Assembly: GCF_025311495.1 (NCBI RefSeq) | Contig: NZ_CP104398.1 | Location: 1,488,001 to 1,552,000, forward strand | DNA length: 64,000 nucleotides | Source: Limosilactobacillus oris | Lineage (GTDB): Bacteria > Bacillota > Bacilli > Lactobacillales > Lactobacillaceae | Direction: 5' to 3' | In this document: in pieces, positions 1 to 64,000 of the stretch | Layout: every line of letters begins with the position of its first letter | Numbering within the stretch: position 1 is the stretch's first letter | Position numbers and translations under genes: made by a program | The notes under the pieces: generated by a model | Database searches by the model: none | Told to the model about the DNA's origin: nothing | What the model saw: only the letters and a program-made list of their open reading frames with translations

Positions 1-36
1 CTGTTAGCAAACGGCAGTGTGAAAGTGGAGGAATAG
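1..36 (+). CDS. purQ: C-terminal end of PurQ (FGAM synthase glutaminase subunit), partial
   Basis: Twelve codons in frame to a TAG stop, ending NGSVKVEE, lie directly upstream of purL. In Gram-positive bacteria purQ precedes purL, so this is probably the last part of the glutaminase subunit that supplies ammonia to PurL. The window edge removes the rest, so the identity rests on position only. Confidence 0.55.
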   Translation: MLANGSVKVEE

Positions 37-39
37 ACG

Positions 40-2268
40 ATGAAGCAAGCAATGTCACCGGAAGAAATCAAAGCCCAAAAGCCTTACCTGGACTGGAGCC
101 TGAGCGAAGCGGAATACAACTACATCAGTGAACAGCTCCTGGGGCGGTTGCCAAACTACACGGAGACCGGCCTCTTCTCCGCAATGTGGAGTGAACACTG
201 TTCTTACAAGAAGTCCAAGCCGGTCCTCCGGCTCTTCCCCAACAAAAACGCCCGGGTGCTCCAGGGACCAGGTGAAGGCGCCGGGGTCGTGGACATTGAT
301 GATGGTCAGGCGGTTGTCTTCAAGGCCGAAAGCCACAACCACCCGACGACCGTGGAACCTTACCAGGGGGCCGCAACCGGAATCGGCGGTATCCTGCGGG
401 ACATCTTTAGTATGGGTGCCCGCCCGGTAGCATCGCTTGACTCCCTTCACTTTGGCGAACTGACGGACGCGCAGACGAAGATGCGGGTTACCGGGACCGT
501 CCGCGGCATCGGTGACTACGGCAACTGTATGGGGATTCCCACGGTCGCTGGGGAAACGACCTTTGATTCTTGCTACCAGGGCAACGTCCTCTGTAACGCC
601 ATGAGTGTCGGCCTGATGGACCAGAAAGACCTGCAAAAGGGGAAGGCGGCCGGAATCGGCAACGCGGTCATGTACGTCGGTGCTAAGACTGGCCGGGATG
701 GAATCCATGGCGCGACCTTTGCCTCCGCGGACTTTAGCGACGAAAACGCGACCCAGCGTTCCGCTGTCCAGGTCGGGGACCCCTTCATGGAAAAACTCCT
801 GTTGGAGGCCTGCCTAGAAGTAATCACGAAGCACCCCGACTGGCTGGTCGGCATTCAAGACATGGGGGCCGCTGGAATCGTTTCCTCCAGTGCCGAAATG
901 GCTTCCGAGGGGAACAGTGGGATGGAACTAGACCTGGACCTGGTTCCCCAGCGTGAAAGCGGGATGTCGGCCTATGAAATCATGCTCAGCGAGTCCCAGG
1001 AACGGATGCTGCTCTGTGTTAACAAGGGCCACGAGGAAGACGTCAAGAAGGTCTTTGACTTTTACGACCTTGAGGCGGTCACCATTGGCCGGATCACGGC
1101 TGGTCACCAGTACGTCCTCCACCATGACGGCGAGGTAGTCTGTGACATTCCGGTCAGCAGCCTGACCGACGACGTGTTGGAAGAACACAGTGAGGAAAAG
1201 AAGCCCGCCCGGATCATTGCGGCTGAACAGGAACCAGCTTGGCAGCCCCAGATTACGGACGTGGAAGCAACCCTCCACTCCCTGCTCCAGCAAAGTACGG
1301 TTGCCGACAAGAGCAGCCTTTACCAGCAGTACGACTCCCAGGTGCGGACGAACACCGTTGTCGGTCCCGGCAGTGATGCTGGGGTAATCCGAGTGCGGGG
1401 GACGCATAAGGGCCTGGCAATGACCACCGACGGCAACGGCCGTTTCGTCTACCTGAGTCCGAAGGTTGGCGGGCAGATTGCCCTAGTTGAAGCGGTCTGC
1501 AATATCATCGCCAGCGGGGCCGAACCATTGGCGATTACTGACTGCCTTAACTACGGTGACCCGAACGACCCGGAAATCTTCTGGGAGCTGCACCAGTCCG
1601 TCCAGGGGATGGCAAATGCCTGCCGGGTCTTTGATACCCCGGTCATCTCCGGGAACGTTTCCTTGTACAACGAAAATAACGGTCAGGCTATCCACCCGAC
1701 CCCGATGGTAGGGATGGTCGGCCTGGTCAAGAACCTCGACCACGTTATCCCGTCCTTTGCCCAGCATCCTGGGGACCGTGTTTACCTGGTGGGGCAGACC
1801 GGCGACGACTACGCGGGCTCCGAACTGCAAAAAATGCTCCAGGGGGATATCAGCGGGACGTTAGCTGATTTCGACCTGGAAACCGTCCGTGACTACCTGC
1901 ACCGCCTGCTCAAGCTAATGCAGGCTGGTAAGGTTGCCAGCGCCCATGACCTCAGCGAGGGCGGCCTCGGGGTGGCCCTGAGCGAAACCCTCTTTAAGAC
2001 GGACCTGGGGATGGACCTCGACCTGCGTCATCTGACCGCGGACCAGTTCTTTAGCGAAACTCCGGGCCGGCTAATTGTGACTGTACCAGCGGAAGCCGCC
2101 GCGGACTTTGAAAGTGCTATGGGCGGGGATGCCGCAATGGTGGGGACCGTTACTAATAGCCACTGGCTGCAAGCCCGGCTAGCAGACGCGGAGGTCAACC
2201 AGAGCGTGGCTGAACTGCAAAAACTATGGGAGGAGGCACTGCCTTGCCAGCTGAAATCAAAGGATTAA
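40..2268 (+). CDS. purL: Phosphoribosylformylglycinamidine synthase, large subunit PurL
   Basis: 742 residues, the size of the small-type PurL that works with PurS and PurQ. It converts FGAR to FGAM using ATP and ammonia from PurQ, the fourth step of IMP synthesis, in the cytoplasm. The N-terminus has the typical [14 protein letters not shown] motif, followed by the [12 protein letters not shown] and KAESHNHP signatures of the PurM/PurL fold; the second half repeats the fold ([10 protein letters not shown]). The ATG at 40 follows GTGGAGGAA, with a 3-bp gap after purQ. The gene overlaps purF by 25 bp, consistent with translational coupling. Confidence 0.97.
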
Positions 2269-3710
2269 ATGAAGAGTGTGGCGTCTTCGGCGTCTTCGGG
2301 GCGCCCGACGCTAGCCAACTGACCTATTACGGCCTCCATACCCTGCAACACCGGGGACAGGAGGGGGCCGGAATTGTTTCTAGCGATGGCAAGCAGCTGT
2401 ACCAGCACCGTGACCGGGGCCTGCTGGCGAAGGTCTTCGCGGATCCAGCCGAGTTGAAACGCCTGGTGGGCGACGCCGCAATCGGCCACGTTCGCTACGG
2501 GACCAGCGGTCATAACTCGATTGCCAACGTCCAGCCTTTCCTCTTTCGTTTCCATGATGGTGACGTCGCCCTGGCCCACAACGGCAACTTGACCAACGCG
2601 GTCACCCTGCGGCGCCAATTGGAAGATGAGGGGGCGGTCTTTCAGTCCGACTCCGATACGGAAATCTTGATCCATCTGATTCGCCAACACATCAAGGAGG
2701 GCTTTATCCCGGCCTTAAAGAAGAGCCTCAACCAGGTCCACGGCGGCTTTGCCTACTTGCTCTTGCAGCGGGATCGCCTGATTGCGGCCCTCGACCCGAA
2801 CGGTATTCGGCCTCTCTGCATTGGTCAACTGGCTAACGGTGCCTACGTGGTGGCCAGTGAGACCTGCGCCCTGGACATTATCAACGCCAAATTCGTCCGC
2901 GACGTCCAGCCGGGTGAGCTGATTATCATTGATCGCGACGGCCTCCACATCGACCACTACACGACGGATACCAAGCTGGCAATCTGCTCGATGGAGTACA
3001 TCTACTTTGCCCGGCCGGATTCCATCATCCACGGGGTGACGGTTCACAACGCCCGCAAGGAGATGGGACGGCGTTTGGCCCAAGAGCACCCGGTCGACGC
3101 GGACATCGTCATTGGGGTACCGAATTCCTCCCTTTCGGCGGCCTCAGGTTATGCCGAAGCCAGCGGTCTTCCCTATGAGATGGGTCTGATCAAGAGCCAG
3201 TACGTTGCCCGGACCTTTATCCAGCCGACCCAGGCGTTACGAGAACGGGGCGTTCACCTGAAACTGTCTGCCGTTCGCGGGGTGGTCAACGGCAAGCGGG
3301 TCATCGTGGTCGACGACTCGATTGTCCGGGGGACGACCTCCAAGCAGATTATCAAAATGTTACGGGACGCCGGGGCGAAGGAAGTACATATGCTGATTGC
3401 GTCACCGCCGTTCAAATTTCCCTGCTTCTACGGGATTGATATTTCCACCCGGTCAGAATTGTTTGCGGCCCACTACTCAGTCGAAGAGATGCGGCGGCAG
3501 ATGGGGGCGGATTCGCTCAGCTTCTTGAGCGTTGAGAGCTTAATCAAGGCTATCAACGTTCCTGACGCCGGGGATGCACCGTATGGCGGCCTGACGGTGG
3601 CCTACTTTAATGGCGACTACCCAACGCCGCTGTATGATTACGAGGCGGGTTACCTTAAATCGCTGAATGCACAGGAGCAGCGTGGACGAAAGGAGCGTGC
3701 GCGGCAATGA
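2244..3710 (+). CDS. purF: Amidophosphoribosyltransferase PurF
   Basis: First committed step of purine synthesis: PRPP plus glutamine to phosphoribosylamine. I place the start at TTG 2244, not the in-frame ATG at 2226, because GGGAGGAGG (2228-2236) is then ideally spaced and the product begins [12 protein letters not shown], matching the short propeptide of Bacillus-type PurF. The nucleophile is then Cys12, exposed by propeptide removal. An N-terminal Ntn-hydrolase glutaminase domain is followed by a type I phosphoribosyltransferase domain with the PRPP loop [14 protein letters not shown] (about residue 352). It overlaps purL and, by ATGA, purM. Confidence 0.96.
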
Positions 3711-4744
3711 ACCGTTATCAAGAAGCTGGCGTCGACGTCAATGCCGGTTACGAATTAGTAGACCGGATCAAGAATGCCGTGAAGTCTACGAACCGACCCG
3801 GTGTCGTTGGTGGCATCGGCAGCTTTGGCGGCTTGTTCGACCTGGGCGAGTTACACGTGAAACACCCAATCCTAGTTTCGGGAACGGATGGTGTTGGTAC
3901 TAAATTAATGATTGCCCAACGCCTTAACAAGCACGACACGATTGGCATCGACGTGGTTGCCATGTGCGTCAATGACGTGCTGGCTCAGGGCGCCGAACCG
4001 CTCTACTTTCTTGACTACATTGCCACTGGCCACAACGACCCGGCCAAGATGGCGGCAATTGTCACTGGGGTTGCCCAGGGTTGTCGGGACGCCGGCGCTG
4101 CTTTGATTGGTGGCGAAACGGCGGAAATGCCGGATATGTATGCCCGGGATGAATATGACCTGGCGGGAACCGTGACGGGTGTGGCCGAAAAAGGTGAAAT
4201 GCTGACGGCAGACCGCCCGGCAGCCGGGGATATCCTGCTTGGTCTTCCGTCCAGCGGTCTCCACTCCAACGGCTTTTCCCTTGTCCGGCAAATTCTCTTC
4301 AAGGACCACCAGCTGGCCTTGGACGCGCGCCCGGCTGAATTAGCGGGGCAGACAATCGGTGAAGCCCTCCTGACGCCGACGAAAATCTATGTTCGGCCGG
4401 TCCTGCCGCTGGTCCGCCAGGGGCTGGTTGACGGGATCGCCCACATCACCGGCGGGGGCCTCATTGAGAACCTGCCGCGGATGTTCGGCGACCACTTGCA
4501 GGCCGTTGTTAACGCGGGCAGCTGGCCGGTGCCACCGATTTTCACCTACCTGCAAAAACTCGGGGGTCTCCCGCTAGTGGATTGCTGGCAGACCTTTAAC
4601 ATGGGGCTTGGCCTGGTCCTAGCTGTCCAGCCGGAAAAGCTGGCGGTGGTGCAGGCGGCCCTGACCGATGCGGGACAGGAAAGCTACCAGGTTGGCCGCC
4701 TGCAAGAGCGGCCGGCTGGGGTAGCAAAGATTGAAATTAAGTGA
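3707..4744 (+). CDS. purM: Phosphoribosylformylglycinamidine cyclo-ligase PurM (AIR synthetase)
   Basis: 345 residues, the normal PurM length. It closes the imidazole ring (FGAM to AIR) with ATP. Visible signatures are the glycine-rich N-terminal segment, SGTDGVGTK (about residue 65), [23 protein letters not shown] and [11 protein letters not shown], all standard for the PurM fold. The start overlaps the purF stop (ATGA), so translation is probably coupled. Confidence 0.97.
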
Positions 4745-4754
4745 GGCGTGCAGC

Positions 4755-5336
4755 ATGAGAGTAGCGATTTTTGCTTCCGGCAACGGAACGAATTTTGAAG
4801 AACTAGCCCAGCACTTTCAGGCCGGGAGCCTGCCGGGGAAACTAGCCCTGCTGTTTTGCAACCACCCGGACGCCCCGGTGATGGGACGGGCAGCGCGGCT
4901 CGGTGTCCCCGCCGAGAGCTTTACGGTCAAGGAAAGCGGCGGCAAGCTGGCCTATGAGCAGCGGGTGCTGGCCGTTCTGAAGCAGTACCGGATCGACTTC
5001 ATCGTCCTGGCCGGCTACCTGCGGGTGGTTGGCCCGACGATCCTCGATGAATATGACCACCGGATTGTCAACCTGCACCCGGCCTGGCTGCCGGAATATC
5101 CGGGTCTCCATTCCATCGAACGGGCCTTTAACGATGGCCGAACCCAGACCGGGGTAACGGTCCACTACATCGACGCTGACCTGGACGCCGGCCCGGTGAT
5201 TGCCCAGTGCCACGTGCCGATTTTGCCAGACGACACGGTGGCGAGCTTGGAAGAACGGGTTCACGCGACAGAACACCAGTTATACCCATTAGCACTACGA
5301 GAAGCACTGTTGGCAGCAGGAGAAAAGGAGTATTAA
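4755..5336 (+). CDS. purN: Phosphoribosylglycinamide formyltransferase PurN
   Basis: 193 residues. It transfers a formyl group from 10-formyl-THF to [20 protein letters not shown] at the N-terminus and [12 protein letters not shown] plus the downstream DLDAGPVI segment are the formyltransferase active-site motifs. ATG 4755 is preferred to the in-frame TTG at 4731 because GTGAGG (4741-4746) precedes it and the family starts here. It begins 10 bp after purM. Confidence 0.95.
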
Positions 5337-5338
5337 GA

Positions 5339-6877
5339 ATGAAACGAGCATTGGTAAGCGTATCTGATAAGACAAACCTGGTTCCCTTTGTTCAAGGGCT
5401 GGTCGACAACGGCTACGAAATTGTTTCTACCGGGGGTACCAAGCGGGTCTTGGACGAAGCGGGTATTTCGACCATTAGTATCGAGGACGTTACCCACTTC
5501 CCTGAAATCCTGGATGGGCGGGTCAAGACCCTCAATCCCTATGTTCACGGTGGCCTGTTAGCCCGGCGGGAACTGCCAGAACACATGGCAACCTTGGAAA
5601 AGCTCAATATCACGCCAATCGACCTGGTTTGTGTCAACCTGTACCCATTTAAGGAAACGATTGAACAGCCGGATGTCAAACTCGCCGACGCAATTGAAAA
5701 CATCGACATTGGCGGCCCAAGCATGGTTCGGTCCGCGGCGAAAAACTACCGGGACGTGACTATCGTGGTTGACCGGGCCGACTACGACCAGGTACTGGCG
5801 GAAATCAAGGCGGACGGTGATACCAGCCTCGCTACTCGAACGAAACTCGCCGCCAAAGCCTTCCGCCACACCGCCGCTTATGATGCCCTGATTTCTCAAT
5901 ACCTGACCAAGCAGGACGGGTTGGAAGACCCAGAGAAGCTGACGTTGACCTGGAACCTCAAGGAAACGATGCGCTACGGGGAAAACAGCCACCAGAAAGC
6001 CTGGCTCTACGAGGACGCCCTGCCAAAGAGCTTCTCAGTTCTTTCGGCTAACCAGCTCCACGGGAAGAAGCTGTCCTACAACAACATTAAGGACGCTGAC
6101 GAGGCCCTGCGGTGTATCCGCGAATTTGCCGAACCAACCGTCGTAGCGATGAAGCACATGAACCCGTGTGGGATTGGTCGGGGTGAAACCCTGGAACAGG
6201 CTTGGGACCGGGCCTATGAAGCGGACCCGGTATCAATCTTCGGTGGGGTAATTGCCCTGAACCGTCAAGTGGACCTGGCCACGGCCGAGAAGATGCACAA
6301 ACTCTTCCTGGAAATTATCATTGCGCCGGGCTTTGACGACGATGCTTATGCCGTGCTGGCAAAGAAAAAGAACCTGCGCCTGCTGACCGTCGACTTTAGC
6401 AAGAAGGACGAGGACATCCGCCACGAAGTTGTTTCCGTCATGGGCGGGATGCTGATGCAGGAACAGGACGTCCTAGACGAAGACTACCACGACTGGAAGT
6501 GCGTCACGGAGGCCCAACCGACGGAGGCCCAGCTCCGGTCACTGGCCTTTGCCTGGAAGGCCGTTAAGCACGCCAAGTCGAACGCCATCGTGGTAGCGAA
6601 TGATGAACGGACGCTGGGTGTTGGCGAAGGTCAGCCTAACCGGATTGACTCACTCAAGATTGCCGTTCAACACGCCAGTGACGCGATTGACGACCGGGCA
6701 GTGATGGCGAGTGACGCCTTCTTCCCGTTTGGCGACTGTGTTGAGTACGCCGGCCAGCACGGAATCAAGGCCGTAGTTCAACCGGGCGGCTCGATTCGCG
6801 ACCAGGAGTCGATTGAGATGGCAAACAAGTACGGGATTGCAATGGTCACGACGGGGGTTCGCCACTTCCGCCACTAA
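5339..6877 (+). CDS. purH: Bifunctional AICAR transformylase / IMP cyclohydrolase PurH
   Basis: 512 residues starting [13 protein letters not shown]. It performs the last two steps to IMP. The N-terminal MGS-like cyclohydrolase domain shows [14 protein letters not shown] and [12 protein letters not shown]-type sequence (here [13 protein letters not shown]); the C-terminal AICAR formyltransferase domain has [12 protein letters not shown] (about residue 265), containing the catalytic Lys-His pair. The ATG at 5339 follows AAAAGGAG and lies 2 bp after the purN stop; a longer open frame upstream overlaps purN in another frame and is not the real start. Confidence 0.97.
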
Positions 6878-6898
6878 AAAGATTGTGAGGAGAAGCAG

Positions 6899-8155
6899 AT
6901 GGCAGGACAAGTAAACGTGTTAGTAGTTGGCGAAGGTGGTCGGGAGTTTGCGATTGCTAAGAAGCTCCAGGAGAGTCCCCATGTCAAGCAGGTGTACTGC
7001 GCGCCCGGCAACGTGGGGATGCCGACCGTCGGCGTCCAACCGGTGGCGATTGCAGAAACCGACTTTGCGGGGCTAATCAAGTTTGCCAAAGAGCACGCGG
7101 TGGCCTGGACCTTCGTTGGCCCTGAAGACTGCCTGGTCGACGGGATCGTGGATGACTTCGCGGCGGCCGGCTTAAAGGCATTTGGCCCCAACGCCCGGGC
7201 CGCCCAGCTCGAGGGCTCCAAGGATTACGCCCTCAACTTCATGAACAACTACGGGGTACCGACTGCCCGCCATGCCTCCTACCGGGACCAGACCGCGGCC
7301 CTCGCGGAAATCGACCAGTTTGGCTTTCCACTGGTAATCAAGGAAAACGGTCTAGCGGGTGGCAAAGGGGTTGTGATCGCCCAGGACCACGCCACGGCTG
7401 TTCAGACGGTCAAGGAGATGTTTGCCAGCGGCCAAGCCCGGCTGGTGCTGGAAGAATGCCTGGTTGGTCCGGAATACTCGATGTTTGTCCTGCTGAGCAA
7501 TGGTCACTACCGGATCCTGCCGATGGCCCAGGACCACAAGCGGGCCTATGATGGTGATAAGGGACCGAATACCGGCGGCATGGGCGCGTACAGTCCGCTG
7601 CCCCAGCTGAGTGCTGCGGACCGCCAGGCGATGGTTGACCAGGTAGTCGTGCCCACGGTTAATGGTCTGGTGGCTGGTGGCTACCACTACCACGGCATTC
7701 TCTACATCGGCCTGATTATGACGGCTACCGGTCCGAAGGTGATCGAATATAACGTCCGCCTGGGCGATCCCGAGACCCAGGTGATCCTGCCCCGGCTGCA
7801 GACCGACCTCTTTGAGCTGGTTGACCGGGCGTTAAACGATCAACCATTGCCAGAAGTGGTCGAGGACCCGCGGGCCAGCTTCGGGGTGGTTCTGGCGTCG
7901 CAGGGCTACCCGCAAAAGCCGGTCCACGGCCAAGCCCTTGGCAAGTTCCCGACCGCGGCTGGGGTTGAGATCGACTATGCCAACGTGGCGGGCAGCCTTG
8001 CCGATTTGCGGGGAGCTGGTGGCCGCCTGCTGATGGTGCTGGCCCAAGCTGATTCCCTCGCGGTTGCCCATGACCGCGTCTACGACTACCTAGCGGCACT
8101 GGATGAGCCGGAGTGCTTCTACCGGACCGACATTGGTGCGAAGGCGGGATTATAG
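6899..8155 (+). CDS. purD: Phosphoribosylamine-glycine ligase PurD (GARS)
   Basis: 418 residues. It joins glycine to phosphoribosylamine with ATP. The N-terminus NVLVVGEGGREFAIAKKL is the usual GARS nucleotide-binding start, and the ATP-grasp core shows KENGLAGGKGVVIA, MGAYSP and EYNVRLGDPETQ. ATG 6899 follows GAGGAGA. It is the last gene of the purine operon: an intrinsic terminator follows 13 bp after the stop. Confidence 0.97.
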   Translation: MAGQVNVLVVGEGGREFAIAKKLQESPHVKQVYCAPGNVGMPTVGVQPVAIAETDFAGLIKFAKEHAVAWTFVGPEDCLVDGIVDDFAAAGLKAFGPNARAAQLEGSKDYALNFMNNYGVPTARHASYRDQTAALAEIDQFGFPLVIKENGLAGGKGVVIAQDHATAVQTVKEMFASGQARLVLEECLVGPEYSMFVLLSNGHYRILPMAQDHKRAYDGDKGPNTGGMGAYSPLPQLSAADRQAMVDQVVVPTVNGLVAGGYHYHGILYIGLIMTATGPKVIEYNVRLGDPETQVILPRLQTDLFELVDRALNDQPLPEVVEDPRASFGVVLASQGYPQKPVHGQALGKFPTAAGVEIDYANVAGSLADLRGAGGRLLMVLAQADSLAVAHDRVYDYLAALDEPECFYRTDIGAKAGL

Positions 8156-8167
8156 CTGATAACTTGC

Positions 8168-8212
8168 AAAAGCGTCCGAACGCTGCATGAGAGCAGCGGT
8201 TGGCCGCTTTTT
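8168..8212 (+). terminator. Intrinsic terminator of the purine operon
   Basis: An imperfect stem pairs AAAAGCG..AACGCTGC with GCAGCG..CGCTTTTT, ending in a T run, right after purD. It closes the purQLFMNHD transcript. Confidence 0.8.
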
Positions 8213-8224
8213 GAGTTCCATAAA

Positions 8225-8905
8225 TAAAAAAACTCCAGAGTTTGGTTAAGGCCAGCCTCTGGAGGCTTGTTTGTATGAACAGCGGGATGATGACAGTAAA
8301 CACCTCATCCCTAACTTAAACTTTTGCAACTATTGAGAAATCGCTGTTGAAGAAACCATTGGACGCACTAGTCAGGCCAGTGGGCAAACTATGCGGTAAG
8401 GTGAGAAGTTAACTCCAGAATAAGAAAATCCCTTACCGCGTTAGCTAGCTGGGGAATGTGAACCCGAAAATTAGGGCGGGCTCGTTCAACTAGCTATGTG
8501 AAATGATAGATGTGTGTTGTGACAGTATGCATCTTAAATAAGGCTCGCAAATTTAGAAGTACTTTTAGCTGTTAGAGAGCCTTACTAGTTTTCCAATGGG
8601 CAACTAGACAACGGCTAATATTTAGCCCATCCGGTCTCAGCATTAAAACTCAAATCGGATTAATTACGGTGAAGCTGGTAAGCGTATGTCAGTCTTACCA
8701 CAACTATTAAGCGTTACCTGCCATGAATAGCTAAACCGCACCTGCTTATTCCTGCTAGCAAGCTGATTTAGCTGCTCATAACCAAGGAGACTAGATTCGC
8801 CTGTAACCATCAGGCGGCGATGCTTTTCTCATGCTCCTGCTATGAGGTCATTTTAGGCAATCGGACAGGAGCACGAGGGTGACCAGCTGGGCTAATTTAG
8901 GGGTT
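8225..8905 (-). ncRNA. Candidate large structured non-coding RNA (about 650 nt)
   Basis: No credible protein gene lies between purD and gpmA, yet at least eight perfect long-range stems of 6-9 bp do: 8393-8401/8431-8439, 8442-8448/8490-8496, 8539-8546/8577-8584, 8596-8601/8625-8630, 8676-8682/8694-8700, 8729-8735/8767-8773, 8798-8803/8811-8816 and 8832-8839/8866-8873. The last becomes a continuous 13-bp helix (8828-8840/8865-8877), and the third a 10-bp helix, only if G-U pairs of the minus-strand RNA are allowed; one stem (8393) favours plus. A stem at 8233-8264 followed on the minus strand by TTTTTTTATTT is an intrinsic terminator for that strand. Size matches the GOLLD/ROOL class of giant phage-linked RNAs, but I cannot confirm family membership. 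No tmRNA or RNase P signature is present. Confidence 0.5.
8233..8264 (-). terminator. Minus-strand intrinsic terminator after the candidate large RNA
   Basis: CTCCAGAG at 8233-8240 pairs with CTCTGGAG at 8257-8264; on the minus strand the hairpin is followed by a seven-T run. It faces away from purD, so it must end a leftward transcript from the 8.3-8.9 kb region. Confidence 0.6.
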
Positions 8906-8910
8906 CGCTA

Positions 8911-8939
8911 TTGGATTTTATTGGCGAATGGATTAAAAT
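8911..8939 (+). promoter_or_regulatory. Promoter of gpmA
   Basis: TTGGAT (8911-8916), 17-bp spacer and TAAAAT (8934-8939), about 55 bp before the gpmA start. Matches the housekeeping sigma consensus moderately well. Confidence 0.5.
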
Positions 8940-8993
8940 AATATAGTAATGCTAACCATAGCGACTATTTAAGAAGAAAGAGGTCAATTGAAC

Positions 8994-9680
8994 ATGGCTA
9001 AATTAGTACTTATCCGTCACGGTCAAAGTGAATGGAACCTGTCAAACCAATTCACTGGTTGGGTTGATGTGGACCTGAGCGAAAAGGGTGTTGAACAAGC
9101 AAAGAACGCTGGTAAGGCCCTGAAGGAACACGGCATTGAATTTGACTACGCCTACACTTCTGTTTTGAAGCGGGCCATCAAGACTTTGCATTATGCTCTG
9201 GAAGAATGTGATCAACTCTGGATTCCTGAAACCAAGACTTGGCGTTTGAACGAACGTCACTACGGTGCTTTGCAGGGCCACAACAAGAAGAAGGCTGCTG
9301 AAAAGTACGGTGACGAACAAGTTCATATTTGGCGTCGTTCATACGATGTTTTGCCACCACTGCTGAGTGCTGATGACGAAGGTTCTGCTGCTAACGACCG
9401 TCGTTACGCTAACCTGGACCCACGGACGATTCCTGGCGGTGAAAACTTAAAGGTGACCCTGGAACGGGTTATCCCATTGTGGCAAGACGAAATTGCTCCA
9501 AAGCTGCTTGACAACAAGAACGTTATCATCGCAGCCCACGGTAACTCCCTCCGTGCTTTGAGCAAGTACATCGAACAGATTTCTGACGAAGACATCATGA
9601 ACCTGGAAATGGCTACTGGTCAGCCAGTCGTTTACGACTTCGATGACAAGCTCAACGTCTTGAGCAAGGAAAAGTATTAA
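8994..9680 (+). CDS. gpmA: 2,3-bisphosphoglycerate-dependent phosphoglycerate mutase
   Basis: 228 residues. It interconverts 3- and 2-phosphoglycerate in glycolysis. [15 protein letters not shown] contains the phosphohistidine RHG motif; ERHYGALQG and [12 protein letters not shown] (second catalytic His) complete the active site. ATG 8994 follows AGAAAGAGG; an in-frame TTG at 8988 is less well placed. Codon use differs slightly from the purine genes, as expected for a highly expressed gene. Monocistronic, with its own promoter and terminator. Confidence 0.97.
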
Positions 9681-9722
9681 TAACTGATTAACTGGTCGGC
9701 GGGTACAGCGCCGGCTAGTCTG

Positions 9723-9757
9723 GAAGAGGTCGGGAAGCAACTCGGCCTCTTGCTGTT
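9723..9757 (+). terminator. Intrinsic terminator after gpmA
   Basis: AAGAGGTCG pairs with CGGCCTCTT and is followed by GCTGTTTTA, about 45 bp after the gpmA stop. A smaller GC-rich hairpin (GGCGGGTACAGCGCC) lies just before it. Confidence 0.65.
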
Positions 9758-9928
9758 TTAAAGGACGGGCTGCCACTGCCAAGCATGGCGAACGGGAGCT
9801 GGCGCTCTGAGCGAGGATTGCGCCTGCTTTTTTGAAAAAAGTGCGAAGATTAGCGGAATGAATTGAGCTCAAACGTCGATGTGTTATGATTAAATGTAAA
9901 TTAATTGATAAAGGTGGACGGTTTTTCA

Positions 9929-10963
9929 ATGAAAAAACAACAAGGATTGTCGCTGAGCAGCTTTATTCAGGCGCTCAAGGCATTAGTAAAGCCACATTAC
10001 TTTTCAGCAATGTGGTCAATCGGTGGGATTACGATTATCTACTTTGCATTACTGTGTGTCGCTTCGTTACTGATGACTAACGTTGCGCAGTCAATGATGA
10101 TGAGTGTAATGATGATCATGTACGGAATGGCCTCACCAATGGCTCTGTTACTGGGGTTGCTGGAAATTTTAGCCGGCCTGGTAATTATGGCCGCGTTAAC
10201 CTTTTTCTACGGCTTCTTCACCGTGGCGGTCCAGTATACCTACCAGGATCACCTGCTGAATCCTGACCAACCGGTAAGCGCCGGTTCCATTTGGCTGCAC
10301 TTTAAGCACCTGCGGAAGAACCAGCTGTGGCGGATTGCTCTCTACACTGGGCTGTTCATCTTCCTCTGGAGCCTGCCGCTGGACATCGTAGCCCGGATTG
10401 TCGGTGGGATGACGCACAACGCAATTTGGTTCTACGGAATCCGGATTGTGAACGAAATTATTGTCATCTGGAAGGGGATCGAGTATGCTCAGGCGTACTT
10501 CCTGTACCGGGACAAGCAGCCGCAGTTCCTTGGTCAGTCAATGCGGCACGCCCTGACGGCGAGCCGGCGTTTTATGGGTGGCCGCAAGTGGAACTACCTG
10601 TTGATTTGCCTGTTTGTGGAAGTCTTGCCAATGGTTGTTTGGACGGTCATCTTTGGTGGCCTGGCCTACTATGGTAACTACACGGCAACCTATGTGCTGT
10701 TCTACATTGGCCTGCTGATTACCATCCTGGGCTTGATTTGCTACTTGCCAGTGGTCTTTGCTACGGGCTCCCTTTTCTACGTTCGGAGCAAGGAGACAGC
10801 GGATATCGATGCCGACTTCCGGGATACTTTTAAGCCGGTTGCCGTACTGACGGGGGAAGCCTTTGTTCACGAGGTTTATGTACCAAAGAAGGAGCAGGAG
10901 CAACCATCGCCAACTGTTAAGCCGGAAGAAAAGAAGAAAGCAGAAGCAAAGAAGGAAGATTAA
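9929..10963 (+). CDS. DUF975 family integral membrane protein
   Basis: 344 residues. About six hydrophobic segments can be seen (for example around residues 35-60, 70-105, 145-165, 230-285), followed by a charged cytoplasmic tail rich in Lys and Glu. The layout and the FYGFFTVAVQYTYQDHLL segment fit the DUF975 membrane family, whose function is unknown. ATG 9929 follows AAAGGTGGA; an upstream in-frame TTG at 9905 lacks a good ribosome site. Its natural terminator now appears to lie beyond an IS30 insertion (12,144-12,179). Confidence 0.75.
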   Translation: MKKQQGLSLSSFIQALKALVKPHYFSAMWSIGGITIIYFALLCVASLLMTNVAQSMMMSVMMIMYGMASPMALLLGLLEILAGLVIMAALTFFYGFFTVAVQYTYQDHLLNPDQPVSAGSIWLHFKHLRKNQLWRIALYTGLFIFLWSLPLDIVARIVGGMTHNAIWFYGIRIVNEIIVIWKGIEYAQAYFLYRDKQPQFLGQSMRHALTASRRFMGGRKWNYLLICLFVEVLPMVVWTVIFGGLAYYGNYTATYVLFYIGLLITILGLICYLPVVFATGSLFYVRSKETADIDADFRDTFKPVAVLTGEAFVHEVYVPKKEQEQPSPTVKPEEKKKAEAKKED

Positions 10964-10983
10964 TTCTTTGCGTGCGTGAGAGA

Positions 10984-11022
10984 GTGGGGCAACAAACTAG
11001 CTTGGCTAGTTCGTTGCCCCAC
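10984..11022. repeat. Strong 39-nt hairpin (possible dispersed element)
   Basis: GTGGGGCAAC pairs perfectly with GTTGCCCCAC, with a second inner stem ACTAGC/GCTAGT. No T run follows at once, so it is a poor terminator. Similar hairpins with a conserved 'GAACTAG' core are, from memory, scattered in lactobacillus intergenic regions. Confidence 0.45.
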
Positions 11023-11061
11023 CTCCGTCGACGCGTAGCTGCATTTTTATCTTTCGCCGTT

Positions 11062-12125
11062 TGTAAAATTAAGTTAGAAAAATAAAAAAGCCATTTGTGA
11101 TAGACTTTTGAATAACCACAAACAAAAGTAAAGGAACATCACAAATGACTTATAAACATCTTACCACACGTGAACTAACCCTCATAGCTAATTTTTGGCA
11201 CCAAGGTACGAAGGCTTATCAAGCTGCTAAACTGCTTAAACGAAGCCAAGAAACTATTTACCGAGTCTATCGATTTCTTGATAGCGGTAAGACCATTGCA
11301 CAGTATCTTAAGGCTTACCAGCGGAATAAGCAGCGTTGTGGTCGTAAGCAGGCTTAGCTAGCCAAGGATGAGATCAGCTACATCAATGAGCAGGTTAAAG
11401 CGGGCTGGACACCTGATACGATCATTGGTCGAGCAGAACGGACAATTAGCTGTAGTATGCGGACACTTTATCGGATGTTTGCTCGTGGACAGTACAATTT
11501 TGCCGTCCAGCAATTACCGATGAAAGGCAAGCGACACCCCAATGGCTATGTCGAACGACGTGGTAAGGCGGGGCATCTCGGTCGGAGTATTTACCAGCGA
11601 TACCATGATTTTCCTCACTACCAACACGAGTTTGGTCACTTTGAAGCTGATACTGTTCAAGGAAAAGCTCATCGTGGTGCGGTCATGACCTTGGTGGAAC
11701 GTCAATCTAAGGTGATGATTGTGCTTAACGTTCATCGTAAAACTGATGAAGCAGTTAACTATCACTTGGATAAATGGCTTTCTAAAATGCCTCGTCATTT
11801 CGTTAAGTCGATTACCTTTGATAATGGTAAGGAATTCGCGGGCTGGCGTGAGATTGCCAATAAACATGACCTTCATACTTATTTTGCGGAGGTTGGAGCG
11901 CCCAATCAACGCGGCCTGAATGAAAACAATAATGGTATCTTACGTCGTGACGGTCTCAGTAAACGATTAGACTTCCGTAATTTACCAGATGAACTAATCA
12001 CCCAGCTGATGCACAAACGAAATACTATTCCACGGAAGTCACTTCACTACCGCACACCACTTGAAGTATTCCTAAGTCACGTCACAGATGAACAGCTTTC
12101 AACATTTTTCTAATTTAAATTGACA
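11062..12125 (+). mobile_element. IS30-family insertion sequence with disrupted transposase
   Basis: Imperfect inverted repeats of about 22 bp bound the element: 11,062-11,083 and the reverse complement of 12,104-12,125 (18 or more matches). Length about 1,064 bp is normal for IS30. It sits between the DUF975 gene and a terminator, so it probably separated them. A target duplication is not clear. Confidence 0.8.
11145..12113 (+). pseudogene. IS30 transposase interrupted by an in-frame TAG
   Basis: The N-terminal helix-turn-helix part (70 codons, RKQA) ends at TAG 11,355-11,357; the same frame then continues LAKDEISYINEQVKAGW and runs to 12,113. The catalytic part is intact: FEADTVQGK, TFDNGKEF and NQRGLNENNNGILRR supply the DDE triad. 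The stop could be a CAG-to-TAG change. A downstream ATG at 11,457 would give only the catalytic half, so the product is probably inactive on its own. Confidence 0.85.
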
Positions 12126-12143
12126 TTTCGGGTTTAAAATAGC

Positions 12144-12179
12144 AAAGGAGGCTGAGTTAATTCCCGGCCTCCTTTTTTT
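12144..12179 (+). terminator. Intrinsic terminator, probably once that of the DUF975 gene
   Basis: AAAGGAGGC pairs with GCCTCCTTTTTTT. It follows the right end of the IS30 copy by about 20 bp and ends rightward transcription before the tyrS promoter. Confidence 0.7.
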
Positions 12180-12188
12180 AGTGAATGC

Positions 12189-12218
12189 TTGACAGGGACC
12201 CGCGTGAACCGGTACAAT
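12189..12218 (+). promoter_or_regulatory. tyrS promoter
   Basis: TTGACA (12,189-12,194), 18-bp spacer and TACAAT (12,213-12,218), directly upstream of the T-box leader. Confidence 0.75.
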
Positions 12219-12224
12219 AACGGC

Positions 12225-12464
12225 AACAAAAGGGCAGTGAAGCGGACAGCAGTAGTTGTCAGCTGGACATTCAGAGAGCCGGCGGTAGTTGTGAGCCTGG
12301 CCAAGGACTGATGATGAATTACATCCGCGGAGCCCGTCTAAATGAACGGATCGTCCCGTTACCGACGAAGAGCGGTGGGTTACTAGCCTGGTAGCCCGCA
12401 ATTCAAGGTGGTAACGCGGTGAAATCGTCCCTGACTTCAGTTTTTTGAAGCCGGGGATTTTTTA
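12225..12464 (+). promoter_or_regulatory. Tyrosine-specific T-box leader
   Basis: The antiterminator T-box core AAGGTGGTAACGCGG is at 12,405-12,419 and the terminator (GTCCCTGACTTC/GAAGCCGGGGATTTTTT) at 12,426-12,463. In Stem I the specifier loop GATGAATTACATC presents TAC (12,320-12,322), a Tyr codon. Uncharged tRNA-Tyr should stabilise the antiterminator and switch on tyrS, matching the downstream gene. Confidence 0.9.
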
Positions 12465-12496
12465 GTATCCGGGGATTTAATTTAGGAGGGATATCC

Positions 12497-13747
12497 ATGA
12501 ACATTATTGATGACCTGCAATGGCGGGGTGCGATTAACCAGACGACGGATTTGGACGCGTTAAAGGAACTGACCGAAAACGATAAGATTGCTTTATACTG
12601 TGGAACTGACCCCACGGGGGATAGTTTACACATCGGTCACTTGATTCCATTTATGATTTTGAAACGGTTCCAGCTGGCGGGCCACCACCCGGTAATCATT
12701 ATCGGTGGGGGGACCGGTGCAATCGGGGACCCGTCCGGACGGAAGAGTGAGCGGACTCTGCAAACAATGGACCAGGTCCACCACAATGAAGAGGCCCTGA
12801 CGGCACAGATGAAGAAGCTCTTTGGGACGGAAAACTTCACGATTGTCAATAACTACGACTGGCTGTCCCAGATTAGCCTGCTGGACTTCCTGCGGGACTA
12901 CGGGAAGCTCTTTAACATTAACACGATGCTGAATAAGGAGGTCGTTGCCAGCCGGTTGGACGCGGGAATTTCGTTTACCGAATTTACCTACCAGATTTTA
13001 CAGTCGGTCGATTTCCTTCATTTATACCGGCACAATGACGTGCAACTGCAAATCGGTGGTTCTGACCAGTGGGGCAACATTACGGCTGGGATTGACCTGA
13101 TTCACAAGGTAGAAGGCCCGGATGCGAAGGTTTACGGGTTGACGATTCCGCTGATGCTCAAGGCAGATGGAACCAAGTTTGGAAAAACTGCTGGCGGTGC
13201 AATCTGGCTGGACCCGGAGAAGACGTCGCCGTACGAATTCTACCAATTCTGGATTAACCAGGATGACCGGGATGTAATCAAATACTTGAAGTACTTTACC
13301 TTCTTATCTAAAGAGGAAATCGACGACCTGGCCGAAAAAGTCGAAAAGGAACCGTGGAAGCGGGAAGCACAGCGGCGGCTGGCCGAAGAAGTGACTAAGT
13401 TCGTTCACGGCGAAAAAGCGGTTGAGGAAGCGCAGCGGATCAGTAAGGCGCTCTTCTCCGGGGATGTCGCCGATCTGTCCGTTGCAGAAATTGAACAGGG
13501 CTTTAAGAATATGCCATCGGTTGATGTTGATGATAAGAAGGAAAACATCGTCGTTTGGCTGACGGATAATGGGATGGAACCGTCCCGGCGGCAGGCCCGG
13601 CAAGATGTTTCTAACGGTGCTATCCGGATTAACGGGGAAAAGGTTACTGACGTGGAGGCAGAAGTAGACCCGAGCACTCACTTTGATGGCAAGTTTGTCA
13701 TTGTTCGGCGGGGGAAGAAACACTACTTCTTAGCACGGGTAAAATAA
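12497..13747 (+). CDS. tyrS: Tyrosyl-tRNA synthetase
   Basis: 416 residues, class I synthetase. YCGTDPTGDSLHIGHL contains the HIGH motif (residues about 34-50), KFGKTAGG is the KMSKS-equivalent loop, and a C-terminal S4 RNA-binding domain (PSRRQARQDVSNGAIRINGEKV) follows. ATG 12,497 lies after AGGAGGG. It charges tRNA-Tyr in the cytoplasm and is controlled by the T-box upstream. Confidence 0.97.
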   Translation: MNIIDDLQWRGAINQTTDLDALKELTENDKIALYCGTDPTGDSLHIGHLIPFMILKRFQLAGHHPVIIIGGGTGAIGDPSGRKSERTLQTMDQVHHNEEALTAQMKKLFGTENFTIVNNYDWLSQISLLDFLRDYGKLFNINTMLNKEVVASRLDAGISFTEFTYQILQSVDFLHLYRHNDVQLQIGGSDQWGNITAGIDLIHKVEGPDAKVYGLTIPLMLKADGTKFGKTAGGAIWLDPEKTSPYEFYQFWINQDDRDVIKYLKYFTFLSKEEIDDLAEKVEKEPWKREAQRRLAEEVTKFVHGEKAVEEAQRISKALFSGDVADLSVAEIEQGFKNMPSVDVDDKKENIVVWLTDNGMEPSRRQARQDVSNGAIRINGEKVTDVEAEVDPSTHFDGKFVIVRRGKKHYFLARVK

Positions 13748-13768
13748 TTTTGTCTTATAATAGTTAAG

Positions 13769-13806
13769 AAAAGGCGGACCAGGGGAGCTCACTGGCCCGC
13801 CTTTTT
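13769..13806 (+). terminator. Intrinsic terminator after tyrS
   Basis: AAAGGCGGACCAG pairs with CTGGCCCGCCTTTTT, 22 bp after the tyrS stop. Confidence 0.8.
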
Positions 13807-13902
13807 GGGTATAAAGTGGCAGAATCAGGAACAATATCATTCAAAGGTTGACTGGAAATTCAGTTTTGCTCATGCGGAGGATAGCGGGTAGTGAAATGGT
13901 GC

Positions 13903-13931
13903 TTGACGGGGTGGGAGATTCCATGTATCAT
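13903..13931 (+). promoter_or_regulatory. rRNA operon promoter, most distal
   Basis: TTGACG (13,903-13,908), 17-bp spacer and TATCAT (13,926-13,931), about 330 bp before 16S. Confidence 0.5.
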
Positions 13932-13985
13932 ATTTAACGTTGTCAAAGCGATTAATGATTTGCAAAAGAAAATTGTGAATTATTG

Positions 13986-14014
13986 TTGACATCGTTTTGG
14001 CAGCATGATATATT
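13986..14014 (+). promoter_or_regulatory. rRNA operon promoter P1
   Basis: Consensus TTGACA (13,986-13,991), 17-bp spacer and TATATT (14,009-14,014). Confidence 0.8.
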
Positions 14015-14064
14015 ATTTAAGCTGCTTGTTTGAAAGCTAACAAATAATTACTTGAAATTAGTTG

Positions 14065-14094
14065 TTGACTTGATAATGGTAGCTGTGATAAAAT
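14065..14094 (+). promoter_or_regulatory. rRNA operon promoter P2
   Basis: TTGACT (14,065-14,070), 18-bp spacer and TAAAAT (14,089-14,094). Tandem P1/P2 promoters are normal for rRNA operons. The leader downstream holds the AGGGTCTTCGGTCACTTCGG region. Confidence 0.75.
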
Positions 14095-14258
14095 ATAAAA
14101 GCTGTCTGATGACAGTTTGGTAGACCTTTGAAAACTGAACAAAGTTTCGACGAATCAAATGTGTAGGGTCTTCGGTCACTTCGGTGATTGAAGCAAAAAC
14201 ATTTGCGAAGTCAATTCGCTTAATTAATTTGAAATAGAGCTATTCAAGTTCTTATATT

Positions 14259-18962
<4,704 letters not shown>

Positions 18963-19044
18963 GGCAAAGCGGAAAGGTTTGTTGGAAAGGGATAGATATT
19001 GTTTAGTTTTGAGAGCGCAAGCTCTCATCTCGGAAGAGATGAAG

Positions 19045-19161
19045 TGTGGTGATGATGGCTTGAAGGATACACCTGTTCCCATGCCGAACACAGAAGTTAA
19101 GCTTCAACACGCCGAAAGTAGTTGGGGGATCGCTCCCTGCGAGGATAGGACGTTGCCACGC
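19045..19161 (+). rRNA. rrf: 5S ribosomal RNA
   Basis: About 117 nt from TGTGGTGATGATGGC to GTTGCCACGC with the conserved ACCTGTTCCCATGCCGAACA segment. It lies about 80 bp after 23S. Confidence 0.95.
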
Positions 19162-19166
19162 TTGAT

Positions 19167-19239
19167 GCTGACTTAGCTCAGTTGGCAGAGCACGTCATTA
19201 GTAATGATGAGGTCGGAGGTTCGAATCCTCTAGTCAGCA
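19167..19239 (+). tRNA. tRNA-Thr (anticodon AGT)
   Basis: Cloverleaf: acceptor GCTGACT/AGTCAGC, D arm GCTCAGTTGGCAGAGC, anticodon stem CGTCA/TGATG with loop TTAGTAA, T arm GGAGGTTCGAATCCTC. The anticodon is AGT (threonine). CCA is not encoded. It ends the rRNA operon, and its 3' end is the attachment site of the integrated element. An A at position 34 is uncommon for bacterial Thr tRNAs. Confidence 0.95.
19229..19239 (+). other. attL core (3' end of tRNA-Thr)
   Basis: TCTAGTCAGCA, identical to 43,903-43,913. It forms the 3' part of the T arm and acceptor stem, so integration keeps the tRNA intact. Confidence 0.7.
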
Positions 19240-19329
19240 TAATTAAAACTTACAAGGTTTATTAGTTCTTGATATATCAACGTTTTACGGAGATGTATCA
19301 AGGACTATTTTTATTTATTTTAGAATATT

Positions 19330-19433
19330 ATGCACACAGCTGTGCACACAAAAAAAGCGTGTGCATGTGAAAATTGAGTAACATCCTATAAACGTTGATT
19401 TAATAGAAATAATTAATTGAAAACTGTGTGCAT
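19330..19433. promoter_or_regulatory. Left-end cluster of TGCACACA boxes (putative integrase arm sites)
   Basis: ATGCACACA (19,330-19,338), GTGCACACA (19,342-19,350), inverted GTGTGCAT (19,359-19,366) and inverted TGTGTGCAT (19,425-19,433). Two more copies lie near the other end (43,817-43,825 and 43,829-43,837). Placement near both att cores fits arm-type binding sites of a tyrosine recombinase or its excisionase. Confidence 0.5.
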
Positions 19434-19485
19434 TTCTTAAAATTGAGCAAGTATAGTTTTTATGGCTTATATGTGGTATAGAGTA

Positions 19486-19526
19486 AAATAGGTACTACAT
19501 AAATTCAAAATATGTAGTACCTATTT
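19486..19526 (-). terminator. Bidirectional terminator hairpin after the lipoprotein gene
   Basis: A perfect 16-bp stem AAATAGGTACTACATA / TATGTAGTACCTATTT with flanking A and T runs, just 3' of the minus-strand lipoprotein gene. It shares the GTACTAC core with hairpins at 20,500 and 30,146. Confidence 0.7.
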
Positions 19527-19536
19527 TAATTCATGA

Positions 19537-20409
19537 TTAATCTACGTCCATATTGTCAGTAATAATATCAACTGTTTGACGTTGATTACCAGCAGTATAG
19601 AATTCTTGTTTTAATTCTGAAAGAGTAGTTGTATGTTCAATCATTTTTTGCTTATATGCTGGTGTATCATTACTGTGATCCAATGTCCAATAGGTAACAT
19701 TATTACCATTAATTTGATACTGAACATCACCATCAGAGCCATAACCAACAGTTTTTCTACCATTATCAGCAGTAGATAACTCCATATTAGCATCATTGTT
19801 GTCAGATACATCTAAAGTATCGAAGCCATTTGCTTTAGCGTAAATCAGAACTGCTTCAGTTTTTTCATCAAGGTCAGTTGGAGCTGGTTGTTGGCTACTG
19901 CTATTAGAATCTATATTTTTATTTAAATCATATTTAGTAACTATCTCATCAATCGTATCTTTTTGGTTGGCATATTTCTTCACTAATTCTTGCTTAGAAT
20001 AGGTTTTACTACCATTCTTGTTACCCATGCCAGTGCCATCAGTATTTTCGTCATATTTAACTGTTACATTATCATTATTAACAATAATATCTGTTGAATG
20101 CCCCATTGGAAAGACTTCAAAGGTATAAGTATTCGCATTTTTAGAAATTTTCATACCATCAGAATCGCCAGTACTTTTTTCTGCATTTGCTAATTTTGAA
20201 GCATCCGTTTGACTAAGCATTAAATAGCCCATTACACCATACTCGTTATTATTGAACTTATCAGTTTGTGGCTTTGAACTACTTGCTGCTACTTTCTTAG
20301 CAGTTTTAACATTATCAGATGTATTCTTGGAACTTGATGATTGGTTGCTACATGCAGCTAAAGATATTGCAACTAAAGCTGTACTAGCAATAACGATACT
20401 CTTTTTCAT
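19537..20409 (-). CDS. Putative cell-surface lipoprotein
   Basis: 290 residues. The N-terminus MKKSIVIASTALVAISLAAC is a type II signal peptide with lipobox LAAC, so the mature protein should be lipid-anchored outside the membrane. A Ser/Asn-rich linker follows, then two acidic regions ending in a DGDVQYQINGNNVTYWTLD-type domain. ATG 20,409 is chosen over an in-frame ATG 15 bp upstream because GGAGG lies 8 nt before it. The C-terminal half resembles lipoproteins of unknown function in Limosilactobacillus reuteri; the function is unknown. Confidence 0.75.
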   Translation of the reverse strand: MKKSIVIASTALVAISLAACSNQSSSSKNTSDNVKTAKKVAASSSKPQTDKFNNNEYGVMGYLMLSQTDASKLANAEKSTGDSDGMKISKNANTYTFEVFPMGHSTDIIVNNDNVTVKYDENTDGTGMGNKNGSKTYSKQELVKKYANQKDTIDEIVTKYDLNKNIDSNSSSQQPAPTDLDEKTEAVLIYAKANGFDTLDVSDNNDANMELSTADNGRKTVGYGSDGDVQYQINGNNVTYWTLDHSNDTPAYKQKMIEHTTTLSELKQEFYTAGNQRQTVDIITDNMDVD

Positions 20410-20499
20410 GATAAACTCCTCCATTGTGTTTATGACACTGTAGTGATACTTAAATAATCATAATAGTTGTAGTTGAACATAACAAGAAGAAAATAAAAA

Positions 20500-20534
20500 C
20501 AGGTACTACGTAATTGCGCAAAGTGTAGTACCTG
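20500..20534. terminator. Hairpin with GTACTAC core upstream of the lipoprotein gene
   Basis: CAGGTACTAC pairs with GTAGTACCTG, followed on the plus strand by CTATTTTTAG. Related to hairpins at 19,486 and 30,146. It brackets the lipoprotein gene together with the first. Confidence 0.45.
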
Positions 20535-20589
20535 CTATTTTTAGTTAGGAATTATTTCTTGTTTAGATTTATTAAAAACTAGATAGAAT

Positions 20590-20727
20590 TTATTGGATAA
20601 ATATGTCGAAGGTATAATAGCCATCGGCATTTTTTATTGTGATAGAAACTATCAGGACTGCACAAAATCATTAATTGATTTAGCATTAACGGCCAATGAA
20701 CAACCCGTTGGAAGCGCATACAATTAA
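20590..20727 (+). pseudogene. C-terminal remnant of an unidentified protein gene
   Basis: An open stretch reads NLLDKYVEGIIAIGIFYC and continues to QPVGSAYN before TAA. It has no start codon or ribosome site and is cut on its 5' side. Amino-acid usage looks protein-like. I do not recognise the family. It precedes the truncated amidohydrolase gene and may be its former operon partner. Confidence 0.4.
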
Positions 20728-20799
20728 GACATACTAAAGCGATAACGCATATGCTTTTAAAGAAATCTTCTTTGAAGGCAAGGTTAGGAGGTTAGTATC

Positions 20800-21441
20800 G
20801 TGGAAGTTGAACAAACTGTAAAGGAACGACTGCAAAAGTTGTCTTCGATTGGGAGTGATCCTACTGGAGGTTTAACACGGTTACTTTATTCTGATAGTTG
20901 GTTATCGGCACAACATTATGTACAAGACCAGATGAAAAATATCGGAATGAAAGCAGCTTTTGATGAAGTTGGGAATCTTTTTGGCCGGATCGAAGGTAGC
21001 GAGTTACCGGAAGAAACAATTATGACGGGGTCTCACATTGACACTGTCGTAAACGGTGGTAAATTGGATGGCCAGTTTGGGGTAGTTGCTTCACTAACGG
21101 CGGTCCAAATGCTTCAAGAAAAGTACGGCCAACCAAAACGTTCCCTTGAGGTTATTTCAATGGCTGAGGAAGAAGGAAGTCGTTTCCCAACGGTATTTTG
21201 GGGAAGTAAGAACTTTGTAGGAATTGCTAATAACGACGAAGTAAAAGATATCGCTGATGCCAATGGAAAGAAGTTTGTGGATGAAATGCACCGACAGGGA
21301 TTTGATTTTCAACCACAACAAAAGCGGCGAAATGATATTAAGGCCTTTGTTGAAGAACATATTGAACAAGGAAGTATTCTTGAAACGGAAAAAGAATGCT
21401 CATGTACGGTAAAGAAGCAAGCAACCGAAAACAATAGATAG
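20800..21441 (+). pseudogene. Truncated M20-family hydrolase (N-carbamoyl amino acid / allantoate amidohydrolase type)
   Basis: GTG 20,800 follows TTAGGAGGT. About 197 residues match the N-terminal half of dinuclear-metal amidohydrolases: MTGSHIDTVVNGGKLDGQFGVV holds the first metal ligands (His, Asp), AEEEGSRFPTVFWGS the Glu pair, and EEHIEQGSIL the next His. Family members are about 400 residues. The frame then runs into sequence of the tet(W) segment (from about 21,392) and stops after an unrelated tail, so the enzyme has lost its second metal-site half and must be inactive. Confidence 0.8.
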
Positions 21442-21734
21442 ACCGCCAGCACTACACTATTCCGAACCAAAGACCAAAAGATAAGCATTTTGAGAAAATC
21501 TAAACTTTTGGATTTTCCTACAATGCCGACTACGGCGGAATCCCTCCCACTCCTTATATATTTCTTTCTGTATACATTGAATTTGTATTTAGTAAAATGC
21601 AGACAACACCACGGATCGGCTTTTGGCTGGACAATTCCAACCAAACACCGCAGCAGACAGTAGAAACCATTCTGAACGTTAGGAAGCCGGTATGATTGTT
21701 ACATATAAGGGGAAGAAAAATTTCTTTTAGATAC

Positions 21735-22017
21735 TTGTTTTCCTAAAACTGATGTGATATAATTCAATTCCAGAAAAGGAGTAAAAAATATGCGGCAAGG
21801 TATTCTTAAATAAAACTATAATCAAATAGTGGGAACAAAGGATTATGATAGTCCCTTTTGTAGGGGCTTAGTTTTTTGTACCCAAAAGAATACTTTTGCC
21901 TTATCAATTTTGACATATCCCCAAAAACAGCACTCACAAACAGGTGTATGCTGTATATGTGTATGTCCGCAAATTATCATCCCCAGTGGTAAAAGTATTT
22001 TACTGCTGGGGATTTTT
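21735..22017 (+). promoter_or_regulatory. tet(W) promoter, leader peptide and attenuator
   Basis: TTGTTT (21,735-21,740), 17-bp spacer, TATAAT (21,758-21,763). A leader peptide MRQGILK with ribosome site AAAGGAG lies at 21,790-21,813. An intrinsic terminator pairs ATCCCCAG (21,979) with CTGGGGAT (22,005) followed by TTTTT. This is the arrangement known for tet(M)/tet(O)-type ribosomal protection genes, where tetracycline relieves attenuation. Confidence 0.8.
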
Positions 22018-22051
22018 ATGCCCTTCGGGGCAGTAAAGGGAGGACAATCAC

Positions 22052-23971
22052 ATGAAAATAATCAATATTGGAATTCTTGCCCATGTAGACGCTGGAAAGA
22101 CGACCTTGACGGAGAGCCTGCTATATGCCAGCGGAGCCATTTCAGAACCGGGGAGCGTCAAAAAAGGGACAACGAGGACGGACACCATGTTTTTGGAGCG
22201 GCAGCGTGGGATTACCATTCAAGCGGCAGTCACTTCCTTCCAGTGGCACAGATGTAAAGTCAACATTGTGGATACGCCCGGCCACATGGATTTTTTGGCG
22301 GAGGTGTACCGCTCTTTGGCTGTTTTAGATGGGGCCATCTTGGTGATCTCCGCTAAAGATGGCGTGCAGGCCCAGACCCGTATTCTGTTCCATGCCCTGC
22401 GGAAAATGAACATTCCCACCGTTATCTTTATCAACAAGATCGACCAGGCTGGCGTTGATTTGCAGAGCGTGGTTCAGTCTGTTCGGGATAAGCTCTCCGC
22501 CGATATTATCATCAAGCAGACGGTGTCGCTGTCCCCGGAAATAGTCCTGGAGGAAAATACCGACATAGAAGCATGGGATGCGGTCATCGAAAATAACGAT
22601 AAATTATTGGAAAAGTATATCGCAGGAGAACCAATCAGCCGGGAAAAACTTGTGCGGGAGGAACAGCGGCGGGTTCAAGACGCCTCCCTGTTCCCGGTCT
22701 ATTATGGCAGCGCCAAAAAGGGCCTTGGCATTCAACCGTTGATGGATGCGGTGACAGGGCTGTTCCAACCGATTGGGGAACAGGGGAGCGCCGCCCTATG
22801 CGGCAGCGTTTTCAAGGTGGAGTATACAGATTGCGGCCAGCGGCGTGTCTATCTACGGCTATACAGCGGAACGCTGCGCCTGCGGGATACGGTGGCCCTG
22901 GCCGGGAGAGAAAAGCTGAAAATCACAGAGATGCGTATTCCATCCAAAGGGGAAATTGTTCGGACAGACACCGCTTATCCGGGTGAAATTGTTATCCTTC
23001 CCAGCGACAGCGTGAGGTTAAACGATGTATTAGGGGACCCAACCCGGCTCCCTCGTAAAAGGTGGCGTGAGGACCCCCTCCCCATGCTGCGGACGTCGAT
23101 TGCGCCGAAAACGGCAGCGCAAAGAGAACGGCTGCTGGACGCTCTTACGCAACTTGCGGATACTGACCCGCTTTTGCGCTGCGAGGTGGATTCCATCACC
23201 CATGAGATCATTCTTTCTTTTTTGGGCCGGGTGCAGTTGGAGGTTGTTTCCGCTTTGCTGTCGGAAAAATACAAGCTTGAAACAGTGGTAAAGGAACCCA
23301 CCGTCATTTATATGGAGCGGCCGCTCAAAGCAGCCAGCCACACCATCCATATCGAGGTGCCGCCCAACCCGTTTTGGGCATCCATCGGACTGTCTGTTAC
23401 ACCACTCCCGCTTGGCTCCGGTGTACAATACGAGAGCCGGGTTTCGCTGGGATACTTGAACCAGAGTTTTCAAAACGCTGTCAGGGATGGTATCCGTTAC
23501 GGGCTGGAGCAGGGCTTGTTCGGCTGGAACGTAACGGACTGTAAGATTTGCTTTGAATACGGGCTTTATTACAGTCCGGTCAGCACGCCGGCGGACTTCC
23601 GCTCATTGGCCCCGATTGTATTGGAACAGGCATTGAAGGAATCAGGGACGCAACTGCTGGAACCTTATCTCTCCTTCACCCTCTATGCGCCCCGGGAATA
23701 TCTTTCCAGGGCTTATCATGATGCACCGAAATACTGTGCCACCATCGAAACGGTCCAGGTAAAAAAGGATGAAGTTGTCTTTACTGGCGAGATTCCCGCC
23801 CGCTGTATACAGGCATACCGTACTGATCTGGCCTTTTACACCAACGGGCAGAGCGTATGCCTTACAGAACTGAAAGGGTATCAGGCCGCTGTCGGCAAGC
23901 CAGTCATCCAGCCCCGCCGTCCAAACAGCCGCCTGGACAAGGTGCGCTATATGTTTCAGAAGATAATGTAA
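22052..23971 (+). CDS. tet(W): Tetracycline resistance ribosomal protection protein Tet(W)
   Basis: 639 residues, exactly the Tet(W) length. It is an EF-G-like GTPase that dislodges tetracycline from the ribosome. GTPase motifs: AHVDAGKTT (G1, residues 10-18), RGITIQ (G2), DTPGH (G3), NKID (G4). Residue-level agreement with Tet(W) as I remember it is very high throughout, with scattered differences. GGGAGG precedes ATG 22,052. GC content well above its neighbours marks recent transfer. It is complete and probably functional. Confidence 0.97.
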
Positions 23972-24052
23972 CGTCTTGCGCAATGCAAGCGTTCATTGCT
24001 GGCTATTGCGAAATATCATTGATAAAATCAGTATCAGAGAGGAGAAACTATT

Positions 24053-24241
24053 TTGAACCAGGAACAGACGAATATTACAACAGGAAAGCAAATACGTCAT
24101 CTGCGAACACAATTGGGAATGACACAGGAAGAACTAGCCGGGGAATTGAATGTTACCCGGCAGGCACTATCGAATTGGGAGAGAGATGTTAATGAACCCG
24201 ATTTAAATATATTTGAAAAGTTAAGCAAATCGATTCTGTAA
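24053..24241 (+). CDS. Short XRE-family helix-turn-helix protein, probably truncated
   Basis: 62 residues from TTG 24,053 after GAGAGGAG. GKQIRHLRTQLGMTQEELAG, followed by the segment through QALSNWERD, is a classical XRE DNA-binding domain. The frame stops soon after the domain (SKSIL), where family members usually continue, so it may have been cut at the right edge of the tet(W) segment. Role unknown. Confidence 0.65.
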   Translation: MNQEQTNITTGKQIRHLRTQLGMTQEELAGELNVTRQALSNWERDVNEPDLNIFEKLSKSIL

Positions 24242-24293
24242 AAGCAATGATAATGGACTTAAAATGCATTTTTGAAAGCTTTTAAAATAATTG

Positions 24294-24322
24294 TTGACAA
24301 ATCCACTAGCTAGCGATAAATT
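24294..24322 (+). promoter_or_regulatory. Promoter of the T-box leader and reductase gene
   Basis: TTGACA (24,294-24,299), 17-bp spacer, TAAATT (24,317-24,322). Confidence 0.7.
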
Positions 24323-24344
24323 AAAATACAATTAAATAATGATT

Positions 24345-24614
24345 ATAAAAACACGTTGAAAAGAAGAGTAGCTATTAGCAGATGGCAAGAGAGTCCCCGT
24401 TTGGTGTGAGAGGATGATTTACTTATAGTGAAAATCACTTTGAGTGCCAGGATGAAAGATAGTAATTTCTGGTGGGAGTAGCCCATTATAGCTACCGTGT
24501 TTAATACAAAGAGTATTGAACATTTGAGGCTAGTAGTGTGAACTACTGGCGAATAAAGGTGGTAACACGCAGAAGCGTCCTTAGATTAAGCAATTAATCT
24601 GAGGGCGCTTTTTT
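24345..24614 (+). promoter_or_regulatory. T-box leader, probable isoleucine specifier
   Basis: The T-box core AAAGGTGGTAACACGC is at 24,555-24,570 and a terminator (AGCGTCCTTAGATTAA / TTAATCTGAGGGCGCTTTTTT) at 24,572-24,614. Aligning the specifier hairpin AGTGAAAATCACT with that of the tyrS leader (GATGAATTACATC) puts ATC (24,434-24,436), an Ile codon, in the specifier position. The T-box assignment is firm; the codon is an inference from this alignment. Confidence 0.8.
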
Positions 24615-24652
24615 ATAATCATTAAATTTAGAAAACAAGGAGTTGCGTTATT

Positions 24653-25600
24653 ATGAAATTTACAATCGTTGGTGCTGGAGCAATGGGACTCCGCTTTGGT
24701 GTATTATTACAAGAAGCTGGAAATGAAGTTGATTTTGTTGAAGGCTGGCAACCACATTACGATAAGATGAAAGAACAGGGTGGTGTTTACGTTACTCGGG
24801 AACACCAGAACAAACATTTAGTTCCTGTAAATGTATATACCCCCGAAGAATACACAGCGACAGACGCAGACTTTGTATTCTTTGAATTGAAACAAATGCA
24901 ACTTGATGATATGTTGCAACGTTGTAAGCATTTCTTTAAGGATCAATATGTCTTAACAGCAATGAATGGGATGGGGCATGTTGAAAAGTTGTTGAAATAC
25001 TTCCCTAAAGAAAAATTAGTTGCGGGGACCGCATTAGTTGCCACTATTTTAACTGGTCCTGGTGAAGTTGAATTCGTTGGTAAGCCAGGGATGGGAACTA
25101 CCAACTGGGCTAACTATACTGAAAAGCCTGATGCAAAGACTGAAGAGCTGATGGCTGAATTGAAGAAAGCCAACTTCAATCCTTCATTAAAAGATAATTT
25201 CATGGGTACTTTGATGGCTAAAGTAGTCTTTAACTCAGTTGTTAATACCTTATGTACAATGTTTGAAATCACAATGGGTGAATATGCTAACTTTGATAAG
25301 GCAGATGAACTTTCTCGCCAATTAATTGATGAAGCATACGATGTCTGTGAACGGGCTGGTGTTCAATTGGTTAATACCCGAGCAGAAGAATTGGAAAGTG
25401 TTAACTACGTATCAAAAGTTGGCAACCCTCACCACTACCCATCAATGTACCAAGACATGAGTCATAATCGTCCTGTCGAAGTTGACTACATCAATGGTTA
25501 CTTTGCTAAATTAGGTCGTAAATATAACTACGAAGCTAAAACACATGCTTTTGTTACTAACCTTGTTCACTTGGCTGAAGCAACAAGAGAAAAGAACTAA
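24653..25600 (+). CDS. Ketopantoate reductase (PanE/ApbA) family protein, possible branched-chain 2-keto acid reductase
   Basis: 315 residues. The NADP-binding Rossmann motif GAGAMG is at residues 7-12; AKVVFNSVVNTLCTMFEITMG carries the catalytic Lys and Asn of the family, and NRPVEVDYINGYFAKLG is the C-terminal substrate motif. Family members reduce ketopantoate to pantoate, but lactic acid bacterial PanE homologues also reduce keto acids derived from Ile, Leu and Val. Control by an apparent Ile T-box, not a pantothenate context, favours the second role; this is inference. Intact; low-GC codon use. Confidence 0.85.
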   Translation: MKFTIVGAGAMGLRFGVLLQEAGNEVDFVEGWQPHYDKMKEQGGVYVTREHQNKHLVPVNVYTPEEYTATDADFVFFELKQMQLDDMLQRCKHFFKDQYVLTAMNGMGHVEKLLKYFPKEKLVAGTALVATILTGPGEVEFVGKPGMGTTNWANYTEKPDAKTEELMAELKKANFNPSLKDNFMGTLMAKVVFNSVVNTLCTMFEITMGEYANFDKADELSRQLIDEAYDVCERAGVQLVNTRAEELESVNYVSKVGNPHHYPSMYQDMSHNRPVEVDYINGYFAKLGRKYNYEAKTHAFVTNLVHLAEATREKN

Positions 25601-25665
25601 GACTAAACCTGTACAATACCCTTTAGAGTTGACACTTTAAATAATAAAAGTGCCAATTCTAGGGG

Positions 25666-26382
25666 GTGTTTTTCGTTTCTAGTTATTCCACAACAGAAAA
25701 ATTAAGATTACTAAGTAATTATCAGGATTCAGATTGCTCATTAGGAGTATTCGCTGACTATCACGAAGTGAGAACAGCGAACATGACTAAATGGATTAAA
25801 CAATTTTTATTAGCAGGACTGGCAGGATTAATTCGTCCTAAACATAACCAAAAATATTCACTTAAGACAAAGATTGCCGCGGTGAAAGATTATCAGCTTA
25901 ACGGACTGGCTAGTCGTGAGGTTTTAATTAAGTACAAAATACGCCATATTTTTCAACTAAAACAATGGATTATCCAGTACAATAGTGACAAACTAACTGT
26001 TACTTACGCAACAAGAAAGCGAGTTAAGAAAATGGGCCGGAAAGTATCCTTTGATGAGAAAAAGCAGATTGTGCAGTGGACGATTAACCACCAGAACAAC
26101 TATAAAGAAGCAGCTAGTAAGTATGATATTAGTTATCAGCGGGTTTATTCGTGGGTACGTAAATATTTGCACGATCATAATTGGGAAGTACTAAAAGATA
26201 ATCGTGGCAGAAATAAAGAGAAAGAACCGACAAATGAGCTCGAACGGTTGAGAAAACGAGTACGTGAATTAGAAGCTGAGAAACGAGAAAGCGAGGTACA
26301 AATTGCGTTCGCAAAAAAATTAGTCGAAATACGCAATCGGGAGGTGCATCGACCGGACGATATCAAGCGATTCAAGAAATGA
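25666..26382 (+). CDS. IS3-family transposase OrfA
   Basis: 238 residues with two helix-turn-helix units (around residues 15-55 and 125-165) and a C-terminal leucine-zipper-like stretch (ELERLRKRVRELEAEKRESE), as in IS150-type OrfA. The start (GTG 25,666) is uncertain. A seven-A run at 26,313-26,319 (A AAA AAA in frame) lies where these elements shift -1 into OrfB; reading through in the -1 frame gives SGGASTGRYQAIQEMIKDGYT, which joins OrfB smoothly. Confidence 0.8.
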   Translation: MFFVSSYSTTEKLRLLSNYQDSDCSLGVFADYHEVRTANMTKWIKQFLLAGLAGLIRPKHNQKYSLKTKIAAVKDYQLNGLASREVLIKYKIRHIFQLKQWIIQYNSDKLTVTYATRKRVKKMGRKVSFDEKKQIVQWTINHQNNYKEAASKYDISYQRVYSWVRKYLHDHNWEVLKDNRGRNKEKEPTNELERLRKRVRELEAEKRESEVQIAFAKKLVEIRNREVHRPDDIKRFKK

Positions 26383-27224
26383 TTAAAGACGGTTATACAG
26401 TATTAGAACTAGTTAAAGCGGCTAAAGTAAGCCGGCAAGCCTACTATAAGTGGCTAAAACGAGAATTAACTACTAAGGATATCCAGGATCAAGAGATCCT
26501 TAATTTGATTAAAGAAATTGAGAAAACTAATAAGCAAAGTATTGGATATGGGAAAATGACTCGTCTTATTAAGCGCGCAGGTCTTGGATATTTGGTCAAC
26601 AAAAAACGAGTTATTAGAATTATGAAGGAACATGGGATTAAAGCTGACTATCGTCAAGCTAAAAGAAAACGCGACAAGGAACGTCAAACCTATCAAGCTG
26701 AAAATATACTTAATCGTCAATTTAAACAGGAAGCAGCTAATCAGGTTTGGGTAACTGATACAACAGAACTCGCCTACAATATTCATAATTATAAAGTTCG
26801 TTTACATGTGGTTCTTGATTTATATGGTCAATTTCCAATTAGCTGGCTAATTACCCCAACAGAAACTAGTGAGGGAGCAATTCAAGTATTCAAGAAAGCT
26901 CAGAAACAAGAAGGTGTATTAGCCCCACTTATTCATACTGATCGCAGAGCTGCTTATACTTCTAAGGCGTTCAATCAATATTTAACTAGCAATAATAGTC
27001 AACATAGCTATTCAGCTCCTGGCACACCAGCAGATAACGCAGTTATCGAGCACTGATGGGCCGACTTTAAAGCAATTTGGCTAGCGCATTCATCTAAGCC
27101 ACAAACACTTGATGAACTTCAAACACTAGTGGCTGAAGGAATTGAATACTTTACAAATACATTTATTTCAGCTAAAAGAAATGACCTTACTGCAACGGAA
27201 TTTCGTTACGGCAAAGCCAATTAA
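26379..27224 (+). pseudogene. IS3-family transposase OrfB with in-frame TGA
   Basis: rve-type integrase core: VTDTTEL supplies the first Asp, IHTDRRAAY the second, and VIEH the Glu. At 27,054-27,056 a TGA interrupts the frame, which then continues WADFKAIWLAHSSKPQ to 27,224. The stop falls two codons after the catalytic Glu, so the C-terminus is lost and the element is probably immobile without help. Confidence 0.85.
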
Positions 27225-27256
27225 TTTTTATTATTTAGTGTGTAAACTTGACAGGG

Positions 27257-27616
27257 TACAGTACCGTTAATAATGGTAGCCAAGCTACTGATAGCAATGC
27301 TGCTCACAAGCCAACCATTGTTTTACCAACAAATGGTAAGGAAAGTGGAGCAGCTACCCAAGGACAATACATCAACGTTGTTTCTAAGGATAGCGTTGCA
27401 GCACAAGCTGGTATTCAAGCACCTGCAGCTCCAGAAACTACCAGCGTAACGTTTGGTACTAAGGAAGGTACCATGATGACTCGTGAAGAATACAAGGCAC
27501 AACAAGCTAACTTGCCACAAACTGGTAACGAAAACAGTAAAGCGGTTGTTGCTTTGGGCGTCTTGGCTGGTATGTTTGGATTAGGCTTAGCAAGTAAGGG
27601 TAAAAAAGAATTTTAA
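27257..27616 (+). pseudogene. C-terminal remnant of an LPQTG cell-wall-anchored protein
   Basis: About 119 residues end in LPQTGNENSKAVV, a hydrophobic stretch and KGKKEF, a complete sortase A sorting signal. The 5' part has been replaced by the IS3 element: the open frame starts within its right inverted repeat. No secretion signal remains, so the fragment cannot be displayed. Confidence 0.75.
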
Positions 27617-27658
27617 TTAGTATATATTTGTTCTGACATAATATATCCGTTATTAAAG

Positions 27659-27706
27659 CAATGGGACTTCTGCTTGGTGTTCTTTCACAGGAATCCCATT
27701 GTTTTT
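27659..27706 (+). terminator. Intrinsic terminator after the LPQTG remnant
   Basis: CAATGGGA pairs with TCCCATTG and is followed by TTTTTTTA. Confidence 0.7.
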
Positions 27707-27757
27707 TTATTTAGAAAAAGGATTACGTTTATGTTGCAACGTAATCCTTTTGAATTA

Positions 27758-27994
27758 TTACTTATTCTTTTTCTTGTCCTTATTTTCCTTTTCTTGCTCT
27801 TCAATGCGTCGCAGGAAAGTGCGATAATCTTCATATTCGCCCGCACTAAGATGTTTCACTTGCTCGTCAATAAGGTCTCTCATATAACCACGGATAAACT
27901 TGTGCCCTGATACCATTACTAATGCCTTAATCTCGTTCTGAACGTCGATGTCGACGCCAATGTTACCGTGTTTTTTGGTTATTGTTTTATACAT
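27758..27994 (-). CDS. Small protein of unknown function, possible DNA-binding partner
   Basis: 78 residues, start ATG after GAGAGGT, very charged C-terminus (EEQEKENKDKKKNK). The pattern of a short strand (GNIGVDIDVQNEIKALV) then helices suggests a ribbon-helix-helix type fold, but I do not recognise it. It lies 5 bp after the next gene on the same strand, so the two form an operon. Plasmid-type copy or partition regulators come in such pairs; this is speculation. Confidence 0.6.
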   Translation of the reverse strand: MYKTITKKHGNIGVDIDVQNEIKALVMVSGHKFIRGYMRDLIDEQVKHLSAGEYEDYRTFLRRIEEQEKENKDKKKNK

Positions 27995-27999
27995 TGTTA

Positions 28000-28224
28000 T
28001 TACCTCTCTTTTTTGTTTCTAAATTCGTCTTTAATTTCGATAGCTTTAAGAATATACGCATATATGCCTTTATCTTTAGAGTTTAATTGATCAATTTCTT
28101 TATCAATAAGCTTATTCAATAACTCTTTTTGAGTTATTTCTTCCATGTTTGCTAATGCAATCAGTTTGTTACGTGCAACGTTACTTAGGCTAACAGAAGT
28201 AGTATAGTTTTTGTGTTTAGCCAT
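28000..28224 (-). CDS. Small ribbon-helix-helix-like protein
   Basis: 74 residues starting MAKHKNYTTSVSLSNVARNKL: a beta strand followed by two helices, the layout of a ribbon-helix-helix DNA-binding domain. ATG 28,224 is preferred to one 9 bp upstream because AAGGAG is 9 nt before it and only 1 nt before the other. First gene of a two-gene operon. Confidence 0.6.
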   Translation of the reverse strand: MAKHKNYTTSVSLSNVARNKLIALANMEEITQKELLNKLIDKEIDQLNSKDKGIYAYILKAIEIKDEFRNKKER

Positions 28225-28353
28225 ATTAATCATCTCCTTCTGTATAAGTTCTAATAAAAATTTTTCTTGAAATAATTTTTTTATTCCAAGAAAATTATTA
28301 ATGAGAAGAGACTACTAGATATTATTGGAATATGCTTACAGGAATTTAGTCCT

Positions 28354-28398
28354 TAAAAAATAAGCAACGAACGTTATTAGGCATTCGTTGCTTATTTT
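28354..28398 (-). terminator. Bidirectional terminator after the exonuclease-like gene
   Basis: AAAAAATAAGCAACGAA pairs with TTCGTTGCTTATTTTTT around a 12-nt loop, immediately 3' of the minus-strand gene ending at 28,408. Confidence 0.75.
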
Positions 28399-28407
28399 TT
28401 GTGGGGG

Positions 28408-28908
28408 TTATTTATTTTCTTGGGCTTCTTTGTATCTTTCCATCTCATGCCAACAATAATTGATCGCTTTTGCGTAATCAACCCCTGTACGATTGTATAT
28501 GTTATCTGATAATGGATATCCATAATAGGCACATAGATTATCTATAGTGTCGTTTGCATCCCCCAATACTCTAAAGGGATCTGCTAAATCCTCGACTGTA
28601 GTATTAGTTGGTATTGTTACGCCTTGTTTATCTAAAAAGAAAGTGAATGAATTAAAAGTAATCAGCCTGCTAGCTTTATTGAATATTGATTGGATTTCTT
28701 TCTTATAATTCTCAAATGGTTGCTGATTATAAGTTTCCTCAGGTCTAATACCATTCAGACCTGAATACCACCAATCTACAAGCTTGGTATTAAATGTATG
28801 ATTGAATAATACATTATCGTTAGTGTCCATGATAGTAAGCCTGACTATTTCATCTAGAGCTGCAGGTCCAGTAAGATCTACCCAATATACTAGTTCTCTA
28901 TTCTTCAT
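28408..28908 (-). CDS. Degenerate DnaQ/RNase T-like exonuclease-fold protein (inferred)
   Basis: 166 residues. The order of elements recalls DEDD exonucleases: an initial YWVDLTGPAALDEIVRLTIMD strand where the DxE motif would be DxT, a middle LITFNSFTFFLDKQGV matching the second-Asp segment (usually a His-Asn..Asp pattern), and DANDTIDNLCAYYGY matching the final motif. The catalytic carboxylates look incomplete, so it may bind nucleic acid without cutting. Its ATG overlaps the stop of the recombinase-like gene upstream by 4 bp (ATGA), showing tight coupling. Fold assignment is by eye and uncertain. Confidence 0.45.
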   Translation of the reverse strand: MKNRELVYWVDLTGPAALDEIVRLTIMDTNDNVLFNHTFNTKLVDWWYSGLNGIRPEETYNQQPFENYKKEIQSIFNKASRLITFNSFTFFLDKQGVTIPTNTTVEDLADPFRVLGDANDTIDNLCAYYGYPLSDNIYNRTGVDYAKAINYCWHEMERYKEAQENK

Positions 28909-29558
28909 TGCAAATCACCTCGACTGGCATCATAACTCTGTGGCGTATTAATAGGCTGCTTCTTATTGTTGATTTGCCGTTTAATACGATACAACGTGGA
29001 CTTTGAAAGATGAAACTTCAATTGTGTTTCACTATATGTATGAGTTCTTAAGTATTCATATGCTTGCCTATAAATGGGTGTGATAACGCGTTTTTGACGC
29101 CCACCTTTATTTAAGGACAATTGATACTTGGACTTTTTAATTGCCTTAGAAGCACGCCTCTGGTGCAAATAATGGGCGTAATCAAGGTGAGCAAGCTGTG
29201 ATGCAATGATCCAATCACTGCTATCGCTATCATTACTAAGATCAATGTCTTCTGACTGAATAGTAATACCTGTGTCCTCAACGATGTACATAAGACAACA
29301 AAGCTCTCTAACGTTGCTATATACACAGGTTAGGGTAGGGACGACTAAGACATCTCCTTCTTTAGCAATGGTATTAAGGAATTTACGGAGTTGATAACGA
29401 TCTTTGTTTTTTCCTCTAAAGACGTCAGCAAAACAGTGATCGTATGGTATACCCATACTTAATAGGATTTTTGCTTGGTGTTCAAAACTATCTTGTTTGC
29501 TGACTTCATCTTTTAGACAGCCAGAAACATAACCATATTTTGTCATAGTAATGGTCAC
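28905..29558 (-). CDS. Serine-recombinase homologue with degenerate catalytic domain
   Basis: 217 residues. Aligned with the intact resolvase at 30,194, it keeps the N-terminal YGY.VS and the DVLVV strand but has lost the Arg before the catalytic Ser (YGYARVST becomes YGYVSGC) and the LDRLARN arginines (LTCVYSN). The C-terminal helix-turn-helix (ITPIYRQAYEYLRTHTYSE, then KSTLYRIKRQI) closely matches the intact one (ITPHYQAAYNYL.., STLQRIKKQV). So it probably still binds DNA but cannot recombine; a regulatory role is an inference. Followed by an overlapping exonuclease-like gene. Confidence 0.75.
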   Translation of the reverse strand: MTITMTKYGYVSGCLKDEVSKQDSFEHQAKILLSMGIPYDHCFADVFRGKNKDRYQLRKFLNTIAKEGDVLVVPTLTCVYSNVRELCCLMYIVEDTGITIQSEDIDLSNDSDSSDWIIASQLAHLDYAHYLHQRRASKAIKKSKYQLSLNKGGRQKRVITPIYRQAYEYLRTHTYSETQLKFHLSKSTLYRIKRQINNKKQPINTPQSYDASRGDLQ

Positions 29559-29717
29559 TCCTTATTCTTTAGTTAATTGAAGTTCTAACTAAAAAAACTT
29601 ATCAATTAAAATAGGATTGAATAAGTATGGACGGAGTAGAGTAGGAAAATAATATACTAATTTAGGATTCTTATACATATTATTTTCTCAGCGCTGATAC
29701 TATTACTGTAATTCAGC

Positions 29718-30104
29718 GTGTCAGTTTTTGTGTCAGGTTTCTAATTATAGCTGGTATATATGTTAGGTATTGAATTCCTGTTTTTTAGGTAAGATTCTTG
29801 GCTTATTCAAATGTGTCACTTTATTAGTGAAAATTGACATTTAGGCTAACACTTAGTTGAACCTTACTGAGAGTAAGGATAAGAGAAATTTTGACAAAAA
29901 TTAAGGGAAAAGTGTGTCAACAATAATTATTGATTGAAATGCTGTTATATCAACATTTATTGAAGAAAGTGTCAGGTGTGTCAGATTTTTAGCCTAACTT
30001 TTTCAAATAAGTATTTTTTAAATAAAATAGTGTAAAAAATAGGTGAAATAATGGATAGGTAATAATATATATAGTTTCTCCAAAGAACTTGACACACCTG
30101 ACAC
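29718..30104. repeat. Cluster of GTGTCAG motifs with a 15-bp inverted repeat
   Basis: GTGTCAG at 29,718 and 29,730; GTGTCAGGTGTGTCA at 29,969-29,983; its exact reverse complement TGACACACCTGACAC at 30,090-30,104. The 630 bp between the two recombinase genes otherwise holds no convincing gene. These may be operator or crossover sites for the recombinase-like proteins. Confidence 0.6.
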
Positions 30105-30145
30105 CATACTCACAATATCTTTTTTCACAATCATTCCCATAAAAA

Positions 30146-30185
30146 GGGAGTACTACACATACTTTGAAACATGTGTAGTACTCCC
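30146..30185 (-). terminator. Terminator after the resolvase gene
   Basis: A perfect 15-bp stem GGGAGTACTACACAT / ATGTGTAGTACTCCC with a 10-nt loop, followed on the minus strand by an ATTTTTAT-like run, 9 bp after the resolvase stop. Shares the GTACTAC core with two hairpins near 19.5 and 20.5 kb. Confidence 0.6.
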
Positions 30186-30193
30186 AATAATTA

Positions 30194-30769
30194 TCAAGAA
30201 ATATTTTTCTCAACCTGTTTTTTTATTCTTTGTAGCGTTGAAATAGATATATTAAATGCCTTAGAAGTGTCTTTATAAGTATGATCTAAAAGATAATTAT
30301 AAGCAGCTTGATAGTGAGGAGTAATCATCCTTTTTGGACGTCCCTCATGATAATCCTTCTTATGTAGTCTTGCATATCTTTTACCCTCCTGTGTACGATC
30401 AACAATCATATCTCTTTCCATTTCAGCAACGGCTAATAATATTGTTTTAACTAATCGGCCAATGGTTGAATTTTCAAGCACACCAATGTTAAGTACATTG
30501 AACTTGACACCTTTAGACATTAACGGGTCTAAGATATTTAATGCCTCTCTTGTATTTCTGGCAAGACGATCTAATTTAGTGACAGTAATAACATCGCCAT
30601 TGCTAACTTTACTTGTTAACTCTTCAAACTTGGGTCTATTAGTGGTTGTACCAGTAAATTTCTCAAAATAGATGTTACTACTACTTATACCTGCTTCTTT
30701 CAATTGGCTTATCTGATCATCAAGACTTTGCCCCTTAGTTGATACCCTAGCGTATCCATATTCAGTCAT
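30194..30769 (-). CDS. Serine recombinase (resolvase/invertase family)
   Basis: 191 residues. MTEYGYARVSTKGQSLDDQ carries the catalytic Ser; TKLDRLARNTREA and ERDMIVDRTQEGKRYAR supply the conserved arginines and the long E helix; a C-terminal helix-turn-helix follows. All key residues are present. ATG 30,769 is preferred to an in-frame TTG 9 bp upstream because AAGGGA is well spaced. Likely a resolvase of the element or of an ancestral plasmid. Divergent from the FRG gene. Confidence 0.92.
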   Translation of the reverse strand: MTEYGYARVSTKGQSLDDQISQLKEAGISSSNIYFEKFTGTTTNRPKFEELTSKVSNGDVITVTKLDRLARNTREALNILDPLMSKGVKFNVLNIGVLENSTIGRLVKTILLAVAEMERDMIVDRTQEGKRYARLHKKDYHEGRPKRMITPHYQAAYNYLLDHTYKDTSKAFNISISTLQRIKKQVEKNIS

Positions 30770-30926
30770 TTTATTCAATCCCTTTCTGAATAAACTTGTT
30801 GAACACAGAGTAACTCCGGTATCATTGGATTGGAAGTCTTATTCAGGTACTTTTAAGTTGATGAATAAAATTGAATTTAAGCTTTTGTCAACAGATTGAT
30901 TTATAAAAGAATGTAGGTGGATTTTA

Positions 30927-32414
30927 GTGAAAGAAAACCAAGTGAATTCTGTTAAAGATTATTTGGATTACTTGAAACGGTATACTAAATATGGAGCGTC
31001 GGAAAATCTATACTTCCGAGGTCAGCTTTCCAAATTTATTGATATGAAACCATCAGTTGCACGTAAAAATGAATACTTGAAAAATGAAGCAAAACTTTAT
31101 AAAGAAAATCGTAACGCTAATAAAAGTATTATTCAAAACCTAGCAAGAATGCAGCATGATGGAGTTCCTACGAGATTATTAGACTTTACTACCGATCCGC
31201 TTGTGGCTTTATTTTTTGCTACGCAAGAATCTCTTAGAGAAGACTCTAGCATTTATATATTTATTAGGCCAAATATTGATGCCAATTCCTTGGAAATTAA
31301 ATTTTCTTCTTTTATTGCCACACAGCAAAATCGGAACCTTTCAACTATTGTCAATAAATTTAATGACGATTTTCACGAATCATTAAGTTTAACACGAGCA
31401 AAGGAAATTATATCTAAGGGATTATTTATTCAACCCAATACTGTGGTAGATGAAGAAAATAAACGGATGCTGAAACAAAAAGGAACCTTCGCAATTCCAG
31501 GCAATGAAATCAAAGATGATAAGATTGTGGAAATAATTCCATTTGAAAATGATGGTTCTTATGAAGAAGTAGTTATTCCTTTTGAATGTCATGAAGAAAT
31601 TCGTAAAGAACTAGAAGATAGAGGTTACACTAGAGAAAATTTATTAGGAGAGAATAATGAAGAAATACAATATATAAATACTGATAAAAACGTCATTCAA
31701 CTAATTAATCCTAGGGTAACTAAATTTCGTGGTTATCAAAAGAAATATTCAGTTACAGCGGTTACTAATATGCTATTGACGTATAGTGAAATGCAAAAAA
31801 TAGGATATAAAATTGCATTAAAGAGCAAAGCTGACGTTGTATGGATTTGGTTTAAGAGAGATGGTGCCCCTAATGGTATTAATATAGTGACTCAGCAGTG
31901 GTTTAAGCGAGCCTTAAAGTCATTCTTTATTAATATAGATAGTGAAGATGATGAAATTGTGGACTATGGTGAACTAATCCTATCTGAAAATAGACAAGAC
32001 GGTTATGTATGTAGTGCTTATTATTACAATCATCCTGATATGCCGGCTAAACATTTAGCTGTTTCAAAAAATGCTATAACTGTTAATCTGGATATTAAGA
32101 AGTCTTCTGAATTCTTGACGTTATGTACAAATTTATTAAAGGGTACGAAGCTGTTTATTACATACAAAATTAATGGTGGAGAAGAAAGAAGTACTAGTGT
32201 AACTGTCCAAGATGCAAAAACGATTATTATATTAGAAGGTTATCAACCAGGCGATCAAGTATCTGGTGATGTAACGTTAATAGTGTCTATATTACAGGAT
32301 AAAAATATTATGGATGAGTATGGTATAGACTACGAAAACCTAACAGGAACTTTTATTTGTAGATCTGAAAAAGAGTCGATGGTATATGGTAGAAAACACT
32401 TTTTTATTAAGTAG
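30927..32414 (+). CDS. FRG-domain protein
   Basis: 495 residues. ENLYFRGQLSKF and ARMQHDGVPTRLLDFTTDP.ALFFA are the signature blocks of the FRG domain, named for the Phe-Arg-Gly motif (residues about 28-95). The rest (about 230-495) is unrecognised, including a possible DUF-type domain with VWIWFKRDGAP. FRG proteins occur in mobile islands and are suspected in phage defence or toxicity, but the activity is not established. GTG 30,927 follows TAGGTGGA. Divergent from the resolvase gene; ends at its own terminator. Confidence 0.8.
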   Translation: MKENQVNSVKDYLDYLKRYTKYGASENLYFRGQLSKFIDMKPSVARKNEYLKNEAKLYKENRNANKSIIQNLARMQHDGVPTRLLDFTTDPLVALFFATQESLREDSSIYIFIRPNIDANSLEIKFSSFIATQQNRNLSTIVNKFNDDFHESLSLTRAKEIISKGLFIQPNTVVDEENKRMLKQKGTFAIPGNEIKDDKIVEIIPFENDGSYEEVVIPFECHEEIRKELEDRGYTRENLLGENNEEIQYINTDKNVIQLINPRVTKFRGYQKKYSVTAVTNMLLTYSEMQKIGYKIALKSKADVVWIWFKRDGAPNGINIVTQQWFKRALKSFFINIDSEDDEIVDYGELILSENRQDGYVCSAYYYNHPDMPAKHLAVSKNAITVNLDIKKSSEFLTLCTNLLKGTKLFITYKINGGEERSTSVTVQDAKTIIILEGYQPGDQVSGDVTLIVSILQDKNIMDEYGIDYENLTGTFICRSEKESMVYGRKHFFIK

Positions 32415-32456
32415 TGGCTTTTTAAAATCAAAAAACCGACCAACTTAAAAAGCCAG
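32413..32456 (+). terminator. Intrinsic terminator after the FRG gene
   Basis: TGGCTTTTT pairs with AAAAAGCCA. The T run is in the 5' arm on the plus strand, so it may work better leftward; assignment is tentative. Confidence 0.4.
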
Positions 32457-32527
32457 ATGGTCGTCAAGTTCGCTAAACCATACTATAATATAATCATAAT
32501 AGAGAATATATTATATTCAATAATCAT

Positions 32528-32662
32528 GCTGATAGCTTAACGGTAGCACTCTTGTTCTGGTGTGCGGCAATACACGACCAGCTAAGTGCTGCAGAGTACA
32601 TCCTCAAGGGTATCAGCTCCTTAGACTAACTTGTGCATTGGCGGTAGCCAGTGCACTTTTTT
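32528..32662 (+). ncRNA. Structured small RNA with intrinsic terminator
   Basis: Nested perfect stems: GCTGATA (32,528-32,534)/TATCAGC (32,611-32,617); GTAGCACT (32,543)/AGTGCTGC (32,585); CTGGT (32,557)/ACCAG (32,577); GTGT/ACAC inside. A 10-bp hairpin GTGCATTGGC-GGTA-GCCAGTGCAC (32,633-32,656) then runs into TTTTTT. A TATAAT box lies at 32,484-32,489 without a clear -35. The 7-bp closing stem and the AGC-TTAACGGT-AGC segment look tRNA-like, but there is no anticodon arm or T loop. Possibly a copy-control or replication-linked RNA. Confidence 0.6.
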
Positions 32663-32670
32663 ATAGCAAA

Positions 32671-33489
32671 CTATAATATAATTTTCTTTTCTTTATGTGT
32701 TGCCTTGTACTCACTTATTAGTCCTTTTCTGGTCAGTTGCAAAGCTAGGCGTAGTGATTTATCGTAATTTAATTCATCTTCTTTAGATAGATTGCAAAGA
32801 AAAGTTAATGAATTATTTTTATCGTTATCATCATTCCAATATAGGACGTCTTTTTTTAATTCCTTATTCTTGAATAATTCAGAATTACCATTTGATGTTT
32901 CTTCTAATACGACATAACGATAAAAACTGTTGTTTTCCTTTCCTTTGCTGTAACACTCTTTAGCATAAATACTATACCTTTTCTGAGAAAATGAAGTTTT
33001 ATGGTTTGAATTTAGGTACTTTAAGTTAATAGAAATCGATGTTTTAAATTTAAAACCAGCATTATCTAAGTACTTTTCTACCTTATCTCGTTTTAAGTGA
33101 TCAATATTAAGGAGAAAATCTTCAAGTGGTAGAAGCTGAGTTACGTAAGAGTTTTTAGTTCCAGAATTTCTTAGAATAAGTCCAGCATCTAGTAAAACAT
33201 TATTCCAATTATTGATAGTTCTTTCACTAGTTTGTAACCTTTTTGATATGGTTGAAATACTATGCCATGAAAAACCTTCTAGGTTTCGGGCAACTTCTGT
33301 GTAATACAAATATAGGTTTATCGCAGCCGAATTCTTTAGCAATGGTAGATACTGTAGGATGTTATTAGCAAGAATAAAGTATCCGCCCTGTTCCTTTTTT
33401 ATTTTCATCCATTCTCTGTATAGAAAACTATTTTCCCCTGCTGGATCATCGTTTTCGCTGGTTAAATGTAACTCTACGTCAAGTGTCAT
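32671..33489 (-). CDS. Winged-helix protein, possible replication or plasmid-control factor
   Basis: 272 residues. Residues about 50-110 (KNSAAINLYLYYTEVARNL through SISTISKRLQTSERTINNW to LLDAGLI) form a winged helix-turn-helix like those of DnaD or replication initiators; the rest is unrecognised. Divergent from the primase-helicase gene across a 400-bp region with a strong hairpin, a setting typical of a replication or immunity regulator. Function not established. Confidence 0.55.
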   Translation of the reverse strand: MTLDVELHLTSENDDPAGENSFLYREWMKIKKEQGGYFILANNILQYLPLLKNSAAINLYLYYTEVARNLEGFSWHSISTISKRLQTSERTINNWNNVLLDAGLILRNSGTKNSYVTQLLPLEDFLLNIDHLKRDKVEKYLDNAGFKFKTSISINLKYLNSNHKTSFSQKRYSIYAKECYSKGKENNSFYRYVVLEETSNGNSELFKNKELKKDVLYWNDDNDKNNSLTFLCNLSKEDELNYDKSLRLALQLTRKGLISEYKATHKEKKIIL

Positions 33490-33632
33490 TTTATCCTCCT
33501 AAAATAATTTCTTCTGTGCAAAATTGTGTTGGGAATTTTACTCCCTATTTTACTATGGATTCGCTTTGAGTTTAGTAATAGTTAGGGAGGTTAGTTTTAG
33601 TATAAATTATTATTTAGTTACGTAGAAAAATC

Positions 33633-33672
33633 AAGCGCAATAGTGCGAACAATATTTCGCACTATTGCGCTT
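33633..33672. repeat. Perfect 17-bp hairpin in the divergent region before the primase-helicase
   Basis: AAGCGCAATAGTGCGAA and its exact complement TTCGCACTATTGCGCTT around the loop CAATAT. It lies between divergent genes where a terminator is not expected. A 14-nt palindrome AAAGTATATACTTT follows at 33,687-33,700. Candidate replication origin or primase recognition structure. Confidence 0.6.
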
Positions 33673-33891
33673 TTAGTTTCGAAAATTAAAGTATATACTT
33701 TGCACAATTGATACGAAATAAATTGCATAAACTTATTCACTAGTATCAATGAAGAAGATTCTCAAGCTCTTTATAGCAGAATAAACAGCTGTATGTACAT
33801 GAAGTAATTAAGAAAATGATGTCAACATTAGGCTGGGAAACACGATCTTCTAACTATCATTTCATTTTAATGCTTACAGGAGGTAAATAAT

Positions 33892-36843
33892 ATGTACAAA
33901 GATCCGTCAGGATTATTAATTGGTCATTATACTCCAACTTCGGTAATTTTAGCTGAAGTAGCACACTTAAGTAGTTCATTCGACCATAAGTATAAGGACG
34001 ATGCAAATGGCAAAGATTCGTCAATTAAATTAATGGCAAAACAGATTATTGATACTGTCACAGTGCAGAGCGCACTTGGGCATAGTCAAAAGGAAATTCT
34101 TAACTTTACCAATAATGGTATTTATGCAGCGAAAAAGGGTATCTATACAGATGTTGTTCAGATCGATACTCATTCACAATTACCAACATTTATGTATTAT
34201 CTAGGACTGATGGATAAGAAGCATGAACAACTGTTTCTACGCAAGAAAGAAATCGAAAATATGCCAGATTATAAGTCAGACCCGAAGCTAATTGAAGAAC
34301 GAGAAGCAATTAAACTGGAACTCAATATTTATTGCTCTACCAATGACACAGGCAAGGGTCGTTATGTTAATCGCCTTGCTGCAATGTATTCAGGTATGAA
34401 TTTTATTTTCGATTCAATGCATTATTGGGGATTATCAAATGTTTTGAACTGCGTTAATGATGGCTACATTCTACAGATTAAGGACGATGGGGACTTTAAT
34501 AAACAGTACCAAGATTTTAAACAGCAATGGCAGTCAGAATTTCCGCTGTTAACTTTTTCAAAGAAACATTGGAAATATGCCATCATTAATGGAACTCAGG
34601 ACTATATCTTGATTAACAATTCTAACGACTACAAGTGTCGAAGTAGTCAATTAAGCACTAAAGCGTTCTATCATCAAGCGACTGGTAAGTCATTGGATAA
34701 ACTAAAACAAAGTGAAATTGATAATGATGCATTTAAGTATGCACAAGAAAAAGAAAAGGTGGCAATGATGACTTTATATAATAATTTGTTTAACGATCAG
34801 GAGCCAAACTTATATGGTTCAAACGAGAAGTTGGAAGATTTAAATGAGGCTAAAGAAGTTCTGCACAAAGCCGGAGTGATTGATGCTAGTTTCGTATCAG
34901 AAAAACAACATTATTATTCTTTTATTCTCGATTTAGAGAACTCAGATCAAAATAATGATTATATTAATCAACTTACAAAACGAGTGTTAGATGGACAGCT
35001 CTTTATGTCTACGGAGTTATTACGAAATCGAATTAACTTGTTAGACCAATTAGTAAGAGTGAAGGAAGTTAATCCTGACGATTACGCTAATGCCAATCAT
35101 GTGGTGATAGTTAATAATTTTATCCCGTCTATTATTGACGAAATCGAAAAGAACCAGTCAATTCAAAGCTGGGTGAAGAATGAGGCGGAGAAAATCGAAA
35201 AGAGTGATGAAGATAAGCTTTATCAGTACAATTTACTTGCATTGACTGCTCAAATCTATGCGAATGAAAATGAAGAGAATCCCAATTCAATCTTGAACCT
35301 TATTAATAAGCTACGAACGACTAACTACTTAAAAAAATTAGATATGGGTGAAATTATTGCGAATGATCCTAGAACATTGATCGTTGATGGTCAACTAATG
35401 GTTAAAGATGATAGGAACATTTATACTGCTAGGTCGTCAGTAGTAAATCATCTGCTCAAGGAACATTTTGATCAGCGACAAAAACAACATTTTACTTCGG
35501 AAAAGAATAATGTATTGGCCTTACTAGAGGATAAAAAATATCAAGATAGCCTAGAGCAAGGTTTCAAGTCAGATTATCAGTCTATTTTGCTGGATAAAAA
35601 CGGCAATATTAAGATTGATTCTCCGTTCAAACATAAAATTTCTCATCATGTAAATGTGATCTATAATCCTTCAATTGTTAATGATCCTGCATATGAACAA
35701 CTTAATAGCTTCTTAAGTCACTTAGCTCCAAATCAAACAAAGCAATTAAAGGCAATGCTAGGACTCATTCCTTTACAGGGTACTGATATTATGAAAGAAA
35801 TTCGAACTTTCTTTATCCTAAAAGGTGTAAGTGGAGCTGGTAAGAGTACGTTAGCGCAATTACTCAAAGGGATTTTTGATGATGAAACTCAATCAGAATC
35901 TAATATTATTTCTAGCGCACAGAATGTTAATAAAGCGTTGCTTGATGAGCACTATGTAGATTTGAATGATACTAAAAAAGGAAAAATTATGTTGTGGTTT
36001 GATGACTTCCAGTCAAATAGTAAAACGAATATCATTACAGCTAATGCAGGGACCGTTATTAATGGAGCAATTACTGGCGTAACTCAAACTGGTGCTGCTA
36101 AATATGAAAAAGAACACGCTGTTAAGTTACCAAGTTTAATTGTGATCGCTACTAATTCTATGCCACAAATTACACAAGAAGGAACTGCTGCACGAATGTT
36201 TGTTATTGATAGCCCTAGCATTCTTAGGGACAGGAGTATTAAAGCAAAAGGAAAGACAATTAGTATTTCCGACTTTGTCAACAATTCTAAAGTTAAAGAA
36301 GCATTGTTTTATTTGATCATGCAGGAAGCATCAAAAATTTTGAAGATGAATGAAAAGCAGCGTGCCAATTTATTCGACCGTAATCACTCAGCGGCAACGA
36401 ATTTATCACGATTGAGTGATTCGTTCCTCACGTTCCTTGAAAAAAATGAAATTACAGCACCTTATGATTTTATCGGAATGCAGACCATCAAATTGTTTGA
36501 AGTTTATAAACAACAAAGCAATTCGTATAATGTTTCGTATCGTTCATTCACAAATCAGCTTGAAATGCTTGGCCTTGTTCTTAAGCGTAAAAACTTTGGC
36601 GGGAAAACTTATCAAAAAGTAATCTGCGCTAACAGTACTCAATTAACTTCCGCCAAAATGAGGATTATGCGTGACAATTTTGATGTTTATCCAGACTGCG
36701 TAGAGAAGTGGGATGGATTCAAACGGATGACTATTGGTGAATTAAAAACATGGCACTATGGCTTTAATGACCTCAAAGAAAAATACGATAAAAATAAGGA
36801 TACTATCATGTTTAAGCCATTTGACTTTAGTGAAAGGGGGTGA
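33892..36843 (+). CDS. Phage/plasmid primase-helicase (SF3, P4-type)
   Basis: 983 residues. Walker A GVSGAGKST at residues 645-653, Walker B MLWFDDFQ around 701-708 and the LIVIATNSMP sensor region downstream mark an SF3 helicase of the D5/P4 primase class. The N-terminal 600 residues are poorly recognisable but have the length of a primase half. AGGAGG precedes ATG 33,892. It probably drives element replication after excision, with the winged-helix protein and small genes next to it. Confidence 0.8.
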   Translation: MYKDPSGLLIGHYTPTSVILAEVAHLSSSFDHKYKDDANGKDSSIKLMAKQIIDTVTVQSALGHSQKEILNFTNNGIYAAKKGIYTDVVQIDTHSQLPTFMYYLGLMDKKHEQLFLRKKEIENMPDYKSDPKLIEEREAIKLELNIYCSTNDTGKGRYVNRLAAMYSGMNFIFDSMHYWGLSNVLNCVNDGYILQIKDDGDFNKQYQDFKQQWQSEFPLLTFSKKHWKYAIINGTQDYILINNSNDYKCRSSQLSTKAFYHQATGKSLDKLKQSEIDNDAFKYAQEKEKVAMMTLYNNLFNDQEPNLYGSNEKLEDLNEAKEVLHKAGVIDASFVSEKQHYYSFILDLENSDQNNDYINQLTKRVLDGQLFMSTELLRNRINLLDQLVRVKEVNPDDYANANHVVIVNNFIPSIIDEIEKNQSIQSWVKNEAEKIEKSDEDKLYQYNLLALTAQIYANENEENPNSILNLINKLRTTNYLKKLDMGEIIANDPRTLIVDGQLMVKDDRNIYTARSSVVNHLLKEHFDQRQKQHFTSEKNNVLALLEDKKYQDSLEQGFKSDYQSILLDKNGNIKIDSPFKHKISHHVNVIYNPSIVNDPAYEQLNSFLSHLAPNQTKQLKAMLGLIPLQGTDIMKEIRTFFILKGVSGAGKSTLAQLLKGIFDDETQSESNIISSAQNVNKALLDEHYVDLNDTKKGKIMLWFDDFQSNSKTNIITANAGTVINGAITGVTQTGAAKYEKEHAVKLPSLIVIATNSMPQITQEGTAARMFVIDSPSILRDRSIKAKGKTISISDFVNNSKVKEALFYLIMQEASKILKMNEKQRANLFDRNHSAATNLSRLSDSFLTFLEKNEITAPYDFIGMQTIKLFEVYKQQSNSYNVSYRSFTNQLEMLGLVLKRKNFGGKTYQKVICANSTQLTSAKMRIMRDNFDVYPDCVEKWDGFKRMTIGELKTWHYGFNDLKEKYDKNKDTIMFKPFDFSERG

Positions 36844-36848
36844 GGGTG

Positions 36849-36970
36849 ATGGAAATCAAAGATAATAAAAAGGTTCTGCAGCCGACCAAAGCATTGCAGA
36901 ACTAAAAATAATGCTAACAAATATTGTTATCCTACTTATTATCGCACGAATTGAATTGAAATTAAATTAA
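36849..36970 (+). CDS. Overlapping micro-ORF pair, possibly one frameshifted small protein
   Basis: ATG 36,849, after AGTGAAAGGGGGTGAGG, encodes an 18-residue peptide MEIKDNKKVLQPTKALQN. In the -1 frame an open stretch GSAADQSIAELKI continues to MLTNIVILLIIARIELKLN (ATG 36,911, stop 36,968-36,970), a hydrophobic peptide. A stem GTTCTGCA/TGCAGAAC (36,883-36,904) follows an AAAAAG run. Either two tiny genes, a frameshift mutation or recoding. Low confidence. Confidence 0.35.
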
Positions 36971-37013
36971 ATGGTCTAAAACTATCTATGAAATACAAGA
37001 AAGGAACGATAGT

Positions 37014-37253
37014 ATGTTTAGCAATCCTAACTTTGAGTGGGAACAGTCAATTAAAATGAAGAAAAATACTTTCTCAGCACATTTTGAGCAAGCAAATCAG
37101 TTAAGTGAAGCAATGGCGTTGCCTATTACAGTAATGCATTCTGATCATCAAGTTGGTGTCTTTTATTCTACTCAGGCGTATAACAAGTTATTAAAACAAA
37201 TTAAGGAAATGAAACAAGAAATTTTGATTCTGAAGAAAATTAATAGGGGGTAA
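37014..37253 (+). CDS. Small protein of unknown function
   Basis: 79 residues after GAAAGGAACG. C-terminal helix rich in Lys/Glu (LLKQIKEMKQEILILKK) could be a coiled coil. Next gene starts 5 bp downstream. Unrecognised; typical of small genes between the primase and integrase of satellite-like elements. Confidence 0.6.
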   Translation: MFSNPNFEWEQSIKMKKNTFSAHFEQANQLSEAMALPITVMHSDHQVGVFYSTQAYNKLLKQIKEMKQEILILKKINRG

Positions 37254-37258
37254 ATATT

Positions 37259-37825
37259 ATGGAAACAAAAGACTTAATCGGCAACACCTTTGTAAAAAAG
37301 GCCACAAATTCTAAAGGAACGACGTGGAAACCAGCATTACGACAACGATGGATTGGTAAATTTAAGGGCCTAAAAGAATATAATCGCTCGCACATGAAAG
37401 ATAATTACCTGATCGTAGAGGTTGGTGGCTATTTTGATGGCCCTGTATTTAATCCTGACCCATTTATTGTAGTAGGTGGAAAACGAATTTATTTGAATTA
37501 TGAGAACTCTATTCCAGGACTTTGCCGAATTGTGCTGGTAGATATTCAAGCCCTGGAACTATCGAAAAAGTATGCGTTTAATGCTAGGTATCAAGAATTT
37601 GACTCTGAACGTGATAAATATAATGTTGCTAAATTCGATTCCTTTGACGAAATGAAAAAGTTAGCTAAGAAACAATACTCAATGAATAACGAGTTGCCAA
37701 CATATGATATTAAAATGACTTGGGAGCAGGATAAAACTAGTGAGACATATGGTACACGGCATTATTCCGTCACGACAAATGTAGGACTTTCTGAAGAACT
37801 AGATGAAGAACTTTTGAAAGCATGA
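37259..37825 (+). CDS. Protein of unknown function in the replication-integration block
   Basis: 188 residues, start ATG after AGGGGGT, 5 bp behind the previous gene. No membrane segment or signal. Contains DNYLIVEVGGYFDGPVFNPDPF and an acidic C-terminus (LSEELDEELLKA). I do not recognise the family. Position suggests a role in element maintenance. Confidence 0.65.
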   Translation: METKDLIGNTFVKKATNSKGTTWKPALRQRWIGKFKGLKEYNRSHMKDNYLIVEVGGYFDGPVFNPDPFIVVGGKRIYLNYENSIPGLCRIVLVDIQALELSKKYAFNARYQEFDSERDKYNVAKFDSFDEMKKLAKKQYSMNNELPTYDIKMTWEQDKTSETYGTRHYSVTTNVGLSEELDEELLKA

Positions 37826-37885
37826 TATTTATTCAGAATTGCAATGTGCAGAGTTATAATCCAATCCATAAGGAGACCATTATTA

Positions 37886-38086
37886 ATGTTTGGAAAAGAA
37901 ATTTTAAATGGAAAGCAATTATGCGAAAAACTAGGCGTAAGTACCACAATCTTATATCGACTATTAGATAATGGACTACCATTTCATCAATTAACAACAC
38001 CCAGTCGAAAATATTACATCTTAACTGAAGTTGAGGATTGGCTGGTAAATGCTGGATACCAGCAGAAAACTGTATGGACAAAGTAA
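37886..38086 (+). CDS. Excisionase-like helix-turn-helix protein
   Basis: 66 residues. LNGKQLCEKLGVSTTILYRLL, followed by GLPFHQLTTPSRKYYILTEV and EDWL, is the MerR-like helix-turn-helix seen in Xis and AlpA proteins. ATG 37,886 is preferred to an upstream in-frame ATG because GGAG is 10 nt before it. It lies immediately upstream of the integrase, the usual xis-int order. Confidence 0.75.
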   Translation: MFGKEILNGKQLCEKLGVSTTILYRLLDNGLPFHQLTTPSRKYYILTEVEDWLVNAGYQQKTVWTK

Positions 38087-38101
38087 CTATAGATAATAAT
38101 G

Positions 38102-38131
38102 ATGGAGTCATGCTTTGTGCTGACTCCTTTT
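38102..38131 (+). terminator. Terminator-like hairpin between excisionase and integrase genes
   Basis: GGAGTCA pairs with TGACTCC and is followed by TTTTTTG, 15 bp before the integrase start. It would limit read-through from xis into int, or act as an attenuator. Confidence 0.6.
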
Positions 38132-38146
38132 TTGAAGGTGATAAAA

Positions 38147-39349
38147 ATGATTAAAAAAATAGCAACTGGTAAGCACAAAGGAGAGTACCAAGTGCGAATT
38201 CAACCAATTAATAAAATCACAGGTAAAAGGGAAAGCTGGCCAGTAGATTACGCTTCTAATCGCTCAACCGCTAAGGCTTTGGAAAGGCAAATGTGGGCTG
38301 ATTATGAAGATGGAATGCAGTTATGTGACGGTAATGCTATCTTTGCGGATGAGTTTCAAAAGTACGTCAACCAGCGTAAAAATGCAATTTCGCCCGTTAC
38401 TTACCGTGACTGGCAAAATTCAGCAACGGAATTTAAGAAGTATTTTAAGAATACTAAGATCAAGGATGTTACTGAACGATTAGTAGAACAGTTTGCTCAT
38501 GACTTTGTGCGGAAACATAAGGCAACGGTTGGACGTGCTACCGTAATTGACCATCGCTTGACCCATATGCGAAGTTTCTTTAAGGAACTGGTAGGTAAGG
38601 TTGTTAAGGAAAATCCTGTGCCGGAACAGTATTTGGATAAGTTCTTTCGTAAGAGTGATTTCAGTGTTGGTAAACAGCAGTATTTATTTACTAATGATGA
38701 ATTAGAAGCTATCAAGGAACAAATTCAGTTGGAACTAAACAACACTACTATTGCTAATTGGGGTACCCGATTAGCGCTGTGGATTGATCTTGAAACTGGA
38801 ATGCGCCCTGGTGAGGTGCAGGCTTTAAAATTCAAGAACTTGGTAGTAGAAGATGATTATCCAACCTTTAAAATTAGTGATAGTTGGTCGGATTATGCTA
38901 AGAAGTTCAATGGGGCCCTTAAGGCACGGCCAAAAGGTTATGCGCGTTATTGCTTACCAATTTCGCAAGCGTTGGTAGATTTTGTGAATGTTTTTAAGGA
39001 AGAACAGGAGAATTTCTTGGAGCGCCATGATTTGACTAATCCTAAGGGTTTGATTTTTCTAAACCTACATGACTATAAGACTTGTGCTAATAATATCCCG
39101 ATCACGCAGCGGAGCATGAATGAGATGTTAAAGAAGGTTTGTGAGAAATTAGGTATTAGTGGTAATGGTTCACAGTTATCAATGTATTCATTTCGGCATA
39201 CTTTATGTACTAAGTTGGCTAATAAGCCAGGGATGTCTTATCCATGGGCGGCTGAACGAATGGGAAATAGTCTTTCAATTTTTATGCGAGTATACGTCAA
39301 GGCAGATCGTGATGTGAACCGCAAGATGATGGATAATTGGATGTCATAA
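38147..39349 (+). CDS. Phage-type tyrosine integrase
   Basis: 400 residues. An N-terminal arm-binding domain (GKHKGEYQVRIQPINK), SAM-like core-binding domain (about 55-160) and catalytic domain with the first Arg in LETGMRPGEVQAL, the HxxR box as YSFRHTLCTKL and the Tyr in IFMRVYVKADRD. ATG 38,147 after GAAGGTG; an upstream in-frame ATG lies inside the terminator hairpin. It should recombine the 11-bp tRNA-Thr core. Confidence 0.93.
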   Translation: MIKKIATGKHKGEYQVRIQPINKITGKRESWPVDYASNRSTAKALERQMWADYEDGMQLCDGNAIFADEFQKYVNQRKNAISPVTYRDWQNSATEFKKYFKNTKIKDVTERLVEQFAHDFVRKHKATVGRATVIDHRLTHMRSFFKELVGKVVKENPVPEQYLDKFFRKSDFSVGKQQYLFTNDELEAIKEQIQLELNNTTIANWGTRLALWIDLETGMRPGEVQALKFKNLVVEDDYPTFKISDSWSDYAKKFNGALKARPKGYARYCLPISQALVDFVNVFKEEQENFLERHDLTNPKGLIFLNLHDYKTCANNIPITQRSMNEMLKKVCEKLGISGNGSQLSMYSFRHTLCTKLANKPGMSYPWAAERMGNSLSIFMRVYVKADRDVNRKMMDNWMS

Positions 39350-39351
39350 AT

Positions 39352-39388
39352 AAAATAAGAGGCTGTTTTTCAGTCTCTTATTTTTGTA
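39352..39388 (+). terminator. Intrinsic terminator after the integrase
   Basis: AAATAAGAG..CTG pairs with CAG..CTCTTATTTTT right after the stop. Confidence 0.7.
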
Positions 39389-39467
39389 ATTTTTGTGCGA
39401 AAATTATAGAAAAAAGTCAACTATAAGAGTAAAATTAGCTTTAAATAATATAAAGGCGGTGCTCAGA

Positions 39468-40151
39468 ATGGGAAATGAAGAAGTAATTGATTCGATTTTA
39501 CAAGTAATGAAGGTTACGCGACGCGATGTTATTGACGATTTTAGGGAAGCAATTTCGGATGTAAATACTAACGGGTTGCCACAAGCAGTGTGGGCACGCA
39601 GGGCTAAAGTGTTAGTAAAAATTTTTAAGCACAATGATAGAATAAAAGTGTTACATATTAAGAGGGGCTTTTGGGAAATAAATCCAGTTTTTAATACTGA
39701 AACTGGAGAGCTATATTTATTATCATCCAAGGATAACTTTAAAAATATAAAAAATAAATATTTAAAAAACGGAACTTCAACTCACTACACTTATGATTTA
39801 CTCATTTATAATTCTGGACTATTGCCTTTGACAAGTGAAGTAACCTTGTTCCAAAATAATGACGATGATGAAAAAAGAATTACAGAGAATCAAAAAATGT
39901 TGGGTGAATGGTATGAGAATGTAAAGAAAGTTTATATCGTAATCGTCGATTACGTAGTTGATGAAGCTATTGAGGCAAGCTGTTTATTGCTCAATGATCA
40001 ATATGCTACGGTAGATGAGGTTAATTTGACTCCATTGCTTCATGAGAATGATAATGACAATAAGAATTTGAATGGTGCTATGGATAATACTGATAATAAG
40101 CAACATAAGCCTCTAGTAACCTTAAAAAAGAAGCAAAATAAGAAAGAGTGA
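39468..40151 (+). CDS. Unknown protein in the restriction-modification operon
   Basis: 227 residues from ATG 39,468 after AAAGGCGG. It has an N-terminal helical part, a central KRGFWEINPVFNTETGELYLL segment and a very acidic/basic C-terminal tail. I do not recognise it with confidence; it may be one of the DUF5986-type proteins that accompany ImmA/XRE genes. It starts the operon that leads through the XRE-ImmA protein to the methylase and endonuclease. Confidence 0.6.
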   Translation: MGNEEVIDSILQVMKVTRRDVIDDFREAISDVNTNGLPQAVWARRAKVLVKIFKHNDRIKVLHIKRGFWEINPVFNTETGELYLLSSKDNFKNIKNKYLKNGTSTHYTYDLLIYNSGLLPLTSEVTLFQNNDDDEKRITENQKMLGEWYENVKKVYIVIVDYVVDEAIEASCLLLNDQYATVDEVNLTPLLHENDNDNKNLNGAMDNTDNKQHKPLVTLKKKQNKKE

Positions 40152-40157
40152 TGCACT

Positions 40158-41288
40158 ATGTCTATGCCATTTAATGGTAAGAGACTAAAAGAAGCAAGAA
40201 GGTTTAGAAAACTATCTATAACTGATTTATCTAAAAATATTAAAGTCTCAAAGCAAATGATTTCAAGATATGAACATGGCGATTCTATACCAAGCGCTAG
40301 TAATTATCAAAAAATAGTGCTCAATTTAAAATTTCCATTAGCGTTTTTCCAACAAGAAGATAAGTATAGTCAAGAAGACTTGGGAACATTCTATAGAAGC
40401 CGGCTCACGTCTACACAAGTTGAGAAACAACCAAGTGAGTTAAAGAAAAAGTATTTAGCTATTTTAGCAAATTTATTTGAAGACTATGTTGATTTCCCAC
40501 TGTTAGAAGATAATATTGACTTTTCTTCTAAACCTGCTGTGGCTGCTCAAGAGCTTAGAAACGCTTGGGAAATAAAAGGACCAGTTCCTGATATGACCGA
40601 TTTACTTGAAAGACATGGATTCAAACTTGCTCTGATATCGTCCTATTCAGGTAAAGTTGATGCGTTTGGTAGTGAGATTGAAATTAATGGTAAAAATTAT
40701 TATTGTATTTTAATAGATTCGGATAATAATTCTTATTTTAGGCAACAATTTAGCTTAGCTCACGAACTTGGACATTGGGTTTTGCATTCGGGAAAGTTAC
40801 AACCTCAAGAATTAGATTCAGTTGAATATAGGACTATGGAAAATGAAGCCAATTCTTTTGCTGCTAACTTTCTATTACCGTCGTTGCAATTTAAAAAAGA
40901 TATTTTACATAAAGAAACAAGCCTTAATAATTATATTATTTTAAAACGTAAATGGAAGGTTTCCATTTCTAGTATGATATATCGTGCTAATTCATTAGGG
41001 TTACTTACTCCTAATGAATTTCGTAATTTACAGAAGCGATTAAGTTATAATCATTGGCGTAAGGAAGAACCGTTTGATAAAGATTTTGTTATAAGAAAGC
41101 CAGTTTTAATGGAGCAAGCATTTAATTTAATAAATCAAATTGAGCTTTTTGATGGTAACGTAATCAATGGACTATTAGAAGAGAAATATGGTCTTGCACT
41201 TCCATTAAATGTAATTTCAGAGTTATTGGGAGTTCCTGATGAAAAATTGAGGAATAATGGTTCTAATATAGTTACATATAAGAGTTAG
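40158..41288 (+). CDS. XRE helix-turn-helix / ImmA-IrrE metallopeptidase
   Basis: 376 residues. Residues 6-60 are an XRE domain (GKRLKEARRFRKLSITDLSK then SKQMISRYEHGDSIPS). The HEXXH zinc-protease motif appears in FSLAHELGHWVLHSG (about residue 200) with a downstream ENEANSFAANFLLP helix. Such fusions regulate phage, ICE or restriction-modification genes by binding DNA and cleaving a repressor. Here it lies 6 bp after the unknown gene and 32 bp before the methylase, so control of the restriction locus is the likely role. Confidence 0.85.
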   Translation: MSMPFNGKRLKEARRFRKLSITDLSKNIKVSKQMISRYEHGDSIPSASNYQKIVLNLKFPLAFFQQEDKYSQEDLGTFYRSRLTSTQVEKQPSELKKKYLAILANLFEDYVDFPLLEDNIDFSSKPAVAAQELRNAWEIKGPVPDMTDLLERHGFKLALISSYSGKVDAFGSEIEINGKNYYCILIDSDNNSYFRQQFSLAHELGHWVLHSGKLQPQELDSVEYRTMENEANSFAANFLLPSLQFKKDILHKETSLNNYIILKRKWKVSISSMIYRANSLGLLTPNEFRNLQKRLSYNHWRKEEPFDKDFVIRKPVLMEQAFNLINQIELFDGNVINGLLEEKYGLALPLNVISELLGVPDEKLRNNGSNIVTYKS

Positions 41289-41320
41289 ACCTAATTACTT
41301 CATGAAAGGAATGGCAGTAA

Positions 41321-42829
41321 ATGGATGTGGCATTAGAAAATGTTCAGGTGAAAAACATGCTGAACAAGGCTGAGGAGAAATTTATAAGTACGCTTAGTCG
41401 TCAGGAACAAAAGCAAATTGGTCAATTTACTACACCGCAAAATATTGCAAATTATATGTCTGATAGACTATTGGAAAATAATTTTTGCCAAAAACATTCA
41501 ACTTTTAAAATATTAGATCCAGGTGCTGGTACGGGTGTGTTAGGAATATCACTTGTGCAGAAAATATTTTCGATAAATAGTAATGCAATTGTCCAAATTG
41601 TTTCTTATGAAAATGATAACAATGCTTTAAAAGTTTTAAGGCATAACTATAAATTAATATTTAAATGGGCTAAAAATAATAATTTAAAATTCACATATAC
41701 AATAAAACCACAAAATTATATTTTGGACGGATATAACTTATTTGATTATGGAATTAATAATCACGAAAATGAATATGATTTAATTATTTCAAACCCTCCA
41801 TATAAAAAACTAAGAAAGGATAGTGAAGAAGCTACGGCAATGCCTTTTATTGTACATGGAGCTCCTAATCTGTATGGGTTGTTTTGGGCAAAATCAATAA
41901 TTGAATTAAAGCCAAATTCAAATTCTATATTTATTATTCCCCGTTCATGGATGAGCGGTTCTTATTTTACTAAATTGCGTCAGTTTATTTTTTCTCAAGG
42001 AAATATAAGTGAAATACATTCTTTCGAGGCAAGAAAAAATAAATTCGGGAATGCAAAGGTTTTACAGGAATTGGTTATTGTTGTTTTTAAAAAAAGGTCA
42101 GCGATTAATCAGATTAGATACTTTACACATAATAGTGTTTCTTTGCTTGACAAGACAAACTATATAATGGCTGATAAAGCCAATGTAGTTGTTGGAAAAG
42201 AGCAAAGAATATACTTAGTTAATAGTAAAAAGGATATTGAAACTTTAAAATGGGCTAATAGATTTTCAAGTACGGTTGAAAAGTCTGGTTTAAAAATGAA
42301 GACTGGATTAACAGTATGTTTCCGTAATAAAAGTTTATTAGAGGATGAAGGTTCAAGTGAAAATGTACCTATTATTTTTAGTGATAATATCAGTAAGCAT
42401 TCTGTTCATCTTAATAGAAAAAAAGACCAATTTTTAAAAAAGAAACGTAACGGATTACTCCAAAACAATCAAGATTATATCTTTGTAAAACGGTTCTCCT
42501 CAAAAGAAGAAAAGCGAAGAATTCAAACCGCATACTATAATTCTTCAAGATTTAGCAAATATGATCAAATCAGTACTGATAATAAATTAAATTTTGTTAT
42601 TGCAGAAAATGATAACCTTTTAAAAGGAGCATACTTATTTCTATCATCAACTAAATTTGATGAATACTATCGTCTTTTAGGAAGCAATACTCAGGTAAAT
42701 TCTACTGAGATAAATACGATGAAATGTCCAAGTAAACAACAGCTTATTGAACTAGGACAAGAGTACGATGCTCAACACCTAGAGAGTATGGAACAGAATA
42801 TGATAGATAAATTAATTTCTAATATATAA
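41321..42829 (+). CDS. Adenine-N6 DNA methyltransferase, PstI/BsuBI type
   Basis: 502 residues, the size of M.PstI/M.BsuBI. SAM-binding motif I is DPGAGTGVLG (about residue 67), and motif IV is SNPPYKK (about residue 156), the NPPY signature of N6-adenine methylases; a GQFTTPQNIANYMSDRL start is common in Eco57I/PstI-type enzymes. Protects the cognate endonuclease site, probably CTGCAG. The endonuclease gene starts 20 bp downstream. Confidence 0.88.
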   Translation: MDVALENVQVKNMLNKAEEKFISTLSRQEQKQIGQFTTPQNIANYMSDRLLENNFCQKHSTFKILDPGAGTGVLGISLVQKIFSINSNAIVQIVSYENDNNALKVLRHNYKLIFKWAKNNNLKFTYTIKPQNYILDGYNLFDYGINNHENEYDLIISNPPYKKLRKDSEEATAMPFIVHGAPNLYGLFWAKSIIELKPNSNSIFIIPRSWMSGSYFTKLRQFIFSQGNISEIHSFEARKNKFGNAKVLQELVIVVFKKRSAINQIRYFTHNSVSLLDKTNYIMADKANVVVGKEQRIYLVNSKKDIETLKWANRFSSTVEKSGLKMKTGLTVCFRNKSLLEDEGSSENVPIIFSDNISKHSVHLNRKKDQFLKKKRNGLLQNNQDYIFVKRFSSKEEKRRIQTAYYNSSRFSKYDQISTDNKLNFVIAENDNLLKGAYLFLSSTKFDEYYRLLGSNTQVNSTEINTMKCPSKQQLIELGQEYDAQHLESMEQNMIDKLISNI

Positions 42830-42851
42830 GTTTAAAAGCGGAGGTTCTATG

Positions 42852-43784
42852 ATGAGTAATAATAAACTAGACGATGTATGTGAAATATTAAAAGATGTTG
42901 AATTTAGTAATGACATAAACACTAACAATATGGCAGTGAGATTTATTGTTGCCGCAACTAGAATTACTAATGAAATGGAATGGGAAAATGCTACTAATGA
43001 TGGAATAAGTATGCATGAGTCTCGTCTATTCTTAAATAGTAACTATGATACTAACTTAAAAGAGAATACACGAGAATCATTAAGAAAAAATGGAGCAAAG
43101 AAATTAGAAACGGTGGGCCTTGCTAGAAACAATGAGTCTGAGGGGATAGCAACTAATTCTAGTAAATTTAAATGGTATTTGAATGATGATTTTTTTGATC
43201 TTGTTAAAAGCTATGGTACAAGTAGCTATGAAAAGCTATTACAAAAATTTCTACCCAATAGGGAATCAAGAATCCAGCTATTAAGGTCAACAAGAGAAAA
43301 AACTATGATCCCTATTAAGTACCAAGGTCATAATTTTAAATTAACTCCGGGTGCTCATAATATTCTCCATAAAGAAGTTATTGAAAAGTTTGCACCTAAA
43401 TTTGCGGGCGGTTCTGAATTGCTTTATGTGGGGGATACTGCAAATAAAAGCTTGATTTTTGAGAAAAGTAAATTGCGGCAATTGGGATTTCCAATTACAA
43501 TGCATAAAATTATTCCAGATATTATTTTATATAATGAGAAGAAACGATGGTTGTTTTTGGTTGAAGCAGTATCAAGTACTGGACCAATGTCGATAGATCG
43601 TGTTACTCAGATAAAGAATAATTATAAAGGTAATGCAGGGTTAATCTTTGTTACGGCGTTCCAAAATTGGAGTGTCTACAAAAAGTTTGTTAGCAAGATT
43701 GCGTGGGAAACAGAAATATGGATAGCAGATTTTCCAGATCATATGATTCATATGAATGGTGATAGATTTATGGGGCCACGATAA
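42852..43784 (+). CDS. Type II restriction endonuclease, PstI/BsuBI family
   Basis: 310 residues. The C-terminal PDIILYNEKKRWLFLVEAVSS is the PD-(D/E)xK catalytic core of the BsuBI/PstI family, followed by GPMSIDRVTQIK and GLIFVTAFQNW. Order methylase then endonuclease and sizes match the PstI/BsuBI systems, which cut CTGCAG; the site is inferred from the family. Two adjacent ATGs (42,849 and 42,852) follow GCGGAGGTTCT; the second is chosen arbitrarily. Last gene before the right att site. Confidence 0.87.
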   Translation: MSNNKLDDVCEILKDVEFSNDINTNNMAVRFIVAATRITNEMEWENATNDGISMHESRLFLNSNYDTNLKENTRESLRKNGAKKLETVGLARNNESEGIATNSSKFKWYLNDDFFDLVKSYGTSSYEKLLQKFLPNRESRIQLLRSTREKTMIPIKYQGHNFKLTPGAHNILHKEVIEKFAPKFAGGSELLYVGDTANKSLIFEKSKLRQLGFPITMHKIIPDIILYNEKKRWLFLVEAVSSTGPMSIDRVTQIKNNYKGNAGLIFVTAFQNWSVYKKFVSKIAWETEIWIADFPDHMIHMNGDRFMGPR

Positions 43785-43816
43785 TTTATTACACATATTT
43801 AAATGGTGTGAAGAGA

Positions 43817-43837
43817 ATGCACACAATATTGCACACG
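43817..43837. promoter_or_regulatory. Right-end TGCACAC boxes
   Basis: ATGCACACA (43,817-43,825) and TTGCACACG (43,829-43,837), direct copies of the boxes next to attL, 66-86 bp inside attR. Confidence 0.5.
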
Positions 43838-43902
43838 AACTGGTAAAAAAGCTAACTAGATAACTGATAAATAAGGGATGAACAAAGATAAACCTATAAG
43901 CT

Positions 43903-43913
43903 TCTAGTCAGCA
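43903..43913 (+). other. attR core
   Basis: TCTAGTCAGCA, identical to the 3' end of tRNA-Thr, with no tRNA body on its left side. The next 20 bp lead into a terminator. Confidence 0.7.
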
Positions 43914-43927
43914 CTAGATAGAATTCA

Positions 43928-43973
43928 AAAGCCCACAGAAAAAGCTGCAAAAGCTTAATCTGTGGGCTTTTTT
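43928..43973 (+). terminator. Intrinsic terminator, probably the displaced rRNA/tRNA-Thr operon terminator
   Basis: AAAAGCCCACAG pairs perfectly with CTGTGGGCTTTT, followed by more T. It begins 15 bp after the second tRNA-end copy and serves no neighbouring gene, as expected if the element separated it from the tRNA. Confidence 0.75.
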
Positions 43974-44089
43974 GTACACTTAAGAAGTAAAGTGAATGGT
44001 TCTGAAAGTAAGCAGTCGTTATTGATACGTATTGACAAAAAGGCGTCCAAGGCCGAATCTTTTTGATCTAGTCTTGGACGCCTTCTTGT

Positions 44090-45631
44090 TTATTCATGAC
44101 AATTTCTTTGTACTTGTTTTGCCCATGGCAAATAAGCCTCGAGGCCTTCGTCCTCGCGGTTTGGTAGGTGATCAAATAAGTATTTAAAATACTTATAGAT
44201 ATTCAAATGATTTAATTTTGCAGTGGCAGTTAAGCTGTAGTAAACTGCACTGGCTTGTGCACCATCAATACTTTTAGCGAATAAACTATTTTTACGAATC
44301 AGAGTTGATGGTCTGATTGTTTGTTCCACCGGATTATTGGTCAATGGAATTTGTCCATTTTCAAAGATTCGATATACTCGCTTTTTAAGTTTCAAGGCAT
44401 TATTAATGGCTGCTTTTAATTGACCCTGGGGAAAGTTAATTTCTTCCAGATAATCATACAGTTGGTCTACTAAAGGCTTAACCAACAACTTTCGTTGTTG
44501 AAGCTTTTCAATTTGATTATGATACTTTAACCGATTTTCGTAATAAAAAATCGGACGCATCAATTTTAGCACTTGATAAGCCTTGGAATGCTTCAACTGC
44601 TCCTTTTTCAGTAGCCGTGTTATTCGGTAAAACTCACGACGAATGTGAACCAGGCATGAACCAAACTTTGCCCTAGGATATAGTCGATTACTATAACCAC
44701 CATAGCCGTCGCACATAATAACTCCATTGTAATTGTGCCCCATAAGCTTACCGATTATTTTACCCGAACGAGTATTAAAATAATGAAACAACGCAATTTG
44801 ATGCTTACTAAACTCTTCGGTAGTTCTAGTTACCCAGAAGTAGCTGGTTTCATTACGCTCATCGATTACTTTAAACGGTGTTTCATCCATATGAATAACC
44901 GCCTCTTGCTTAGTTAGATTAAGTAGCCGTTGATATAGGGGCTCTAAATAAGTTTGACTTACTTTGATAATATTAGTTGCTAATTGGCGCCCTTTGACTG
45001 GCAAACCTAAGGCTTGCCAGAGCTTAATTTGGCGATGAAATGGTAACGCCAAGTTAAACTTATATTCCGCCACTTTCGCTAAAATTGAGCTGGAAAAATA
45101 ACTATGCGGTAAGAGACTCTGTGGCATCTTACTACTAACAATTTTATCGCCACCACGACGGTGGCACGTTTTACAGCGATAACTTTCCTGATAGTAGTTT
45201 ACACATAAAAGTTCTGCTGGCTTTAGTTTTGGTTCACGACTATACAGATGTTTTCCAATTAGTTTCATTTCTTGATGACAATCTGGACAAAGGTTACTTT
45301 CAAGGTGAATAACATGATTAATTTGAGGCAAATTATTCAAAAAAGTAGTCCGTTGACCACTTGCCTTGGGCTTGCGGTGACGCACTACTTTCCTTGGTAT
45401 TTGTTCAATCACTTCAGTGATTGATACATCGCTGTCTTGTAGCTGATTTAAGATTTGGTCATTAAAAAGTGATTGTTGGCCCTCAGCTACTTTATCAATA
45501 ACTTCAGTTTTTTTCCCAAACATTTGATTCTGTTGAAGCTTAATAATTGCCATTAATTGGGCAATTTTCTTATTTGCTTCTGCCAACTGTTCTTCTAACT
45601 GTTTAATTCTCTTCTCGGCTGAATCAGTCAT
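44090..45631 (-). CDS. tnpC: IS66 transposase (TnpC)
   Basis: 513 residues. N-terminal leucine-zipper-like region (KRIKQLEEQLAEANKKIAQL), a zinc-finger pair (CPDCHQEM, CKTCHRRGG) and the catalytic core with VIHMDETPF, MCDGYGGYSNRL and the NNPVEQTIRP C-terminal motif. ATG 45,631 after AGGAGGTGA. Complete. Confidence 0.95.
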   Translation of the reverse strand: MTDSAEKRIKQLEEQLAEANKKIAQLMAIIKLQQNQMFGKKTEVIDKVAEGQQSLFNDQILNQLQDSDVSITEVIEQIPRKVVRHRKPKASGQRTTFLNNLPQINHVIHLESNLCPDCHQEMKLIGKHLYSREPKLKPAELLCVNYYQESYRCKTCHRRGGDKIVSSKMPQSLLPHSYFSSSILAKVAEYKFNLALPFHRQIKLWQALGLPVKGRQLATNIIKVSQTYLEPLYQRLLNLTKQEAVIHMDETPFKVIDERNETSYFWVTRTTEEFSKHQIALFHYFNTRSGKIIGKLMGHNYNGVIMCDGYGGYSNRLYPRAKFGSCLVHIRREFYRITRLLKKEQLKHSKAYQVLKLMRPIFYYENRLKYHNQIEKLQQRKLLVKPLVDQLYDYLEEINFPQGQLKAAINNALKLKKRVYRIFENGQIPLTNNPVEQTIRPSTLIRKNSLFAKSIDGAQASAVYYSLTATAKLNHLNIYKYFKYLFDHLPNREDEGLEAYLPWAKQVQRNCHE

Positions 45632-45697
45632 CGTGCGTCACCTCCTTTGATGTCCTTGATATTATACCAAAGAACCATCATTTTAAAAAGGAGTGAT

Positions 45698-46054
45698 CTA
45701 ATAAAAACTACCGGGTTTGGCAGGCTTAATTTGCTTTACCGGAAGCGGATTAAGTCCTGCTAATAACCACTTAACTTGTCTGCTGGATAGTTGTTTTGCC
45801 TCCTGACTGTACCTGGGCCACTTAAGTCGGCCATTTTCAAAGCGTTTGTACAAAAGGATAAATCCTTCACCATCCCAAAATAATCCTTTGAACCGATCAT
45901 TTCTACTTCCACAGAAAAGAAATAAAGAATTATTGTATAGCTCAAGTCCATAGTTCTCAGCGATAACCATTGCTAAACCATCAATGCCTTTTCTTAAATC
46001 CGTTTTACCGCATACCAGATAGACATAATCCGGGACCGTCCAATCAATGAGCAT
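45698..46054 (-). CDS. tnpB: IS66 accessory protein (TnpB/Orf2)
   Basis: 118 residues with YLVCGKTDLRKGIDGLA and LFLFCGSRNDRFKGLFWDGEGF, the signatures of the IS66 Orf2 family. The start overlaps the end of the upstream gene, as usual in IS66. Essential for transposition, biochemical role unclear. Confidence 0.93.
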   Translation of the reverse strand: MLIDWTVPDYVYLVCGKTDLRKGIDGLAMVIAENYGLELYNNSLFLFCGSRNDRFKGLFWDGEGFILLYKRFENGRLKWPRYSQEAKQLSSRQVKWLLAGLNPLPVKQIKPAKPGSFY

Positions 46055-46232
46055 AACGAACAATCACCTTAGCTATTTCACTTACCAAATTAGGATTAGC
46101 TCCGCGGAAAGCAGTTAATCTTATATCATTAACTTCCATTTTTACTGCGGGCCGCGAGGCCATGCGTTTGCTTTTATTAAAGGTATCCTTACTTTTAAAA
46201 ACTGGGGTAATAATTTCAGATTTTTCTTCCAT
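46044..46232 (-). CDS. IS66 accessory protein (TnpA-like, short)
   Basis: 62 residues from ATG 46,232 after GGAGG. It begins MEEKSEIITPVFKSKDTF and ends in a helical segment (GANPNLVSEIAKVIVRYAH). Short form of the first IS66 gene; the same start motif MEEKH recurs twice in the miniature element at 57.9-58.3 kb. Confidence 0.8.
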   Translation of the reverse strand: MEEKSEIITPVFKSKDTFNKSKRMASRPAVKMEVNDIRLTAFRGANPNLVSEIAKVIVRYAH

Positions 46233-46347
46233 CAAAAATGCCTCCTACACTGGGATAGTCTCAGTATAGAAGGCACATTGAATAATTCATAGACGTGTTG
46301 TTATTGACTGCTTACTTCTGAAATGTTCTGAATTACTGTTTCAAACA

Positions 46348-46436
46348 CATAAATAAACACACAGAATTAAAAATTGTGTTCTGTGTGTTTGAGAGAAAAT
46401 ACAAGAGGTCATATAGGTTGATATATCAACGTTTTA
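46348..46436. repeat. Inverted repeat and 19-bp copy of left-end sequence
   Basis: AAACACACAGAA pairs with TTCTGTGTGTTT around 46,355-46,392. TTGATATATCAACGTTTTA at 46,418-46,436 is identical to 19,269-19,287, just inside attL of the tRNA-Thr element. This may mark the end of a second, related element. Confidence 0.6.
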
Positions 46437-46565
46437 ACGTGATATTTTTGTGTGTTTGGGCAGTGAATTTAGACCAATTTGAGAAATAAACAGTCTATTA
46501 CTAAAGAAAGGTATGACATGAATGAATTTAAGGTATTTTTGTACTGATAATTCAAAATAGGTGCA

Positions 46566-46600
46566 AAATAAAAAAACAGCGACGACCGAAGTCACCGCTG
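46566..46600 (-). terminator. Minus-strand terminator after the hydrophobic peptide gene
   Basis: On the minus strand CAGCGGTGAC-TTCG-GTCGTCGCTG is followed by TTTTTTTATTTT. It ends a leftward transcript carrying the small peptide gene. Confidence 0.7.
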
Positions 46601-46638
46601 AAATAGTTATTGATTACCATAATTAATTGGATTGAATG

Positions 46639-46770
46639 TTACTTCAAGAGCCAATTAAGAAGGTAGTTAACAACCTTTTTGATTGCAAACTTAAATTCTT
46701 TTTTCAAAGAACAGAAAGCTTGCTTAACGAGCCTATTTGGCACGATCAGGACTATAATGCACCAATGCAA
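46639..46770 (-). CDS. Small hydrophobic/cationic peptide, possible toxin
   Basis: 43 residues from TTG 46,770, preceded at 8 nt by AAAGGGAGG, a near-perfect ribosome site. The product starts MHWCIIVLIVPNRL, then an amphipathic Lys-rich helix (KKEFKFAIKKVVNYLLNWLLK at the end). Size, membrane-active look, own terminator and a divergent small RNA 60 bp away suggest a toxin-like or signalling peptide. Similar to nothing I can name; coding status is inferred. Confidence 0.45.
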   Translation of the reverse strand: MHWCIIVLIVPNRLVKQAFCSLKKEFKFAIKKVVNYLLNWLLK

Positions 46771-46831
46771 TTGGGACACCTCCCTTTTGCACTAACTTGT
46801 GAATTGGTTAGATTCAACAGTGTGCTTAAAT

Positions 46832-46860
46832 ATTGTATCATAAAAGAAACATGTTATAAT
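46832..46860. promoter_or_regulatory. Overlapping divergent promoters
   Basis: Plus strand: TTGTAT (46,833-46,838), 16 bp, TATAAT (46,855-46,860). Minus strand: TACAAT, complement of 46,832-46,837, would be the -10 box of the peptide transcript, so the -35 of one overlaps the -10 of the other. The minus -35 is weak. Confidence 0.5.
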
Positions 46861-46865
46861 GTACG

Positions 46866-46957
46866 TATCAGGATTATGATGCCGGTGTGCAAAATGGTTT
46901 CAGTTGGTTACTTAAACCGTACCGGTAGTTGGGGTGCCTAATAAGCGCCCTTTTTAT
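46866..46957 (+). ncRNA. Small RNA with intrinsic terminator
   Basis: Begins just after the TATAAT box and ends in GGGGTGC-CTAATAA-GCGCCCTTTTT (46,931-46,955). CCGGT/ACCGG and GGTTT/AAACC form an inner stem-loop. It could also encode a 21-residue peptide (MMPVCKMV...), but no good ribosome site is seen. Plausible regulator of the divergent peptide gene. Confidence 0.5.
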
Positions 46958-47058
46958 TTATGATATTGTTCTTAGATTGTTTATCCTATTCTAAATTATA
47001 GTAAGATATTTAGCTGTTAATAATAGTTGCTAAATTGGCACAATAAGGAGTCTTAATA

Positions 47059-47310
47059 ATGGTTATTAAGTCACCAACTAAAATTTTTAAATCAGGTAAT
47101 TCTGGTGCGGTACGAATTAGTAAGGATATTATGAATGCAGCAGGGCTAAAAGTGGATGACAAAATTAATGTGACTTTTGATTCCCATGATGGCAGTATTG
47201 TGATTAAGGCCGCTGATACCGATAATGAGGTTCATAATAATTTTTCTGAAATTTTAGATCGGAGTTTAAATGAAGATCAAGCAATATTAGACTTCCTCAA
47301 GAATAAGTGA
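47059..47310 (+). CDS. AbrB/MazE-type antitoxin
   Basis: 83 residues. KIFKSGNSGAVRISKDIMNAAGLKVDDKINV is the swapped-hairpin AbrB DNA-binding fold; the C-terminus (FSEILDRSLNEDQAILDFLKNK) is the toxin-binding tail type. The start of a Doc-like toxin follows at 2 bp but is broken, so this is an orphan antitoxin. AAGGAG precedes the ATG. Confidence 0.85.
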   Translation: MVIKSPTKIFKSGNSGAVRISKDIMNAAGLKVDDKINVTFDSHDGSIVIKAADTDNEVHNNFSEILDRSLNEDQAILDFLKNK

Positions 47311-47312
47311 AC

Positions 47313-47396
47313 ATGGAACGTTTAACTGAGGAAGTGTTAATTGAAATTAACCGATGAATCATTAGTCGTGCTGGTGAAAGGCAATCGGCGTATTGA
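47313..47396 (+). pseudogene. Remnant of a Doc/Fic-type toxin gene
   Basis: ATG 47,313 reads MERLTEEVLIEINR, then TGA, then IISRAGERQSAY and another TGA. This matches the N-terminus style of death-on-curing toxins, and it directly follows an AbrB-type antitoxin. The catalytic Fic motif is absent: the gene is a decayed stub. Confidence 0.6.
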
Positions 47397-47421
47397 ATGT
47401 TATCAGTATAGATATTGAGAG

Positions 47422-47460
47422 AAAAATAGGAGAGGCTGAAAAAGCCTTTTCTATTTTTTT
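47422..47460 (+). terminator. Terminator after the decayed toxin-antitoxin locus
   Basis: AAAAATAGGAGAGGCT pairs with AGCCTTTTCTATTTTTTT. Confidence 0.7.
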
Positions 47461-47589
47461 ATAACTCTTTCCTACCAAAATAGTAGTCGAAAGGTATCTT
47501 ATGGTTCTAATTAGGTACCAAACGCTATTTTATAGAGACTGTTTAGATATTTTGCTTACTTTTATTGAAAAGTAAGTGACTTGCTATCG

Positions 47590-48062
47590 TGGTCAATTCA
47601 AGATAGTGACTATTGTCCTACTTATCGTCATTTGATAAGTGGGGAATTTTTTGCTTCTGTTTGTTGCCACAAAAAGAAATGCTGAAATCCAAACGGAGCA
47701 GTCAGTTTGGTCACTGTTGTTACTTATAGTGAAGTTATAAGTAAATCGGCTGGGGAATCTCAAAAGGTGACCTTGAATGTTAATCTCAAGGTACTCACCG
47801 TTTTGAATGGAGCAGACGATACAACGACAGGGTGCAGGGAGAGCGTGCAGGCTCCCCGCCAAGCTATAAAATGTATGACAAACTTTTGTTATCATACGTT
47901 TTTAATTGCTTGCAAGTTAGGTACTGCTTAGTATATAATATAGTTGATAAATTGGTATAGACCAATTAATGCTAAGCAGGAACTAACCCGACGAATTTTG
48001 AAATTTAGTCAGCCGTTGTCGGTAGCAACCGAAGGCTGAAAATTTCTTTTGCCGGGACGGCA
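47590..48062 (+). other. Structured region before the mobilization genes, candidate oriT
   Basis: About 470 bp without a convincing gene but with several hairpins: ACTTATC/GATAAGT (47,618-47,640), ACTTATA/TATAAGT (47,722-47,742), AATTGGT/ACCAATT (about 47,953-47,970), CAGCC/GGCTG and TTTGCC/GGCAAA just before mobC. Position upstream of a relaxase operon makes an origin of transfer likely; the nick site is not identified. Confidence 0.45.
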
Positions 48063-48086
48063 AACATGAGGAGGGGTCATTGCACT

Positions 48087-48665
48087 ATGAAGCCGGTACG
48101 AGATAAATTAATTCAGAGCCGTTTAGATGAAGATGAACTGTCAGACTTTGATGAAGTGAAGAAGATGTTGGGTGAAGAAAACAATTCTAAAACAGTTCGC
48201 CGGATGATCAAGGATGAGATGATGCTAAAGAAAGCTAAGGAAGAATGGAAGAAAGGTAATACTGATATGGTGACAGAGCTGGTAACCAAACTATCTGATG
48301 AAGGTCGTTTACCGCTGGTTGAAGCACTAATGGGTATTACGGACACTAAAACATCATCTCAGTTGAGCATCTTACAAAGCCAGTTTAGTGATATTCAGTC
48401 GCAACTAGAAGCTATCATGATGTCGGTAACGCAAATGGGCAATAATCTTAACCAAATAGCTAAAGTAATGAATACAGCAGCTAAAGAAGACGAAGACCTA
48501 ACAGACACAGATCTTTGGAAATGGATTTCATCACGACTATTTGAAGATTCACGATATTTGTCAGTTCTCAAAAAGAAAATTGCTGATTTTAAGGTTGAAG
48601 TTGGATTAGAAAAAAGGGACGATGAAACGCATGTCTATCCTGCAGACACACAGTTGCCATTCTAG
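48087..48665 (+). CDS. MobC-like mobilization protein
   Basis: 192 residues. N-terminal helix-rich DNA-binding part (SRLDEDELSDFDEVKKMLGE) and a central coiled coil (SQLSILQSQFSDIQSQLEAI). ATG 48,087 follows GAGGAGGGG at 10 nt. It overlaps the relaxase gene by 44 bp; mobC-type proteins open oriT for the relaxase. Confidence 0.65.
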   Translation: MKPVRDKLIQSRLDEDELSDFDEVKKMLGEENNSKTVRRMIKDEMMLKKAKEEWKKGNTDMVTELVTKLSDEGRLPLVEALMGITDTKTSSQLSILQSQFSDIQSQLEAIMMSVTQMGNNLNQIAKVMNTAAKEDEDLTDTDLWKWISSRLFEDSRYLSVLKKKIADFKVEVGLEKRDDETHVYPADTQLPF

Positions 48666-49518
48666 TTACAATCGCCTGAAGTATGTATTTAATGAACCTG
48701 TCCATTCATATCAGAAAACTGATAAACGTGTTTTAGCTGCAACTGGCTTTAACATTAAAATGTTGCATGACAATGATGGTAGGATTTCGGTGACTCAAAA
48801 TGGTGCCTACCTTGAACGACAATTTAGGACAGTATTAAAACGTGCCCATAATCCGAAGCGCCGCTATCAAGCTCAAACCATAATTATTTCTTTTGATCCA
48901 TCGGAATTTGACACATCAGACTTAAAAACTCAATCACAACAAGCATTACAACTTGTACAGCATTATGTTCGTAAGCATTTTGCCGATTGCCAGTCCGCAA
49001 TAGCTATTCAGTCCGACGGTGAAGGCGGTAAATTACATGCCCATGTCGTGATGAACACTATCAGGCCATCGGGTAAGACAGTAGCTACAAACAGGTTTAA
49101 TATTCAAAAACTTCGTAAAGATTTTGATGAAGAAATGCAAACCAATTATCAGAAAGTTACCGGTCGTCAGTGGACCAACCCCATACATAACCAATCAAAT
49201 CGCCAAGACATACATAATCTGACGACTAAATCTGAGTGGCAACAGCAACTAAAAGAGTTAATTAACCAAATTAAGGTAAAAGTTGATAACATTGCTGACT
49301 TTTTGAAGCAACTTGAACAACATGGTGTAACGGTCACAAAACGACAAAAAGGCAAAAGTTGGACATATCATCAAATAGTTGAAACTAAGACGGGTACTAG
49401 AGAATTGAAAGTGCGGGACTTTTACCAAAGGGTGAACAAACAAACTGGAGAAATCAAATCGACTAGAGGTCTGGGCCGATCATTCTCGAAAGTAGCAATT
49501 GAAGATTATTTTAAGTAG
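48622..49518 (+). CDS. Relaxase / mobilization nuclease (MobA, MOBP-like)
   Basis: 298 residues. The three-His nuclease motif is visible in GGKLHAHVVMNTIRPSGKT (about residue 140), preceded by the segment QTIIISFDPSEFD, and an N-terminal active-site Tyr is plausible in HSSYNRLKYVF. It nicks oriT and pilots DNA during conjugal mobilization. The start may be ATG 48,622 or 48,631. Shorter than many plasmid relaxases. Confidence 0.85.
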   Translation: MKRMSILQTHSCHSSYNRLKYVFNEPVHSYQKTDKRVLAATGFNIKMLHDNDGRISVTQNGAYLERQFRTVLKRAHNPKRRYQAQTIIISFDPSEFDTSDLKTQSQQALQLVQHYVRKHFADCQSAIAIQSDGEGGKLHAHVVMNTIRPSGKTVATNRFNIQKLRKDFDEEMQTNYQKVTGRQWTNPIHNQSNRQDIHNLTTKSEWQQQLKELINQIKVKVDNIADFLKQLEQHGVTVTKRQKGKSWTYHQIVETKTGTRELKVRDFYQRVNKQTGEIKSTRGLGRSFSKVAIEDYFK

Positions 49519-49550
49519 GAAGAAAGAAAATGAAAAGGAGCGTTATAGTA

Positions 49551-50483
49551 ATGGACGAAGAGAAGACGACGGACTCGAAAAAGTCAAAACCATGGCGGCA
49601 GATGCTAAAGTCCGAATCCAGCGACAACGACGAATTAACCAAATTGCTCAACAGCGACTTGAAAAAGCCACGTATGACGAGAAGCGAAAAGCAGTTAAAC
49701 AAAAAACTCGACTACTTAATCAAGAACAACGTGAAACCAGACGAACTGCAAAGTCTAACCAACCAGCTCCAAAAACTCAGCGACAAAGTGGACAAGAACA
49801 ACGAAGAAGTTCAAAAGAAGCTGAGGGACCAGAACTCTGACGTACTCAAAGCAGTAAGTGATGCTCAAGCAATTGGGTATAGTGATGGATTAGTTGACCG
49901 AGTTGATAGCCTTGAACAGAAGGTTGATGGACTTGAGTCTGATATTAACCTAAGGGAGCAAAATCTTGATCAAAAAACTCAAGAGTGTATTGCTAAAGCA
50001 GCCGACTTGAATGAGGCTGGCAAGTACCTAGAGCATTACACTCAAACGGTAAACAATCGTTTAGTGCCGACTTTACGGAATCTTATTTTGTCTATACAAA
50101 ATGGGATAACTCATCATACTAGTGAGGTTACTAATGATGTATATCAACATTTCCAAGATGATACTGGGAAAACAATTGATGAAGTGGTTAAATCAACCGT
50201 TAATCAGCAATTCAAACAAGATCGCGAGGATGCTCAGCAAGCTAGTTTAAGTGCGCGAATGAGTGCAAAGGTTAGTCAGCAAAACGTTGATAAAATGTCC
50301 ATAGTTCTTGATACTTTTCTAAAATTTATTATGGTTGTTGGGGTTGAAATGGTTATTTTACTATTAAGCGTGTCTTTGACACCGAGATGGTGGAAACTAC
50401 TCACGTTTGCTGTACTAATTGGTGTTAGTGGTATTTTTGATTATATTCTGTATAGGAAGAAGGTTGCTAATGATGGCATTTGA
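49551..50483 (+). CDS. Coiled-coil membrane protein of the mobilization module (MobB-like)
   Basis: 310 residues from ATG 49,551, with AAAAGGAG 10 nt upstream. Long coiled-coil regions (about 50-150), then two transmembrane segments near the C-terminus (FLKFIMVVGVEMVILLLSV, LLTFAVLIGVSGIFDYILY). Accessory mobilization proteins of lactobacillus plasmids have this layout. A second open frame overlaps its first 290 bp (49,499-49,840) and looks like a shadow. Confidence 0.65.
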   Translation: MDEEKTTDSKKSKPWRQMLKSESSDNDELTKLLNSDLKKPRMTRSEKQLNKKLDYLIKNNVKPDELQSLTNQLQKLSDKVDKNNEEVQKKLRDQNSDVLKAVSDAQAIGYSDGLVDRVDSLEQKVDGLESDINLREQNLDQKTQECIAKAADLNEAGKYLEHYTQTVNNRLVPTLRNLILSIQNGITHHTSEVTNDVYQHFQDDTGKTIDEVVKSTVNQQFKQDREDAQQASLSARMSAKVSQQNVDKMSIVLDTFLKFIMVVGVEMVILLLSVSLTPRWWKLLTFAVLIGVSGIFDYILYRKKVANDGI

Positions 50484-50736
50484 TGTGATTATTGCAAGTG
50501 ACCAACAAATTGATGCTATGCTTCACTCAATAAAACGGATTCCAACGTGGAAATTGGAAAATACGCAGTCTGAACGAGAGCATAAGCGAATTCATCAGCT
50601 TCAGCTCCACCAGCAACAACTAGAGCAGGATAAGGAAGCCGAAACTGAGCGGAAAAAGCAACGAAGAATTATTGCTGTACCTAAGGTGCAAACTAAAAAG
50701 CCGTTATCCCATCAAGGCAACGACTTAGAGTTATAA
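50470..50736 (+). CDS. Small Gln/Lys-rich protein at the end of the mobilization operon
   Basis: 88 residues from ATG 50,470, overlapping the previous gene by 14 bp, with AGGAAGAAGG upstream. Contains RIHQLQLHQQQLEQDKEAETERKKQRR, a charged helix (shortened here). Unrecognised, operon position implies a mobilization accessory role. Confidence 0.55.
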   Translation: MMAFDVIIASDQQIDAMLHSIKRIPTWKLENTQSEREHKRIHQLQLHQQQLEQDKEAETERKKQRRIIAVPKVQTKKPLSHQGNDLEL

Positions 50737-50838
50737 TTTAAATTTAAGCATTATTTTTAGTATCATAATATACGAAAAGAGAGCAGTGAGCTCCTACTTC
50801 ACTACCCTCAATCGTGAATTTGGATGATTTTTGGGTTT

Positions 50839-50873
50839 GAAAAGAGATTAGCCTTTGCGGTTAGTCTCTTTTA
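50839..50873 (+). terminator. Terminator of the mobilization operon
   Basis: AAAAGAGATTAGCC pairs with GGTTAGTCTCTTTT. Confidence 0.7.
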
Positions 50874-50888
50874 CTATTTGGTAAGCTT

Positions 50889-51699
50889 TTGCGAACAGCA
50901 AGCTTGCACGGGCTAAAATCCAAACAGCCACAGCCAACTGGACCGTGCTTATTCCTCCAATCATTCCTAACTCTCGGCATGATTGCCCACTTCCATTATG
51001 CGGCTTCCCGTGGAGGCGAAGTAATCCCACAAATTATTGGCCCAGATTACCAAGGCTGTTTGATGTGTGATGGGCACAGTGCTTATCAACAAAGTAGATT
51101 GCCCAATGGATTCCTTGGGGCCTGCTTAATTCATGTCATGCGTAAATTCAAGGAACTCGTTAAAATTGGCAAAGGAGCAAAAGCCTTAGAGCACTCTAAA
51201 GCTGCAAAGGCAGTCGAAAAATTGGGGGAAAGTCTTTCACACCGAGGATGGTCTAAGCTATACAACAGCGGTCCAAAAAGCTCAGGAACGAAAGCGAAAA
51301 GTCAAACCGTTGTTAGATGAATTCTACGAATTCATCAGCAAGATAAAGAAACCAATTGGCAGATTAAAAACAGCGATTAACTACGCGTTAAGTCAGAAAC
51401 AGCGAGTGTACCAAATTTTTGATCACGGAGAGATGCCATTGGATAATAATCACGATGAGCAGCAAATCCGGCCAACTACAATTGGGCGGAAGAACTATCT
51501 CTTCACAAAGAGTGAAGTGGGCGCCAAGGCTAACGCAATGTGGTATAGCATCATTCAAACCGCTAAATTAAATAAACTCAGGGTACGTGAGTACTTAGAA
51601 TATCTGTTAGAAGCCTTTGCATGGACTGATCAGCCCGATTGGAAAGCCTATTTGCCATGGGCACCAGAAATTCAGGAAAGATTTTGCATCACCAATTGA
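50889..51699 (+). pseudogene. IS66 transposase fragment with frameshifts
   Basis: Recognisable blocks: HFHYAASRGGEVIPQIIG, MCDGHSAYQQSR, LIHVMRKFKELVKIG (one frame, to about 51,240) and, after a frameshift, LKTAINYALSQKQRVY, PLDNNHDEQQIRPTTIGRKN and YLPWAPEIQ (to 51,699). N-terminal half lost. Note NNHDEQ where intact copies have NNPVEQ. Confidence 0.85.
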
Positions 51700-51778
51700 A
51701 AAAAAGCTCGCCGAAATATCCTTTTTTAGGATATCTCAGTGAGCTTTTAATAAAGACGGTCTGTTATGCCGTGTTTAC
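50889..51778 (+). mobile_element. 3' remnant of a second IS66-family element
   Basis: Contains the C-terminal part of an IS66 transposase in broken frames, the element's terminator (AAAAGCTC..GAGCTTTT, 51,704-51,750) and a right end GTTATGCCGTGTTTAC (51,763-51,778). The left half is missing. The exact complement of this end occurs at 57,931-57,946. Confidence 0.75.
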
Positions 51779-51884
51779 TTTTGAGCGAACTATTAAATAT
51801 AACGAAACGGGTGTATAATGAACTAAGATTATTTGATGATAAGTCAATTTGGATAGCTTACTCAAAAGGAAGGGGATTAGATGA

Positions 51885-54800
51885 ATGAATAAGGAATTCC
51901 AAACGTTACGCAAGAAGCAACGGTTTGGCTTAAGAAAGCTGAATATCGGGGTGGCTTCCGTTCTGTTAGGATTTACGATTTTTGGTTATAATCTGGCCAG
52001 TCAAGCGCCGGTTGCCCACGCGGCCACAAGCACAGTTGCGACTAGCGCTGGCTCGGGCTCGTCTGGTTCGTCAGCGACTGGGGTAGCAAATGGATCGCAG
52101 GCCAGCAACAGTCAGGCCACCAGTGCGACCAGCTCTGCTGCGACCGCCAGTCAAACGACCTCGGCGACCCAAGTAACGGCGCCTGCGGCCAGTCAGAGCT
52201 CAGCGCCGGCGAACTCGGACAATGCGTCCTCCTCAACGGCCAACCAAGCGGGGACGGTATCGGCTAACCAGACTTCAAACACCAGTACGGCTGGTGCACC
52301 GGCTTCAAGTGATCAAACCGTGACGGTGGATGAAACTACGCTTCCAGCGCCCCAAGCGGCAATGCTGTTGACTAATTTGGCTGTCGTAACGAATAGTGGG
52401 ACTGACACGACGTTGCCAACAACGACGCAGACGTATGACAAAGTGGAACAACCGTTGCTATACGATTACCTGCTCCACACTGCGACGGGAACCAGGGATG
52501 GCAAGACATGGGTCGATAAGACGGTGGCCAAGGGGGTCTGGAATTATCCTCGTTATACGCTGGATACGATTTTTGGAACAACTTCAAAGCCGGGGATCAT
52601 TACCAGCCATCCCGACAAGTATTTCTTTGCGGCGTACGTTGATTATAGTGAACAATATCACCGGGTAATCCTGTTAGCGCGGGGCCAAGATCCAAGTGAT
52701 AAAAATCTGTACAGCTACACGATTCACACTTATTCGCAAAACAATTCCACGACGACGACTAAGCCCGGGGAAAGCATCAAAGAGCAATATACTGGGACCG
52801 GTGGCAGTACCCATGATTTAATTTTCCACAACTATGGTGACTCCTTCTCAGTTAAGTTAAGTGGCCGCCTTACAGACGGCTATGGGCTGTTACCGGTCTT
52901 TGATGAAGGCTTATTGGACCCTACGTACGGCTCTAATACTTTAGATCAAAATGATAAGGCGGCCCAAACGGAGTCAATCGCTTTCTGGGCAAGTGCGATC
53001 CCACAGAAAACTTCGACCAAGGTTAGATACGTGGACCAAGCAACTGGAAAAGACATTGTTCAACCAATGGAAATTAGTGGCTTTGGTTATCAAGGCTTCA
53101 AAGTTAAGGGTGATGCTCCAACGGTTACGGGGTATCATTTGGTATCCTCACCTGAGTTCCTGCCCTCAACTAATAAAGCCTCAGCTTATGAAGACGGTAC
53201 GATTTCGCCATATAAAGTTGGGCAAACTTATGATTTAGCTTTGTCGGATAGTGTCGTAATTAAGCAAACGGTGATTGATACCAATGGGACCGTGCGGGCG
53301 ACTGCGTACTATAATGGGAGTCGTCTACCATCGACGGATGCCAGCAAGGTCTTGGGGCGTGAGAGCTACAACGATAAGATGAGTTTTGGTGCCCCGGATG
53401 GTAAATTCTATACTTACACCAACCGAATTGGTCAGGTCGATGGCAGCTATATTTACTACTACGCCAAGGACAGCGATCCCGACGGCAGCGAAATGCGGCT
53501 GCACTTCATTGATGTGACGGGCGTTAACAACAGTTCCTACGCACCGTCCGATGGGCCAGAACTTGATGTTGATAAAGTTCAGACCATTCATGGCAACATT
53601 GGGAAAAATTACAACTTTACCTACACGGTGCCAAAAGGTTATGACCAAGTTGCTACCAGTGACGTCACGGGGACGTACTCAAAGACGCACCACGATGCTT
53701 ATGTTTATGTAAAGGCAAACACGCCAAAGCCTGTTACGACCCCTGTCAAGACGAATGAAAACACGCCTTTGACGGATGGCCAAGCGAAGGACGCGATTGC
53801 CAACAACTCTGAGTTGCCAGATGGCACAACGTACACGTGGAGTAAGCAGCCAGACACAACGCAGCCCGGCGACAAAACTGGTGAAGTAACGGTTCATTAC
53901 CCAGATGGTAGTTCTGAAACAGTTACGGTGCCGGTTTACGTCAACAGCGCAGCAGATAACAACACGCCAACGGCGGTTAAGGACCCGGTCAAGACGAATG
54001 AAAACACGCCTTTGACGGATGGCCAAGCGAAGGACGCGATTGCCAACAACTCTGAGTTGCCAGATGGCACAACGTACACGTGGAGTAAGCAGCCAGACAC
54101 AACGCAGCCCGGCGACAAAACTGGTGAAGTAACGGTTCATTACCCAGATGGTAGTTCTGAAACAGTTACGGTGCCGGTTTACGTCAACAGCGCAGCAGAT
54201 AACAACACGCCAACGGCGGTTAAGGACCCGGTCAAGACGAATGAAAACACGCCTTTGACGGATGGCCAAGCGAAGGACGCGATTGCCAACAACTCTGAGT
54301 TGCCAGATGGCACAACGTACACGTGGAGTAAGCAGCCAGACACAACGCAGCCCGGCGACAAAACTGGTGAAGTAACGGTTCATTACCCAGATGGTAGTTC
54401 TGAAACAGTTACGGTGCCGGTTTACGTCAACAGCGCAGCAGATAACAACACGCCAACGGCGGTTAAGGACCCGGTCAAGACGAATGAAAACACGCCTTTG
54501 ACGGATGGCCAAGCGAAGGACGCGATTGCCAACAACTCTGAGTTGCCAGATGGCACAACGTACACGTGGAGTAAGCAGCCAGACACAACGCAGCCCGGCG
54601 ACAAAACTGGTGAAGTAACGGTTCATTACCCAGATGGTAGTTCTGAAACAGTTACGGTGCCGGTTTACGTCAACAGCGCAGCAGATAACAACACGCCAAC
54701 GGCGGTTAAGGACCCGGTCAAGACGAATGAAAACACGCCTTTGACGGATGGCCAAGCGAAGGACGCGATTGCCAACAACTCTGAGTTGCCAGATGGCACA

Positions 54801-57800
54801 ACGTACACGTGGAGTAAGCAGCCAGACACAACGCAGCCCGGCGACAAAACTGGTGAAGTAACGGTTCATTACCCAGATGGTAGTTCTGAAACAGTTACGG
54901 TGCCGGTTTACGTCAACAGCGCAGCAGATAACAACACGCCAACGGCGGTTAAGGACCCGGTCAAGACGAATGAAAACACGCCTTTGACGGATGGCCAAGC
55001 GAAGGACGCGATTGCCAACAACTCTGAGTTGCCAGATGGCACAACGTACACGTGGAGTAAGCAGCCAGACACAACGCAGCCCGGCGACAAAACTGGTGAA
55101 GTAACGGTTCATTACCCAGATGGTAGTTCTGAAACAGTTACGGTGCCGGTTTACGTCAACAGCGCAGCAGATAACAACACGCCAACGGCGGTTAAGGACC
55201 CGGTCAAGACGAATGAAAACACGCCTTTGACGGATGGCCAAGCGAAGGACGCGATTGCCAACAACTCTGAGTTGCCAGATGGCACAACGTACACGTGGAG
55301 TAAGCAGCCAGACACAACGCAGCCCGGCGACAAAACTGGTGAAGTAACGGTTCATTACCCAGATGGTAGTTCTGAAACAGTTACGGTGCCGGTTTACGTC
55401 AACAGCGCAGCAGATAACAACACGCCAACGGCGGTTAAGGACCCGGTCAAGACGAATGAAAACACGCCTTTGACGGATGGCCAAGCGAAGGACGCGATTG
55501 CCAACAACTCTGAGTTGCCAGATGGCACAACGTACACGTGGAGTAAGCAGCCAGACACAACGCAGCCCGGCGACAAAACTGGTGAAGTAACGGTTCATTA
55601 CCCAGATGGTAGTTCTGAAACAGTTACGGTGCCGGTTTACGTCAACAGCGCAGCAGATAACAACACGCCAACGGCGGTTAAGGACCCGGTCAAGACGAAT
55701 GAAAACACGCCTTTGACGGATGGCCAAGCGAAGGACGCGATTGCCAACAACTCTGAGTTGCCAGATGGCACAACGTACACGTGGAGTAAGCAGCCAGACA
55801 CAACGCAGCCCGGCGACAAAACTGGTGAAGTAACGGTTCATTACCCAGATGGTAGTTCTGAAACAGTTACGGTGCCGGTTTACGTCAACAGCGCAGCAGA
55901 TAACAACACGCCAACGGCGGTTAAGGACCCGGTCAAGACGAATGAAAACACGCCTTTGACGGATGGCCAAGCGAAGGACGCGATTGCCAACAACTCTGAG
56001 TTGCCAGATGGCACAACGTACACGTGGAGTAAGCAGCCAGACACAACGCAGCCCGGCGACAAAACTGGTGAAGTAACGGTTCATTACCCAGATGGTAGTT
56101 CTGAAACAGTTACGGTGCCGGTTTACGTCAACAGCGCAGCAGATAACAACACGCCAACGGCGGTTAAGGACCCGGTCAAGACGAATGAAAACACGCCTTT
56201 GACGGATGGCCAAGCGAAGGACGCGATTGCCAACAACTCTGAGTTGCCAGATGGCACAACGTACACGTGGAGTAAGCAGCCAGACACAACGCAGCCCGGC
56301 GACAAAACTGGTGAAGTAACGGTTCATTACCCAGATGGTAGTTCTGAAACAGTTACGGTGCCGGTTTACGTCAACAGCGCAGCAGATAACAACACGCCAA
56401 CGGCGGTTAAGGACCCGGTCAAGACGAATGAAAACACGCCTTTGACGGATGGCCAAGCGAAGGACGCGATTGCCAACAACTCTGAGTTGCCAGATGGCAC
56501 AACGTACACGTGGAGTAAGCAGCCAGACACAACGCAGCCCGGCGACAAAACTGGTGAAGTAACGGTTCATTACCCAGATGGTAGTTCTGAAACAGTTACG
56601 GTGCCGGTTTACGTCAACAGCGCAGCAGATAACAACACGCCAACGGCGGTTAAGGACCCGGTCAAGACGAATGAAAACACGCCTTTGACGGATGGCCAAG
56701 CGAAGGACGCGATTGCCAACAACTCTGAGTTGCCAGATGGCACAACGTACACGTGGAGTAAGCAGCCAGACACAACGCAGCCCGGCGACAAAACTGGTGA
56801 AGTAACGGTTCATTACCCAGATGGTAGTTCTGAAACAGTTACGGTGCCGGTTTACGTCAACAGCGCAGCAGATAACAACACGCCAACGGCGGTTAAGGAC
56901 CCGGTCAAGACGAATGAAAACACGCCTTTGACGGATGGCCAAGCGAAGGACGCGATTGCCAACAACTCTGAGTTGCCAGATGGCACAACGTACACGTGGA
57001 GTAAGCAGCCAGACACAACGCAGCCCGGCGACAAAACTGGTGAAGTAACGGTTCATTACCCAGATGGTAGTTCTGAAACAGTTACGGTGCCGGTTTACGT
57101 CAACAGCGCAGCAGATAACAACACGCCAACGGCGGTTAAGGACCCGGTCAAGACGAATGAAAACACGCCTTTGACGGATGGCCAAGCGAAGGACGCGATT
57201 GCCAACAACTCTGAGTTGCCAGATGGCACAACGTACACGTGGAGTAAGCAGCCAGACACAACGCAGCCCGGCGACAAAACTGGTGAAGTAACGGTTCATT
57301 ACCCAGATGGTAGTTCTGAAACAGTTACGGTGCCGGTTTACGTCAACAGCGCAGCAGATAACAACACGCCAACGGCGGTTAAGGACCCGGTCAAGACGAA
57401 TGAAAACACGCCTTTGACGGATGGCCAAGCGAAGGACGCGATTGCCAACAACTCTGAGTTGCCAGATGGCACAACGTACACGTGGAGTAAGCAGCCAGAC
57501 ACAACGCAGCCCGGCGACAAAACTGGTGAAGTAACGGTTCATTACCCAGATGGTAGTTCTGAAACAGTTACGGTGCCGGTTTACGTCAACAGCGCAGCAG
57601 ATAACAACACGCCAACGGTTGATCAAAACGCGGAAGTTGATCCAAACAGCGTAGTCACCAACCAAGACACTTTGCCAAAGGGGACAAAGTATAGTTGGAC
57701 GACGAAGCCTAACACTGATAAGGTTGGGCAACCAGCAAAGTCACAAGCCAAGACGCTGCCACAAACCGGGAATGAACAAGGTTCCCTGTTAGCCGCTAGT

Positions 57801-57863
57801 GGCTTGGGCATGTTGTTGCTCGGGCTTCTCGGGCTTGGCGGTAAGCGCAAGAAGGAAGATTAA
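51885..57863 (+). CDS. Large LPQTG-anchored surface adhesin with Rib-like repeats
   Basis: 1,992 residues. YSIRK-like signal (RFGLRKLNIGVASVLLGFTIFG, shortened: core GLRKLNIGVASVLLG), cleavage near AHAA. Residues 48-150 are Ser/Thr/Ala-rich; 170-370 an unidentified globular domain; about 380-430 a MucBP-like unit (TKVRYVDQATGKDI). From residue 621 about 16 Rib/alpha-like repeats of 81 residues run to 1,911. The C-terminus has KTLPQTGNEQG, a hydrophobic span and KRKKED, so sortase A links it to the wall. ATG 51,885 after AAAAGGAAGGGG. Probably mediates adhesion. Confidence 0.93.
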   Translation: MNKEFQTLRKKQRFGLRKLNIGVASVLLGFTIFGYNLASQAPVAHAATSTVATSAGSGSSGSSATGVANGSQASNSQATSATSSAATASQTTSATQVTAPAASQSSAPANSDNASSSTANQAGTVSANQTSNTSTAGAPASSDQTVTVDETTLPAPQAAMLLTNLAVVTNSGTDTTLPTTTQTYDKVEQPLLYDYLLHTATGTRDGKTWVDKTVAKGVWNYPRYTLDTIFGTTSKPGIITSHPDKYFFAAYVDYSEQYHRVILLARGQDPSDKNLYSYTIHTYSQNNSTTTTKPGESIKEQYTGTGGSTHDLIFHNYGDSFSVKLSGRLTDGYGLLPVFDEGLLDPTYGSNTLDQNDKAAQTESIAFWASAIPQKTSTKVRYVDQATGKDIVQPMEISGFGYQGFKVKGDAPTVTGYHLVSSPEFLPSTNKASAYEDGTISPYKVGQTYDLALSDSVVIKQTVIDTNGTVRATAYYNGSRLPSTDASKVLGRESYNDKMSFGAPDGKFYTYTNRIGQVDGSYIYYYAKDSDPDGSEMRLHFIDVTGVNNSSYAPSDGPELDVDKVQTIHGNIGKNYNFTYTVPKGYDQVATSDVTGTYSKTHHDAYVYVKANTPKPVTTPVKTNENTPLTDGQAKDAIANNSELPDGTTYTWSKQPDTTQPGDKTGEVTVHYPDGSSETVTVPVYVNSAADNNTPTAVKDPVKTNENTPLTDGQAKDAIANNSELPDGTTYTWSKQPDTTQPGDKTGEVTVHYPDGSSETVTVPVYVNSAADNNTPTAVKDPVKTNENTPLTDGQAKDAIANNSELPDGTTYTWSKQPDTTQPGDKTGEVTVHYPDGSSETVTVPVYVNSAADNNTPTAVKDPVKTNENTPLTDGQAKDAIANNSELPDGTTYTWSKQPDTTQPGDKTGEVTVHYPDGSSETVTVPVYVNSAADNNTPTAVKDPVKTNENTPLTDGQAKDAIANNSELPDGTTYTWSKQPDTTQPGDKTGEVTVHYPDGSSETVTVPVYVNSAADNNTPTAVKDPVKTNENTPLTDGQAKDAIANNSELPDGTTYTWSKQPDTTQPGDKTGEVTVHYPDGSSETVTVPVYVNSAADNNTPTAVKDPVKTNENTPLTDGQAKDAIANNSELPDGTTYTWSKQPDTTQPGDKTGEVTVHYPDGSSETVTVPVYVNSAADNNTPTAVKDPVKTNENTPLTDGQAKDAIANNSELPDGTTYTWSKQPDTTQPGDKTGEVTVHYPDGSSETVTVPVYVNSAADNNTPTAVKDPVKTNENTPLTDGQAKDAIANNSELPDGTTYTWSKQPDTTQPGDKTGEVTVHYPDGSSETVTVPVYVNSAADNNTPTAVKDPVKTNENTPLTDGQAKDAIANNSELPDGTTYTWSKQPDTTQPGDKTGEVTVHYPDGSSETVTVPVYVNSAADNNTPTAVKDPVKTNENTPLTDGQAKDAIANNSELPDGTTYTWSKQPDTTQPGDKTGEVTVHYPDGSSETVTVPVYVNSAADNNTPTAVKDPVKTNENTPLTDGQAKDAIANNSELPDGTTYTWSKQPDTTQPGDKTGEVTVHYPDGSSETVTVPVYVNSAADNNTPTAVKDPVKTNENTPLTDGQAKDAIANNSELPDGTTYTWSKQPDTTQPGDKTGEVTVHYPDGSSETVTVPVYVNSAADNNTPTAVKDPVKTNENTPLTDGQAKDAIANNSELPDGTTYTWSKQPDTTQPGDKTGEVTVHYPDGSSETVTVPVYVNSAADNNTPTAVKDPVKTNENTPLTDGQAKDAIANNSELPDGTTYTWSKQPDTTQPGDKTGEVTVHYPDGSSETVTVPVYVNSAADNNTPTAVKDPVKTNENTPLTDGQAKDAIANNSELPDGTTYTWSKQPDTTQPGDKTGEVTVHYPDGSSETVTVPVYVNSAADNNTPTVDQNAEVDPNSVVTNQDTLPKGTKYSWTTKPNTDKVGQPAKSQAKTLPQTGNEQGSLLAASGLGMLLLGLLGLGGKRKKED
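53745..57632 (+). repeat. About 16 tandem 243-bp repeats, apparently identical
   Basis: Units start GTCAAGACGAATGAAAACAC, 243 bp apart from 53,745. Fifteen complete copies read the same at every base I compared, and the sixteenth differs only in its last 14 or so bases (from 57,619). The identity at synonymous positions means recent homogenisation. It also creates a 1,350-codon open frame on the other strand, which is not a gene. Confidence 0.95.
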
Positions 57864-57881
57864 TTCAATAGTTAATCGCAC

Positions 57882-57920
57882 TAAAGGCGGGTTCCTCAGG
57901 AAATGGGGGACCCGTCTTTT
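57882..57920 (+). terminator. Ter minator of the adhesin gene
   Basis: AAAGGCGGGTTCC pairs with GGACCCGTCTTTT, 20 bp after the stop. Confidence 0.7.
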
Positions 57921-57930
57921 AGGGTGGTGA

Positions 57931-57946
57931 GTAAACACGGCATAAC
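57931..57946. repeat. Isolated IS66 end facing the adhesin
   Basis: GTAAACACGGCATAAC is the exact complement of the IS66 right end at 51,763-51,778. It abuts directly the end (GTAAGC..) of the next IS66-derived element. Confidence 0.75.
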
Positions 57947-58338
57947 GTAAGCAGTCAATAACAACACGTCTAGGCGCGGTCGACCAATCCTCCTATACTG
58001 AAGGCATAAGATTCAGTACAGGAGGATTTCTTTATGGAAGAGAAGCATGATATTGTGGCACCCGTTTTCAAAGCCAAAGGTAAGCCAGTTAGTAAGGCCA
58101 AAATTTCATCGCGGCCAGTCGTTAAGATGGTTAAACGAATCCCTTTAAGCTCCACCTTCGCCGCAATATGCTTATATGGCGCATGGGTTGGTGACGACAT
58201 CGAAGATGGCTTTAAAATAAAATTGGGTGCAATGATTTCATGTTTTTCTTCCATAAAAAGTCTCCTAACTGAATTTCTGGTAATCAGTATAGGAGACCTC
58301 AAATTGAAAATATAGACGTGTTGTTATTCGGTGCTTAC
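57947..58338. mobile_element. IS66-derived miniature element (two 5' ends head to head)
   Basis: 392 bp bounded by GTAAGCAGTCAATAACAACA and the complement GTAAGCACCGAATAACAACA (58,319-58,338). Each end carries the start of the first IS66 gene in facing orientation: MEEKHDIVAPVFKAKGK on plus from 58,034 and MEEKHEIIAPNFILKPSS on minus from about 58,260. No transposase core remains. A further AAGTAAGCAG piece lies just outside the right end. Confidence 0.75.
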
Positions 58339-58393
58339 CTGCTTACTTATCATGGAATAAAAAAGTCCGTCATTGCCGGATAAATGGGAGTTA

Positions 58394-58530
58394 CTATTTT
58401 TCTGAAGCATTCATTAAACTGTTTATTCTGCTTAGGAAATCAATATTGTCGATATACTCAAAATGGTAATTATTGTTATAGAAAAGCTTTTCAGGAATTC
58501 CTAATTGTTGATGATTGTTTTTAATTAGAT
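58394..58530 (-). pseudogene. C-terminal remnant of an unknown gene cut by IS30
   Basis: The minus strand reads HLIKNNHQQLGIPEKLFYNN and on to SLMNASEK then stop. The frame is lost where the IS30 end begins. AT-rich and protein-like; a small immunity-type protein is possible but I do not recognise it. Confidence 0.45.
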
Positions 58531-59586
58531 GGCAGATTGCAAGAAATAACTTGAACGAATTTAATGACGTAAATTAAGCAGGAAGATCTCGATTAGTGTG
58601 CGCCAGTTAAGACATTTAAGTGGCCGGGAATTCAGATACCAATTAATTTGAACCAGCTGGCGATTGCTCAGCTCTTCAATAGCTTGGCCTTTGGGAATAA
58701 AGCGCCGTAAAACTCGGTTACGGTTCTCATTACTACCGCGTTCATGTGGTGAATAAGCATGGGCAAAATAAACCGGAGTACCAGTTAGCTGCTCAATTGC
58801 CTGGTAGTTAGCGAACTCTTTACCATGATCTACGGTCAGCGTCTTGAGTTTGTCTTGAAGTTGACTAGCTAGTTCAAGCACGGCTTGAGTCATGGATTGA
58901 CTATCGCGACCATGGAGCCGTTTAACAATTGTCAGGCGACTCTTACGCTCCACAAAAGTAGCCACAGCTTGACCTTTACGCTTGCCAGAAAGTACGGTAT
59001 CAGCTTCAAAGTGGCCGAATTCCTGGCGAGTTTCGACTTTATGAGGACGCTCCTCAATTGAGCGGCCGTGACTGAACGTACCATGCTTTTCTTTAGCGCG
59101 ATGGCGACGAATTCCATGATCAGGCAAATCAGATAACTGCACATCAAGCCATTTTTGATCAATCCAGTTATAAACCGTCTTGTAGGCAATCCCAACCACA
59201 TGGGCAACTTGTTCAGGAGACCACTTCTGGACTTGAATCTTTTCCTCGACCAAGTGTTTAAGGTTTTTAGTGAGCGAAGACTTCCGCCCCCGTTGACTAA
59301 CCTTTTGTTCAAAGTCAGTTTGCGCTAGCTCAGCCTGATACTCACCATTTAGTCGGTGAAGTTTATTAAAGATCGTGGTCTTACTAAAGCCTAAGTAGTT
59401 AGCGATATATCGCAAGGAACGTCCTTCATTATGAAGCGTTTCAATGACAACGCGGTGCTGGAATGATAAAATAGTGGTGCCCATCAAGTTCCTTCTTTGC
59501 TAATGGAATGTTGAGGTAACACCATTAAAGACCTTGATGGGTTTTTCTGACCACTTAAATGTTCAACTTAAATTTTACAATCTGCC
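58531..59586 (-). mobile_element. Intact IS30-family insertion sequence
   Basis: Imperfect inverted repeats GGCAGATTGCAAG..TTGAAC (58,531) and the complement of 59,586 GGCAGATTGTAAA..TTGAAC. 1,056 bp with one full transposase gene. Different subgroup from the copy at 11 kb. No target duplication recognised. Confidence 0.85.
58561..59484 (-). CDS. IS30 transposase
   Basis: 307 residues. N-terminal helix-turn-helix (RSLRYIANYLGFSKTTIFNKL), then DDE core: FGHFEADTVLSGKRKG, TVDHGKEFANY and HERGSNENRNRVLRRF. ATG 59,484 after GAAGGAAC. Complete and probably functional. Confidence 0.95.
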   Translation of the reverse strand: MGTTILSFQHRVVIETLHNEGRSLRYIANYLGFSKTTIFNKLHRLNGEYQAELAQTDFEQKVSQRGRKSSLTKNLKHLVEEKIQVQKWSPEQVAHVVGIAYKTVYNWIDQKWLDVQLSDLPDHGIRRHRAKEKHGTFSHGRSIEERPHKVETRQEFGHFEADTVLSGKRKGQAVATFVERKSRLTIVKRLHGRDSQSMTQAVLELASQLQDKLKTLTVDHGKEFANYQAIEQLTGTPVYFAHAYSPHERGSNENRNRVLRRFIPKGQAIEELSNRQLVQINWYLNSRPLKCLNWRTLIEIFLLNLRH

Positions 59587-59689
59587 CTTTTTAAAAGACA
59601 AGTAAGAGAATTTTAAATGTAGTCCATTTAATTTGAGGCATTCAAGAAATTAGGGATTCTCACATCCTGAGTAAAAAGGTAAATTCAGT

Positions 59690-60553
59690 ATGCATAACTT
59701 GATTTTTCTGACAGATTTAGAAAGTGCTGACTTGGACCCGTATGTGCGGCTCACTGAGGCCCAGCTTTTTCATGCCCGGGGTCCGCAGCCGGGTTTATTT
59801 ATTGCGGAAAGCCCAAAGGTGATCGAACGGGCCTTACGAGCGGGGTACCGCCCAGCGTCCCTGCTGGTAGAAGAGAAGTTCTTAAATCGTGACCTAGCGG
59901 ACCTAGACCATGAAATGGCGACAAATCAGACGGAAGGGCTAGGCCAAACGCCAATCTACGTTGTCAACAACACCTTGCTTCGCCAACTATCTGGTTATAA
60001 TCTTTTACGGGGTGCGCTGGCCGCAATGTACCGTGTGCACCGGTCCACCCTCAATGACTTTTTGGCTGCAATCCCACACGCACACCCACGGATTGCAATC
60101 CTTGAACGAATCGTTAACCCAGCCAACATCGGGGCAATCTTTCGCTCGGCGGCGGCCCTTGGCATCGATGGGATCATCGTCACCAGCGACTCCGCCGACC
60201 CCCTTTACCGGCGCTCTTCGCGGGTTGCAATGGGAACCGTTTTTCAAGTCCCCTGGACCTATATCGATGCCCAAACCTGGCAGACGGAAGGGATTAACCT
60301 GCTCCATCAGTTGGGATACCAAACGGCCGCCATGGCACTGCGCCACAACACCGTGCGGATTGACGCTCCGCAACTGGCGAAGGTCGACAAGCTGGCCATT
60401 ATCCTGGGCTCGGAAGGTCCGGGGTTGAGAGAACAAACAATCGCTGAGAGTGATTTTACAATTAAGATTCCCATGACCACCGGGGTCGATTCCTTGAACG
60501 TTGCGGCGGCCTCGGCACTGGCGTTTTGGGAACTTGGGAACCGTCCGAGCTAA
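59690..60553 (+). CDS. SPOUT-class RNA 2'-O-methyltransferase (TrmH/SpoU family)
   Basis: 287 residues. The three SpoU motifs are clear: NPANIGAIFRSAAALG, AIILGSEGPGL and IPMTTGVDSLNVAAASALAFWEL. An N-terminal substrate-binding region precedes them. Probably methylates rRNA or tRNA ribose; the target cannot be told from sequence. No strong ribosome site (AAAAAGGTAAATTCAGT precedes ATG). Confidence 0.9.
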   Translation: MHNLIFLTDLESADLDPYVRLTEAQLFHARGPQPGLFIAESPKVIERALRAGYRPASLLVEEKFLNRDLADLDHEMATNQTEGLGQTPIYVVNNTLLRQLSGYNLLRGALAAMYRVHRSTLNDFLAAIPHAHPRIAILERIVNPANIGAIFRSAAALGIDGIIVTSDSADPLYRRSSRVAMGTVFQVPWTYIDAQTWQTEGINLLHQLGYQTAAMALRHNTVRIDAPQLAKVDKLAIILGSEGPGLREQTIAESDFTIKIPMTTGVDSLNVAAASALAFWELGNRPS

Positions 60554-60562
60554 TAATATAGC

Positions 60563-60605
60563 AAAACCGAACCATCAATTTTGGCACAATTGTGGTTCGG
60601 TTTTT
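60563..60605 (+). terminator. Terminator after the methyltransferase
   Basis: AAAACCGAACCA pairs with TGGTTCGGTTTTTG. Confidence 0.8.
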
Positions 60606-60689
60606 GTTTTTAAATTATGCTATCCGCCGCGCCCAAAGCGCTAAAACGCCGTCTGGTTCAGTAAACGGGGATTTTTATCAAAGCAACCC

Positions 60690-61721
60690 TTACAGGCTGA
60701 GCTTGAGATCAGCGGGCTGGATGAAGGAAGAGTGTTTGACAAAAATCAGGTTCATCAGCCAGGCACTGACCACCGGAACAACGACGAAGGCGAGGGTAAC
60801 GCGTAGTAAGAGGAGGTCGCCCGCCGAATGCTGGTAAGCCGTGAGCGGGCCGATTAATCCTGCAAAACCGAAGCCAGCGGAAAAGGGCGTCCCGGTCATT
60901 CGAAGGAGCGCCGCGGCTAAACCCGCGACACCGGAAGCGATGATGACCGGAACGAATAGTCGTGGCCGCTCCAATATATTAGCCATTTGAATTTTAGGCG
61001 AACCAAAAAAGTGGGCCAGGGTTCCGCCGAGCGGGTTAACGGTGGCCCCCATCCAAGCGAGCGTGAAGGAGCAGGCGACAATCCCGGCATTCGCGGCCCC
61101 GGAACCAATTCCCGAGAGCGAAATCGCCATGGCAATCGCAACGGAAGAAATCGGCGAGACAATTAGGACGCCAAAAATCATTCCAAGGACGACTCCTATA
61201 AGCAGTGGGGACATCGTCGTTGCCGCCTGAACAACCTGGCCGATGGCAGTTTGAATTGCGACCATCACCGGCTTGGTAAACAGGCTAAGGCCACCAGCGA
61301 TTAAGAGGACCAGCAGTGATTCTAAGATAATCTTGAATTGACCGAGGAAACGGTCGAGGAGGATTACCAGGATTGAGGCGGTAAAGGTGGTAAGCATGAT
61401 GTTAAGGATGATTCCCGAACCATTAAGCAGGAAGACGGCTTTTTGCGGGCTAGCATTCCCGGCAGCCACAAAAGTTGCCAGCGCCATTGAACCGACCTGC
61501 AAAGTTGAAAGCCGCAAGATCATGCCGACCGCGAAGGCTGCAATGAAGGGGAAGGCGGTTTGGGCAAGGGTAATCATATAGGAGATACTGGTCGTTACCG
61601 GGTTGATGGGGCAAAAGTGGAGCAGCTGGGACAGCAGAGCACTGGGGATTAACGCGATTACGATGGCACTGGCGTTACCGTTGAGCGTGGCCATCGCTAA
61701 TTCTTTGAGTTTGACTTTCAT
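60690..61721 (-). CDS. PfoR-like PTS EIIC-type membrane transporter
   Basis: 343 residues with about nine or ten hydrophobic segments and glycine-rich loops (VVLGMIFGVLIVSPISSVAIA, ISLSGIGSGAANAGI). This is the EIIC-like PfoR family (PF13303 type as I recall), lacking EIIA/EIIB domains. The substrate is unknown. GGAGAAG precedes the ATG. It sits behind a leader-peptide attenuator with Phe and Trp codons, which hints at a link with aromatic amino acids; this is inference. Confidence 0.75.
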   Translation of the reverse strand: MKVKLKELAMATLNGNASAIVIALIPSALLSQLLHFCPINPVTTSISYMITLAQTAFPFIAAFAVGMILRLSTLQVGSMALATFVAAGNASPQKAVFLLNGSGIILNIMLTTFTASILVILLDRFLGQFKIILESLLVLLIAGGLSLFTKPVMVAIQTAIGQVVQAATTMSPLLIGVVLGMIFGVLIVSPISSVAIAMAISLSGIGSGAANAGIVACSFTLAWMGATVNPLGGTLAHFFGSPKIQMANILERPRLFVPVIIASGVAGLAAALLRMTGTPFSAGFGFAGLIGPLTAYQHSAGDLLLLRVTLAFVVVPVVSAWLMNLIFVKHSSFIQPADLKLSL

Positions 61722-61823
61722 GTTACGATCTTCTCCTTAGCTTTGTTAATGTTAGGGGAGCGAGGGACATTATTTCATCCAGGGTCGGGTCATGGTTCTG
61801 GCAATCCTCCTTTAAAAACAAAA

Positions 61824-62012
61824 CCGGGTGTTGCAGCATTCTACAACACCCGGAAGTCCTGGTTTTCTTAATGGTTGGCTACCAAATCAAGCTGGACCAG
61901 CTTCCGGATGTCTTCCTCCTAGAAGCGGTCACAAAAAGCCCTGGCTCTAGGAATGGGAATTCCAGAACCAGAAAAAGACGTTGTTTGCTTTTACCGTTGC
62001 TAACGTTGTCAT
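61824..62012 (-). promoter_or_regulatory. Leader-peptide transcription attenuator upstream of the EIIC-like gene
   Basis: Terminator: CCGGGTGTTG/CAACACCCGG (61,824-61,853) followed on the minus strand by TTTTGTTTTT. Competing antiterminator: CCGGAAG (complement of 61,901-61,907) with CTTCCGG (complement of 61,850-61,856), which uses the CCGG of the terminator's 5' arm. A third stem (CTGG..CCAG) covers the Phe/Trp codons of the leader peptide. This is classical ribosome-stalling attenuation architecture. Confidence 0.65.
61947..62012 (-). CDS. Leader peptide with FFWFW run
   Basis: 21 codons; ATG 62,012 with GGAG 8 nt upstream, ending VFFWFWNSHS then TAG. Five consecutive aromatic codons (Phe-Phe-Trp-Phe-Trp) in a 21-codon peptide next to competing hairpins make a regulatory leader likely. 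Confidence 0.6.
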   Translation of the reverse strand: MTTLATVKANNVFFWFWNSHS

Positions 62013-62043
62013 TTTACAAGCTCCATTCAATTTGATTATATGC

Positions 62044-62071
62044 ATTATAATATAATCCTAATCAATGTCAA
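62044..62071 (-). promoter_or_regulatory. Promoter of the attenuator leader
   Basis: On the minus strand TTGACA (complement of 62,066-62,071), 16-bp spacer and TATAAT (complement of 62,044-62,049), about 30 bp before the leader peptide start. Confidence 0.75.
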
Positions 62072-62193
62072 TTAATATTTTAATGATGGAGGACGTGAAA
62101 CGGACACTTCGGCTGATGAGTGTTGGCATTGGCTCGCCCGCCGGAGGGCACAATTGTTGATGATAAAATGATAAGAAAACGAGGGGCGGTGTC

Positions 62194-62307
62194 GTGCCAG
62201 TAGTTGCTGGGCTAATGTGGTGGTTCGTTTATAGAATGACCTTAGTTAGAAGTGCTGATTATCGCCGCGGTCAGCTAAACAGTGCCTTTTTCATGCTCGT
62301 TATGTGA
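62194..62307 (+). pseudogene. Short open frame, possible N-terminal remnant of a membrane protein
   Basis: GTG 62,194 after GAGGGGCGG gives 37 residues, MPVVAGLMWWFVYRM.. to FFMLVM. The stretch 62,100-62,440 holds nothing else I can support. May be a degraded gene. Confidence 0.3.
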
Positions 62308-62445
62308 ACTATCAAAGGCGGGATGGTTGTTAGTCAAAAATGTATAGGTTATACTTATCGTGTAATTACCCTAGTGGCGAAATTTACGTATTTTTTATCA
62401 GCGAGCGTTTTTCCAATAAATGGTATGCACTTGTAGACTACGTAG

Positions 62446-62643
62446 TTCTTTTCCTATGGGACTGCCCAATCCGCTGGTCAACTCGCTGGGGCACAACTGC
62501 CGGGCCAAGGCAACATTGCCAATCGGAAAGCAACATTGCCACAAACTGGTAATGATACTAATCGTCTGGCGATTGCGGGCCTAGCCGCTGCTAGCCTGCT
62601 GGGACTATTTGGTCTTGGCAAGCGTGACCGGAAGAAAAACTAA
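62446..62643 (+). pseudogene. C-terminal remnant of an LPQTG surface protein
   Basis: 65 residues end in KATLPQTGNDTNRLAI, a hydrophobic stretch (AGLAAASLLGLFGLG) and KRDRKKN, a full sorting signal, but a TAG (62,443-62,445) precedes it and no start or secretion signal exists. Third sortase-substrate sequence in the window. Confidence 0.7.
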
Positions 62644-62662
62644 ACGCTAGCTTAGAACAGGC

Positions 62663-62714
62663 AAAGGAGCGTGACGGAAGCCACTAGATGGCTTCGTCGT
62701 CACGCTCCTTTTTT
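62663..62714 (+). terminator. Terminator after the LPQTG remnant
   Basis: AAGGAGCGTGACG..AAGCCA pairs with TGGCTTCGTCGTCACGCTCCTTTTTT, a very long stem. Confidence 0.85.
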
Positions 62715-62824
62715 GCGTTCCGGCTCGGCGGCCAGCCGATTATTAAGGCCTTTTCTTTTGAAATCGAGCCGCTAGATGATAAAATTTATATAACGATAAT
62801 TATAAAAATAAGGAGTAACGTTTA

Positions 62825-63478
62825 ATGATCAAAGTTGGAATAATTGGTGCTTCGGGCATGGCCGGGCGCACGATTTACAAACTGGCGGCGGCAACACAGG
62901 ACCTGAACCCGATCGGAATTGTTCGCCATGAGAAGAAGGCGAAGGAGGTCCTGGGGGATGACGTCTAGCTCCTCAGCGGCAACATTTTCGCGATGACGGA
63001 TAGCCTCCTGTCACGGTTTGACGTAATTGTCGATGCTTTCGGAACCAATCCGGCAGACGCGGACCGGCACCTCAGGCTGGCCGAAAAGCTGGTTAATTTG
63101 GCCCGCAAAAATAAGATTCGGCTAATCTTCATCTTGGGTGCGGGGAGCCTGCAAACTGGGGAGGACGAGTACCTCTTCGTGGATGACCTTGAAAAAATAC
63201 CGGCTTCCTCCAGCTGGATCAATACGCCGCGCCAGCAGTTAAAGGAGCTCCAGTACCTAGAAACAATCACGGATGTCGACTGGGTCGGAATTTCGCCAGC
63301 GGCAACGTTTGAGCCGGGGCCGGCGGCCAGCTATCAACTTGGTAAGGATACATTACTCTACAATGGTCAGGGTGAATCGAAGGTAACCACCGGGACGATG
63401 GCGGAGGTAATCGTGAAGGAAATCCTCGTGCCGCAGTTCCACCAGGAGCGGTTTACCGTGGTTAACACGGGCAAGTAA
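62825..63478 (+). pseudogene. NAD(P)-binding (SDR a5-like) protein with in-frame TAG
   Basis: ATG 62,825 after AAGGAG. GIIGASGMAGRTIYKLA is the Rossmann GxxGxxG motif; after 47 codons a TAG (62,966-62,968) interrupts, then LLSGNIFAMTDSLLSRFDVIVDAFGTN continues in frame to 63,478 (sequence shortened where needed), with GAGSLQTGED and DWVGISPAATFEPG typical of NAD(P)H-binding/NmrA-like proteins. The full length (217 codons) is normal, so a single nonsense mutation inactivates it. Restart at 62,993 would lack the cofactor motif. Confidence 0.85.
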
Positions 63479-63538
63479 ATGGTGGGATGAGGAGGGGGAG
63501 TTACAGCACTTCCCCCACTAGCCGTTAGAAAAAGCAAA

Positions 63539-63584
63539 CAGGTCTCCAGAGTTCGGCACTACCGAGCACTGGGGACCTGTTTTT
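63539..63584. terminator. Terminator between convergent genes
   Basis: CAGGTCTCCAG pairs with CTGGGGACCTG followed by TTTTT. It separates the rightward pseudogene from the leftward kinase gene. Confidence 0.75.
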
Positions 63585-63610
63585 AGATAATAGTGAAGCG
63601 GCCGCAGCAA

Positions 63611-64000
63611 CTACTTCTGCGGAATAATAATGCTTTGTTCTAGCCAGTAGTTGTTGGAGCTGACTTCATGCTGGACCTGGGGATAACGGGCCAAAATCAT
63701 TTGTAAATTCTTTAGGCCAAGGCCATGGCTGCTTTCCAGATTGCCGTGGCTATTAGAAAGCTGCTGTAAGTTCAGTGCCTTTTCCTGGGTGGAGTTGCCA
63801 ATCACAATCCACTGCTGGTGGTTCTTAACGAACAGGGCGACGCTGACCTTCTTATCCTTCGACTGCTTGGCGGCCTTAATCGCGTTGTCCATTAAGTTCG
63901 ATAAAATCCGGATGAGGTCCAGTGGCGCCACGGTGTTAGTGAACTTGACCGGTTCGCTGATTTCAACCGCGACGTTCAAGTTGTCTTCCAGTGCCCCGAG
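63611..64000 (-). CDS. C-terminal part of a GHKL sensor histidine kinase (AgrC-like), partial
   Basis: 129 codons in the window, truncated on the 5' side by the window edge. RILSNLMDNAIKAAKQS is the N box and SSHGLGLKNLQMIL the G box of a GHKL ATPase domain; the order and short length fit peptide-sensing AgrC-type kinases. Such kinases control quorum-regulated traits with a LytTR regulator, which would lie outside the window. Confidence 0.85.
   Translation of the reverse strand, partial: LGALEDNLNVAVEISEPVKFTNTVAPLDLIRILSNLMDNAIKAAKQSKDKKVSVALFVKNHQQWIVIGNSTQEKALNLQQLSNSHGNLESSHGLGLKNLQMILARYPQVQHEVSSNNYWLEQSIIIPQK

What the first reader, a model, noticed from the sequence alone, without database searches (positions are those of the whole stretch)
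8225..8905. Possible giant structured non-coding RNA between purD and gpmA
About 650 bp with no gene contains at least eight perfect stems of 6-9 bp, arranged as separate domains. Two extend to 10 and 13 bp only with G-U pairs of the minus-strand RNA, and a minus-strand intrinsic terminator sits at its 3' side. Length and Lactobacillales host fit GOLLD or ROOL, which are usually found near tRNAs or in prophages, not between housekeeping genes as here.
Basis: partly seen in the sequence, partly recalled or inferred. Interest (0 to 1): 0.8.

Follow-up and report, generated by a model that had tools for sequence, protein, structure and literature searches.

The report
Cut-off giant RNA beside lost half-TnpB
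Between two housekeeping genes of a Limosilactobacillus close to L. oris lies the surviving tail of a long folded RNA that is in no database; in two relatives the whole RNA lies directly behind a gene for half of TnpB (the ancestor of Cas12, here without its cutting domain) and near a surface-adhesin gene, which suggests an undescribed RNA-protein system that this strain has mostly deleted.

Summary
The 8225-8905 gap has no gene, has significantly more perfect stems than shuffled sequence, and ends in a strong minus-strand terminator. It is not GOLLD or ROOL: Rfam shows nothing on either strand.

Relatives explain it. L. oris DSM 4864 carries 8247-8820 at 97% identity plus 5.8 kb more. There the RNA is about 1 kb long and lies directly downstream, on the same strand, of a 201-codon gene for the N-terminal half of TnpB (WED-REC lobe, no RuvC), followed by lrgAB and a Rib/LPXTG adhesin. 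A second Limosilactobacillus genome has, at another chromosomal site, a 42%-identical half-TnpB, an ~830-nt structured RNA behind it, and a Rib/LPXTG adhesin beside it. The half-TnpBs are under strong purifying selection. The two RNAs share a weakly similar, co-linear, partly covarying core. No other copy was found in the Lactobacillaceae genomes sampled.

So the window holds the 3' ~595 nt of the RNA. A deletion at a GCGGC microhomology took its 5' part, probable promoter and the half-TnpB. It is probably a relic here. The intact system looks like a new variant of domesticated TnpB. Expression, RNA-protein binding and function are untested.

The parts
6899..8155 (+). purD, upstream neighbour
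   Evidence: ORF 418 aa; in many Limosilactobacillus its ORF ends only about 90-130 nt before gpmA
8168..8211 (+). purD terminator
   Evidence: inverted repeat I1 followed by T run
8226..8271 (-). intrinsic terminator at the 3' end of the minus-strand RNA
   Evidence: CTCCAGAG...CTCTGGAG then TTTTTTT read on the minus strand; in DSM 4864 it is interrupted by an IS-like junction
8226..8820 (-). surviving 3' part of the long structured RNA; 5' end cut at 8814-8820
   Evidence: 8247-8820 is 97% identical to L. oris DSM 4864 L031:29-609, where the noncoding stretch continues to about L031:1240; stem excess
8497..8722 (-). core shared with the second species (L116:793-1012 minus)
   Evidence: co-linear similarity; model R1 fits all three copies, the fit of its own members being by construction
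8629..8660 (-). conserved hairpin (AUCCG-A-UUU ... AGA-C-CGGAU) with a compensatory C-G to U-A change and a conserved A.C mismatch in L116
   Evidence: alignment A4, helix 3
8814..8820 (.). deletion junction, GCGGC microhomology; 5,775 bp present in DSM 4864 are missing here
   Evidence: L031:603-607 and L031:6378-6382 carry the same GCGGC
8821..8905 (.). gpmA-side remnant, not part of the RNA
   Evidence: aligns with L031 6384 to about 6525, downstream of the adhesin gene
8994..9680 (+). gpmA, downstream neighbour
   Evidence: ORF 230 aa, 100% identical protein in DSM 4864

Best explanation
The element is the 3' ~595 nt of a long structured noncoding RNA transcribed from the minus strand and ended by its own intrinsic terminator. 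In relatives the intact RNA (about 1 kb in L. oris DSM 4864, about 0.8 kb in genome G026) lies immediately downstream of, and on the same strand as, a gene for a RuvC-less half of TnpB, near a Rib/LPXTG adhesin gene. In this strain a 5.8-kb deletion removed the RNA's 5' part, its probable promoter, the half-TnpB, lrgAB and the adhesin, so the remaining RNA is most likely an orphan relic. Proposed mechanism of the intact system: the WED-REC lobe, which in TnpB and Cas12f holds the guide RNA, binds the long RNA as a nuclease-free ribonucleoprotein that regulates its neighbourhood, most plausibly the adhesin. Shown here: homology, order, strand, selection on the protein, deletion. Inferred: transcription, RNA-protein binding, target, function (the coupling of RNA and half-TnpB alone I put at about 0.4).
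For: Homologous and longer in DSM 4864. Half-TnpB: 34-36% identical to the N-terminal half of a full TnpB and ending just before RuvC-I; its AlphaFold model's top matches are Cas12f and TnpB N-lobes (Foldseek E 1.5e-4; Z 12.9, rmsd 3.0 over 171 residues). The two half-TnpBs are 42% identical with saturated synonymous divergence (pS 0.88, pN 0.39), both ending at the same point: a selected protein, not a fresh fragment. Both have a gene-free stretch of about 830-1,200 nt directly behind, same strand, and a related adhesin nearby (35% over 160 aa, E 1e-17), at different chromosomal sites. RNA cores: co-linear blocks with shuffle p of about 0.004 and 0.014, 7 of 37 pairs changed on both sides, consensus fold better than column-shuffled (6/200 for the core, 0/200 for the larger block). 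Over 574 nt the RNA differs by 2.1%, against 8.5% at fourfold sites of neighbouring genes (p 6e-8) and 8.8% in the adjacent intergenic stretch. No remnant of the C-terminal half of TnpB in the stretch. Minus-strand promoter-like site L031:1047-1019 is absent from the window.
Against: Only three copies, two of them near-identical. RNA similarity to the second species is short and partly chosen after the fact; real genomic slices reach a similar score in about 1 of 200 trials. Folding-energy z-scores are matched by about a tenth of control slices. The slow divergence could reflect recombination: fourfold divergence in gpmA and the next gene is low too (1-4%). Of the 12 changes between the two near copies, 3 break pairs of the predicted fold. 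No transcript data. No guide-like 3' end or target match was found, so an omegaRNA-like role has no direct support.
Confidence: 0.6

Rival explanations
1. A long structured RNA unrelated in function to the half-TnpB (an RNA-only ornate RNA, in the manner of GOLLD and ROOL) that merely shares a mobile cassette with it.
For: RNA and protein are separable: the window keeps RNA sequence without the protein. A promoter-like site precedes the RNA in L031. No guide-like end and no target match.
Against: In both intact loci the RNA lies directly behind the half-TnpB on the same strand, at unrelated chromosomal sites; TnpB-type proteins commonly take their RNA from exactly this position (general knowledge).
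Confidence: 0.2
2. The RNA fragment in this strain is still a working RNA (for example a regulator or an antisense leader to gpmA), not a relic.
For: Terminator and stems intact; 2.1% divergence against 8-10% at neutral-like sites.
Against: 5' half and candidate promoter are gone, and no promoter-like site is left on the minus strand.
Confidence: 0.12
3. No RNA gene at all: decayed DNA, for example of a transposon, with chance stems and conserved only by recent common descent.
For: 97% identity is close to that of whole flanking genes (96.5-97.8%); folding energy not exceptional.
Against: Stem excess, similar co-linear core with compensatory changes in a second species, no coding remnant of TnpB and no similarity in phage or plasmid collections.
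Confidence: 0.15

Closest known systems
TldR (TnpB-like nuclease-dead repressors; PMC13418256)
   Same: TnpB-derived protein without nuclease activity expected, structured RNA encoded directly downstream, stable link to a non-transposon surface-structure gene (adhesin here, flagellin there)
   Different: TldRs arose by inactivating the RuvC nuclease domain and use a guide with complementarity to the target; here the whole RuvC/TNB half is missing, the RNA is about 0.8-1.2 kb, and no guide match was found
TnpB with omegaRNA (IS200/IS605, IS607)
   Same: N-terminal WED-REC lobe by sequence and predicted fold; RNA on the same strand behind the gene
   Different: no RuvC, no zinc finger, no guide found, RNA several times longer than a usual omegaRNA (general knowledge) and ended by an intrinsic terminator
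GOLLD and ROOL RNAs (PMC12286853)
   Same: hundreds of nucleotides, highly structured, found in Lactobacillales
   Different: no covariance-model match; not near tRNAs or in phage; linked to a half-TnpB gene in relatives
ROOL-class lncRNA of Ligilactobacillus salivarius (PMC5643018, PMC12286853)
   Same: long noncoding RNA of about 520 nt in a lactic acid bacterium
   Different: no match to the ROOL model and no nucleotide match in the plasmid collection

Membership tests
GOLLD / ROOL | match to the family's covariance model | tested here: not met
   cmscan up to E=10 on window and L116, up to E=5 on L031, both strands: no such match
GOLLD / ROOL | frequent context near tRNA islands or in phage/prophage | tested here: not met
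   only tRNA of the window is at 19.2 kb; flanked by purD and gpmA; no phage match
GOLLD / ROOL | homo-oligomeric RNA complex | not testable with these tools
   needs biochemistry or cryo-EM
TnpB / omegaRNA system | WED-REC RNA-binding lobe | tested here: met
   half-TnpB of L031 and L116 by sequence and predicted fold; the gene is absent from the window genome
TnpB / omegaRNA system | RuvC nuclease and zinc-finger (TNB) domains | tested here: not met
   ORFs stop before RuvC-I; no C-terminal remnant; no TNB-domain gene elsewhere in genomes G020 and G026
TnpB / omegaRNA system | structured RNA directly downstream on the same strand | tested here: met
   L031 20-1240 and L116 650-1480
TnpB / omegaRNA system | guide at the RNA's 3' end | tested here: inconclusive
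   3' ends are hairpins plus terminator; only chance-level matches elsewhere in locus or genome
TldR | RuvC domain present but catalytically dead | tested here: not met
   RuvC is absent altogether
TldR | stable association with a non-transposon gene | tested here: met
   Rib/LPXTG adhesin in both intact loci
TldR | RNA-guided repression of a target promoter | not testable with these tools
   needs binding or expression data

The most novel reading that the evidence does not exclude
A domesticated TnpB that has shed its whole nuclease half and works as a WED-REC-only partner of a kilobase-scale structured RNA, controlling a surface adhesin: an RNA-protein system in which the RNA, not the protein, is the larger part.
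Probability: 0.25. Interest if true: 0.85.

Novelty: new variant of a known kind. Interest (0 to 1): 0.6.

Why it matters
Known exaptations of TnpB, as far as the papers read here tell, keep the RuvC fold even when it is dead. A long-selected TnpB half without RuvC, with a long RNA where the omegaRNA would be, would show that the RNA-binding lobe can be domesticated alone, and would give a genetically simple pair in which a giant ornate RNA has a protein partner. Most giant bacterial RNAs still lack a function and a partner. It also warns that a structured gap in one strain can be the tail of a deleted system.

Tried and rejected
GOLLD, ROOL or any Rfam family: no match. Decayed coding sequence: full TnpBs give no C-terminal match in the stretch; six-frame reading shows only short open stretches. 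Phage or plasmid origin by nucleotide similarity: none; half-TnpB in viral contigs: none; plasmid hits that carry an annotation are TnpB/transposase genes. More copies: protein searches of about 400 family and 395 order genomes gave no further half-TnpB outside two Limosilactobacillus genomes, other hits being full TnpBs or cut or short frames. The RNA model gave the three known copies and only chance-like hits; the best of these, in genome G004, lies behind a Clp-ATPase gene and aligns over 118 nt mostly by deletions. A 20-base core motif with 3 mismatches was noise. RNA core not found behind full-length tnpB genes. Complementarity between RNA and adhesin region: chance level. Folding-energy z-scores were dropped as main evidence after the control slices. 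Aligning the RNAs with lenient gaps gave meaningless end-to-end alignments.

Full report
Observation. The gap between purD and gpmA (8156-8993) holds no ORF of 50 aa or more except one mechanical minus-strand ORF that overlaps its left edge. Perfect stems exceed dinucleotide shuffles clearly (10 against 3.2 of at least 6 bp; 7 against 1.2 of at least 7 bp; none of 60 shuffles as high; controls at expectation). A minus-strand terminator (CTCCAGAG, 16-nt loop, CTCTGGAG, seven T) ends it at 8226. Folding energy is better on the minus strand, but control slices of this window show that energy alone does not discriminate, so I do not lean on it.

Known families. cmscan found no GOLLD, ROOL or other large-RNA family in the window, in the DSM 4864 locus or in the second locus, even at permissive E-values.

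Relatives. Many Limosilactobacillus species examined have purD ending about 100 nt before gpmA, so the gap is an insertion. L. oris DSM 4864 (L031, named through L033) has 8247-8820 at 97% identity, its flanking genes being 96.5-97.8% identical. It carries 5,775 bp more between window positions 8820 and 8821, bounded by GCGGC at both ends: further noncoding sequence, then on the minus strand a 201-aa ORF, lrgB and lrgA, then on the plus strand an 825-aa Rib/LPXTG protein.

The half-TnpB. The 201-aa ORF has no Pfam hit but is 34% identical to the N-terminal half of a full TnpB found in another Limosilactobacillus genome and stops before RuvC-I. A second such ORF, 193 aa and 42% identical, occurs in genome G026 (L116), at another chromosomal site, with an ArsR-like regulator gene on one side and a long Rib/LPXTG adhesin on the other. 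Synonymous sites are saturated (pS 0.88) while pN is 0.39, so both lineages kept the protein. AlphaFold (mean pLDDT 66, two sequences only) gives a WED-REC-like lobe whose best matches are the N-lobes of Cas12f and TnpB (Foldseek E 1.5e-4; Z 12.9 over 171 residues). Cas12f structures in that list include second protomers of which only about 200 residues are modelled (8dzj_B, 7wju_B), a suggestive parallel. No TNB-domain gene exists elsewhere in G020 or G026.

The RNA in the second species. Behind the G026 half-TnpB, on the same strand, lie about 830 nt without a gene, ending in a strong terminator. Window and DSM 4864 RNAs share with it a co-linear core: one block with shuffle p of about 0.004, a second block downstream at nearly the same spacing with p 0.014, and a hairpin with a compensatory change and a conserved A.C mismatch. 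In the consensus structure 92% of cells pair and 7 of 37 pairs change on both sides, against 0 to 2 for slid controls; the structure was derived from the same three rows, so this leans towards it. Column-shuffled alignments fold as well in 6 of 200 (core) and 0 of 200 (larger block) cases. This is moderate evidence, since there are effectively two lineages.

Selection. Window and DSM 4864 RNAs differ at 12 of 574 sites (2.1%), against 87 of 1,021 fourfold sites in neighbouring genes (8.5%; p 6e-8) and 12 of 136 in the adjacent intergenic stretch. Constraint is the simple reading; local recombination is the alternative.

Polarity. Because the second species has half-TnpB, RNA and adhesin together, the window arrangement is best read as a deletion, which also removed the best minus-strand promoter-like site near the RNA (L031:1047-1019; none left in the window). 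In DSM 4864 the RNA's terminator is itself split by an IS-like junction.

Spread. Among 397 Lactobacillaceae and 395 Lactobacillales genomes sampled (overlapping sets), half-TnpBs of this kind appear only in these two loci, and the RNA model finds only the three known copies.

Mechanism. WED-REC is the part of TnpB and Cas12f that holds the RNA scaffold (established knowledge). The simplest proposal is a nuclease-free ribonucleoprotein. TldRs offer the nearest precedent: TnpB relatives with inactivated RuvC that act as RNA-guided repressors next to flagellin genes (PMC13418256). Here no guide or target was found, so regulation of the adhesin is a guess from neighbourhood alone.

Verdict. In this strain it is most likely a relic; the interest lies in the intact system of the relatives.

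Noticed in passing
L116 2285-2061 (minus): The half-TnpB gene of the second species has a promoter-like site and, just before its start, a terminator-like hairpin (GGGGAG...TCCCC followed by TTTTTT), as in attenuated leaders.
   Followed up: no
L031:1-28 and L032:4512-4536: In DSM 4864 the contig ends at the RNA's terminator carry AAGTATACAG(A/G)T inverted ends, which suggests an IS inserted into the terminator.
   Followed up: partly
window 11054-12133: About 1.08 kb absent from DSM 4864 with a split transposase frame (70 aa and 218 aa), IS30-like by eye.
   Followed up: no
G000:C1:342325-342525 (L226): The window genome holds one full-length TnpB-family gene (395-aa frame, TNB domain), unlike G020 and G026.
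   Followed up: no
L227:13885-14775: An ArsR-like regulator (296 aa, by eye) lies at the 3' side of the RNA in the second species, which makes it another candidate partner or target.
   Followed up: no
L031:984-1013: Near-palindrome TATAATACAAAATTAGTATTTTGTATTATA at the probable 5' end of the intact RNA, possibly an operator.
   Followed up: no

Follow-up and report, generated by a model that had tools for sequence, protein, structure and literature searches.

The window analysed here, a stretch of 64,000 nucleotides of the Limosilactobacillus oris genome, carries on its minus strand, in this order, a promoter, a Shine-Dalgarno (SD) sequence, a short leader open reading frame (ORF), a five-segment RNA relay, an intrinsic terminator and the gene of an EIIC_2 membrane protein. 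The promoter is of the sigma-70 type (TTGACA-N16-TATAAT, 62044..62071) and matches the consensus at 12 of 12 positions, which bears out its description as strong in the initial annotation of this DNA. The SD sequence GGAG (62021..62024), with an ATG 8 nt downstream, serves the leader ORF (61947..62012), which encodes the peptide MTTLATVKANNVFFWFWNSHS in 21 codons followed by TAG; start, SD and stop are thus all present upstream of the regulated gene. Codons 13-17 (61962..61976, TTT TTC TGG TTC TGG), the putative sensor, specify Phe-Phe-Trp-Phe-Trp, and the five consecutive Phe/Trp codons reported for this peptide were indeed found. The intrinsic terminator, located between the leader ORF and the EIIC_2 gene (61814..61853), consists of the hairpin CCGGGTGTTGTAG-AATG-CTGCAACACCCGG, with 13 pairs of which 8 are GC, and the U tract TTTTGTTTTT. 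The competing antiterminator (CCGGAAG/CTTCCGG) and terminator stems that had been noted are both present on the minus strand, and the predicted fold of the leader RNA is better than those of 200 out of 200 dinucleotide shuffles (z = -3.69).

The regulated gene (60690..61721, minus strand) encodes a membrane protein of 343 aa that matches the PTS_EIIC_2 profile (PF13303, E=1.8e-78) with 264.4 bits, against a gathering cut-off of 28.9; its closest named relatives are those of L. coleohominis and others, with 77-82% identity. A PDB sequence search with the transporter gave no match. Most of a structure model (pLDDT 79, pTM 0.71) can be matched to the EIIC sugar transporters PtsG, MalT and ChbC, with Z values of about 12-17, and the transporter is predicted on this basis to have an EIIC (glucose-superfamily) fold; together, profile and model uphold the earlier view of the gene product as EIIC-like. 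Despite this predicted likeness in fold, the window protein differs from MalT, PtsG and ChbC in that it shares only about 10-13% identity with them and is linked to amino-acid enzymes. It also differs from PTS EIIC transporters in that no EIIA or EIIB was found either among the upstream neighbours that were clustered or in the 343-aa protein itself, a search whose scope excludes genes located downstream or elsewhere in the genome. No description of the function of EIIC_2/PfoR proteins was found in the open-access literature.

Beyond the two stems mentioned above, two more helices link the relay to the ribosome. Segment 1 (CTGGTTCTGGAAT, 61959..61971; all segments are on the minus strand) can pair with segment 2 (ATTCCTAGAGCCAGG, 61940..61954), and would be masked by a ribosome stalled at the aromatic codons. 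Segment 2 overlaps the stop codon of the leader ORF; its partner would be segment 1 or, upon a stall, segment 3, and a ribosome at the stop codon would mask it. Segment 3 (GACCGCTTCTAGG, 61918..61930) would pair with segment 2 on the antitermination path or with segment 4 on the termination path, and segment 4 (CCGGAAGCTGGTC, 61895..61907) either with segment 3 as protector or with segment 5 as antiterminator. Segment 5 (ACCAGGACTTCCGG, 61850..61863) forms the 3' arm of the antiterminator, in which CCGGAAG (61907-61901) pairs with CTTCCGG (61856-61850), and its CCGG is shared with the base of the 5' arm of the terminator. Hence, helices 1:2 and 3:4 correspond to termination, and helices 2:3 and 4:5 to antitermination. 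All the helices are retained in close relatives, one of which (L032) has a compensatory change, from U-A to C-G, in helix 2:3.

We examined how this relay would depend on the position of the ribosome by folding transcripts ended just before the 3' arm of the terminator, with 27 nt masked for each ribosome position. Antiterminator strength was taken as the free energy tying up the 5' arm of the terminator while the A site was moved codon by codon. Pairing probability, our first switch metric, was saturated, and ensemble free-energy differences with shuffled-spacer controls were used instead. For 65 different leaders, the mean strength was 4.7-5.2 kcal/mol at nearly all positions ahead of the run, reached 7.7-8.8 kcal/mol on the aromatic codons and was 4.8 kcal/mol at the stop codon; it climbs again past the stop codon, where the ribosome would be absent. 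The difference between the stalled and the stop position was 3.57 kcal/mol, versus 0.13 kcal/mol with a dinucleotide-shuffled spacer, and it exceeded 1 kcal/mol in 69% of the leaders, versus 19% after shuffling. It should be noted that the 65 leaders share ancestry, and hence are not 65 independent trials, and that these are equilibrium energies obtained with a fixed 27-nt mask that leave out kinetics. In the case of the window leader, the strength rises from about 10.5-12 to 16-19.7 kcal/mol with the A site on the FFWFW run, and is predicted to be still high, 12.5 kcal/mol, with the ribosome at the stop codon. Because of this latter value, and because the overlap between antiterminator and terminator is limited to about four bases (roughly CCGG), the window switch may be leaky, with some constitutive read-through. 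Since the antiterminator strengthens only with the ribosome on the aromatic codons, the predicted polarity is that a stall turns the operon ON. We are therefore highly confident that the element is a ribosome-stalling transcription attenuator of this polarity, although this view is derived in silico and there are no expression data.

The initial annotation had named the absence of the aromatic codons from homologous leaders as an outcome that would refute a ribosome-stalling switch. This test, set beforehand, turned out favourably. We sampled 100 transporter loci from 96 Lactobacillaceae genomes and scanned them for short upstream ORFs with at least four aromatic residues in seven; a convincing aromatic-run leader lies ahead of the transcription unit of the transporter in 80 of the 96 genomes and in 18 of the 21 genera, with runs such as YYFWFF, FYFWYF and FFWFW. 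In most relatives the leader is located at the start of the operon, not at the transporter itself. The presence of an equivalent aromatic-run ORF at homologous units in 18 genera indicates that the leader is not due to chance, and the conserved run, together with the rise of the antiterminator only there, gives strong in silico support to the switch that had been proposed. The leader peptides are highly varied (MKNNSNIQMNSCRYYFWFFRV, MTVKHIENAEQFYFWYFR and MNSQMINQTSFYFYFAWYDNVSK are examples), and the run is always in their C-terminal half. In the six-residue cores of 71 peptides, Phe, Tyr and Trp account for 393 of the 426 residues; Trp shifts position within the run and is absent from 18 of the 71, Phe and Tyr interchange, the run can be interrupted by S, A, T, N, K or R, and the N-terminal residues are not conserved. 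A terminator was detected after 70 of 77 leaders, roughly 90-200 nt 3' of the stop codon. Terminator sequences are unrelated between genera and the flanking peptide diverges, while the aromatic run is kept; judged from these sequences, it is the architecture that is conserved, not the RNA sequence. In genus g30 (L124, L128, L132), the spacer between leader ORF and terminator is longer, 180 nt or more, and has extra hairpins; a relay of the simple form is a poorer description of these leaders. The scan used detected no leader in 16 of the 96 transporter-bearing genomes, and rescanning leaderless loci (for instance, transporter copies after leuS or a YczE-like gene; L037/L035) under looser rules found none either. 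Most relatives of the transporter outside the Lactobacillaceae have neither leader nor partners, clear leaders being limited to L208 and L225.

In relatives, the typical unit comprises genes for an aminotransferase (about 400 aa), a D-2-hydroxyacid dehydrogenase (about 330 aa) and EIIC_2, or for the aminotransferase and EIIC_2 only. The aminotransferase belongs to class I/II; among its best PDB matches is the aromatic aminotransferase 1dju, and its closest NCBIfam entry is PRK07309, with a score under the cut-off of that family. The dehydrogenase is D-LDH/HicDH-like. The window genome contains this enzyme pair about 155 kb from the window transporter, with 64% and 73% identity, respectively, to the genes of the relatives. 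A second aromatic leader, MKSAMQQVNHAYYFWFSSLIR, and a terminator lie ahead of the pair (about 1285-1550 of the reverse complement of L196; near 1394000, outside the window), and in the ribosome-position analysis its antiterminator rises from 2.2-2.9 to 3.9-4.8 kcal/mol exactly on YYFWF. Scanning the genome with the pattern TWYTWYTGGTWY, which leaders without Trp would escape, returned only the two units described; the other ORFs matching TWYTWYTGGTWY had no convincing terminator or SD. As the comparison with relatives shows, the ancestral operon is split in this genome, each half having its own predicted aromatic attenuator. A 7-codon ORF, MTRPWMK followed by a stop codon, is preceded by AGGAGG 3' of the window terminator (61770..61793, minus strand), at the site where the aminotransferase starts in operons of the L. 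coleohominis type. This position suggests an internal deletion, and we infer that the ORF is probably a remnant of the start of an aminotransferase gene that has itself been deleted. The partner enzymes and the split operon lend support to the earlier suggestion that the protein handles an aromatic compound, although its exact substrate is unproven.

The aspC motif (RF04313) is a strong riboswitch candidate, SRC-45-1, found upstream of aminotransferase genes, with over 1000 mostly environmental representatives (PMC11109978). Its authors point out that it has few conserved nucleotides, and their main text reports no ORF (PMC11109978). Among the loci that we searched, matches to RF04313 were limited to genus g29. 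In this genus, which we assume is probably Oenococcus, the motif occupies the leader position ahead of the aminotransferase, with two members above the gathering score and three below. The g29 loci encode MTGIQTQSNKNYYWFTRIPA, MADQMSQMHSYYYWFTR and similar leader peptides, and the motif overlaps the aromatic leader ORF (L110, 1198-1322; L116, 3224-3101; also L109 and L112): its 5' end falls inside an ORF reading ...N-K-N-x-Y-W-F-T-R... (e.g. ...NYYWFTR), whose start codon is outside the motif. Moving the ribosome along this ORF in L116 gave a peak on the YYWF codons, from 3.5-4 to 12.6-16.3 kcal/mol. We conclude, from these computed results, that aspC is an aromatic leader-peptide attenuator, at least in the g29 genomes; the environmental members are not covered. 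Like the leaders described above, the aspC motif contains a terminator, overlaps an aromatic ORF, has a predicted dependence on the ribosome and belongs to an aminotransferase-EIIC_2 unit, where it precedes the aminotransferase. It differs in being classed as an orphan riboswitch candidate and in its primary sequence, which is unlike that of the window leader; the latter gave no match to the RF04313 covariance model. No follow-up study of aspC was found in the open-access literature. This link, the wide distribution of the leader family and its inclusion of Tyr codons go beyond the initial annotation.

The trp, pheA, ilv, leu and his attenuators of Proteobacteria contain a leader peptide whose coding sequence includes codons for the amino acids concerned. 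The system described here resembles them in its translated leader with such codons, its mutually exclusive helices, its terminator and its predicted antitermination upon a stall. On the other hand, a single run here pools Phe, Tyr and Trp codons, the relay has five segments instead of the four of the trp type, the host belongs to the Lactobacillales, and the target is a transaminase-dehydrogenase-EIIC_2 unit and not a biosynthetic pathway. Leader-peptide attenuation is also known in Firmicutes, namely the His leader of hisS/hisZ in bacilli (PMC2965389) and the Leu-rich attenuator of S. aureus ilv (PMC5794164); these share the principle but concern other amino acids, genes and lineages. We found neither an aromatic leader in Firmicutes nor any earlier description of the present one in the open-access literature searched.

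The window leader would sense Phe and Trp, while the family as a whole would pool the charging of Phe, Tyr and Trp tRNAs. When the aromatic tRNAs are charged, the ribosome would reach the stop codon and mask segment 2, upon which segments 3 and 4 would pair, the terminator would form and transcription would stop short of the transporter gene. A shortage of any one of these charged tRNAs would instead halt the ribosome on the run, where it would mask segment 1 but not segment 2, which lies immediately ahead; pairing of segments 2 and 3 would then release segment 4, and helix 4:5 would destroy the base of the terminator, allowing the transporter gene to be transcribed. As to physiology, none of three marker enzymes (prephenate dehydratase, prephenate dehydrogenase and PRAI) was found in the window genome, while all three were present in 14 of 14 control genomes, and the strain is predicted to be a triple auxotroph for Phe, Tyr and Trp. 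From the lack of these marker enzymes we infer uptake and salvage induced by starvation: EIIC_2 would import aromatic 2-oxo or 2-hydroxy acids (or the amino acids themselves), the dehydrogenase would oxidise the imported hydroxy acid, and transamination would regenerate the amino acid. The equilibrium of such dehydrogenases lies on the side of reduction, a point against the oxidation step. That the transporter carries an aromatic amino acid or its oxo or hydroxy analogue is a probable inference; whether the direction is that of salvage, that is, uptake, we consider evenly balanced.

The direction is indeed the point at which another function must be weighed, namely that EIIC_2 exports the aryl-lactates (phenyllactate, hydroxyphenyllactate and indolelactate) formed by the aminotransferase and the dehydrogenase, the leader merely tuning overflow. 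The three-gene operon would be identical to that expected for salvage, and lactic acid bacteria (LAB) make indolelactate via ArAT and an adjacent D-2-hydroxyacid dehydrogenase (PMC10040830). However, an operon turned ON by a stall would trigger the loss of aromatics during starvation in a predicted triple auxotroph; induction when aromatics are scarce makes uptake and conversion more sensible than export, which we regard as unlikely without ruling it out. The same enzymes, being a known LAB route to aryl-lactates (PMC10040830), might suggest catabolism instead, under an inducible arrest peptide similar to TnaC, in which an excess of free aromatic amino acid stalls the ribosome via the nascent peptide and turns the operon ON. 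A contact with the exit tunnel is conceivable for an aromatic-rich peptide, but once the stop codon has reached the A site, the predicted antiterminator is at its baseline of 4.8 kcal/mol, so that arrest there would not antiterminate, and the variable N-terminus, the mobile or absent Trp, the exchanges between Phe and Tyr and the interrupted run point to codon content rather than to a fixed peptide motif. We therefore deem such an arrest peptide improbable.

Readings in which the RNA itself recognises its ligand fare worse. The listing of RF04313 as a strong candidate upstream of an aminotransferase (PMC11109978) speaks for a metabolite-binding riboswitch, as proposed for aspC; yet the aspC consensus starts within the aromatic ORF, the ribosome-position analysis peaks on the YYWF codons, the conserved nucleotides are few according to the aspC authors (PMC11109978), and the window leader has no Rfam match at all, which makes a riboswitch very hard to sustain. 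A T-box or other tRNA-binding leader would be the usual device in Firmicutes, as is generally known (PMC2965389), but no T-box match was obtained for the window leader (E up to 5), nor for 32 related loci at the gathering threshold; a known RNA family at this position was rejected, and we give a tRNA-binding leader practically no credence. A stalling attenuator that responds jointly to how well the Phe, Tyr and Trp tRNAs are charged, with starvation-induced salvage as its inferred role, is in our view, and with good confidence, the best explanation overall. A more far-reaching proposal remains tentative, and we would put it somewhat below an even chance: that the Lactobacillales possess a leader family pooling Phe/Tyr/Trp tRNA charging and a previously unrecognised salvage route, in which a phosphotransferase-independent importer with an EIIC fold takes up aromatic 2-oxo and 2-hydroxy acids that are re-aminated in auxotrophs, aspC being one branch of this family.

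These predictions offer a testable function for the EIIC_2 transporters, a family that has a PTS-like fold and has not been characterised. They link it to the metabolism of aromatic amino acids, from which lactobacilli of food and gut form phenyllactate and indolelactate. They also imply that leader-peptide attenuation of the classical kind is common in these bacteria, although the group has been assumed to depend on T-boxes. The reassignment of aspC, an orphan riboswitch candidate with over 1000 representatives, would spare a fruitless ligand hunt.

Several features flank the region. Directly upstream of the leader promoter lies an orphan fragment, apparently a gene remnant, that encodes only the C-terminal end of a surface protein with an LPQTG anchor (KATLPQTGNDTNRLAIAGLAAASLLGLFGLGKRDRKKN, followed by a stop codon; about 62530-62643, plus strand), and a dehydrogenase/epimerase-like gene (62825-63478, plus strand) has an in-frame TAG near 62966 and is a probable pseudogene. 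Near the downstream side of the region, there is an IS30-family transposase gene (58561-59487, minus strand), which is possibly tied to the rearrangement of the operon. A cell-wall protein of 1992 aa (51885-57863, plus strand) has an LPQTG anchor and numerous tandem repeats that are almost identical to one another (PVKTNENTPLTDGQ...); the 1350-codon open frame on the antisense strand of its gene is spurious.
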